DNA from: Toxoplasma gondii ME49 | Lineage: Eukaryota; Apicomplexa; Conoidasida; Eucoccidiorida; Sarcocystidae | NCBI RefSeq assembly: GCF_000006565.2 | Contig: NC_031480.1 | Span: forward strand, 1,070,144-1,134,143 | Direction of reading: 5' to 3' | DNA length: 64,000 nucleotides | In this document: in pieces, positions 1 to 64,000 of the stretch | How positions within the stretch are numbered: the stretch's first letter is position 1 | Layout of the letters: every line of letters begins with the position of its first letter | Program-made: the position numbers and the translations under genes | The notes under the pieces: model-generated | Told to the model about the DNA's origin: nothing | Databases searched by the model: none | Seen by the model: the letters and a program-made list of their open reading frames with translations, nothing else

Positions 1-677
1 ACTCGAAGATGATCTGACATTTCATCAACAGCCTCGGGGTTCGTAACTCACCCTGTTCTTTTGAAATCGGAGATCCGGATCATTTCGCATCAGCAGCAAG
101 CACAAATCGGCGTGCTCAGAATTCTGCAGGGAACAACCGGGAAGCAAGCGAACATGTGCGAGAGTTTCTGCAGCGAAACGAGGCCTCAAAAGATGCTAGA
201 GAAGCACCAACTCATCCGGCTCTTCCGTAGCGTCGTGGACATGGGTTGGTGTCTGTGCGTATAACAGAAAGAATGCCGCGCTACGTGATCTGCCAGTGCC
301 AGGTAATCCTGGACAATGAATCCATGAACGTGGGCACTGTAGGTCGGTTGTATATTCTTACAGATTTTAGAGTGTTAGACAGGGAAGAAGCTATCTTCAG
401 ATGTTTTTCACCAAGCTCACGTATTACAACTGACGGTGCACTATCGTTCCTAACTGAATCGTGCTTACTAACAAGGTTTTTCTGCGGATAAGCAGGTGTG
501 CTTCAAGTGATGTCAACTAGAAAGGCAACATGCTGAAACGATGGGTGCAGAACCGAAATGGCTACTGTGAACATCGAACCGGCGGAGATGATTTGTACGG
601 CGAAACTGCATGGTTTGCTCGTGGTCGTGATCAAGCGGATGCAGCCAGATGCTGCGTGGAAAGGCCTCCTGATCTGT
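1..677. other. Left edge, probably 3' part of the ankyrin gene
   Basis: No frame here looks convincingly coding. By position it should hold the last exons and 3' UTR of the minus-strand ankyrin-repeat gene. Confidence 0.3.
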
Positions 678-3600
678 CTAACCGTGTATCTGACGATTCC
701 CTTCTCGCATTGATTCTGCTACTTGAGATCGTGTAGCTGTGCCAGAAGAGGCATGTTTCACCCACGGGGGATCGGGTTCCTGCGTCCGAGTTCCACAGTC
801 CCCCCTGTTCATTGTGCAGCAGCAGACTAGCTCGACACTGCTCTCCACGAGACATCGCACAAGCCATGTCTGCGCGTCTGGTACCTTCATTCCTGTTGAA
901 AACTCTCTTTCATAGGTGGCCGTAGGCTCGGTTTGTTGCGTGTCTGGAGAGTCACTCACCACTGCCAGGTGAAGCAGATTATCGCCTGTGAACTTCTCTT
1001 GAACCTGAGAAGGTGCATCAGAGAACAAAGTAAATTCTGACTTTTAGAAATATTTATGAAACTATAAAAGTAAATAAATAAAAATTAATGAAAAAAAGGA
1101 TGAAATTTTGCACATTGCATTTATGATTTTTTCCAAAAACATTTTTTTACTAAATATATTATCGAGCAATATGTTTAATGGGAGCTAAAATGCAAAGCAC
1201 TTTTTTAGTCGATGTATTTAATTTTTTTACTAACGATGAAAAAGAAGTTTAGAATAAAACCTTAGAAATTACAATATTTTAAACTTACGTTTTTTTTCTT
1301 GATCTTTTACTAAATTATTGAAAAAAGGTCTTTAGCAACTAACAGTTTCCAAGAAACCTTTAGAGGTTTAACTGAATTTACTTTTAAAAGAAAACAGTCA
1401 GCACTTGCGGTCCAAGCGGCCATTGTCTGCAAGACACGGTATCGTCACCTAAAAGCATTTCCCGCTCAACCCCCTTCTACAATCCATTTCGCACGGCGTG
1501 CATGGAAACGGTCTGTGGCCGCTACGCCATCTTCGATGACTCGAGTTGTGTCGTTGCTGATTCACTTCCACACTCTTAGTGTCCTAGTATTCTGCGTGAA
1601 CATAGGGCTAACTGTCACGTCGAATATGATCTGCTTCGACACAAGGAAAACGAATTACGCCAGTTTAATGTTCTCCGGAAGACGAGTTAAACCTGCACTC
1701 GTTCGAGTCGTGATGAGGTGAATCAGACATACCCGCAAGCTTGCGCCTCGACGCATCAACGCTTCAACGGTGGCTTCCTTGCTGGCAACCACTGCCTTCG
1801 ACAGAGCCGTCCGCTGAAGAAAAAACACAAAACAACGTACGGATCCCAAAAACGCCCATATACACACAAGTAACATATATATGTTCGAATACATGCACAC
1901 GTGTGTACATTTATACATGGCGCCTCGATTGGACGGACGCACTAATGCCTAGAGATGGGTACTTAGCCAGAGTTGTGTCGCCAGTGCGCGAGGACAGGCT
2001 GAGGTTCCATACCCCGTAGTTATCAGTGGCTTCGATATTCGCGCCCGCGTCGAGAAGAGCTTCAACAACAGCTGTGTGGCCTGTGACACGGGGGGATAAC
2101 AGAAAACACAAACCCGTTCCCTGTCGCTTCATGGAAGGCAACGAACGAGAAGCAAGACTTGCTGCCTGGCACTAGAAAGGCACTGACGCCAATTCTTAAA
2201 TTACAGAGCAGCGCGTTTGAAAACATGTTGTCTAGGATCATGTTCCCGTACGCTGGCAGCAACCATCGAATCTCCCCCCCTGAATGAGTTCTTCTCCGCC
2301 TATCAATTGTACTTCAACGGTTCTATTTCCTTCTCACCTTTGGCAGCAGCGGTCGTAAGAGCTGTGCCTCCAGAGGGCGTCCTCGCCTCCAAGAGTTCCT
2401 TTACAACTTCTGTGCTCGCCTGCTGGTCCGCTCCCTCTGAAATAGAGAGCCCCTCCTCGTGGGAAGCTTTTTCGGCGGCTTCAATCAAAGCCTTCACCAC
2501 ACCCAAGTGACCCGCTGACGCAGCAGACAACAAAGGCGTCCAGTGACCCTGAAGAAGAGCGAAAAGGTAAAACCGGAACGAATGTAGAGGATGCGTCTAC
2601 GCTCGAGCGCAAAGCGGAATCCACAATCAGAGAGGAGAAAACTGCCGCGGACGTGCGACCCGCGTCCAACGTCCCCCAGCCTGTCTGTTTCCTGCGTCCA
2701 CGTGTGGGTCCGGGGAACCTGTCACTTCCTCTCCGTGTCAATCCTAAGTTAGTAAACAGAAGCCTGTGGAGGCCTGTTCTGGAGGGCAGAAGAGCGCGAC
2801 ATCAGCAACTTCGTTCTCTCATTTGACTGTTTCTCGATTCGAAGAATTGCTGTCTCTCACTTCGTCTGCCTTCAGAAAATCCGCTCCTGCCCGAAGAAGA
2901 AAATCCGCAGCCTGCAGGTGGCCAGCGGCACATGCGACATGAAGGAGACTCCGTCCGTCCTCGTCTTCCAAAGCGTTTAGGTCCTCTTTATCCAGAGGAC
3001 TATCTGAAAGAGAGCTTGGAGCATGCGGTGAAGAGGCAGAAACAGCTGATGTTTCAGCAGGCAGCTGAATGTGTGTAGACAAGAAGTCGACGCCGTTAGA
3101 GGCCTGGTAGACAAACAGAGGAAGGACCCAGGAAGGAAAGCATACTCACTCCTGAAAATGCGTGGAAGTGCGAAGGAAACGACGATGTCTTCCTTGATTC
3201 GCAAACATCCAGACGCGAGCCGAAAGCAGCGACCACGCGAGGTAACCTGAGAGCAGATCGGCTGTTTCAGGACGAGTTGAAGAGAAACGGCACAAAACGG
3301 CAGACCGGAGAGGAAGACAGACGTACGTTGGACGCAGCTTGAGGAGAAAGGAAACTCTGAATTCACACACAGTTCTAAAGTTCTTCGCAGTCCCAAGCGC
3401 ACAGGCCGATTGGTTATTTTCATAACCTTTAAACTATGTAGGTTTGGCTGTGAGAGTAAGTTTCTGAACAAAGACCTTTCAAGCGCACGAAACAAAAGCG
3501 GGAGTTCCGGCCAGATTGGTAAATGCTGCTCCGCAGAACAAATGAAACAGTCTTCGTCAGCTAAAAGCAGTGGATACACCGGCAAGCAACGTATGATCTT

Positions 3601-3836
3601 TGTCAGCTACCGACAACAATGGAAACACCGGATTGCAGTAGTCCAGAAGACGGAAGTGGACAGCTCGTGTGTGACGTGACCCGCTGTGCTGGCAACCTCC
3701 ATGGAGACAAGGGACGCGACCTCGACACTGAATAAAGAAATGCTCTTAGTCTCCTGCTCTAAGCTGACTTCTTTCCATCAAAAAAGCAACTTACAGCCGC
3801 CTTGAAAAGTTCGTCTTGCCCAGCAAATCGCCCCAT
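678..3836 (-). CDS. Ankyrin-repeat protein, 3' end unresolved
   Basis: I read exons at 3795-3836, 2861-3103, 2338-2548, 2013-2080, 1733-1813 and 960-1004. Phases agree throughout and give 230 residues starting MGRFAGQDELFKAA. Ankyrin helices are visible in succession: GRSLLHVACAAGHLQAADFL (exon 2), TPLLSAASAGHLGVVKALI (exon 3), HTAVVEALLDAGANIEATD (exon 4), TALSKAVVASKEATVEALM (exon 5) and DNLLHLAV (exon 6). Ankyrin arrays bind protein partners; nothing here shows which. The chain must continue past 960, since exon 6 ends at a good GTGAGT donor in the middle of a repeat. Open frames at 678-1028 and 631-867 are candidates for the next exon, but I could not choose between them, so the left limit is approximate. 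The intron between exons 5 and 6 (1005-1732) holds the AT-rich island. I see no signal peptide, membrane segment or second domain. The family call is firm; gene identity is unknown. Confidence 0.75.
1028..1395. other. AT-rich island inside an ankyrin-gene intron
   Basis: About 370 bases rich in A and T runs, with abrupt edges, set in sequence of near-balanced composition. It lies wholly in the intron 1005-1732. Short open frames occur on both strands, but none is long enough to name. The composition resembles apicoplast DNA more than coccidian nuclear DNA, so an organelle-derived insert is possible. Ordinary AT-rich intron sequence is the alternative. Confidence 0.5.
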
Positions 3837-5986
3837 GATGGTTAGCGTCAGCAGGGAAGGATCCCGGTGTGTTCAGTTTGTTTCCTTGTATTAAACAGCT
3901 CTTGGTTGGGGCAATCGATGCACGAGACAAATTCGATCACACTGCTAAGGTGTATAGTTCCTCGACAGAGATCCCGGAAACGACAGTGAAGGGCGAAGAA
4001 TATGGCTTTTGCGCGTTCTATCGCCGGTTCATGAGTTCGGCTTCAACCGTGCCCTGCGCTCTTGTTGTAATCAATAAGCCTTCTGGTCACACCGGAGATT
4101 TTGGATTTCTATTCTGTCCAAATTCCCCGTTGAACACCGGCAACGAACGGCGGAAGGATTATGCGCGTCTATGTCCATGTCAAAAGAGAAACTGTTATGT
4201 TAGATGCCGTAGGAAGCTGAAAACAGAGACCAGTGCCGGGCACATCAACGCCCCTATGTATCGGGCATACAGAGAATGCACAAAGATACGAAGAGTCGGA
4301 GAAGCCACGGAAAGTTATGCCAGACAAACGGGGGCGGTTGCTAAAAGGAAGCAACCTGTGATGTGTTAGACAGGTGTGCCTCGTCCCAACTGCAACATCT
4401 AAGACTGAGACTGAAGCCGGGACGTGCTGAAAAATTTCTGGAGCGGAGTTTGCGGGAGAAATCCGCATTCGAGCACGCCACAACGAAAGCCACAGATGAG
4501 GTCAGACTCAAGAAGGGAAGTGGAATGAGGCACATCCCAGATGAAAAAGAGTGCACCGGTTCCGGAAACCAACAAAGGTGTACACACGGAAACCCGTAGC
4601 CGAAAAACGTTTTCCAGGATTTCCCAAATTTGCGCGAACACTTCGTCCGGAGAAGCAGAGATGCCGCTCTGGACTGGATAGACCTGAGAGTTTCCGAGGG
4701 TCAGAGATTCGCTGACACGGCAAAAGGAAACCAAGACACGACCGCAAGGAAATAGTTGTTTGTTAGTCACTTGGTGTGGCGTGTCGAGTGCCTCCGGTGC
4801 CACTATGGCACTTGTTAGAGGCGGTCTTTTTATAGGTACGAATGAACACACCACAAAGGCATGAAACAACGAACTAAAACAAGTGTGCAGCCGTTGAGAA
4901 CTGGAGAGCCAAGGAAGAGCTAGGGGGAAAAGCACTGGATGCAAACGTTTGGGGATACCGTCACATGCAGTTGAACGTGCTTCAGAAAAGAAACGCTGTT
5001 CTTGCGTGCGCAGCATCGAGGACTCCTCAAGGCTGTTTGCTATGGTGTGAGACTCGCAACCCGCAGTCGATTGTCTGTCTTCAACCAAACGATCCAGATG
5101 TGTTCCACTTCCGCTTGTCTCTTCCTTGCCTTTCTCTCTCATTCTGCCTTGTCCCTTTTGAAGAAGGGCGTGCTCTTCAGAAACGCGATACCTCCAAAAC
5201 CGTCAGCGATCCTCTCAAAACTGGCTCGACCCGGTCTCTGGGCAGCGCATGCACGCGCACATTGTCCACATGCTGTGGCTTTTTCAACTCGGCGTTTTGC
5301 GCGAGGTTTTGAGATTGCCCGCAATGCTGTAAGGGCCTCTTCCAGCTTTTTACTGATTCGACGTCAGGTCGCGGAGGAAGAAGGAGGACTTTCGATCTGG
5401 CGGTGAACTTCCAACTGACTTTTTTAGTCAGTCGTCGAGTCCCCTCTCTGTGGGGCCAAGGGCGGCGAAGTTGGCATTTTGTTTTCCATTTACGCGTACG
5501 TAAACGTCTGCCTATGCTTCTCTGATTCTAGGCACTCTTACGCGTAAGCAAAAATCCTGAATGCTCTCCATAAGCCGAGGTGAGGTAGAAAAGCGGTTGT
5601 CTTGGCCCTGAGCCTTCCGCGTTCCCGTTGCCAGACGTCTTGATTCTGCGGCAAGGCGCCATTTTTTGTTCGCCTTCTCTCTGTGGTTGAACTTATTCGT
5701 TTTCATCGATCATTGCTTCTTCCTTCTCTGTCATGACGGCTACTCATTCTTTGGTCTAGAACTGCAGTCCTAGAACGCAGCCGTCGCGGCTCTCATCATC
5801 TCCTTAACCGCTGTTTTTCGGCTCACGCCCCCTCGGTATTTTTAGCTCTTCTTCATACCTCTACATATATTACTAGGTTTTTCTCTCCTGTTTCGATATT
5901 CAATCTGCGACACAAAGCCATCGACCGGCGCTTCTCGTCTGAGAACACACGCTTTCCTGTTTACATCGACTTCTCCCGACAGCACT
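3837..5986. other. Divergent intergenic region, ankyrin gene / DDX27
   Basis: The two genes start away from each other across 2.1 kb, so both promoters should lie here. A 247-codon frame on the minus strand (4399-5142) has no recognisable domain and is not called. Pyrimidine-rich stretches near 5700-5900 suit the 5' leader of the plus-strand helicase gene. Confidence 0.5.
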
Positions 5987-8677
5987 ATGGGAAGCAGAGG
6001 CACCCTCTCTTATCAAAGCGGGGCGGGGGGTCGAGACAAGAGGAAACGGGAAGAGCGCTTGGAGCTGAGCAGAAAGAAAAAGGCAAAAAAGCGGCAAGAG
6101 GAGTACGCCGCAGCAAGGCGACATGACTCTCAGAACCGGCATGGCAAGCCCGGGAGTGCGCCGTCTTCCAAACGCTCTGGAAAAACCAACAGAGGTCGCC
6201 TGTGCGACACTGAAGATTCCTCAGAAGAAAACGCAGAATCAGACGAAGAGGTAGAGGAAGAAGAGGAAGAGGAGGAAGTAGAAGAAGAGGAAGAAGAGGA
6301 AGAAGAAGAGGAAGAAGGAGAGGACGACGAAGAGGACGAAGATGTGGAGGGAGAAGAGGAAGTCGACGAGGATGAAGATGTAGAACTGAGTGATGGGTGT
6401 TTAGACGTAAGTTTCGGCGAGGAGGAGTCAGATGAAGACGCAGCCGACTCCGACGCAGACGACGGAGAAGCGGGGAGCACGCACCAGGGGGACAGAGAGC
6501 CGCTCTCTGCGACGCAGACGAAGAAGCAGGGTGGCGACGAGGACCTCGAGGTGGACTCTGGAAACCAGATGGAAAAGGATCAAAAGACCAAAGGCCCTCC
6601 CGGTCATAAAAAACAGTGCGCGTATGTGAAGCACAACGCACTTCTTCATACGCAGACAGCCTGGGGAGATCTCCCTTTGAGTCGACCGCTTCTCAGAGTA
6701 AGTCCTGGCGAAGACTCGTTATTCTCAATTTCCCTCACTCTGCATGCGCGTCGCCACAAGCACACAAACATTCGATTTTCTCTTCGTTTTAATCGATGCA
6801 GCATACGTTAGAACTGAACTTCATCCCTCGAGCCTCCACCGTATACTCGCCAAATGCATACATATGCATCCCTATATCTGTGTTGTTTTTTCTGTCGTGA
6901 GACGTCTGCTGGTAATCATTCCTGTTCATGTTGGTTCATATCGGCGGCTTGTGGAGTCAGCGAAACGTCAAATTTCCACATGAGGCTGACGTTTTGTGAC
7001 GAGCTTTTTGCCGCGAAGAAAAACACTCTCGTTCGCGAGTCAGCGGGCCCGCTCACGCGCCATCTCCTTTCTATTCTGGTGCCTAACGCAGGCTATTCAA
7101 GATCTCGAGTATGCTCACCCGACGCACATTCAAGCGGCGTGTCTCCGTCCGGCTCTGGAGGGCCGCGATCTGCTCGCCAACGCACAAACAGGTGAGGGTG
7201 GCTTCGGCCCAGATTGAGGGAGCGTCACGCTCTTTTTCTTGGTAGTCATAGTTCCGCGCATGCGTATGAGAGGAATGAAAATGCGGTTGTGTCGACATAT
7301 GGCTGCCGAGTATGTCGCAAGGGTCTCGTGCAGACACTGGCCGTGTGTTTTCTCCTTTTTTTGGATGTGTGGCAACATCTAGCTACACAACGGTATGCCA
7401 AGAAGGATCGCAGATTGCTCTGATTATCTCTGATACAATACATGGTTGTGTACCTTACGACCGTCATATCATGTAGAAATGGAACGTAACGTGGATCGGT
7501 ATCCACACTGCTTCGATGAAATGTAGATGTGACACCTGAGAGTTTTCTCACTGGCTTTCGTACCGACTGACGGAAGGAGCTCGCGAGACTCAACTTAGAG
7601 ATGCGAGGTCTTTGCCTTTCCTGTGAAGACTTCCGTTCCCGGCTGTCTTGCATCGATGGCGATCTGTTCAGGTTCGGGCAAGACCGCAGCATTCCTTCTC
7701 CCTACACTGGAGCGACTGCTGCACAGTCCTGGAGTTCGCAGTCGCAAGGTAAGGAAGGCAAGAAAAGCCGCACTCTGTCGCTTTGCTAAGGACTCGTGTT
7801 CGGCCCTTCTCGTCCGCATTTCGTCACTTCTGCGCGACTGGAATTGTGGCGCGAGCGAGAAACAGAACACCTTGTGTCGCCTCCAACTCTGGGACCCTGC
7901 GGTGTTTGTCTGGTGCTGCGTGGTCGGTTTCGCTTGAAACCTGCTACAGACTAGTGCATGAGTCCTGCCGTGGGCAATGGTGTAAAGTATGCAGTACGAA
8001 TGGGGGCAGGAAGGGTGAGTGGTGTGGATGCTTCGGACCCAGGTCCTCCACTCCGCCGAGTTCTGGCCCAGCATGGATCGATGCCATGAGGTCTATGTTT
8101 TTCTCTCATTCGTTCGGCCTGCGTTTCTCGTCCCTTTCAGATGACAGCGAATGGACCGACGGGAGGGCTGCGAGGCACGAAGGCTCTTGTGCTGCTTCCG
8201 ACTCGTGAGCTGGCGATGCAGTGCGTTCAGATGCTTCAGTGTCTCTCCAAATACACTCCCATTACCCACGCGCTGGTATGTCTTTCCTCTCTTATTATTC
8301 TCGAAGTCCCCTGGATATGCGCGGAGCCGTCGTGCCTGCTGGCCAGATAGTTCGGCAAAATGCCTTGTAGTCGAAGTTACGCTACTCACTGTCATGAGCA
8401 AGCACCAGAGGAAACATCTGCCGCGGCAATCAGACAGACGACACAGGCGGTGACGTTTTCCTTTTTCTGTGCATGCGTATTTCGATCTACACGGGTCCTG
8501 AAGTAGAGGGCAACGGAATGTCAGGCAAAACTGCTTTGGGGTCCCCGCCAGGTCCTGAAAATGGTGTGTCGCAACCCGTTGTGACGTTTTCTTTCAAGTC
8601 GCCTGGCGTAGCCCACACACGGTCCTCCCGATGAGACCAATGTACTCGTTCCCCTTTTTCCTTAACCACTGATCGCA

Positions 8678-8716
<39 letters not shown>

Positions 8717-9049
8717 GTAAAGGTATACCTTTAACGGTGTTCATGAGGATGTATATGCACTTTTTTTTATTTTGTGTGCATTTCCGTTTCTGTGGCTTCA
8801 CTCCAGGCATGTGGAGGAATGACTTTGAAGGCACACGAAAGCGCTTTGCGGCACCAGCCGGACATTGTCGTGGCAACTCCTGGGCGCATTCTCGATTTAC
8901 TGCTTAACTCACCAGTAAGAAGTGTGCAAGCGTCCAGGTCAATTCGCTTGGCGGCTACCAAGGTGTTTCAAGTCGTCCTGCATGCGTTGATCAAGGGTTC
9001 CACACATGTGGCAGAAAATGGGCGAAACCACCTATCTCACTGGACACGC

Positions 9050-9081
<32 letters not shown>

Positions 9082-12000
9082 GTATATGTGTATATATATA
9101 TATATATATACGTAGAGAGAGCTACGTCTGTTCTGCAGCAAACAACTGCGTCAGGGTTTCTCGTGGAGCTGTGTGCGACATGTTGTCGAGCACCGCGGAT
9201 TTCCCCATTGCCTAGAGTGGTGGAGGCGGTGCCTTCAGGCAAACAGCTAGCTCGAAGCTCACCTAGATAAGGCGTCAGTGTCTTGAGGCACAGCTGTCTC
9301 GACTTAACGTATGCCGCTGTTCATCAAATTCACTTTGAGTCTCCTGCATAGACTGTCATCCTGTTGGCGAACTTCCAATGCCTACGAGACCTACTGGATG
9401 TTGTAGATACGCCCCAACTACGGTGAACGGAGCGAGAGGCTAGCAGTGTTGTTCCCTCTGCACCTCTTGCTGTTTCAGACGGTTCACCTGGAACTGCTCG
9501 AGATTATTGTCCTCGATGAGGCCGATCGGCTCCTCGAACTTGGCTTCCGCGAGGAGGTATGCTCAACCGTCACAGTTTCGGCGTTTCACCGGGTCCCAGC
9601 TTTTCATCTCAGGCGGTAATCCGAGACATCCTACGAGCTTTATGATCTGTACGACAGGTGTGCGACAATTGTGTTTTTGGCTTGGGTTTAAGATTTGCTG
9701 GGCGAGAGTCACTTTGGACGTTTCCTGTGGCGGGACTCAAACTATTCTCATTTGGCCTGGCTGCAAGCCTTTTCTGAGTATAGAATGTTCGGTCGAACAT
9801 TTTTTGCGAGCTGACGGCGAGAGTTGACTCCCCATTTCTGATGGTAGCATTTGGAGTTGAGAGAGGGAGAAAACTCAGGAGCTTCCTTAGCGACGCCGAG
9901 TACAAACCACGTAGTGCTGCTCTTTCCCGTTGACGCCTTCAGACCCGTGTGGCGTTTCGCACTTGGTCTTTCCGAGATCTGGACGTTACTGTAACGGTTT
10001 TGTAGAGAACAGATGGAGTCGAAGACGACTCTTACCATTCCTTTTCCATCTTTGTGACTCGGGGAGCCCGAATGTGGGTGTCGAGCGGCTGGGCTCTCCT
10101 CTGCATATTCACATATCAATTCGTTTTTCTGTCTGCCCTGCGAAAATGGCCTTCTCAGATTCTCGCCATTCTCCGTCACTGCCATCGCGCCCGTCAGACT
10201 CTCCTCTTTTCTGCCACTCTGACGCCCTCTATTGCTTCTCTCGCCTCCCTCGCTTTGAATCGTCCCCTGCACATTTCGGCAGAGGCCACGGTCACGGACA
10301 GCACCGCGGGTCGGGAGAAGAGCGGATTCACTGTGACGTCTTTGCAGGCTGCAACTGCGGCACTGAAGACAGTTTCGTCGACACTAGAGCAGCAATTTGT
10401 CATGCTCCAAAGAGAGGAACACCGTGCTCCCGCTCTTCTCCACCTGTGCACCACTGCCTACACCAAAAATGTCATTGTTTTCTTCCAGGTGAGCTGAGAC
10501 CGCTGCTGGTGTTTTGCCTGCAAAACAGGAGTCATGAGTGATTTTGTCTCGAAAACAAACAGCCCGTCACGAGTCAAAGAAACACGAACGAAAACCCCGG
10601 TGCAAGCAAGTCAGTAGAACTGAATCCTCCTGATACCAAGAACAGCAAGTCCTCCAAATCGTTATCCTCGTAGATGAACAGGTAGACGTACTCCAATCTT
10701 GTACAGTTCGTAGCTCAGCGTGTCGCCCTTGAAATAAAGATGCTCTTGAAGGTGTACGCGTCTCCTCTCCCTCGCAGACCAAGAAGCTCGCGCACCAGAC
10801 GAGTCTTCTGTTCAAGTTCATGGGCTTGAAGTATGCAGAACTTCATGGCAACCTGACACAGCAGATGCGTGTAGAGGCCCTTGAGAGGTGCGTTCGCTTT
10901 TCTGGCTTTTGCGTCGACTGCCTTCGGGGACTGCAATGTCTTCGACTTCTCTCCTTGACACATAACGTAATTTCGCGGTGGAAGGTCCTTCCTTTGGCGC
11001 GTATTGACGTCTGTCGCTACCCTGCGCGGTTGGCAGGATTTCATTAGTATTGCAGCCTCTCTGAGAGTGGCGAATACTTATTTTTTTGGCATCCGTGGGC
11101 TCGGCTCGTCGCGGCGAAGATTTTAAGTCGCAGCTCCTGAACGATCAGAGACCTCCTCGGAGCGAAAGTGTCTCGGTGTCTTGTGCGTCACTTTGTTCGC
11201 TTGCGTCTTTTTGCTGCCAAGCTTGACCATGGCTACACGAGCACTGTATCCCGGTCGCATGCTGGGAAGTGATGGATCACAATAATTGCCTGTAATGTGC
11301 GGGGTGTCTATCATTCCGAAGCCCGCTCCGCATTTCCTAGTGTGCAGAAACCGTATTTGCCAGGAATTCGCGGAGACAAACTTGCTCTACATGGGAGGGG
11401 GGGAATTCCGTCTACTTGCCTGCATGCTGTGGTATTGAGCTGCAACCTCACTTTAGCGGCCTCCGGACCCACTTCAGATATACATGCAAAACGCCGAACT
11501 ATATGCACCTGCGGCGTGCATGCAGGTTCCATGCCGGAGAAGCGGATTTCCTTCTGGCTAGCGAGTTGGCGTCTCGAGGCTTGGATATCGCAGGCGTGGA
11601 AGCGGTCATCAACTTCAACGTTCCAGCCGATATTGACCGGTAAGTGTTCGTTCCAAAGTTTTTCGGCACTTCTATATTTAAGGTTCACCCTCACAGATTC
11701 TTCGGGCTTCTACTTGTTCTACAGTTCTGTTGTTGAGAGGGTTCTTGACTTTTTGCCAGCCTTTTGCGGTGATGCGCGTGTGCTGGCTATCCTGTAAAAC
11801 GCGGAAAAGGACATCAATCGAATTCCGCGTGTATTTTCAATCTGGTGAGCCCTTTGGCATGATTTAGCGTCACCTTTGGTGGAAGAGGCCAAGGCGACCT
11901 AAAGCGTTTGAGAAGTCTGTGTTTCACCAAGTGTTTTTCCCTCTACTGCGGGAGCTTATTATGTCCGCAGTCTTTTCTAGGCTCAATCTGCACCCGCTTC

Positions 12001-14768
12001 TACCCTTTTTGTCAATCCCCGTTTCTCTTCTCAGATACATCCACAGCGTAGGACGGACGGCGCGTATGGGTAGGAGCGGTGTGGCTGTGACGATCTACCA
12101 TCGGGATGGCACAGAGCGTCTGCAGGTGAAGAAGCTTTTGCATGCGCTGCGTAGTGGCCTGAACCAGCCGGGCGAGAAAGCCGGCAAGGGCAAGAAGGGG
12201 AAAGGAGACAAGGCGCAAGATGGCAGCTTGGCCAGTGGACCTCGCGTGTTTCAAAGGAGAATCGACGCGGACAAACTCGAGATGCTCGAGAAAAAGGTAT
12301 GTAGGCCGAAAGAGAAAAGGGTCCCTCAGTCCGTTATCAAGGGGAACTTGGTACTGCAGCAACGGTTATTTCTACGCAGATCTCACAGGGGAACAGACAG
12401 AGACAAGGTCGTCGTTCAGATCGGCCAAAAACAACGGCCTCCCGTAGAGCTTGTATACAGACGCTGGTTTCTCAAGAATACGCTGGACACCAGTGTACTT
12501 AACGCACTGACCAAGGTGGTCGTGCATAGCACACTAGCAAGAGGATCTGCTTTGGTGTGCTCGGAATGAAACTGCAACCTCTACTTGTGATGTGTTGCCT
12601 TTTTCAGGTCAAGTCGCTGCAAGGAGACATCGTCCGCGAGCTGAAGCGAGAGAAACTGGAGCGAGAAGTGCGTCTTGCTGAGCTCCATTTACAGAAGGCA
12701 GAGAACCTACAAACGCATGCAGGTACGCGAGCCGCCGTCGTGTTCTGCTGAACGAGTCTAGTCCTTTTTCGCAAGAGTTTTTCATTAGAGTGCACATTTC
12801 GTGTGTGGAGTCTGCAATGCCGCCACTGGTTTCTGCAGATGAGATATACTCAAGGCCTATGCGACAATGGTTCATGACAGCCAAAGAGAAGCAGCGATTG
12901 AAGGACGAGTCTAAAGCTCTCGTAGGAAAGGACGCAGAAGAACGAGATGCACTTGAAAGGGCTCGTGCCTCCTCTAGTGATGAACGCAACGGCAGAGCAC
13001 CCCTCAGTGAAGATGAAGCGGAAGAAGACAGCGAGACTGAGGCAGACAACGCCGATCAAATGGACAGCGACGACGAAGAGGATGTGGCAGATGAATCCAA
13101 CTCAGGTGAGCCTTCTGAGTTCATAAGAGAGGCTGGCTGCAGAGACAGCCCACCTTCTGTCATTTGCACTTGCTATCGGCAAACTATATACGCAAAGATG
13201 CAGCAGCATGATCTACGAAAGTGTCATGCTAACAGAGTTCCTCACATTGCCACTATGCTTTCACTGGCTATAAACGCATGGTCGAAACAGCGGAGTCTTT
13301 TGCCAAGTGTGGAAATTTCTGTCCTCTCTGGCCGGTAATAATAGTCTCAGTGTATTTATGTACTCATGTGTAGAGCAGTGGCTTTCCGGCAGAAGACCCA
13401 TTTTCGTTCCCCTCAGCCATGCACTTTATGAATGCTTCTCAAGGGCGGGGCAGGGGGGTTAGACAAATGTGATGAGCACTGGTAATGTCCGTGTTGCTGC
13501 GATGTCTGAAAGCAGCTCTCTAGCCATATTCGAGAGATGTTGGAATCCCGCTTGCAGAGCTCCAGGAACAGAATGAGAAGTATGAACGTGTGACAAATGA
13601 GAAGATACATGCTGTGTGGACGCGTGTGATTTGCTTTCGTCACGGCTTCTGCTTTGTTTCCGTACAGACGACGGGGAACTACCCGAGTGGATCACGGCGT
13701 GCAGCGACGACAGCCAGAGTGTGGAAGACGAGATTGAAGAGCCTCCTCCAAAAAAGAAGGCGAAGGCCGTAACAGTGAAGGAATTCAAGGCCACCAAGCC
13801 GAAAGCGCAACCCATCGGAGGAAACAAGGAAAAGAAGAAGCAGGAGAGACTGACACCCAAGCAACGCGAGGTACACACGCTCCAAGAGCGTCCGAATACT
13901 CGTTCATGCGCCCTAACCTATTGGCAGCATTTTTCACTGTCATTCGGTATTCTCCCAAACTAGCCTTGTTCGGTTGCATCTGGGTGTTTTGCGTTCAGAG
14001 GATGAAGGAACTTCAATTCATGAAGGCTGCAGCTCGTTCCGCGAAGAGGTAAGTGTCCGCGTCTACTCTCTGCGCAGCGTGTGTTGTATCACCACTGCTT
14101 TCACCAGCTGGTCATCCGTCGCGCCGTGACATTGTATGCTTTAATCTCCTGAGAAACTCCAACTTTCTACTTCCACGACAACGTCGGATACTGTTTGGAT
14201 CCTTTGCCGTATCATTCATCGAGTTTGCTCACAACGTTGCAGAAAGGTCGGCGTTCGCTCGTTCCACTGCCTGGTGGGATTTGTTCTTCCAGAGTTTGTG
14301 CGCACCTTTCTCTGTTGGTCCGCATTAAATCCTGTCTGTTTTCTTCCGCCTTCAGGCCGGTTGTATCTGTGTCATTTCTAGAACTCTTTTGCAATGCCTG
14401 TGACACTCCCATAGACTCCATTCGCATGCACTGGGTTAATGGTTTACTGTGTGTGTGTGTGGTACCAGTGAGGGGAAACGTGGTGTCTCTTCGCATCAAT
14501 TGAGTGATGTGATAGGTTTTTCCTCCTCTGTGTCTGCAGAAGTCAAATGCCCAAGCGGCTGCGCGTGACCCACACTTCTCCAAATGACGTCCACAACAAC
14601 TCAAGGCGGCCAAAGAACCAAAAGAAACGGAAACTAAAGGCTAGTGGCTGGCGCGCAGAAGAACCGAAGAAACCACAGGGCGGCAAAAACGAAAATAAGA
14701 AGCAAAGAAATGTCAAAACGATGGGCAAAAAAGCCTTTAAATCGAAGGGCCGGTATAAACGCCGATAA
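5987..14768 (+). CDS. DDX27: DEAD-box RNA helicase, DRS1/DDX27 type (ribosome biogenesis)
   Basis: Fifteen exons: 5987-6697, 7092-7191, 7672-7748, 8141-8275, 8807-8914, 9479-9556, 10159-10488, 10778-10887, 11526-11639, 12035-12296, 12608-12722, 12839-13105, 13668-13870, 13999-14048, 14540-14768. They sum to 2889 nt, a 962-residue protein. After a basic, then strongly acidic N-terminus (about 80-180) come the Q motif (PTHIQ, 247-251), Walker A GSGKT (271-275), PTREL (316-320), TPGR (365-368), DEAD (390-393), SAT (421-423), ASRGLDI and HSVGRTAR (591-598). The C-terminal part is coiled-coil-like, acidic, then lysine-rich, ending KGRYKRR, as in DRS1/DDX27. Family members remodel pre-rRNA during 60S subunit assembly in the nucleolus; the basic ends fit that place. 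Motif VI has Ser where many helicases have Arg. An acidic insert lies between motif III and the second RecA-like domain. Start chosen at the first ATG of the open frame. Family call is strong; orthology to DRS1 rests on motif spacing and tail. Confidence 0.92.
6237..6378 (+). repeat. GAA/GAG-rich low-complexity tract encoding poly-Glu
   Basis: An imperfect run of GAG, GAA and GAC codons in exon 1 of the helicase gene, coding an almost unbroken Glu/Asp stretch. The complementary strand reads as a serine-rich frame that is only a shadow. Confidence 0.9.
8683..8710. repeat. (AT)n microsatellite in DDX27 intron 4
   Basis: About fourteen AT units, roughly 100 bases upstream of the exon 5 acceptor. 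Likely length-polymorphic between strains. Confidence 0.9.
9050..9110. repeat. (TA)n / TATG microsatellite in DDX27 intron 5
   Basis: An alternating TA tract interrupted by a few G residues, within the intron between 8914 and 9479. Confidence 0.9.
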
Positions 14769-15638
14769 GTCTGAAGACTTAGAACGCCACAAAGAGTTGC
14801 GATAATCTTTGTGCAAAAAAACGTATACCGCAAGTGACGGCGCTCGTTTTTCTGCTGGTGGTTTTCAGCCGGATCGCTGTGCCAATGGTAAACCTTTCGT
14901 TCCAATCAACAGCAAATGTCACCGTAAATGGTCAGATTTTAGCTGTTGTCCATTGCAAGTACTTTACAAACTCAGACACCGTCCATCACGGACACTGTCA
15001 AGACCGTTGTGCCGTCCGAACTAACTGGAACGAGAGTTTAAAAGTTCGGTGTGTACCAGGATTCAACAGTGTGACAGTCACTGCAGGGTATGCTATAACC
15101 CCTGTAACTGTGGTGGAACAATCAGAGTCACTTGCTTCTCACGAAAGTGTAACTGTTTTCCACGAGAGTTCATAAGGGTCGCTAGGGCATGACTCCGGTG
15201 AAAAAGAGAAGGAGCGGCTCAGAAACCACGGTGTTCGACCGAGAATTCGACTTTGGAGAAACAACGGAACGATTTGCTGGACTGCGCAGGCACGTCAAAT
15301 AGCCAGACGGATAGGGGCCAAGTCGCCAGAGAGAGAGAGAGCCCTCGGGTATGTTCCTTTATCAACTTGAGGAGGTGCAGCAGGTGCAGTTATGGGTAAT
15401 ACAGGTGTGCAAATCGCACTGCATGGCAAATACTACATTATCACATGTTCCACTCTGTGTTATCCCTTGGAGCAATGAAAAAGTAGATTCAAGCTGCGAT
15501 ACGGACACGAAGGGAGCGCGTCGGTCTAGCCGACGAGAGCTTTGGTCCCGAACGCATCCAAATAGCTAAAATTGGAGGAGGAAAGGCAGAGGACCGCAGC
15601 CGTCGTTAGAAACAGACGACAGTTTGGCCGTGAAATGG
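14769..15638. other. Convergent intergenic region, DDX27 / NUDCD2
   Basis: The 3' ends of two genes face each other across 870 bases. A plus-strand frame at 14834-15175 (113 codons) starts with a hydrophobic stretch, but it overlaps the expected 3' UTR of the helicase and is not called. Nothing else is visible. Confidence 0.5.
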
Positions 15639-17968
15639 TCACTTATACGATACGCCGCCCATGAATGTCCGCGGATCCGGAGCATTTCCTGAAAGGAAAT
15701 TCGCAGAAACACACACAAAACAGGAATAGGTGGTTTCCACGTGGCGCACCTACTGGCACTCCTGCCGGTAAGATGCCTTGCCTTACCCCTTTTGCTGTAT
15801 CCACCAGGTTTAGCCCCCGACCCGAGAGTACTCTACTCGTTGTACACGCATCATCGCTCGCGAAGGCTGGAAGATAGAGATTCTGGCTCTGTGGAAGAAA
15901 AACACTGCTATATACCACAAAGTAGAACACCTTTTGTGCGCGGGTCGCTCCTTTCCTGGCGGCACGAAGCCAGAGGAACTTGGCGCAGGCTCAGGTTACC
16001 TACCACAGAACCTCTTACTAAACGCTGTCCTAACATGAGCGCATGTGAGGGTGTCTTCGATCACTCAACGGCCCTCCCGAAATAAGAAAAGGGTTCCACA
16101 TACGAGGGACGTATGAAAGACTCACCGCTGAATGTCGCTCCAGAGAAGTCGAACCCGGGATTCTGAGAGCCAAGCGCACAAATATTACTATTTGAACAGC
16201 TCTGTTGTCGGACACAGATTAGTACATTTTCGGAAGCAGTAGCCGTTTCGCAATCCAAAGCGGAGCTTATCGCAAACTGAGATCGAACGGAACCAAACGA
16301 TCCGGTCGGGAGTTTTAACCGGGACGAAACGACGCAGGCGACACCTCACACGGGACTAAACAGCCTGTGTCACATAACGGACGGCGAACGCCAGCAACGG
16401 ATTCCTCACCTCTTCCTGGAACCGTTCAAGCATCAACTTCTTCTGAACTTCTTGCTGCAGACAGCGCAGACAGGCCAAGTCTCCCGCACTTTACGCGGAT
16501 CGAAAAAGACACTTGCCCTCATGAAAGAGTCGGAAGAAGACTCCCGGCTACGGATGCGGCGCAGTTACACCCCTAGTCACAGGGTGCTCAACTAAGAGGC
16601 GCCCATTACAAAATCCAGACGAAACCCCGAGCTGAAGCCTTTCTTTGGAAGCGACTTATCTTGCTGGGATCCTTTACGCAAATAGCACGAGTTAAGGCGA
16701 GGGGCAGCACTTGCTAGACCCCAGTCATTTTCATATACGTGCATGCATACCACATCGTATTCACACACATCTGTATCCGTGCATAAATATTCACGTATAC
16801 ATGCATATAGATATATCCTGCCGAATCTCTTGCTACAAAGCCGGGCTAGATTCTCTAACAAAATTTCTCACCTGACTGAACGGATCGAGAGCGCCACCAT
16901 GTCCTTTAAGTGCAGCATTCCACACTTCTCCCTTCTTCATCTTGACCAGTAAAATGTGGAGTTCCCCGTCCTCTGAAAAAGAAACAAATTGAGCAAATGC
17001 AAAGGACCTGAACTAAGTCGAAAAGCATGCCTGGGTGAGTGATTCCCCTCGGCAAAACTCTAGTCAGAAAATTGTGCTACCAAGCTTGCACAAACCAGAC
17101 TGCAGGTCACTTCGCATCAAGCTAAACGACACCATGCGGTTAATTCAAAGCGGAGACATTCAGGCTGAACGGCAATCTACGGGTGATTCAGGTTTCAGTG
17201 TTTTGCTCACCTATCATCCACACTGACGGATCCACGTTTACGGTTGACTCCGTCGGCGCCTAAGCGAGAACCAAAAGAAACGAACGAACGAAAAGTTAGT
17301 GCAGCCGTTCCTAACGCCTCCTGGAACACGCGAAACGGGACTGGTTATCCTCATCTGTGTGTTCGGGGACCTACAGAAAAGAGAGGCGGTTTTCCTTTCA
17401 GACCCACGGTCAACGTCGTGGGCGTTATCTTGATATCGAGGTCCTTCGCCTTAGCTCCTTCTGGAGGTTTCAGGTACAGGTGAACTTCGTCCAGCGACTG
17501 TTCCCATTCATAGACAAGCCGGCCTACACCGAACGGCATCATACAGAGACAATTGAGCGAGTATGTCGCCAGGCCTCCTCTTAACCGGAAAGACCCTAGA
17601 TCACGTTCAAGAAATCAATCGAAAAGTAAGTTGAAAACCACAATGGCGATGGCGATTTGCTCCTGGTATCAATGAATTGTACGGAGGCGTGTGGCATTAC
17701 ACGAGGAGATATGTGGCGGAGGTGTGTAGCCTCATTTATGCACAAATGTATATCTTTCGGTGCATACTGCACACGTGTGCATGCAGCCACGTGCCACCGG
17801 GACCGTTTATATGTTGATGCGGATGCACGAACACAGGTTTATTATATCCTGCAGATAAACCGAAAAAGATGCACTCAACATACCTTGGTCGTAGAAGGGC
17901 CGGCGACCCTTCGCAGAGGTTTCTGCCTTCTTCAAGAGAGACATGTCCCCGACACCGCCAGGTATCAT
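15639..17968 (-). CDS. NUDCD2: NudC-domain protein, NUDCD2 type
   Basis: Seven exons: 17884-17968, 17375-17523, 17211-17259, 16872-16972, 16410-16454, 16126-16162, 15639-15688. They sum to 516 nt (171 residues), close to the length of animal NUDCD2. The CS/p23-like domain is clear: YEWEQSLDEVHLYLKPP, then DIKITPTTLTVGLKGKPP, then SVWMIEDGELHILLVKMKKG and EVWNAALKG. The C-terminal family signature NPGFDFSGATFSG follows a helix reading QEVQKKLMLERFQEE, and the protein ends PDPRTFMGGVSYK. CS-domain NudC proteins act as Hsp90 co-chaperones and as partners of LIS1/dynein; the role here is inferred from family only. All introns are short with GTRAGN donors. Two in-frame Met codons, at residues 1 and 9, could serve as start; I used the first. 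An open stretch lies upstream in the same frame, so a longer first exon is not excluded. Confidence 0.93.
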
Positions 17969-19814
17969 CTTCCCCAAAGATTTCTCGCTTTCTTGAACGA
18001 TGAAGGATATATGTTGACCGAGAAAGATGAGGTCGCTTCTTCCACCGAACGCAGCTTCTAGTGACCCTGGATTACGGCGCTGTCCTTTCCTGTCCTGGTC
18101 AACAGGTTGAACCGCAGCGGGGCCGAATCCCTCGATGACGGTTTGCAAAAATACAAAGTTCCAAAGAAAGGCACGGCATTTAAAGCCACGTTCACACTGA
18201 TAGATAAACACTATTGTCAAATTAGTCAGCAAGTAGGTCTGGAAAGGCTGTGCAAAGCTACGCATGCGATGTTGGAACCTCCGCGAAATCCCGACTACCT
18301 GCTAACGGAAAATTCCCACTGTGCGCAGAAACAAAAAGAAAAAACTGAAGAAAAGACTAAAGATTTTCGGGTTTATCCATGCGACGCGAATAGCTGGTAC
18401 CAAATTGTCACACACTTCCACAAAGCAGCCTGCGCGTAGTAGTTGCGCGTTGCAAGGCGACAAATGGGAGATTCTCCGAGGGGTTGTTCTTCTAGAGTAG
18501 CTGGAAGGTCCAGGCAAGAAAACTATGCTCTAGATGGCAACAACGGTAGCCTTACAGAAGATTGCTTGAAAAGGTAGTTAGTGTACGCTGGGAAAAGGGA
18601 GCGTTGTTCGATGTATAGTTACGGTTGACCCGCCCTGAGGAGCTCTGACAGGAGGAGGCAAAATCCAATAGCCTGGGGGTCACCACCTCCAGGGTCACGA
18701 ACGAAAGGGCATTTGGCCGGGTTTACGGCCCGCTTTCTGTAAGCAAAATCAAGGTCTCCAACATGTACTGTCTCTCTACGTACACTCGTTTCAAATAAAC
18801 AGAAAGCAATCTGTGCTAGTGAGGTATTACGACAGCATGTCTGCTTGGATTATGGTGGGCGTAAGATGTGCTGATGTAACAGAAGTTGACCACGGAGATC
18901 TTCCTAGCGAATACGCAGAAGCCTATGAATCCTCTATTATCGATAAATCAGAGGAGAAAGAATGTCTGACAGTCTCGCCGAATATAACACAATTTCATAT
19001 TCCAACGGACTGCTATCTGCTTCCCGCTCTCTGTCATGGCTGCTCATTTGACTGGGTAAGAGCTAGAAGATGAGAGTGCGATACTTGCTCTCACTACAAT
19101 ACTGTTCATTCTCAGAGCGCAGTGCGTATTGATAACGGATGAGCTTCGGATCGTTGTCCGTGCTCTGCACAAACGATGTAAACCGAATAGCGACGCCCTA
19201 ACACGTGACCCAATAATCCTGGCAGACTTCCGCAGATAGCAGAGTCACTCACTGGGCATTGATTAATGTATGCAGAACGCCATGTTTCTGTTACTTCCGC
19301 AGAACGCCGGTTCAATGCCAAAATGGCATTTTAGAAGAAACACCAGAATATTTGCAATCCGCTGAGGAAACGATTCTCCGTCATGACAAACGGACATCAA
19401 CCGGCACCAGACTCCGGGTCAGGACGTCGAGGTCAAGCCCTTGACGATTTACAACGAAAAATGAATACCTCTCGGAAGTAATGCGATTACTTAAATCACG
19501 TAATTGGATGCACAGTATGGTACCATACAACTACGAAAGCGGTCCTGCACCATAAGTGTGTTCTTTGTACCAAAAACGAAGCGCACTGCTTTTCCCGGTT
19601 ACCCACCGTACCAGGGGAACCAGCGAATCTCCTGTCCACATGTTTTGGCCGCGAGAATGCGTATCGTAAAACCCGTGCAAATTTCATATTGGTCGCCGCC
19701 CCGTAAATCCCACCACCGCAGCCGTCGCAGGCGGCTTATCCTTTGATGCAGGGACGCGCACAATGCAAATTGCATTCCATTCTCTATTCTTGTAAACACC
19801 TTCGTAGTCACCTC
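17969..19814. other. Intergenic region between two minus-strand genes
   Basis: Holds the 5' side of the NUDCD2-type gene and the 3' side of the acetyltransferase-protease gene. No frame looks coding. A hydrophilic open frame runs on from NUDCD2 exon 1 to about 18265, probably 5' UTR. Confidence 0.5.
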
Positions 19815-22800
19815 TCATCTGTTCCCTGTTGGCGCGCCTTTTATATTCAAGAACCCCCGAACTAGAATGGCTCGGTTTCTCAACTTCATTTCACGGGCGT
19901 GAGGGAAAGCAGTCTTGTCGACTTTCCACAGTTGTGCGTTCGAGTTCATGAGATGGTCCCAGAGTGCTACACTTAATAGTCGGGACCTGCCGTGCTGAAT
20001 CACGACTGCCCTGCCCGAGTGCGAGGCATTTGCCACCGTCAAATACGGCTCACCACATGCACGCGGACACTCCTCGATTCGATGCCGCAGACGTTGCTCG
20101 GAAACGTCGTCGTTAGACAACTCTCGCGGCCCGGTCGGCTGCTGAGCACTTGTGTCATGATCAGTTTTCTTCTCGTCCCCGCCACTTGAGGTGGGTGACG
20201 CGGCGCATTGTCCGCCAGATACAGAGTTGCCTGCCTCATCACCAGACGGCGATAGCAAACCCGCCTGGGAAATAATCACGCTTTGCTGAGACTTTCGGCA
20301 CGCGTGCCCCACAATTACCCCATAATGAGCCTTACGGCCTCCTTTGATGACAGGGCATCCTCCCTCAGAATCATATGGAATAATCATGAGCCATCCGCGA
20401 TCCACAAACGAGGTGAACTCAGTCCATGCATTCCTGTGGAGAAGAATCCTCTGTATATCTGCTGTGGCGTGCGTTCCCCCGTCAGCCGTGTTACAGTCGA
20501 CGTCGTGGCAGCAGGCGAATTCCACTAGCGCGGCGTCAAGGTGTGCGCCTACGCGCGCGAGACGAACGAAGTCGTACACACTGAAAAGCTCGCCGTCCAT
20601 AGAAACTCCCCAATCTCTCGACAACTTCAACAAATGGTCTCCTAGAATGGCAGCATCCCTAGCCACTGCTGTACCGCCTGCATCTCCTGTACTGGTGATG
20701 GGTTGCCCCTGGCGTTGCTCCGTGTTCGCGAAAAAAGTGGATGCCATGCAAAGTGCACTGATGCCACACGATGGCCCAATCTGTCTGCACCATGGGGTGT
20801 CCAGTAGTTTGTAGGTCCAACCAGTGCGTGTGCAACCCGTTGCGAAGTATCCCTGTGTTGCCGTGGGTTCGCACAGATTCGAGATGCTTGTCTCTGCTTT
20901 CTGGGCCAACAAGGTATTGCAGCTGAGAGCGTTTGCTTGCATCGTACCTCGGAATTCGTTTGCCCTAGCTGCCGGAGAGCTATTTGTCAGCAAATCCAGA
21001 CTAGTAGACACTTCGACACAGCGCTGAGACAGTGGGAGGTGTTCGGGTTCTGCTATGCACGGACCCACGCGCTTACGAAGCCATATATCTCTGCTGGATG
21101 GGTCGTTGATCCGCTGGTCTGGGTTTCCGGAACCGGCAGCTGCCATTTGTCCCAGAACGTTGGCTTCATTTTTCCTACCCATGGCCAGCGCTTGTCTGTT
21201 CATCATATTCTGGAGAGTGGAAATCATTGCTTCCTGTTGAACCGAGCTCAAGCGGGAAAGACAGGGACTTTCAACCTCCATAGCCAGACACCGCTGGTAG
21301 CTGCAAAACACAAATGCGCAACAAGTAGGAAGTGTTTTGGGTGACGCGGCGGTACAAAAGTGTACCACCCGTCGATGATAGGAGACGACCAGTCTCTACA
21401 GATCCAATTCTCCATAAACCAGTAGTTAGCCAGAGTTGCTTATATTGAGAGGTGTGTAAGGAAGCACCTGATAGGAAATCAGTCCCTGCTGCCCTCCCGT
21501 GATAGAGAAAGAGCCGCATCGTGTGTATACTGTGATTTGCCAGAACACTTTGTGTCCCCTGCGAGACAGCCGAACAACATCAGCCCTCAGAGAAGCCGCT
21601 ACGCATTATCGTAAAAAGGATTTTTGTTGCGACCCGCGAAGCCTTATCCACATTCCTTGTCCTTGCAACGGTTCAGTGGCCACCAAATATCAGAAAACTC
21701 ACCCAAGTTTCTCATAGAATCCCGCTGCGGCACGAGTCCATAAAACCACATAGTCCGCCTTTAAATCTACAGAAGCAATAGTCTCCACCATGCGCATAAG
21801 AAGCTGTCCCCAGCCTTTTTTCCGCACTCGAGCATCCACCGCCACGTAAGTGACCGCAATATACCGCGCCGGGCATCCAGCTAGTGAACAGGCCTGTGAA
21901 AGGTAGGGGGAGAAACAGTCAATAATATACCTTGATCTGGAGACAGTGTCACGAATTCATCAAATTGCTTTTAGAGTGGCTGCTCAACGACTTTGATCGC
22001 AACACTGGACAGATCTCGAAAAAAACAGTGCATCAGCGTGGATCTACAAGGAACACTCCCACTAGCAACCGTGCAGAGTGGGTGTGAGATGTTGTTAACG
22101 TGAAACCAAACCCGGTGTAGACACCTATGTGGGCTCTCGGTAACCGCCAGCGGCGGAGTGTGGGAAAGAGGATCCACCGGTAGAGTGCGACACTGTAACA
22201 CGGGCAATGGATCGTCTTCAGAGTGGTAGCTCACCAGTAACCTTGCATGTCCGATCACAGAGGATCCAGCCACCATCAAAAAGCTGCACGGAAGCGTGTA
22301 TCCTGAGTTTTTGTTTTGTATGGTTGCCGCGGAACTACACAAGAACTGTTTGAGTGCGATACTGTTTTGTCCTCGGTGCGTAGGCGAAGTTATCATCTGC
22401 TGAGCGAGACTTGATGCGGACCGCGAGCCTCGGTCACCTGCCTCAGCGCTCCTCGTCCACAATGATGGCCACTCTGTCGTCAAGATGTGAATAGCCTGAC
22501 ATATCCAATTCTCGACCTGCTTGCCCTCCATTTGATTCCGATGTGACGGGCCAAGCGGTGACACGGAAACACAGCCGCGAAATTTTCTATCCACCTCTTC
22601 ATCAGCGTGTGATGCAGAGGTGACACTCCAGTGAGCATCTTCTGATGGCGCTTGCGCAGAATACCACTCGGCATCATTCTGACAGCTTGCTCTCTCGCTG
22701 GGAGGCACCACAAGAGAAGCCACATGGACTCCCATACAGCAATCCCGACCGGACCGCTCCGAGGGGGAATAGCTTGAGTTTCCATCATCGATTTCTGGTT

Positions 22801-22897
22801 GAGAGGTTCTGCATTGCTGCATGCATTGGTCACGGCCAAGTCGCACGCCAATGACACGGAATGTGTTACTACTGGCAGTGTCAGCGGGTTTGGCCAT
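19815..22897 (-). CDS. Fused NAA80-like actin N-acetyltransferase and ACTMAP-like actin maturation protease
   Basis: Three exons, 22235-22897, 21703-21893 and 19815-21300, sum to 2340 nt (779 residues). Residues about 120-290 form a GNAT domain: AIHILTTEWPSLWTRS resembles the first helix of NAA80, then SFLMVAGSSVIGHARLL, the acetyl-CoA loop RKKGWG (245-250), and FYEKLGY (280-286), which is created exactly across the second splice. Exons 1 and 2 join as GHARLL/ACSLAG in phase 0 at a GTGAGC donor. Residues about 450-760 match ACTMAP (human C19orf54), a C39-like cysteine peptidase: QIGPSCGISAL with Cys463, IIPYDSEGG followed by KAHYGVIVGH with His610, and LWDHLMNSNAQL with Asp733. In animals ACTMAP removes the acetylated first residue of actin and NAA80 acetylates the new end; both are cytosolic. 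Start has a good context (accATGG). The 150-residue linker looks disordered. Each half is a confident family match; the fusion depends on the exon 2-3 join. Confidence 0.85.
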
Positions 22898-25113
22898 GGT
22901 CCACTGTGGTTTACAAACTCAGTTATTTAGATGCTCCAGCCAGCCGCGCTCCATTGAAAACACTCCTCAGGGAAAGCTGCCTACGTGCCCGTCCGCGGCC
23001 AAGCAACTGGATCTGGCAATGAATCGGGCCGAAAGTACGCATTCCTGGGAGGAACCACCACTGCGTGCATTTCACGACGCGCGGGCGGTGGGTATGTTTG
23101 CCCCTTGCGCAATCTGAGCAAACACAGCGTAGAGCGTTGTCGAGTTTTTTGTGGTCGGTACGGGATTCAGGAAGGAAAGAATGCGGTGATATCACCATGG
23201 TCTCAATAAGCCTCTGTCCCGACTCCAGGTCGGCTTGTGCAGACCGTTATCACAGACGCACGCAGTCGTATGCTAACGAAGATCTCTGTTTCTGGAAAAA
23301 TGAGTTACAGCCTTCGGTGCACGGTCGGGCACAACAGGGCTACACAGAGGGAAGGATGACAAGGTGCCGGCAAGAAACAAGTCTTTGTGGAGTAGTGCAC
23401 GAATGCAGCTCAAAACAGTGATCCCAGACTCATAACCAGAGCAAAGATATAGGGCAGTTGAGTCCTCTGCCTCAACAAATTCAGATGAAGGTGGTTGGCG
23501 GCGTGCCCGAGATTGCCTTGCACAAATGTCTAACCGCAAGTAGAAGATCTGTACATGCACGCAGATGCTCTACGCACTAGAGCGTCGACACAAGAACGGC
23601 GCATGGAGAGTGCACTCCGTTCTTAACAGGAACCTGAAATAGAAGGGAAATACAGTGGTAAGTAGCGCGCCATAGCTGTGAGTAAGTTTCAAAAGTTTTT
23701 ATTTCAGTTGTTTTCTGGGCATCTCTACGTCTGCAACGCGATTGTCTCTGCGAGCGGTGAACAAGCGCATGCGAGAGACTGGGGCATTGAATGTGAATCG
23801 ATGCACCTGCACAGCTTTTCGCCAGCGCTATTTCTAGCGACTGGACATGGTCATGTGACAACACGGCATCGACTCAGATGGGAGTGAGAAAGATGCAAAC
23901 AGGTGCTGAAAAAACACCACTTAATAGAGGAGACAAACCCCGGTGGAGAAAGCGAAACGAGACTGGAACGGCAACGAAATAGAGAAGACACAGCCCCAAA
24001 CTCCCGACAGCGTGTTGCTCTGTCGGGCAGGCAGGCCAAGCTGGCAAGCCGCTAGCATGCCACGTGCTGTACTGCTGGCCCGAAACTACAGTGCGCAAGA
24101 ATTCACGGAGGACGGCAATGCTTTCTTCTTCGTTGCAGTTATGTTTTTGAAGGACGCATACAACTTCGTTTTCAGCCTTCACAGGTAAGGCTACTCGCAG
24201 GAGTTTTGAAAGTGGATGAGTATCCGTCGTCCGTCATATTTCGCTTCCAGCAGATTCTCTCTCCGTGATTTGCGTTTGAGCTGCTGGAGGCTCACATGCT
24301 AGTTGTAGAAAATACTGCAGTCCTCAGGGAATAAATGTGATATCAACCATGGAAATAACTCAGTTGCATTTTTTTCTAGTGTGTATCACCCTGTCCTGTG
24401 TCTCACCTTTTGACGGAACGCCCTCTCCCTAGTTTCATTTTACACCGCATCTTACGCGCAGGGGCTGCGCCCAGGATGGTCTCCCGGCTAGTTGCATGGG
24501 AGATTGGGGCTTCCAGCCTGTTTTCTGCCTGAAGGCGTTTCTGCATGTGTGTGAAAGGTGCCTCAAGAGTCGAGGCTTGAAGTCACTGACTCGGCTCACT
24601 TTGGGGATAGAGTTTTTTCTGTGCATGGTCCTCCGCGTGTGGTATTCCAGTTCGGTGTTTCACTTCAGCATGATGTGTGTTTTTCTCAGGATATCCAGAA
24701 CTTGTAACCAGAGAAGAAACTTCACTGTTCTGAATTTGATCACTCGAGTCATCGTCGCTCGCTGGATACCCGTGGTCACTACCAAAGGCAACGAGACTCA
24801 ACCGCGGCTGGCCCTGTCCCCTTTCAATATTGTTGTCTACAACACGCAGGCCCTTCTCCGGTGGAAACGGGTTTCCATGTGGTCGGTGAAGCTGTGGAAT
24901 CCGCTGCGAGATCTGAAGACGGAAAGTCATCGTTTGTTTCGTTTCGAATGCGTGTAACCCTTCAGTCAGTTTCAAAAAAGTGCCGACAAGAAATATCTTG
25001 TCGGTTCCAGCCGCTATTTAGTAAGCGACCGACAACAAGTACTGTTGCGTGATCTACAAAACTATAAAGGCGATTTAGCCATAAGTGAACATCGAGACGC
25101 TGCTGAGGCAAAA
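22898..25113. other. Divergent intergenic region, fusion gene / acidic orphan
   Basis: 2.2 kb upstream of both genes, expected to hold their promoters and 5' UTRs. Frames at 24496-24957 (+) and 24583-24975 (-) lie opposite each other and lack any domain. No coding exon could be supported. Confidence 0.45.
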
Positions 25114-26031
25114 ATGGATGAATTCGACGTGCGTGCGGTTGATCAGGGAACAGCAGCGGACGAGCAGGTGGACCAGGCCCCCTCAGTCCTTGCAGAAGAG
25201 AGGGACATAACCACGGAAGCATTGGCGCAGAGAAACAGTTATGGGAGCCAAGCGGAGGCTCCTTCAACGGCAGGGGAAGATAATGTGAAAGAAGATGTTT
25301 CGGTGAACAAGGGTGTGACAGTTCTCGTCGTGACGGATGTCAATGGCAGCGACCAAATCCAGAACAGCGGAGTCGAAGCGGATCAAAGACATGAACAGGA
25401 AGAAGAAGCGAAACATATGCTCGCTTCTGAAAGCAGAGAAGAGCTGCCTGACAGTGAGCTGGTTTCAGCTGGACCGAGACACGAGGAGGAGGAGGCAGCT
25501 TCGAGAAAATTGCACGACGCGGCGAGCGTCAAAGACGACCAACAGGCTGCACCGCAGAGCCGTCATGATGAACGGGAACGCAGAAACGAGAGAGGGACAA
25601 ACATGGTGACTGACTCACTAGAACGCGCATTTTCACTCATCCAAGGGGTATTTCAGTGCATCAGCAGAAGCCTGGAAAGAGTAACCCAGGAAGATTTCCG
25701 GGCTGCAGCGAGACAGAATATCCAAATGCTTGCAAGCGGAAACGTAACACCCTTGGAACAGTGCGTATCGAGCCTGCTAGGAGAGTGTTCAGGGTTGAGT
25801 GAGCAAGTGTTTCCATGTGCGGCGACAACGCCTGAGGGGTATGATTCAGATACTCCAAAGCCGCCACCCATAGTTATGATTGTTGACACGCCAGCAGGCC
25901 CCTACATACGCGTCGTGCCGAATGGTTTGGTGGATGAAGCCGTAAAGCAGGGTCTTGTCCGGGACGAAGATGTTCAGCTGCAGAGAGAGTTCCCATTTTC
26001 TCAGTCCAAGCAATCTACGAAACTGGCATAA
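25114..26031 (+). CDS. Acidic orphan protein, 305 residues
   Basis: A single uninterrupted exon. I chose the ATG at 25114 (aaaATGG context) because the frame further upstream has no ATG. The first 170 residues are strongly charged and rich in Glu, Asp, Gln and Ala, probably disordered. The middle (about 175-250) is helical, with SLERAFSLIQGVFQCISRSL and EQCVSSLLGECSGLSEQVF, and has three or four cysteines. The C-terminal part reads PPPIVMIVDTPAGPYIRVVP, which looks like a short beta structure. I recognise no family. No signal peptide or membrane segment is seen at this start, but an upstream exon in 24200-25000 could add one. The coding call rests on length, composition and start context. Confidence 0.6.
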   Translation: MDEFDVRAVDQGTAADEQVDQAPSVLAEERDITTEALAQRNSYGSQAEAPSTAGEDNVKEDVSVNKGVTVLVVTDVNGSDQIQNSGVEADQRHEQEEEAKHMLASESREELPDSELVSAGPRHEEEEAASRKLHDAASVKDDQQAAPQSRHDERERRNERGTNMVTDSLERAFSLIQGVFQCISRSLERVTQEDFRAAARQNIQMLASGNVTPLEQCVSSLLGECSGLSEQVFPCAATTPEGYDSDTPKPPPIVMIVDTPAGPYIRVVPNGLVDEAVKQGLVRDEDVQLQREFPFSQSKQSTKLA

Positions 26032-27145
26032 GGTCGCGTGGTGGTTGAGACTGTCGTCTAGGCGCCGCTGTTTCCATTGACGAATGTAAAGAAGCAAAGC
26101 AATTTGATTTGAAGCAACGCCAAAAGGAGTTTCGAATGCGTTTGTTTCCGGTTTCCTGATTATTTGGTGCCTCTAACCGGCCTTCTGGGGAACGCCGTCG
26201 CGTTAGGCCGCTTGCTGAAATTCCTGGTCCTCTGTTCACTGGTGAGGCACGCGTATGTAGGCGAACGTGAGGCTACGCAACAATTGGGTACGGGAACGTC
26301 CTTTGCTGTGGTTCACCTCCTGTGTCGCGGCCTGGTCCCTCTGTAGTGTTTCTCTGTCACATCACCTAAACATATCATCCTGGCCGATGTGGAGAACAGT
26401 ATAGTATAGCAGTCTGTTTCGCGGGAAACCATACTTGAGATGACTTCCTTCAGTATTCTGGTACAGCGGATACTACGCCTTCTGTACCAACTTCCGCTTT
26501 TAATCTAAGCGAACATTCGAATTGAGAGGCACTCACTCTCGCGATTCTGAATTCTGAAGTTGCTCCTATGGGGCACTTTTCGTGTGCTTGCATTGCTCCT
26601 CAGTTTCGTGAGAGATATTAAAACGTCGTTTCATAATGCGTATCAGATCTTATCGGTATTCGGCTTACGATGCGTAGCCTTTTATGAAGCCGGAAACTCA
26701 ATGCGGGCGAGGTTCGACATTGAAAGTGATCAGCAGTGGTGACTTTACGTTGCCTGAAGCTACACGGAATTAGTTGATCCGGGAATGGCACAGGGAAGTC
26801 ACTCCAACGAAGCGGGGCTCGAAATTATTGTCTTTTCGTCTTGGCAGTTTCTGTCAGTTCTCAACGCGGAAAGAGAGATTTCTTCAATGCCGTTGTCTCT
26901 TCGAGAGGAACAACTTCTCCTACATAATGCCATCACAGATTTCTTATGACTGGAGCCGTAAGGGAGTTCGAAAATGAGCTCTTGTGCTGTCTAAACTTGG
27001 CGCAGTCCCGATACGGAAACCATGGATATGATAGAGGATTTCATCAGCAATAAGCTTTCCAGACGGCTTGGCTGTTCCGTTCATTTGAACGGATGCATTC
27101 TACAAAGATACCACCACCAAAACCTCCACATAGTATTCTGTCTCA
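26032..27145. other. Convergent intergenic region
   Basis: Lies between the 3' ends of the acidic orphan and of the EF-hand-like gene. I see no coding frame. If the EF-hand-like gene uses the donor at 27180 instead of reading through, a last exon could hide here. Confidence 0.4.
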
Positions 27146-30063
27146 TTACTCTGGTCGAAACACTCCAACTTGACTCTCACCTTTCTTGGTAAAGTAGATA
27201 GAACCAATGGTATCCGTGATCGTTCGATCTTCTGGGGGAGGGTCGCCTTGCAGGTCTACTGACAATACGAAGTCCAAATAATTGAACTCTTTTTCGTTTC
27301 CTTTGTCGCAGTAGCGAAGACAAAGCTGCATACACACGAATATGTCTGCATCGGGGCAGCGTTTGCCTTTCTTAAAGAGAATGTCATGCCGTAACACATA
27401 CATTGGCAAACTCCATGGTGCGAAACGTGTCATCCTGTGATCTGCAGCATTTTCGAAATAGTGACTGCACACTTGCCGCCGTCAAACAAGCACTCACCAA
27501 GGTAACTTCTTTTTCCGATAAGGGCAATCCTAGCATGCTCATAATCCTGGAAAGTTGCGACTTTGTCACGTGCATCCTGAAAGCGAAGCGCAGGACAGGC
27601 AAGCAAATGAAACACTTTCACCTTTCTTTTACTGAGAATGAGTTATTATTTTGCTCGTCTCTGACGTGAGTGAAAAGGAGCTTCATTCTGTTTCCTGCCA
27701 AAAGCAGCCAAAGCAGATATTCCGAACGCCGTCAGTGCACATCTAACGTCCTCTGTTTGTCGAAGTCTTGAAAAGTCGGCTTGACTGCCTTTCGAGTCTT
27801 GGCGATGTTTGTTCGTATAACTTGCTCAAGTCTGTCAATTTGCGCCTGCACGCAGTCAGATATTGGATTCATCAATCAACCAGATCCGAGCAAAGCGGCA
27901 CGTGCCACCTGTTGCGACTGTAACGCGGCAGCCGTTGGTGATTCAAGCCAGATTACCTCCTCCTCTGGAAGAAGCTGAATGCGATTTCTTTTGGCGGGTT
28001 CTACAATTTCTTTCCCGGGCATGTTCACCCTGGCAAGCGGGTGCTTTTCCAGGTCCTGAATAGAGTCATCACCCAAATGAAGTTCGGGTGAGTACGTGAT
28101 TCCTCAAGGTGACTGTTGAAACATCCTGCTATAGTCACCTCGGTGACGTAGTAAAAAGCCAGACCCACCGCCATGGTAAATGCCCTGTCGATTTGATCAC
28201 AAAGTGCCTCATAATTGAACATTCCATCCGCACGGGAGTACTTCGCTACGAGGTAGTCCCAGTCATCCTGCACATCAGGCACCATCCTACCGCACTGCTT
28301 TATATGAAATGGTCCAGGTAAGTAAATCACGCGCCTCTAGAAGCAAATTGAAACAAAGAAGGCCTGACGTACGTCTGAGATGTGGATATTGAGTTTTGAA
28401 TCCAAGATTGCCCTTGCCTGGGTCCTTGTACAGTGGCCTTTCCGCAGATTATCAACATCCTTAAAGTTTTCTTTCATTTGAAGCTGTTTTAGAACGACTG
28501 CCGCCTGTTGTCAAAGCGATAGACACATGCATGAGGCTGCCATTGTGTCAACGATGTTTCCATGCAGTTGTGCAAAACGGTGACACAAGCCGCCCAAGTT
28601 TACATTTGTTGATGACTTTTGGAAAGAAAACGTCAGAGTACCTGCTCGTTCCTGTGTTGACGCGTACCACAGAAACATTTTCATAAGATAGGGTCTGCAG
28701 TTCTTACCTGGATTTTGCGTTCTGGTTCCATGTCTTCATGGGACCAACGACGATTCGACGAGCGAGGAGCATATGAAGAAGTTGCAAACGGTAGATAAAG
28801 TTCAGTCGCCTTGTCCGCGATCATATTATGAATGAAATTATAATTAACGTCTGCGTCCTCTCTACTGAAATATTCAGCGAGGAGAGCTATTTCTTCCTCA
28901 GTGAACTTTCCTGAATTATGGATCGACGGCAGAGTCGCATCACCCGAGCTTTATATCAGAGGGAGGATTGCTCCAGAGTCCCGTGGACCGAACTAAAGTG
29001 GTGCCAGTTCTCGGGTTACCGATATATGGAAGCATGCAGCGAAGGTGGCCGTACTGCCTGTTTGATCGCTGTGCACAGGTGCACTACTTCCTCCGCGGTT
29101 CACTCCCAAGGTTTTTCCCATAGAGAAGAGGGTTGCATACCTTCTGCAGCCTCAAAAGGAAACTGTCTTCTGAAAATAGCGCTAGAGACGTATCCGCTCC
29201 GAAGTTTATCGAAGTCCTGGTAGCAATATTTGAAAACAATACCACGAGCCCTTGATAGCAGTGCAAGACGCCGAATAATATCATCAATTTGAACCCTCTT
29301 CTCTACTGGAAGAACTCTGGGAGTGAAGCGCGGAGGAAGGCATGCACCTGCGGGGGGAAAATCAAGTACATTGTCAACAGTGGCCACCATGCTGCAACCT
29401 ATCATGTTGAACACAGAAACGAACGAAACAACTAGTATAGGAATTGGCGCTCGTACATGACTGTCATAACTCTCACTAATTTCCAGTGTAAAAAGCCCTC
29501 GACGGCTAACCATCAATCATTCACCCCAGCAGCATCATATCCAATGAACGTGCGTATACGTGTAGATGAGGATGAAAGCCACAAGACGGCTACAGATGTT
29601 TTCTTCTCCTTTACCGCAGTCTAGCCGTGAACAAGGGCAAAATGATGGTGTCAATACCTTTGCTGTGCGGGAACACCCATTACAAAGCCTCCTGGAAGCC
29701 TCTCGTGCAGACTGACTGTTACAGTGGTTACCCACCTGGAGGTGGCGGCTCGAGGAGTGGGTTTTTCTCTGCTTGAGTTATTCTGAAAACTGTGTTTATG
29801 TTGTCACAAAACTCATAGTAGCGAACCCCTCCTGTCTTCTCATCCGCATACTTGTGGAAGAGCACCTTAGCTTCATCGTGGTCTAAAGACACTCCGCACT
29901 GGTTTAGGGCTCGCACGAATTGCTGCTGGCCCACAACCCGGTGATGCAAAAGGTCAAACCGCTGGATGAACTCTTGTATGCGGATTCTTCGTGGAAATAT
30001 TATACTTTTGATTCGTTGCTCGATCGCTTCGACGTTCGGCGGATATGAGTCATTGGTCGCCAT
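27146..30063 (-). CDS. EF-hand-like repeat protein
   Basis: Nine exons: 29736-30063, 29141-29347, 28708-28910, 28373-28504, 28169-28294, 27957-28055, 27748-27845, 27498-27576, 27146-27325. They total 1452 nt (483 residues) with consistent phases. Four related modules follow one another, each a helix pair like RIRIQEFIQRFDLLHHRVVG or KAVKPTFQDFDKQRTMHVTK, then a second half such as YADEKTGGVRYYEFCDNINT, KYSRADGMFNYEALCDQI or RYCDKGNEKEFNYLDFVLS. These are EF-hand pairs, but the loops lack a full set of Asp/Glu/Asn calcium ligands, so most probably do not bind calcium. Arrays of degenerate EF-hand pairs occur in axonemal and cytoskeletal proteins of protists; a role in the male gamete flagellum or the apical cytoskeleton is only a guess. 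The last exon is read through to a TAA at 27146; a good GTGAGA donor at 27180 means the true 3' end may differ. Confidence 0.8.
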
Positions 30064-31787
30064 GTTTGGTAGTACATTCCAGGTAAAAACTACACAAGCA
30101 GGACCTATCAGCCGCTTTTACGCGGCGGATATATGTGAATGCGAATAAGCGTTCTCTTCGCATCGGGGCTGAAACCTACCTTATGCAGAAACGAATGCTC
30201 TTGACAACGCATTAAGTCACAACGAAAGAAGCTTTTAAACTCGCATGCAGTTAATTTTCGTATTCGGCTCTTTTCTACGGGGCGTGCATCTGGTCCCGCA
30301 CACGCTTCATCCGGCGCCAATACAGATTTCGTTTCTTGTCTCTAAACGTACAACATTTCCGTCCATTCAAATGGGTTTCGTCGTGTCCACTTTCAACGCA
30401 TAGACCTTTCAGATTGGGAAAAATTTCGCGGGAAGCTTCAGTCTCGGATGGTTCGTCATCGTCGTGGCAGCAACCGCAGCCCCAAACTGTCGGGACCTCT
30501 CATGTAGACCCCAACACAACGCTCTGTCCGCCAAAGCCACTAATGGTTGCCGTTTTCATCGCTGCTTTGCCTCTATGTAGACCGTCTCCATAGAGGGAAT
30601 GCAGACCAAGGATAGCCGGGAGTTTGCAATGAGTCCTCTTTCGTCAGCATATATGAATCGCACAGGAGCGCTTGAGTGCGTGCCAACTGCACGAGACTAG
30701 AGCCATTCCGTGACACAAGGCTATTCGGGAGCTTCGTCGAAAACACTCTGTGACAAAGCCAAAGTTCCTCTTTAGTGCCCTCACTCCACCTTGGTAGCCT
30801 GTTATCTAACATACAAGTAACTGTCACTCACATGAGCAGCTGGAGGCGCGTTAGCGTTCACACAGCTTCAGCAGATGGCCTTACTGGACCTTGTCGCAGA
30901 AGCGCTAGCCTTGAAATGCACTTTATTTTTCCCATATCACATCTTTGACGATGGAGACAACGACCATGATACTGTAGACCAGTGACAATCGATGTGCGAA
31001 ACTGTAGCGTTTCTATTAACTGGCGTCGCCTCCGACGAATCAGCAAGATGCGTTGGTTTTTCTGCTTGCGAGCACACGCACACCGGGTCTCACGTCAGGT
31101 CGTTTTTCGGTTGCATGAAAGCTGTCTGCGGTGTCGCTCCAGCAATCGATGAAATAGAGGAAAGCGCACAGCGACAGATGCCAGCGTAGCAAAATCACAG
31201 GAGCATTTGTGCAAAGCGTCTAGGTTTCCGCGTTCATACAAATCGGCTTGTCACGCTTTCAGTTCGATCATAGAGCACCAGGGATAGACGCGGCATCGCA
31301 CAGTCTTCTCTGTTTTTTGTCCTGTTGCCAAAATTGCAGCCGTGAGGCAGCATGTCACGCTGGTGCGTTGACAAGGGAGAGGCTGTTTGTCTGAATTGTC
31401 ATGGTAGCGTATTTGTTTTTTTTCCAGAGAGGCAGGTGCTAGCACCTCCGTGCAGGCAATTCACCCATTACAGTGGAAGCGACAAAGTGTGCAGACCAGT
31501 TTCTCAGTGTCTGACATCGCTGAACTACTCAACAAACCACGGAAAAGAAGGAAAAACACTCTCACGAAACATGGCAACAGAACGTTTCGGACGCTGGTGT
31601 GGCTCGTGTAGATTATTCCCTCCGGAGAGTGTGCCGTACGCCTGTGTACGTACACACGATGTTACTCATCACATTCCCGACACCCGATTCTCGCACGCCT
31701 ACGCAGGTGTGTTTTTTAGTACCCCACTGTCCCGCCAAAAACACTGCTTCTGGTTTTAAACTGCGTCTTTCTCTCGGACAGGAAACA
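30064..31787. other. Divergent intergenic region, EF-hand-like / secreted orphan
   Basis: 1.7 kb between two start codons pointing away from each other. No frame looks coding. Expected to contain both promoters and 5' UTRs. Confidence 0.45.
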
Positions 31788-33456
31788 ATGAAGGTCTCAG
31801 CAACCGCATCCGCAAGCTGCATAGCCGTCCTTGCTCTAGTTGCCTGCAGGAGTGAAGCCTCTCCTGCCTTCTTGGGCAGCCGAGGTCTTGGATCCAGATT
31901 TGAACAGCCACAAACCGTGGAAAAGGGTAGGGTAGTCTTTCTGGAAATGCATCTAGAATGACATCTCGAAATGCAACGCGACAGAAGTCGAGGATGCAGA
32001 AGAGGAGCTGAAAACAGCCGAAGGTACATCGTGTGTCTTGCCACGAAAATGTGCAGTTAGCAGTTTCCTCTTTCCTTCAGACGATGCTGCGCTTGAGGAA
32101 AAGAATTTGGAGAGTGAAATATCCTATAGAGATAGTTTGCGGAGTCAGGAGCAACGCGATGTGGGACCGTTGCTTGATGGGTCAACCCAGACAACGAACC
32201 CTTTAATTTTGAGTGTCCAGGAATCTGCAGCGAAAGGGATGATTAACGTAGACGCTGAGGCCCCCGGCTGTTCGGTAGAAACCGTACGAAAGTTTGACAG
32301 CTCTCAGCCGCAGTTGTTGCACTACTTGAATTCATCAGACCGGAGACATGGATGTGGCGACAGATCCTACAGATGTCTTAACTACTGTGCCCATGAGTAT
32401 ATCGATTTCCAAGAGGCACTTGAGCGTAAACTACAAGGGTAAATCACTCACAGCCATATCAGCTGCTTCGGTGTGGCCACCTTTGACAGCAGGACGAGAG
32501 CTTAAGCCTGTGATGAAAATTCCGCTACTAGAAATAAAAACGCCTATAAACACACTTGCACGGAGCAGACGGTGTAAGTTCCGGATTGCCGCTTGTGCTC
32601 ATCACGTTATCTGAACGTCTCTGCAGGCTTCAGACTGTTTCACCGCACCAAGCCGCTCGTTTTCTGCGCGGACGACACGGCCGCTAGAGAGTAACAGGAT
32701 AAGCATGCTGATATACAAAAAACACGATGCAGCGAGGTACATTCAACAGCGAATGGATTGCAAATATCTACAAAGCCGTGTTCTGTATCAACTCTGGCAA
32801 CCTACTCACACCAGTACAGCAGAAAGCAAAACGGGGTGAGCGCTAAAACACAGATGAAAGTTCTCTTGTGTTCTTTGAAACGACGTATCTAGAGAAGGGC
32901 GAATCCGTTCCCTTGCCCTCAAAAAGTACCAAAGTCCAGGTGAGTCTACTTTCTCCACGTTTGTCGATGCCCTCAATGAACTTCCGGTCTTTTCGTAGAG
33001 GTGGATCAAAGAGATAGCTCGACAAGGTGAGTAGCGACGGCCGGTGTCCATGCTAAAGATAGACTACAAGGGTTCAATGTGACAGAGGCTGAAGCGCTCA
33101 AAGAAGTCCAGGTTTGTACATTTCTACCTTTCACAGAAAACATTTCGATAACTTGTTTCCATTTAGGAAGGTGAAATGATGCATAGGAAGAAGAAAAATG
33201 TTGTTGAGGAAGTCGAGGTTAGTGGCAGAGAGCATGGTACCAGTAATCCACAGCAAACAGAAACGATTTACAACAGATCGTGGGAGGTTCTGCTGGAGCG
33301 CCACCGAAGGTACGCTGTTTCTACCAACGAGACGATTGGAGCAATAGGGTTTCACCGCAAACTTGCATCCAGGTGACTGTTAATGGTGACGAACTCGCAT
33401 TTTCCCACGCAGGACAACGAGAACAACTCATGAATGCAAATAATCAAGAGTTCTAG
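31788..33456 (+). CDS. Predicted secreted protein of unknown function
   Basis: Ten exons: 31788-31926, 31985-32023, 32081-32438, 32750-32835, 32893-32939, 32999-33026, 33071-33111, 33167-33217, 33277-33309, 33373-33456. The phases close to 906 nt, 301 residues. It begins with a signal peptide, MKVSATASASCIAVLALVAC, with likely cleavage near residues 24-26. An acidic helix follows (EVEDAEEELKTAEDDAALEE), then a part with several cysteines (about 130-165), then SEWIANIYKAVFCINSGNLL or a variant of it, WIKEIARQGFNVTEAEALKE and a lysine cluster, ending LMNANNQEF. Many exons are only 28-51 bases, so boundaries are less sure than for conserved genes. The exon 3-4 intron has a weak pyrimidine tract. 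I do not recognise a family. Micronemes, dense granules, rhoptries or the parasite surface are all possible destinations. Confidence 0.6.
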
Positions 33457-33522
33457 TCAGCGGTGAGTTTTTCTATTTTTTGACCTCAGGTGTTCATCCT
33501 TCTCGTAGCCATTGGTCATCCT

Positions 33523-38505
<4,983 letters not shown>

Positions 38506-39556
38506 TGTCACGCAAAATATAACTCAGACTGTTTGTGTACCAGAAAAAATCTACCCTTTAGTTTCGTAGCCGTTGCATGGTTTAGTCGTTTTGACACCTG
38601 TAAAGCGTCTTTTAGCCAGGACTCCGAGAAAAACTCCGAGTGGCTGCGGCTGCGCGTAGAAGCAGGCAAAAGCGAGAGGGGGGTTGGGAACAGTTGGCCA
38701 CTGGCTTTGGAGACGAGCTGTGTTCACAGAAAAGAAGCGAAAATTGGAGCGCTTTGAGCTGGAGCGGGGGCAGCAACTTCTTTTTCAGGGGAGGCGACCC
38801 AAAATCTATGCATGTCAGCGTTGTCACGAGATAGTCAACATTTCCTCAGGGCAGCGAAGAGTCGGGAACAGCGCAGCATTGACATCTCCACAGGATTGGT
38901 AGCTAAATTTTTAGCCAGCAGCAACTTCATGCCACCGACGAGGTTAACAATAAAGATATCGATAGCGATTTCGGTACCTCTCCACCGGCCGAGGATGGGA
39001 TGTCTCCGTTTCCCCTGCCCCGTTCTCGTCTAACCTTCCGGAAAGCATGCAATGAAAACATGTATTCATTTGAGGAGGGCCAGACAGCCCCAGAACGGTT
39101 AGTCACACGCAGTCTGCACGCTCTCGTGAGAACAGAAACGGATGAGGCAAACAGTGTGTACCGGGTTCGACGAGCATAACGTATCACGATTCTCGAGTCA
39201 ATGAAGACTGTTAGGACCCATGAGAGTGCAGGGATATTTCGTTCTTCTACATTTCGTCTTTCTTATGGCAATGCTCCTGCGCTGCGCAACTCCGGTATCT
39301 GGCATGCGGAACGATTTTGCGGGAGAGACGAACGCGAACATTGTCAAAAGCTCGCGGCACCGTCCGAGAAGAACTTGCGTGCATGCAGTCGGTCCATTCG
39401 CCGTACGGAACCGTAACGAGACAAAGCATGTGACAAGTTCGTGAGCCCAGAATCGAAGGTGTTTGCACCACAACTTTCTTCTCCACTTCCGCAGCCGTGC
39501 ATATCCGCACAAACAGACATATTTCTGCACTCTGTCCTTGTCTCTTCTTGTCCACA
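38506..39556. other. Divergent promoter region, KRI1 / eEF1B
   Basis: About 1.05 kb separates the two start codons. Both genes serve ribosome making or translation, so shared control is plausible but not shown. An AGAGACG element lies inside. Confidence 0.55.
39324..39330 (+). promoter_or_regulatory. WGAGACG-type motif upstream of eEF1B
   Basis: The heptamer AGAGACG stands 226 bases before the eEF1B start codon. WGAGACG is an established cis-element of Toxoplasma promoters. A single heptamer can occur by chance. Confidence 0.4.
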
Positions 39557-41193
39557 ATGGTGACTGCCTTCGCGACCTCTGACGAACTCGCCACCCCGTG
39601 TACCTACTACACGCTCACGTGGGGAGACGCCGCTGCGGCGCCCAAGAAAGCTGCGGTGGACGACGATGATTTTGATTTGTTTGGTGCGTTGGCACTGATA
39701 ATAATATAGGCACTCAGAGGAGTGAAGCGATGCATGTGTCTCTCCGGCGGGAAAGGGGGGGGGGTGCCTGCTGGATAGACTGGCGAGGCGATCACCGCGT
39801 TTGCCTCCCGTTATCAGGCACTTGCAGCCACAGTATAACGCTCAGCATACACAGGCTTTTCTTCGTGCTCTGATCTCTGAATATCAAGCAAATCTACGCA
39901 TGCAGCGCGGTGTACCGTGCTCGGATGGGCCTACGCAATCCACATGTGCTCAGTTTCGCGAACTCTGCCGCGTGGATGTCGTTCTCTAGTGGTGACTTTG
40001 ATTGTTGGTTTAGAAGCGAAATCCATTGTATTCACCTCCTACCCTGTTTGTGGAGAACAGAAAATCAGGGTTTTCCAGTCTGCCTATGTCACCCCAGATC
40101 CGCGACGCGAGTTTGATCGACAAAAACATCAACAACTATGTGCGGTTATCAGGAGTAGGAGGAGACGTATGCTGTGTTAGATTTTTGTTTCAGAGCTACG
40201 TGAAAGAGGATTTTTCATGATGGGCGACGCAAATGCCATAGTGGATGAAGAGCTCATCGTCCCTCGTTCTTTTGTTTTTTTTCAGGTGAGGAGAGCGCGG
40301 AGGACAAGGAAGCAGTGAAGAAGCTTGCAGAGTCAAAGAAGAAGGAGGCGGAAAAGAAGAAGAAAGTTGTGATCAACAAGTCTATGTTGGTGATTGAAGT
40401 CAAACCCGCAGATGCAGATACCGATCTGGATGATGTCTGCAAGAAGGTCAAGTCGATTCAAATGGAGGGTGTTACATGGGGTGAGGGTATGAAGAAAGTT
40501 CCGGTTGCCTTTGGCCTCTTCAAGCTCCAGGTAGGAACTCTCGTGAAAACCAGTATTTTTGAGTGCCGATGTCAGAACGCGGGGATATTCTTCACCGCTT
40601 AGCTACGCGGGACGAAACGGGCGTGTATGCGGCTGCCGAAATGCCCGTGTTGCGCGTACCCGAAGTATCTAGGTCTACGTGATACTTCTGCCGTCACTTA
40701 ACCAGCGCAGTGCATGCACAGACGAAGATTCGTTGTCAGTTAGTATGTTAGGCGATTGTGTTGTGAGTAGTGGGTATACAGCTGGAACCCTGTGGTAACG
40801 CGGGCTAGAAGTTCAAATTTAGTAAAGCGTTGGCCATTTGCAGCTGGTATATATGGTTGCCGACAGGTCTGCTCGTCATCCAAGAGTGTTTGAGTTGAGG
40901 CTTTACGGTGGGGGGGGAGGGGGCATCAGGATGGCACTTTGTGTTCACAGTCACCGATATCACTGTGTTGCGTCTGTGCGATGTTTTTTCCCGGTTCGTA
41001 GGTTCAGTGCGTCATTCTGGACGATGTTGTTAACACAAACGCATTGGTTGACGAAATTGAGGAGATCGGCATGACAGAGGAAGAGAAACAGAAGCGGCGT
41101 CAGAAGGAAGAAGCTGACGATGAGGACGATGACGAGGAGGATTTTGGAGGTCTTGTTCAATCTGCCGAAATTGTCTCTTTCAACAAGCTTTAG
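39557..41193 (+). CDS. Translation elongation factor 1-beta (eEF1B-alpha), short form
   Basis: Three exons, 39557-39683, 40286-40530 and 41002-41193, give 564 nt (187 residues). The protein is the nucleotide exchange factor that reloads eEF1A with GTP. It starts with about 30 residues, then the acidic DDDDFDLFG that precedes the central region in this family, a Lys/Glu-rich linker, and the exchange domain: KSMLVIEVKPADADTDLDDV, IQMEGVTWGEGMKKVPVAFG, VQCVILDDVVNTNALVDEIE and the terminal VSFNKL. An acidic insert (ADDEDDDEEDFGG) sits just before the C-terminal strand. The N-terminal GST-like domain of animal and fungal eEF1B (about 90 residues) is missing in this model; an upstream exon might supply it, but I found none with a matching frame. 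The start was taken at the ATG in cacaATGG. The family call is secure. Confidence 0.93.
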
Positions 41194-42700
41194 GTTGCAC
41201 GCTACTGTGTCAGTTACCTGCAATTTGCTATACCAAGAAATGCGTTTTTCGTTGTTGCATGTGTGTCAGAACTCCTACGTGGAGAAAACAGTCCGGGACT
41301 TCGACACGTTTCCACTTTCAGATATTGTTTTGTGGACCAACAAAATGCCGCGCACAACTTCAGTTCTTTGATGCCGACGCATCCGAAGCACGGCGGTATC
41401 GGATATATCCACAAATCTAACGTGGCGACACCAAACGACCATCAGTTCAGCTCTGATTCCAAATAGTGTTGTAAGAATGCAAAAGGAAGCATCGTGATTT
41501 CTGGTCAGTCTTCGACGGCTTATTTTACTGAAACCACCGTTACCAGTGCCCAAGCATACCGCGGCTGTTTAACGTAGACCTCTTTACCGAAATTATTAAC
41601 TCTTTTAGATTTAAGAGTGAGGCGAAGAAATGGTTCAGCAGCATACTTACAGAGCTTATATGAGTTTTGTGAACCATATAGGGACGGAAAAAGAAGCATG
41701 ATGGCTTTTCGGGAGTCGACGCTGGTTAACCGCGGCGTCTTCAGTTCGTCATTGGTGCCCCGTATGACGATACTGTAGTGTAAACGACTCTCTAAGTATA
41801 GCCTATCGTTCAAGAGTGACGTGTGAAATTGTATACGAAATGCCAAACATTCAGGTCGTCGGTAGCAGCATCCATCTCAGTGCGCGAAAGCTACCTCCTA
41901 CAAACATGACAAGCAGCCCCCAGTGCGATAGTAGGTCACCCAGGACCACGGCGTAAACAAAGCCCCATGGGCTCTCGTCACTTTGAACGGCAACTGTTCC
42001 AGACTGAAGAGGGGGAACAAAAGGCTTCGAGATTCCGAAGTCGTTTCTGTGGAACTCTCCGAGCCGCGTGTATCCGGGTGAGCTGTTGTACCGACCTTGA
42101 TATATACAATTCATGACGAGGCAGAGAGCTCTTCACCTTTTTCGGGCATGTGATAAGCTTCTTGCGATACGGTTGTCTGCTTTTGTTCGTTCTTCTACGG
42201 ACGCACCGTCGGGACCGCAAAGCTACCAGAGCAATTGCTTTCATTGATTGGTTTGTGCGTGGAAGAAAACACACTGCCCACCGCCATCATCTGCCGGCCA
42301 TGTAACCCTGTAGCGGTAGCGTTGGACGGCGAATTATCCTTCGCCTTTACGAAGGCGAACATACGTTACAGTGGTAAACAACAGACTAACGAAATGGAAA
42401 GACAGGAAACGCGATGCCTGGTCAATCAGGAGAAGGTGAAATAACTCTCGGCCACCATTTTGCCGGGACAAGAGACACAAAAAGCATGAACAGATCCTCC
42501 CAACACGGGTAATCACAGTCGTCTCCAGCCTCAAGTCGAAAAATAAGCTACAGCATTATGCTTCCCTGAGTCCGCCCCGGATCTTCTTTCCTGCGTCTCG
42601 ATTCTCCTCCACTAGAAACAGTGATCCCAGGCACCTCTGTGCATAGAAGGACAGAAGAACTATGCTTTTCATCCAAGGTTTATTGCAACGTTCTAGGCGC
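41194..42700. other. Convergent intergenic region, eEF1B / glutathione reductase
   Basis: 1.5 kb between facing 3' ends. Minus-strand frames at 41520-41846 and 41851-42114 are open; the second contains a hydrophobic stretch, but neither shows a domain or a splice partner. Treated as UTR and spacer. Confidence 0.45.
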
Positions 42701-48301
<5,601 letters not shown>

Positions 48302-50053
48302 TGTGAGTTGTCAGCGAAGACGTTGGTATGCTGCTTCGCTTCAATGTACCTCCTTTGACATCGAAGTTGCGTGTCTCCGCCGGAAGCCGGGACTCGGCGA
48401 CACCAAGGTATGTGAAACTCGGACTCTCATGTCCATTTCATGATGACAAACAGCCACCTGCGCTCCAAGCCGAGTCAAAACAAGGAGCACGAAATGGCTA
48501 GAGACAAAAAATATCAGACACACCGCTCCAGCTAATTGTGTTCCGCAGTGCAATGGAGAAAAGCTGCACAGCCAGTGCTGCCGGGCTCAGAAGAGTGCAC
48601 TTTATGCTTTGTTGGTTTTCCTCCCGAAACGCTCAGTATCAAAAAAATTTGTGCATTTCTATTTATCTGGTTCCACTTTTTTTGTGACGCTGAGAAGACT
48701 CGAGACAGAAGGCAGAGGCCATGTCCTAACTGGAATCCAGTCTTTGCTGGCCCTTCGATGCTTGCCGCAACTACGCGCGGCTGTCTCGAAGCGGCTTTTC
48801 GGCAAGGGCGGGCGTCCCCGTACTCACCGACATAGCTACCAGAAGTTGTCTGCCGCTGCCTGTAGAGAACGTCAACGCACAGAACTCAAGGTGAAAAGAC
48901 TCCTCCTTCAGCGCTTGCACGATATACACATTTTCGCAATCTTCAATTCACATAGAAAAGACGTAGTAAGTCAGTTGCCGTTCAGAGGTACTCTCTGTCA
49001 GGTCTGTTGTCTTCGTTTCCAATTACAAATACTGAGTGCTGGCGGTAACATGGTGATGTGCCACTTTACAGGACAGCTGCCTGGCAGTCGAATGAAAGCC
49101 TAGATTGCCAAATCAACTTCGGTCGTGTTGTCTGCCACTGAACACGTGGGCATCAGACTCAAAAAACAGGTCGTTTTCATCGTGCATCAATCACGAACAC
49201 AAACGTACCAGCGAAAATTCTGTAACGGTGTGCTTCTGTAAGGAAAAACCGGCACAGACAATTGACTCATTTTTGATGCAGTTATCCCCTCCTTCGTCTT
49301 CATTTTAGTCGTTTTCAAGCTCGGAAAACATGTAGCCTGTCACCCTCACAGAGGCCGTAGCCGAGCTGGGACTTCATCCTTTCGTTTCTTGAGAGTGTAA
49401 CACATGTAAATGCATGAATGTGTTAATGATCATAGAACACTCTCAAGTCGTGGCAGACGAATTCTAATCAAGTGCTTCCCATCGATGTCCCACAACTCTG
49501 TCAAACACGTTGGGTACGATGCAGCGGTCCTTCGGTGGATACATCAACAATTGATCCTTTGACTAGGATGTCCATTTGAAACGAGATGAACTTCAAATGT
49601 GCGCCCTTCAACAGGGCACACGCGGAGACCTGATCGTGTAACTGATTTGCCTGAGCCCTTTTTAGCCTTCCGCGGTCCGCCCAAAAGACAGGATGATGAT
49701 AAAACCCGGCCGATACACATTGCCGGTTTTCTGTGTAAAGATGATTGCACGTGAATGTACACATCTATGTATATCTATATGCATAAATATACATAGCATG
49801 GGGACTGTTTGGCTGATCGACGTAATTTCCTGTAAATAGCTTTCGAGGGAAAACTTTCACGATTGTACAGGGTCTGCCGCCAGAGAAAACCGTGCTGACG
49901 CGTGAGGGAACGTATGGTAAACGGGCTTTACAAGAACGATGTGCAGATACGCCACCCACCCTTAGCGGGGCCTCATCAGATACGCTGATCCCCTTGTGTG
50001 AGACAACTATTTCTACGCTTAGTCACGAACTACGTTAACGAAGAGGCGCTCCA

Positions 50054-50060
50054 TGAGACG
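50054..50060 (+). promoter_or_regulatory. WGAGACG-type motif (TGAGACG)
   Basis: TGAGACG followed after a few bases by the partial inverse ACGTCTGA. It sits about 1.75 kb upstream of the glutathione reductase start and 2.5 kb upstream of the CCCH gene. The motif class is known from Toxoplasma promoters; use here is inferred. Confidence 0.3.
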
Positions 50061-51367
50061 CTCACGTCTGAGTCTCTCCTGGCGGGTACAGTAAATGCGA
50101 AGGAGAGAAAAGGGTTGGTCAAATTGCGAGATCCGTCTCAGTCCTAAGAATCCGCTCGTAACCTACGCCTATGGAGCCTTCCAACTCAAATAGCGAATGA
50201 AAAGAATCACACTCTCAGTCTTCATCAAGTCCATGACTCTGCCGTTTGAGGCTGCCTGCGCAGAACTCGAGCTGGCAGTAGCATACGAGGGTGCCACCAA
50301 CCTCATTTAACAGCATCTGATATCCGCCAGGTTATCTTGGAATGCTGCCGGACTGTGTTCAGCTGTAAACGCCGGCCAAGTTCCTTGGCTCAAGTACTTC
50401 TGTTCAGTCTCTATGCCTGCTTGTCATCAGTGCTCCGCCGTGCCCCCTCTTGAACGACCTTTCGCGAGACAGAATTCCGCACACGTAGCCAGGGGTCCAC
50501 CTTCCTGTCCTCCACACCTTGGTTGAGTTGTTCTATGCAAAATGATAAAGCTGATAATCTAGACAGACAAGCTGGCTCTTTCCCAGAAGTCTTTTGTGCG
50601 TGTCCACGTGTATTTCTTCTAGATTTTCCGTGTCACAGGGCACCCCACAGACGCTCTGGAGGGCGAAACCTAGACATGACGTGTAAGTGCTCACGCCCCC
50701 CAAGTAACAGCCGCGAGTTGAAAGTCGCCACCCCGCTGTGGTAAAGAAACCTTTTTCCACCTCGTCTCTTCAACGGACGCCTATTATGTGGGCGCGGGCA
50801 TCTTGTGTGCCTTAACGCCCTCAAACTATAGCTCAAGAAGATTTTAGGATAGAAACGGTGTCACTTCCACTGAACAGGCTCCAGGAAACCCCCTGACTGC
50901 CCGGCTGCTGCAATGGAAATTAGAGGAACCCCCGCCAGTCATACAGGCCGCCCTCACTGTCTGCAAGGTAGGCCATGAGTTTAGGTTCTGGGCTCTGACC
51001 GTTCTGCGGACTTGCCTGCCAACTGCAAGTGTTCAAGATGAGGTGGTTGCTCTTCGGAGCCGCCATGCGACGGCGCGGCATTGCCGCGTCAACATGAGAC
51101 TGGGCTGTGTGGTCGGCAGCTGCCGGGGCTGGCATGGAAGGAACCGTGTTCAGAACGTTGACTGCTTTCACCGAATCAGAGAAGGAATTTATTGTGCATG
51201 GGTACGGTTCGAGTTTTCCGCGTTTTCAGCAGCTCTAATAGCTGTTCTGTGAGCCCGAGTTGCTAGGTTTTAGCCGCGACCCCCCGACGCTTCACCACTG
51301 AGCGACAGCCACCAAACTCCGTTTTCTTGAGGGAGGGGCGGCGCGCGCCGTCAATCTTCGTAACGGG

Positions 51368-51374
51368 CGTCTCT
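51368..51374 (-). promoter_or_regulatory. WGAGACG-type motif on the minus strand
   Basis: CGTCTCT on the plus strand, that is AGAGACG on the minus strand, 1.18 kb before the CCCH-protein start. Chance occurrence is possible. Confidence 0.3.
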
Positions 51375-52550
51375 TGAGTCTTGCTGTCACACCTCAACTT
51401 TTTTTTCATACACCTGTGGTGGGTTTGTCTATTCTAGAAGCGTCATATCCACGCAGGTTCCCCCGACTAGCAGTGTGGAAGGAAGCACCACCGCGGCGTC
51501 TGTACCGTGCCCTAAGTGGCAGAAAGCGGTTTTTGACGTCGAGTGCCGATTTTTCCTCAGTTTCCGCGAGGTCTGTGTCCAGAGGGGTCTGTTTTGCTGC
51601 TTACGCCTTTCCGTCATTCGCGTGCATAACCCGTACCAATTTGCTTTCCGGCGACCTCGCCGTCGCAGCGCTTTATCGGACGGCAGTGTGCTCCGCCTCA
51701 CGGCACCGGGATTTACTGGGCATCGTTGGGTACGTGTACCCAAGTGACGTCCCTCGTTTTTGTCTCTACCTCGAAAGGGCATCTGCAAATTGCAAACGCG
51801 TTAGTGAGCGGCACACGCTGAACGAAGTGTAAACACGTATAGGTAGCTCAAAGGGAACCGTCTCACGATCCTCTGTCGACAGTGTCTGCCGCTGTGAAAT
51901 TGGAGCAAAGGAGTCCGGTTCAGGCACCGATGTATTTTATTTTTGAGACAGTAACACGGAGCGTTGAGGTTCCAGAGCCCGTGTTCGCGAAAGCCGCCCC
52001 CCTCTCCAGGACCAAGCGTGGAGGAACACAGGTGCCGAAGCTAAGAAGATGTTTGTTGTGAGCGGGGTCGCAACAGTCCCGAGCTGCCATTCCTCGGTTT
52101 GTAGTAATGACCATAGACTTTGTTTTTCGAGTAGACTGAAGTTCGTTGCAGCTGCAGACGACGTCGCGGGATATCATGCCCTGATAACCGTAGGATCTCA
52201 GTGGTCCCGGAAGTCATCGGCTTCGAGGTCGGTGCCACGACAGAGTGGGTTCATCGTGCACAGCAGCAGAACGCACCTGCATCGCAAACTATGCACCTGA
52301 CGTGAGAATCTTTGAGAGCGTGCGTCCCTCAACCGACACGTGCATTTTTAACGGGAGGCTGCCCGAAGTGTCTCCCTGACTGCTCTAGCGTTTCCGTGGG
52401 CAAAGACAGGGGACCTCCGCTTTCTTTGTTATGTCTGCGTGTAGTAGTTCCTCGTAAACCGTACCACGTCGAGGCATTGCAGATTTCGTGCGAACGGTAT
52501 TGCATTTCTCAGCAAGTTTCTCCGTTTCCACATGCTAGCGGTGAACTGCG

Positions 52551-55500
52551 ATGCCGCCTTCATCAGTAGCGGGGCGTAGTCGCCTCATGAGCGGTAAAGG
52601 AATGGAGACATTGGCAAATCAGTCAGGGAATATTGTTGGACAAACACCTTCGTTCACGCCCAACTTGGTCAAAGACGGAGTTCATTCTAATGGAAGGGAC
52701 GGGGGCAAAGGCACGCGGGGTCCACTCCATTCGGGGACGAACCGTGGCTCCGTCGACTCTGACGCAGCTCGATTCCAGTGTGCACAAACACCCCGGAAGC
52801 TTCAGTTTTTCAAGGTAAGGAAGAGGATCAGTAAAGGAGCTAGTTGCGTGCTTGCGGATTGAGTGTGTCAGGTGCTTCGCGGATGGACGCACAGTGTGAA
52901 TAGCCTTTAGGACATACAGTAACAATCAGATAACAATGAATCTAGACTCCCCATTGCCCATTGTCAATGAGATCCCTATGCTTACAGAAACTACCGTTTT
53001 CTGGGGTCTGTATAGTACGGGTTAGTAACGCTTGACATTTTGAAAGACGGAGGCCGTAAAGTGGAGAGCAGCAAAGCTGGACCGAATATAGGCTGGCAGC
53101 TAAAAAGAAGGAAGGGTGAAACAGATATGATTCCTTGATACAGCTGTCGTTGTTGAAGCAGTGTGCGACAGTCGTGGCGCTGTATCGGGTAGAATGTGTC
53201 ATTCATAAACAGACGAGTCTTGGAGTGTTTCCTGGATCTCCAGAGTGACAATAAAGAACTGTCCGTCGTGTGGCGTCGCTTTGAGAAAACATTTCAAGCA
53301 TCGATCTGTGGTTTGCTTTTACGTAACGATACAGGAAAGTGGGGGTGGCTGGTTCAGGGTGTGTGGCGTACGAGTTTTGCGGCTTCTGCTGTTCTCAGAC
53401 CAAAATATGCCCATGGTATCACAAAGGCGGCTGTGACAGGGGACTCGCCTGTCAATTTGCTCACGGTTTGTCGGAGCTGCGCGAGTGCCCAGATCTCAGG
53501 AAAACGTCACTTTGCCCCAATGTCAAGCGAGGAGGATCATGCACGATACCCGGCTGTCACTACGCTCATCGGGTTCACGAGTTGCGAGCAACGGGGTATG
53601 CTGTGGACTCACTGTGGCCGTTCTTTTTTCCATAATAGAGCGGCATCATGGAACTTTTCATGCGTCCGCGACAAGTGGCGCTGCGTGTCTTTTGAGAGGA
53701 TTGTATACCGCTGTTAACCATTGGAAACACGGATTCGCGAGGCAGAATGGCACGCAAAAGTGTGTTTCCACGAAGAAAGCGAGTCTAACGAGCAGCGTAG
53801 ACGAGCAATTAATAACCACAACTGCATTTGGACTTCCAAAACACCAGAGTGTTGGGAGAAAGGGGGGTGCACAAAGACGCTGATGTTTTTTTTCGGTATT
53901 TTCCCACGTATGATGGTATATGCGACAGTTGCCGGTGACGCATCATGGTCTGCAGCGTAACAGTCTCCACAAATAGTTATGTGATGACTTACCTGTTTCT
54001 GGTATGGTGTTGTCAGCCAACTGTACAAAACCGCGCTGTGCGTGAGATGGCAGATGGGCCGATGCAATGCTGGAAGTCTCTGCAGACATGCGGTAAGACA
54101 ATTTAATGAAGTGCTTTTTACCAGCCCAGCGGTGTGCTGTGATGACTATTCGGCTTTTTCACTTAGCATCTCTCGGGTGTTCGGAGGATTAGCCAAATGA
54201 GGCGGCATGTGTAGTTTGTCTTCAAGAAACCACGTGGTTGTGGGTTGCAAGCCAGGCGAGGGAAGGATGAAACGTATTAACAGCGAGAGCAAACCGCATC
54301 TCAGATGCAATTATGGGCAGCACTGTCGTACGGGGCGTCACGTACTCCGAGACAGGATTATTCATACGCGTTTCCATGTTACGTGAGATACGTAGTAACC
54401 TCCATGTAGCGATAATATCAAGTATGGTGTTGGAGCAAGGATGGTTGTAGGGTACGGAGGTCCGCTTTCAATCGCCAGTAAGAATTGCTGACTTTCTGTT
54501 CCGGCGGAATTTGCCAGTCATGATCCTGTCCTGGTTACGCTTCGTGTTCGCAGCACGGAAAAAACGAAATGAGAAATGGTCGAGGCGTGCCACCTCTGAG
54601 TGGACCAGGTGATGACAGTTTGCCTCCACTCCTCGTTGGTTCACGTTCTCCGTCTTTACCGGCAGGGCGGCGACTGCGATCTCGAACGAGCGCACCAGTA
54701 ACGTTTTTTCAGGCGACGCGACGGAGGCAGTCCCAGCCTTTTCCTTTTGACCAACTGGAGACACTCGGCGAACCAGGCGTGTATGTCCCTTGCGAGCGGC
54801 GTCTTACGGCACAGATCGGGGGTGGACACGAAGCGCACTCGACGTCGTTGCTCCTCTCAAAACTGATCGCATCAAAAGCTCAGTCAGTCTGTCCCGTTTT
54901 GGACGCACAGCGCGGAGAAGGCCATTTCAACGAGGTCAACCCTCACAAGGAACTGCAGATTCAGTTGCGACGAGCGACCAGGGGAGGTGTAACACCTGCA
55001 AAGATGACAGCGAAAGACTCCGACGTTTTATGTGGCCAGTCTGCAGCCGTTTTCCAGTTGAATTCGCTGCGAAGGCCGGGGAGAAATGAGGGTATGGCCT
55101 CCACTTCGAATGGCCAAGAAGGCCCGTTTGGCGACATCTTGCGTGAAGCAAAGAGCCTTCCGCTTGAACAATCTTGTGGCAGCGCTGCTGCTTTAGCCCT
55201 CGAAAACCTGACTGTTCCACGTGTAAATGGGGGATTCGAGCGTCTTCCTCTGCTTGGCGCGGCGTCTGAAGACACACTCAACCGCCCGCAAATTATCGAC
55301 CAGGCGATTGTTGCACGGGATAGAAAGCTCGGAGAGATATTCTCGCCGTTGTCTGTGGATCTAGATCCCGCGGAACTGCAGACCAGCTGGAACGTACCTC
55401 TGCTGCATGATGATTTTGTCGCATCGCTGCATGCGTTGTCTTCGCGTGACGCCAGCGGACATGAGTGCCCGCGCTCGGCTGGAATTTGTCGGCGTGACAG

Positions 55501-57277
55501 TGTCTCAGTTGGCACCGGTGGAAACAGAGAGGGGTCGAGGCTGCCGCCATCAACCATGGTGTCGCTGCATGCGCGCGAGCTGGGTTCTGGCAGAGCTTCT
55601 GTGCGACCGTTGGAAGGCACGGTACCGCGTTCTTTCAGAAAGACCAGTGGTCCCACCCCGACTCTGCCCGGCTCGCGTGAAATCGATGGCGAATACTCTT
55701 TCATAGACAAACTGCAGTGTTGGGAATCGCGGAATCGGATGGTAGCCCAGGACAATCCGTTCGCTTGCCACACCGCTTCCCTGGAGACGGGCAGCGGCCG
55801 TCCAAGCTGCAATACTCCACTGGCGTCTGGCCAACCTGGGACCAAAGACACTGGCAGCGTAACTGGCTCCTCTGAACACACCGCAGACGTTAGTACGTCT
55901 GGTTATCCCCCGGATTTGCTAGCGATGCACCGAGGGTGCAGGCGCGCGTCGTCAGGGGCCTCAACAATCGACACGACCCCGCGCAGCATTGACGCATTGA
56001 GTGGCCTGTTGTGTTCTCTCAGTCTCAGCCCGTACTCTCCGACGATCAACAGTGGACCTGGATGCCAGACCCTTGTGGGACGGAGGGATACATTCGACGC
56101 ATCTGGCGAGAGTGTTGTCTCAGGAGCGCTCAACAAGCTTCGCACAGCGTCCTCGGAGGATAGTCACGAGCCGACACGGGAGCGTCCGGTTGATATGCTG
56201 GCGGTCCACGGATCGATTCAGGGCAGTCGTCCCAGCGTGGAAACATGTTCGGATAGCCACAGCATCAGGCAACTCCACGACATCGATGCGGCCCTTGGGT
56301 ACGGCCTCATCACACCGATCGCCTTGACTTTGTCTGGCGTGCGTGGATCTCAATTCCATGTTTGGGGAGTGCAAGGCGGCAGACAGTCCGAACTCCGTGG
56401 GAATGGACGGCGGGAGAAAACGGGCTTTGTGGAAAATCCAGATAGTCACAGTCTACAGAGCGTGAACGTCCCGAATATTTCTCCGGGGCTGGAGAGTGTC
56501 TGTGGCTGGATAGACAAGGACAACAGCTGCGGTTTTGGGGTTGGGAAAAGCCAACAGGAAAACTTGGAAGAAACTGGGAGAGACAGCGACTTCGAGAAAG
56601 GCTGCAGCGACCGTAAAGCTCTTGACATCTCAGACGTATCGTGGGAAGGTGACCCAGATGTCCAATATCTTCGCCACGAAGCGTTGCCAGAAAGTGCTTC
56701 ATTGTGCAAGGAAGGACAAGCTTTGAGCATCGGTGTGACCCGTGCGTCAGTTGTACAATGTGTCACTGGCGCGCCAAAGAGCAGTGTAGGTTCTGAGCGA
56801 CAGGCTGTTGGAGAACTTAACGCTCAGGAGGAATCGACTGTCTGTTGGAAGGTGGACGAGAAGAACCGCATGCGTGAAGAAAACGTTTGCGGAGGGGTAC
56901 CGGCGGTGAGGAGCGGGTGCATTTATACCCCCTATGATATGGGATCATGTCCATCGGGCAGGCAGAGGCGAGCAAAAGATGAGATTGTCAGCGGGGCAAA
57001 TTTGGGATTTCTCGCGCAAGAACGAGTTGTAGACGAACATCACGATACTTCGGAGCTTCTATCGGAGATAGAGGCCTTCCGGCGAACATGCTGCGATAGC
57101 GGTGCCAGTGTTAGCACTTGCTGCAGTCGCAGAGAGCCTGCAGACACCCCGGTTGGGAACGCTGTTAAAGGAGAGCAAAGTGACAACAGCGGATGTCGAG
57201 TACCAGCTGACAGTGGCCACTGCTCTGTGTTGTTCAGTGGTCCGGATCTGTTCCGGGCATCTTGGGATTTACCGTGA
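52551..57277 (+). CDS. Large CCCH zinc-finger protein
   Basis: Exon 1 is 52551-52814 and exon 2 is 53399-53595. The last exon runs from about 54554 to the TGA at 57275-57277 and is one open frame of about 900 codons. Two CCCH fingers sit in exon 2. The first is C92-x7-C100-x5-C106-x3-H110 (CPWYHKGGCDRGLACQFAH). The second is C127-x8-C136-x4-C141-x3-H145 (CPNVKRGGSCTIPGCHYAH). Each is followed by an ELR motif, as is usual for apicomplexan RNA-binding CCCH proteins. The rest is Ser/Gly/Arg-rich and probably disordered. Exon 2 ends in phase 2 (GG before GTATGC), while the last exon opens in phase 0 after CGCAG. A 7-base exon at 54086-54092, with good signals on both sides, would reconcile them, giving about 1063 residues. 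A role in mRNA binding or stability is inferred from the fingers. If the join is wrong, the long exon could be a gene starting at 54569. Confidence 0.78.
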
Positions 57278-59570
57278 GGAGTCAACGGATGAACGGACAG
57301 CTGCCGAGACGTTTAGATTGGCGACTGCACGCCTCATAGTTATTGAGGAGAACGCATGATTAAGTCACAGAGTCTGTGCTTGTAACACAGAGTATGATTG
57401 ACAGTGGTGCCCCAGTTTTTACGTATATGGTAGAAGATTGGCTTCTGTAGTTTTACAGATGCAGTACGTCTTGTAGGGGCACTGGGATTTCATGTTTCCG
57501 CTGGTGATACGGGGATAATTCTGTGAGGTGGCGTTAACGAAACGGTGGCCGAAAAAGTTTTCTTAACGGGCGTGTACCATTCTTCTTGTGAGTGGTGAGG
57601 AGGGTGTATTGTTTAGCCTTAGACTCGTTTATCGATTGGATACATTAGAGTTGATTTTGGGACCAAAATTTGACAGCGATTGTGCTAGCTCATAGATACT
57701 AACCTAGTTTTTAAAAATTGGGCCCACCAAGTGGTCGTGTAGAGTGATCGGTGCATCAGGCAACCATCCGTAGCGCCGGGCTGCCGGACTTGGAATTTTC
57801 ACTTTTTTTCAAAGAGGCCTGGGGGGCAGTTGGCTTCTGCAGTTTCCATCGGTGTAGAAAACTGTAATATGTAGGTTAGTTGGCGAAAATGTTTTTTCCG
57901 TGTGTGCGATATCATGGTCTAACGAGAGGCGTGTGTGAAAGCCAGAACTGGGATTCCACTTTGAGGAGGATACGAGCAAGGTTCTGTTGTTTTGATACCT
58001 TCCACTGTGAGGTAGATACGAGCAAGGCTCTGTTGTTTTGATACTAGAATGGAATTGTCGGTAGGGCTTGGTTCAGTTTGTGGTGCTTAGGGTCTAGGAT
58101 GAGTTTGTGAGGAGTTGAGCCGTGGATCAGTTTTTTTATGTCGCGCTTTTCCGTAGATGGCCAAACCCGTATGTCCAGGCGTTTTTGAGCAGGACAAGGA
58201 GGTATGATATTGTTATGGGATTTATCGGGGCACTTTGTTCTGAGGACAAACCTGATTTTTTTCAGGGCTCTCCAGATATCACTTGCATGCGTCATATGCA
58301 TGTGCAAGCTCATCGATGATTTGGGGAACTTCATGCTCTATGTAGCAGTTCGCGCTGCTGCCGCCAGCTTTTCAGACGCTTTATCGTTTCGTGGGAAAAG
58401 TCGTCTTTTTTTGTCTCGTGCATCGTGGGTTTAGTGGTGCTTGAACAAATAATTTGCTTTCGTCTAGCTCGCGAACAGGTTGCTCTCTGAGGATGTGTAA
58501 ACACTGATGATATTCGGTTGTCGTTGTTCCGTGCGTATTGCTCCAACGGTGCGCAATGGAAGCACGGTGCTGTAGTCAAGAGATTAGAGAATACGATTGT
58601 ATGTTGTTTGAGTCGATGAATAACGAAGCCGATATTTGTCGGCATGCTGCGTGTGGGCACGTCCTGCTGTTATTCTTGGCAGCGAGACAGAGGCGCTGGA
58701 CTCCTACGTTCAGGACATGTCTTTATATTTCGAGCAGGTTGTAATAAATCGGAAAGCGTGAGTACACCAGTTGCTAGTGGGCGAATAAGTCGCCGCGTTG
58801 GAGTTCCTTGCTGCTGTGCGCTGTTAACTTGCCCCGTTCCTTGGGTAATGGAAAATGTAACATTTTGCGAATTTAATGCTCCCGGGATGTTGCCGTGAAA
58901 CTATGCAACTAGCATGTCTCCAACATGAGCTTCAACTGGCCTTCGCTGTTTTGCGGTGACGAATGGAAGTTGCTGACAGTTGCCGCTCGAACCTGGAAAC
59001 GAGGAGTGTAATCTCAGGTAGTTTTTCAGCCGATGATGGATTCGAACGATTCTCCGTGTTGTTCCGAATACTTGGATGTTGCTAGGGTATATTTTGTCAC
59101 GGCCTTTAGCGTATGTCCCATCGGGGCTAACGACTCGACGCCGAACGATTGTAGTGTGCCTTGTGACATCAGGTTACTTGCGCACATGTGTGTTGGTAGT
59201 GTGCGTTTGTCAGCATCATAGTTCTTTAGCTGTAGCGATCTGCTTTTTGCGACTGTTTTAGATGCCGATCTCTCGATCACAAGATAGAGATGGCCAGAGG
59301 AGTATGGGAAGTTTTGCCATTGATATCCGTAGTGTCGTTCAAGGAGTGGAGAAACCTCTGTATGTATCTGTCGCGAAGAGATACCAGTATCCAAGCTTTC
59401 ACATCATCATGATCAACCTCATATCGAGAAGTGATGTTCATCTGTTAGCAACAGAACACGGTGTTAGGCGTACAAAAAGGGAGCACAGATAGAGTTTGTG
59501 ACGCATTTTAGAGACGTCCGACGTTAAAAGCTGGCGACATCGAATTGAGAATTACTCGTTCTTAGTGTAA
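57278..59570. other. Convergent intergenic region, CCCH gene / hypothetical gene
   Basis: Facing 3' ends, 2.3 kb. T- and G-rich on the plus strand, suiting a long 3' UTR of the CCCH gene. Apart from a short tandem duplication I see nothing. Confidence 0.45.
57955..58044 (+). repeat. Tandem duplication of a 44-46 base unit
   Basis: Two adjacent copies (57955-58000 and 58001-58044). Both share TCCACT, GATACGAGCAAGG and CTCTGTTGTTTTGATAC or its one-base variant, with a few substitutions and a small length difference. Non-coding. Confidence 0.85.
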
Positions 59571-61106
59571 TTACATAGAAAACGAATGTCTGCAGGCGCC
59601 GTCCTTGCGTAGTATTTGATACGTTTCCAGAGGGGCTCTCTCTGGATTGAAATACTTCGCGCAAACTCTCTTATCAACAGGAGAAGGACTTACCAGACTG
59701 GTTGTCTCTCTGTGCGACACAATTCTTCCTCGGCAGGAAGATTTTGTGGGATGCGCATGTGAGGGGCGCTGTTTTAATAGGGGCAGTAGATGTCGAACTG
59801 ACTGCAAGCGATTGCCGACGCCAAGCTGTCGTCGTCCACCGTATCCACTGCTCAGTGGCTGAAGGGGGCGGCGGCTGGATAACAGGGGCGGCGGTGTTTG
59901 GCGTTTTTTTCCCCACTTAATGTTGCATTGCCCTCCGATGTTAGACGGACTTGTAATGCTTTCGACAGTCGATTGAGTTTGTTTGTGTGATGGCCCCGCT
60001 TCTCGTTTGGGTGTCGTCGTTTGAACCCGCTTGACTCTGCTCCGCCGAGAAGGGCTTGCGAGCTGCTGGGTTCGTTTATTATCGGGAAGCTGAGAGACAA
60101 TAGCGGGTATGTCTGCGAAGAGTGATGTATTCGGTGGTGTAGAATGAATCACTGCCTCATGGGTCTCTTCAGCGTCCCCAGGCACGGCGTGTGGATCCAA
60201 TGCATGCCCAGTTCGATGATCCTGCGAAAGCCCAATGGTATCTGCTTCCGTAACGCCCGTTCCGAACATATCAGTCGTATGTATACATGAGGAACCATCG
60301 AAATTATTCCATCCATTGCTGTCACCCGTAAGAGGTTCAGCTTCGTCACTTTGTTTGTCTGCGTTTATCCAGCAGCTGTTGATGGGGATGGGCTTGTCTG
60401 TGAGCCACTTGCGGGGGGTTCGGTCACGGACTGCGTGTGGACCGGTGTCGTTGCTCTGTTCATGTGGCGAGTAGCAATCAGTGCTGATGGTGTCGCGGTA
60501 ACCTAAACCAGGCTGAACGACGTAAACTGTGTGAGGGTCTCAACGTGTGGTGGTGACCTTCGCCTATCTGCAGCGACATCCAGTTAGTGGACAGCAGCTC
60601 ACCCGACGCCACTGCTGACCTACATGTTGCCGGTAACGGCTCCGGAGTAGGGTCGGCAGAATCTTAAGCATTCCTCATGACGGTGTCGCTCGAAGAGCTA
60701 CAGAGACTAACTTACGTTTCGAGGAAATTTGGCTTCGGGTCCACCGAAGGAGGGCGACTGGTCCATCAACTGAATGAGCTTCGCGATTGATTTGTTGCCA
60801 GGGCTGACGATGGTCTGTGACAGACGCTTTCTTCACCATTGGTTGTGCCGCTGAGAAGCTACTCTTTACCGGATCCTGCGGGATATGCGGATGTCGCGAA
60901 CTCGTCGAATCATCGGTGCTCTCGGTAGGAGACGTCTCCAGCATATCAACCAGACCCTCCCATAATGTCGTATCCCATTCACTGTTACTATCTACCTGGT
61001 TGCCACATGCAGTCATACATGATAGTGCGAGTCGTGCCAGTGGCCTTACTGGACTTCCCCGTTCCCGATGATGATGAGCGAGCTGTTTTACTGCTTCGTT
61101 CCCCAT
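59571..61106 (-). CDS. Hypothetical Ser/Pro/Arg-rich protein
   Basis: Two exons are proposed, 60716-61106 and 59571-60526, joined by a GTAAGT donor and a CACACAG acceptor in matching phase. They give about 448 residues starting MGNEAVKQLAHHHRERG. The protein is polar and looks disordered: an acidic Ser/Thr part (about 55-80), Pro/Arg-rich parts, and a basic C-terminus with SRRSRVKRVQTTTPKRE that could be a nuclear localisation signal. No domain is recognised. In-frame codons run upstream to 61163, including an earlier ATG at 61130, so the start is not fixed. It lies 3' of the Cks gene on the same strand. The exons could instead be a further 3' part of that gene if the stop at 62040 is spliced out, though I saw no donor supporting that. 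Confidence 0.45.
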
Positions 61107-62039
61107 TACTGAGTGTGTGCGCTGTCTCATGAATGGGCTTCCGATTACACAAAAATCAAACAACTAGAATAATTCCCTATGCTGTTGATAGCTAACTCTA
61201 CCGAAATCAGTGTAGGTACAGCTCATTGTCCGGTCGCATTACCGCACATAACGCCCAGGCAGTGAAAGCGTCAAAGGGCAGAGCAATTTGACCGGAAAAT
61301 TCTGATGGCTAGATTGAGCTCTCATTTTCGGAGCAACACGCCAGCTCTCTGCGGCCAAACTAATACCTGAACTGCAGTAGAAAATTGTCGCCGACTACCG
61401 AAAGACATCAAACTGATCGGCTACATGGAGCGTGAAGCCTCCAGACGAACTAACGCGCCGATGACAGTGCAAATTCACCTCACACGAGGTGAAGCTATGG
61501 CAGGAAACAACGTGGCTTCAAACAAAACAGGAGCGTGGCGCCGTCACACGCGTAAGGAAAGTAAGGTGGCCACCGCAGATATGCCAGCGTCTTGGACGAT
61601 GGAATGCGTTCGAACGCATTTTCCCTACCGAGTGATTATGACTTGGGAGTGGTATACTTGCGTCTGACGTTGGAGCCCCCTTCAAGCCAAATATTCGTCT
61701 GCCGACGAGTTGGACACGGCTATAGCTGCTCATTGACCTCTGTGCATAAACCACCTAAGTGGTTTCCAGCAAATAAGCTGAGAGTTCATTATAACATCAA
61801 GGTTCCTACAGATGGGGTCGCACCACGCCTCTGCAAGTTTGCCCACGGACATAAGACACCCGAATTGCTGTCGTCTTCTGGGATTGCAATCGCTACCTTG
61901 ACAAGGCTCCCCACTATGGGCGCCTATGAACAAAATAAAGAGGGGGGTAACACGCATAAAAAAATACGTCAGTTCCCTAGGAAATTGTTGCGTGCCGTTT
62001 CCACCAGTTAAATGCGCCTGCATGGGACAGCCATCCCTT
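61107..62039. other. Spacer between two minus-strand genes
   Basis: Expected to hold the 3' UTR of the Cks gene and the promoter of the hypothetical gene. The frames seen are short or overlap one another, and none is supported. Confidence 0.4.
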
Positions 62040-64000
62040 TTATGGACGAGAACCGTCTTTTGCACAATGAAGCTTCAACTTCGGTTCCCCTGGCCTCGGC
62101 CGCTGCAGTGGCTGCGTATCTCGAGTGCGTTTTTGCTGAGGTCGGTCACCGAGTGGTCTGTTTCTAACAAGAACCTCCTTTTGTGCAGCGGCATCGCGTG
62201 CTGATGAAGGGCCTTCCGGTGGCTGACCCGAAACATTGCAATCGCCATAACTAGCGGCTGGAGCATGGTCGTGATCAAATTCTCTTCCACTCTGCGCCTC
62301 GGAACACGAGGGTATATTATTAGACACACATTTTGCATGCCTGCATGAGAGTTGGCGCGTTCCAGAAACAGCTGTCGCAGCTGCTGATGTGCGGCCTAGA
62401 TCTGTTGAATCCTTAGCACTTATATTCCGCGCATGCGGTCGTCGAGACAACGGCACACCGTTCCCTGTCTCTCCAGTCGTCGCTGCTCTCCCTTGGTTGG
62501 CTTTCTTGGACGGTTCCACTGACACACGCGTTTCTGGGCGGAGACTCCTCTCCCGCCATTCTTTGCCACAGGCAGCACCAACAGGTGGAACTTCCACCTC
62601 GCCTTTTCGACATTGGGATATCTGGAAGTTCTCATCAGAGCATGCTGAGTCACAATGTTTATGATCGGGTCGACAATCTCCACTGCCACTTGACTTTCCT
62701 GCATCGGTGCGCGGTGGGTTCGCTTCAGGCGGTGGTTCGTCGTCGCTGTCAACATCCACCTGTAAACAGGACACAACATGCTGTCGGCTTTGAACTTTCG
62801 TTCATTCCGAAAATATAATGAGGTGCAGCTCAGACTGAGCCTGCCCCATCGTTTCTTGAATGAACTGATCCACCAGCTACGCACTGAGGAAAGATGAACT
62901 GCAGGTGGGACATCCGGCCACGCCTCTGAATGCTTACCTCATCGCCTTCTCCTGGTGCTCCATCTACTTTCGATGCTCCCTGGGTCGCTTTGGGGTTATC
63001 GTCTTCTCTGGGTCTCCTAAGAATCAGCTCCTTCAACTTTCGGTTGAAACACATGAAATGTGTCCAGCCGGGTGACAATGCAATACCAAGGCAGTGAATG
63101 AACATGTCTTCCGTCAGCAAGCCATCTGACACAGACATTGACAGCAAAAACCTCCGGATTAGCGCACAGAATGAGGGAATTCGCCTCCCATTGTTTCTGC
63201 TTTTGACCGCGCAACGGTTGAAACACTCTCCAGTTCCTAGGATACGGACTCCATCGCCCGCCAGCCGAATTTTATCTTCTCACCTGGCATTGTCGACGCA
63301 AGTTTTTCCGCTTCCTTGCGGACTCCCCTTGACAGGATGACATGTCGGTATGTATATCTTTCATCGCTGTACCGCGGGGAATAGTATACATCCCCTGCAG
63401 AGCCAAGCATACACGAGAGAAAACAGGGGATAGTTGTGCAATCTCACGGACGGTATAGAACCTGCCAACATGCACTACTGCCGTCCTATCCGTGCCTACG
63501 ACGCAGTCCATCTGTGTGCATCACAGTAGATCACTTGCACGGCGCGTGGTAACTGCTTCGATTCACTGGGCAGCACGGCCCGAAAAGTGACACTGGGAAA
63601 GTTGTTCCTGCTACAGAGCTGCAGACGCGGGTGTCAACATCCTACACGTTGCACACGCAGAGTCGCGGCTTTATCTTAGTGGGTGCAACGAACAGCGGGA
63701 AAACCGAAGACGCCGCGACAGAATTGTGATGAAAAGTCACGTACCGAAGGGCGTTTCTTTCCAGGGATAATTGCGTATGTCCGTATTGAGGATTTCGCAG
63801 TTGATTTCCTTCTCCAGCTGTGGGTCAACAGGTATAAACACGGCGCGATACTTTCTTTGCTGCTCTCTCTCACTCTCCTCGGCAGCCTCTAGCCTGGCCG
63901 CAAGGACGTCCGCATCCTCGGTCTCAAGCCGACAAAGGAAATTCTGGCTTCGATATACCTCCGGAACAGTTTGCAGCGCTCGAAGCTGTGTTCGTAATGA
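62040..64000 (-). CDS. Cks/Suc1-domain protein with long extensions, 5' partial
   Basis: Four exons are visible: 63745-64000 (continues beyond the window), 63284-63394, 62938-63125 and 62040-62759, all in matching phase. They cover about 424 residues. Exons 2 and 3 encode a full Cks domain: DVYYSPRYSDERYTYRHVIL, RKEAEKLASTMPDGLLTED, then CLGIALSPGWTHFM and KELILRRPRED. Cks proteins are small subunits of cyclin-dependent kinases that dock phosphothreonine sites. The docking residues appear kept: Arg of YRHV, Ser and Trp of SPGW, Arg of LRRP; the hinge HxPEPxH is replaced by CFNRKLKEL. Family members are usually about 80-110 residues alone. Here at least 85 residues precede the domain (helical, with YRAVFIPVDPQLEKEINCEI) and about 270 mostly polar, probably disordered residues follow, ending CAKDGSRP. 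The start lies outside the window. Confidence 0.85.

Follow-up and report, generated by a model that had tools for sequence, protein, structure and literature searches.

Structure of the gene

The window (the whole stretch of 64,000 nucleotides of T. gondii ME49 DNA analysed here) carries a gene on its minus strand, at about 1.09 Mb of contig C14. When joined, three coding exons (22235–22897, 21703–21893 and 19815–21300) form one continuous frame of 779 codons closed by a stop. The coding part of exon 1 starts with the ATG at 22897, with an in-frame stop 8 codons upstream. It encodes residues 1–221, comprising an N-terminal stretch, a helix region with an EWP motif and the first GNAT strands up to GHARLL. 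Its donor, GTGAGC, opens a GT...AG intron of 341 bases (21894–22234, minus strand), and the protein is continuous at this junction in the public T. gondii, Hammondia, Besnoitia and Cystoisospora models. Exon 2 (minus strand, residues 222–285) holds the GNAT core with RKKGWG (21807–21824) and FYEKLG, and its donor is GTGAGT. Intron 2 (21301–21702, minus strand; 402 bases, GT...AG) has a stop of the GNAT frame just inside it. The last GNAT strand, a linker and an ACTMAP-like domain are encoded by exon 3 (minus strand, residues 285/286–779 and the stop). Both acceptors are pyrimidine-rich and end in CAG.

Left unspliced, the GNAT frame ends at 21699, straight after KLG, and the protease frame is a separate open reading frame of 526 codons. 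Many other GT/AG pairs would also keep the frame; we chose the set 22235/21893 and 21703/21300 because of its consensus sites and its match to public proteins. The public T. gondii and Hammondia proteins are of identical length, which implies the same exon junctions. The original prediction had placed all its motifs in one frame of a single gene after splicing. This is what we found, as every motif it quoted is present and the 779-codon model has the length of the public protein. Its in-phase join of exons 2 and 3 is likewise confirmed by the spliced model, with conservation across the junction in Hammondia, Besnoitia and Cystoisospora.

Elsewhere in the window, an open frame of 917 codons (54524–57277, plus strand) has no Pfam match at E 0.01. 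Nine frames of the window reach at least 260 codons, and no Pfam match was found in the five further ones that were scanned.

The N-terminal half resembles NAA80

Exon 2 alone scores above the Pfam cut-offs for PF13508 (30 bits, cut-off 27; 7e-7) and PF00583 (8e-5). The latter is passed by 11 rows of the genome search, nine of them scoring better than the present locus. The acetyl-CoA motif RxxGxG reads RKKGWG, and R245, G248 and G250 are invariant in all four models that have the GNAT half. We found no close paralogue of the GNAT core in the genome (next E 0.45).

We compared the fusion proteins with sequences of known structure in the PDB. A four-row profile of the fusion matched Drosophila NAA80 at 5.3e-11 and human NAA80 at 0.0017, and the next, non-NAA80 match stood at 0.37. 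A three-row profile of the GNAT part alone gave the same picture (NAA80 at 2.1e-11 and 0.0046, next at 0.3). Fly NAA80 was the sole match of the T. gondii protein searched by itself up to E 10 (1.8e-8). The Cystoisospora protein matched fly NAA80 at 0.0007 and human NAA80 at 0.013, followed by seven weaker rows from 0.15. Moreover, profile comparison with the two NAA80 chains gave a probability of 98.1 and an E-value of 8e-14. In the reverse direction, fly NAA80 matched no locus of the genome other than the present one (E 0.0087; a single candidate was scored), and human NAA80 had no match there. Human NAA80 alone matched two of the five fusion sequences and missed the window's own, while a joint fly–human profile recovered all five, among them the window's, at no worse than 5.5e-8 (on a scale of 8,000 proteins). 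A generic GNAT reading was considered and set aside: NCBIfam matches (ArsN2, RimI and others) lie far below cut-off, and the PDB searches set NAA80 apart. Hence, among GNATs with a known structure, NAA80 is the closest to this half, as had been predicted.

The likeness to NAA80 (NatH; human and Drosophila, PDB 6nas and 5wjd) comprises the GNAT core, the acetyl-CoA motif and a Trp-Pro pair in the first helices. An LPCS strand is as in fly, a GHARL strand as in human, and the domain closes with FYxxxGY. In the GNAT helix region (22448–22522, minus strand; residues 126–150), Trp143-Pro144 is set against Trp36 of fly and Trp105 of human NAA80. Both residues are invariant in the four coccidian models with the GNAT half and in the two NAA80 chains.

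Other positions depart from NAA80. The accessible part of one paper gives W36, R38 and R43 of fly NAA80, equal to W105, R107 and R112 of the human enzyme, as substrate residues (PMC10318143). The position of Arg38/Arg107 is S145 here, and reads S, S, S and A across the four models. For Arg43/Arg112 the outcome depends on the alignment: an ungapped count puts S150 at W+7 and the basic residue (R, R, R, H) one place earlier, at W+6, whereas a gapped alignment sets a later Arg of all three coccidian rows against it. The Asp-Gln of the NAA80 motif T-x-D-Q-x-x-F-Y is also lost, being Ala-Ala here and Gly-Ala in Cystoisospora. Because the Arg38/Arg107 equivalent is lost along with these other departures, we call the half NAA80-like and not NAA80. 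It further differs from NAA80 in being fused to a protease domain and in an insert of about 40–95 residues after the first helices. We saw no polyproline loop, a feature also absent from the insects examined, according to the accessible text of PMC7864067.

The C-terminal half resembles ACTMAP

The ACTMAP-like domain occupies residues 446–767 (19854–20819, minus strand) and contains three variable inserts. Exon 3 alone reaches 49.6 bits against Pfam PF21646, ACTMAP-like_C (cut-off 27), with a match over approximately residues 457–617, which bears out the proposal of an ACTMAP-like C-terminal half. PF21646 is above cut-off in all five public homologues as well. With exon 2 over the PF13508 cut-off and exon 3 over that of PF21646, the observation is beyond chance. 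A second PF21646 locus was not found in the genome of 65.3 Mb in 1,959 contigs (searched up to E 10, one candidate past the first look), where pieces of the present locus were the only matches. Exon 3 had no meaningful match among PDB sequences (best E 1.5).

The QIGPSC motif (20766–20783, minus strand) supplies Gln458 and the putative nucleophile Cys463, and KAHYG the putative catalytic His610 (20325–20327, minus strand); all three residues are invariant in the five homologues. Asp733 of LWD (19956–19958, minus strand) reads D, D, D, S and T in the same five, with Ser or Thr in Besnoitia and Cystoisospora. Asn739 in SNAQL (SNxQL; 19938–19940, minus strand) is Asn throughout and is an invariant alternative to Asp733. 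The original prediction had described a Q-C-H-D layout as in ACTMAP. The first three residues of that layout stand, but since D733 is kept in only three of five homologues and is otherwise Ser or Thr, a conserved Q-C-H-D set is unsupported. The accessible part of PMC13367750 gives C132 as the catalytic cysteine of human ACTMAP, and Cys463 is its putative equivalent by motif position alone.

Overall, the domain shares with human ACTMAP (C19orf54; PF21646) the motif order GP(T/S)CG, GE(M/L)FSV, IPYD and KAH, with Cys and His invariant. It differs in its position behind a GNAT domain, in its three long variable inserts and in the loss of the LWD Asp in Besnoitia and Cystoisospora. As a further query we used a fragment that we take to be human ACTMAP/C19orf54, which matches PF21646 at 153.9 bits. 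Compared with exon 3, it is identical in 43 of 161 aligned columns (27%; E 7e-9 for a single comparison). The same fragment had no match in the genome, which we take to result from a limit in the first look of that search.

Both domains are joined in coccidian homologues

The nearest public entry is a T. gondii protein, also of 779 residues, with 767 of 779 identical; by our delimitation, all 12 substitutions lie outside both the ACTMAP blocks and the GNAT core. Four of the five public homologues contain both domains: those of T. gondii (779 residues), Hammondia (779), Besnoitia (756) and Cystoisospora (818). The Hammondia record carries the label UNVERIFIED_CONTAM in one source. The fifth, a Neospora model (P0003, 457 residues), consists of the protease half only and starts inside the equivalent of exon 3; it is probably a truncated gene model. 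P0003 is named as a GNAT protein despite having the protease half alone. The other entries are called 'acetyltransferase, GNAT family protein' (T. gondii, Hammondia and Besnoitia) or 'gnat family protein' (Cystoisospora). These four entries represent this very protein or orthologues of it; the two Pfam domains are already on record for them, and the names cover the acetyltransferase only.

Three protein searches returned 5, 4 and 4 proteins, all coccidian, and no relatives beyond; Eimeria, Plasmodium and Cryptosporidium lay outside the comparison. In two of the searches scoring was confined to the 8000 candidates with the most words in common, and the third had 697 candidates. The Cystoisospora protein was recovered in one search and missed in the other two, once although it was in the query alignment. 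The negatives of these searches are weak, because a row of the four-row query was itself lost.

We then compared conservation along the chain. Between Cystoisospora and T. gondii, 64 of 103 residues of the GNAT core are identical, and the ACTMAP blocks score 22/35, 27/44, 22/42 and 28/55. Identity in the linkers is 11/55 and 8/63, and in the large insert 13/90. With cores conserved and linkers not, selection appears to act on both halves. The two are also tied together physically in the gene: exon 3, which carries the protease, opens with the last GNAT strand (from Y286 on), and this speaks for a single message. Moreover, the alignment with fly NAA80 covers residues 197–308 and so spans both exon junctions.

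A block between the domains (residues 356–382; 21009–21089, minus strand), beginning DIWLRKRVGPCIAEP, is conserved as well, with 23, 25, 22 and 15 of 27 residues identical in four homologues. This linker block, DIWLRKRVGPCIAEPEHLPLSQRCVEV, shows roughly the same degree of conservation as the catalytic blocks, and scans of the window protein and its homologues placed no Pfam family there. AlphaFold2 models of the full length (five sequences, mean pLDDT 29.8) and of the ACTMAP part (six sequences, mean pLDDT 38.7) were too low in confidence to be read for a fold, such as a papain/C39-like one in the ACTMAP part.

Actin N-terminus and a possible maturation route

In animals, the counterparts of the two halves are separate enzymes: ACTMAP trims the actin N-terminus and NAA80 re-acetylates it. 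For class II animal actins, the accessible parts of two papers describe a route in which Met is taken off, residue 2 is acetylated and then clipped, and the acidic residue is acetylated (PMC8358657, PMC11465159). A 2023 paper calls the ACTMAP clip and NAA80 acetylation animal-specific in its accessible text (PMC10318143). The portion available of a 2025 review describes actin N-terminal processing as widespread, not universal (PMC11853071), and PMC8358657 lists the title of a 1981 study on such processing in Dictyostelium, outside the animals.

The best actin match in the genome begins MADEEVQALVVDNGSG (MADEEV; locus L002 from position 1492 onward, G000:C2:998471-1000021), in agreement with the predicted Met-Ala-Asp-Glu-Glu start. 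It resembles a class II animal actin with Ala instead of Cys. In this conventional actin gene the reading frame is interrupted following DFDEEMK and picks up again at AAEDSSDIEK, the pattern that an intron would give.

We suggest that the product of the fusion gene is probably a single bifunctional enzyme that matures the N-terminus of actin. This reading is supported by the actin start MADEEV, by the single in-frame model with the identities of its two domains, and by the contrast between conserved cores and variable linkers. Several observations count against it. Human NAA80 and the presumed human ACTMAP fragment had no match in the genome, the Neospora model is without the GNAT half, and the Hammondia record bears a contamination flag. 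The lost actin-contact Arg of NAA80 and the variable D733 also count against a textbook NAA80/ACTMAP pair.

By general rules, Met1 of actin would be removed by methionine aminopeptidase and Ala2 acetylated by NatA. The ACTMAP-like C-terminal half would then remove acetyl-Ala and expose Asp3 (Asp-Glu-Glu), and the NAA80-like N-terminal half would acetylate the exposed Asp. We infer this clip-then-acetylate order because the class II scheme, with Ala for Cys, fits the two halves; the enzyme activity, the actin substrate and any hand-over between the halves are likewise inferences. The original prediction took the fusion as direct evidence of a link between the two activities. That wording is too strong, and we regard the fusion as a suggestive sign of linkage.

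Alternative explanations

The exons might belong to two messages, a GNAT gene (exons 1 and 2) and a protease gene (exon 3), merged only by gene prediction. The Neospora model, which begins within the exon 3 equivalent and has no GNAT half, would suit such a split. However, the GNAT frame meets a stop within intron 2 while its last strand is still missing, and exon 3 supplies that strand from Y286 onward. In Hammondia, Besnoitia and Cystoisospora conservation also carries on past the junction, and the fly NAA80 alignment (residues 197–308) crosses both junctions. We therefore consider two separate messages very improbable.

The fusion may also be real with one half not an active actin enzyme: for instance, the GNAT could work with the protease half acting as an actin-binding part or scaffold, or the reverse. 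Replacement of the substrate-contact Arg of NAA80 and the unsettled third catalytic residue of the protease (variable D733) would be expected under this scenario. It is nonetheless unlikely, as Q458, C463 and H610 are invariant in all five homologues, RxxGxG is kept in the four models with the GNAT half, and both cores are more conserved than the linkers. Finally, both halves could be active on a substrate or substrates other than actin, the actin link being borrowed from animal relatives. The substrate-site residues of the GNAT have indeed diverged, but each domain independently points to actin maturation, and the actin of the same genome keeps the required acidic start behind a small residue. 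This makes a different substrate decidedly unlikely in our judgment.

Implications

Extending the bifunctional actin-maturation reading to the group, it is conceivable, at somewhat below an even chance, that coccidian parasites mature actin by one bifunctional enzyme in which actin is handed from half to half. What would be new is the fused form of known enzymes; the protein and its Pfam domains are already public, under names that give the GNAT only. In the accessible parts of the open literature we found no earlier report of a GNAT–ACTMAP fusion, and a prior mention is possible. The new aspect would be that a parasite with actin-based movement combines both types of enzyme in a single protein.

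One recent study produced recombinant Toxoplasma actin in insect cells, according to its accessible text (PMC10902351), and the N-terminus of such recombinant actin may differ from the native one. If the proposal is true, the ACTMAP and NAA80 steps, animal-specific in print, operate in an apicomplexan as one covalent unit. The fusion would link both enzymes, give candidate machinery outside animals, and offer a compact system for asking whether the two steps are coupled.
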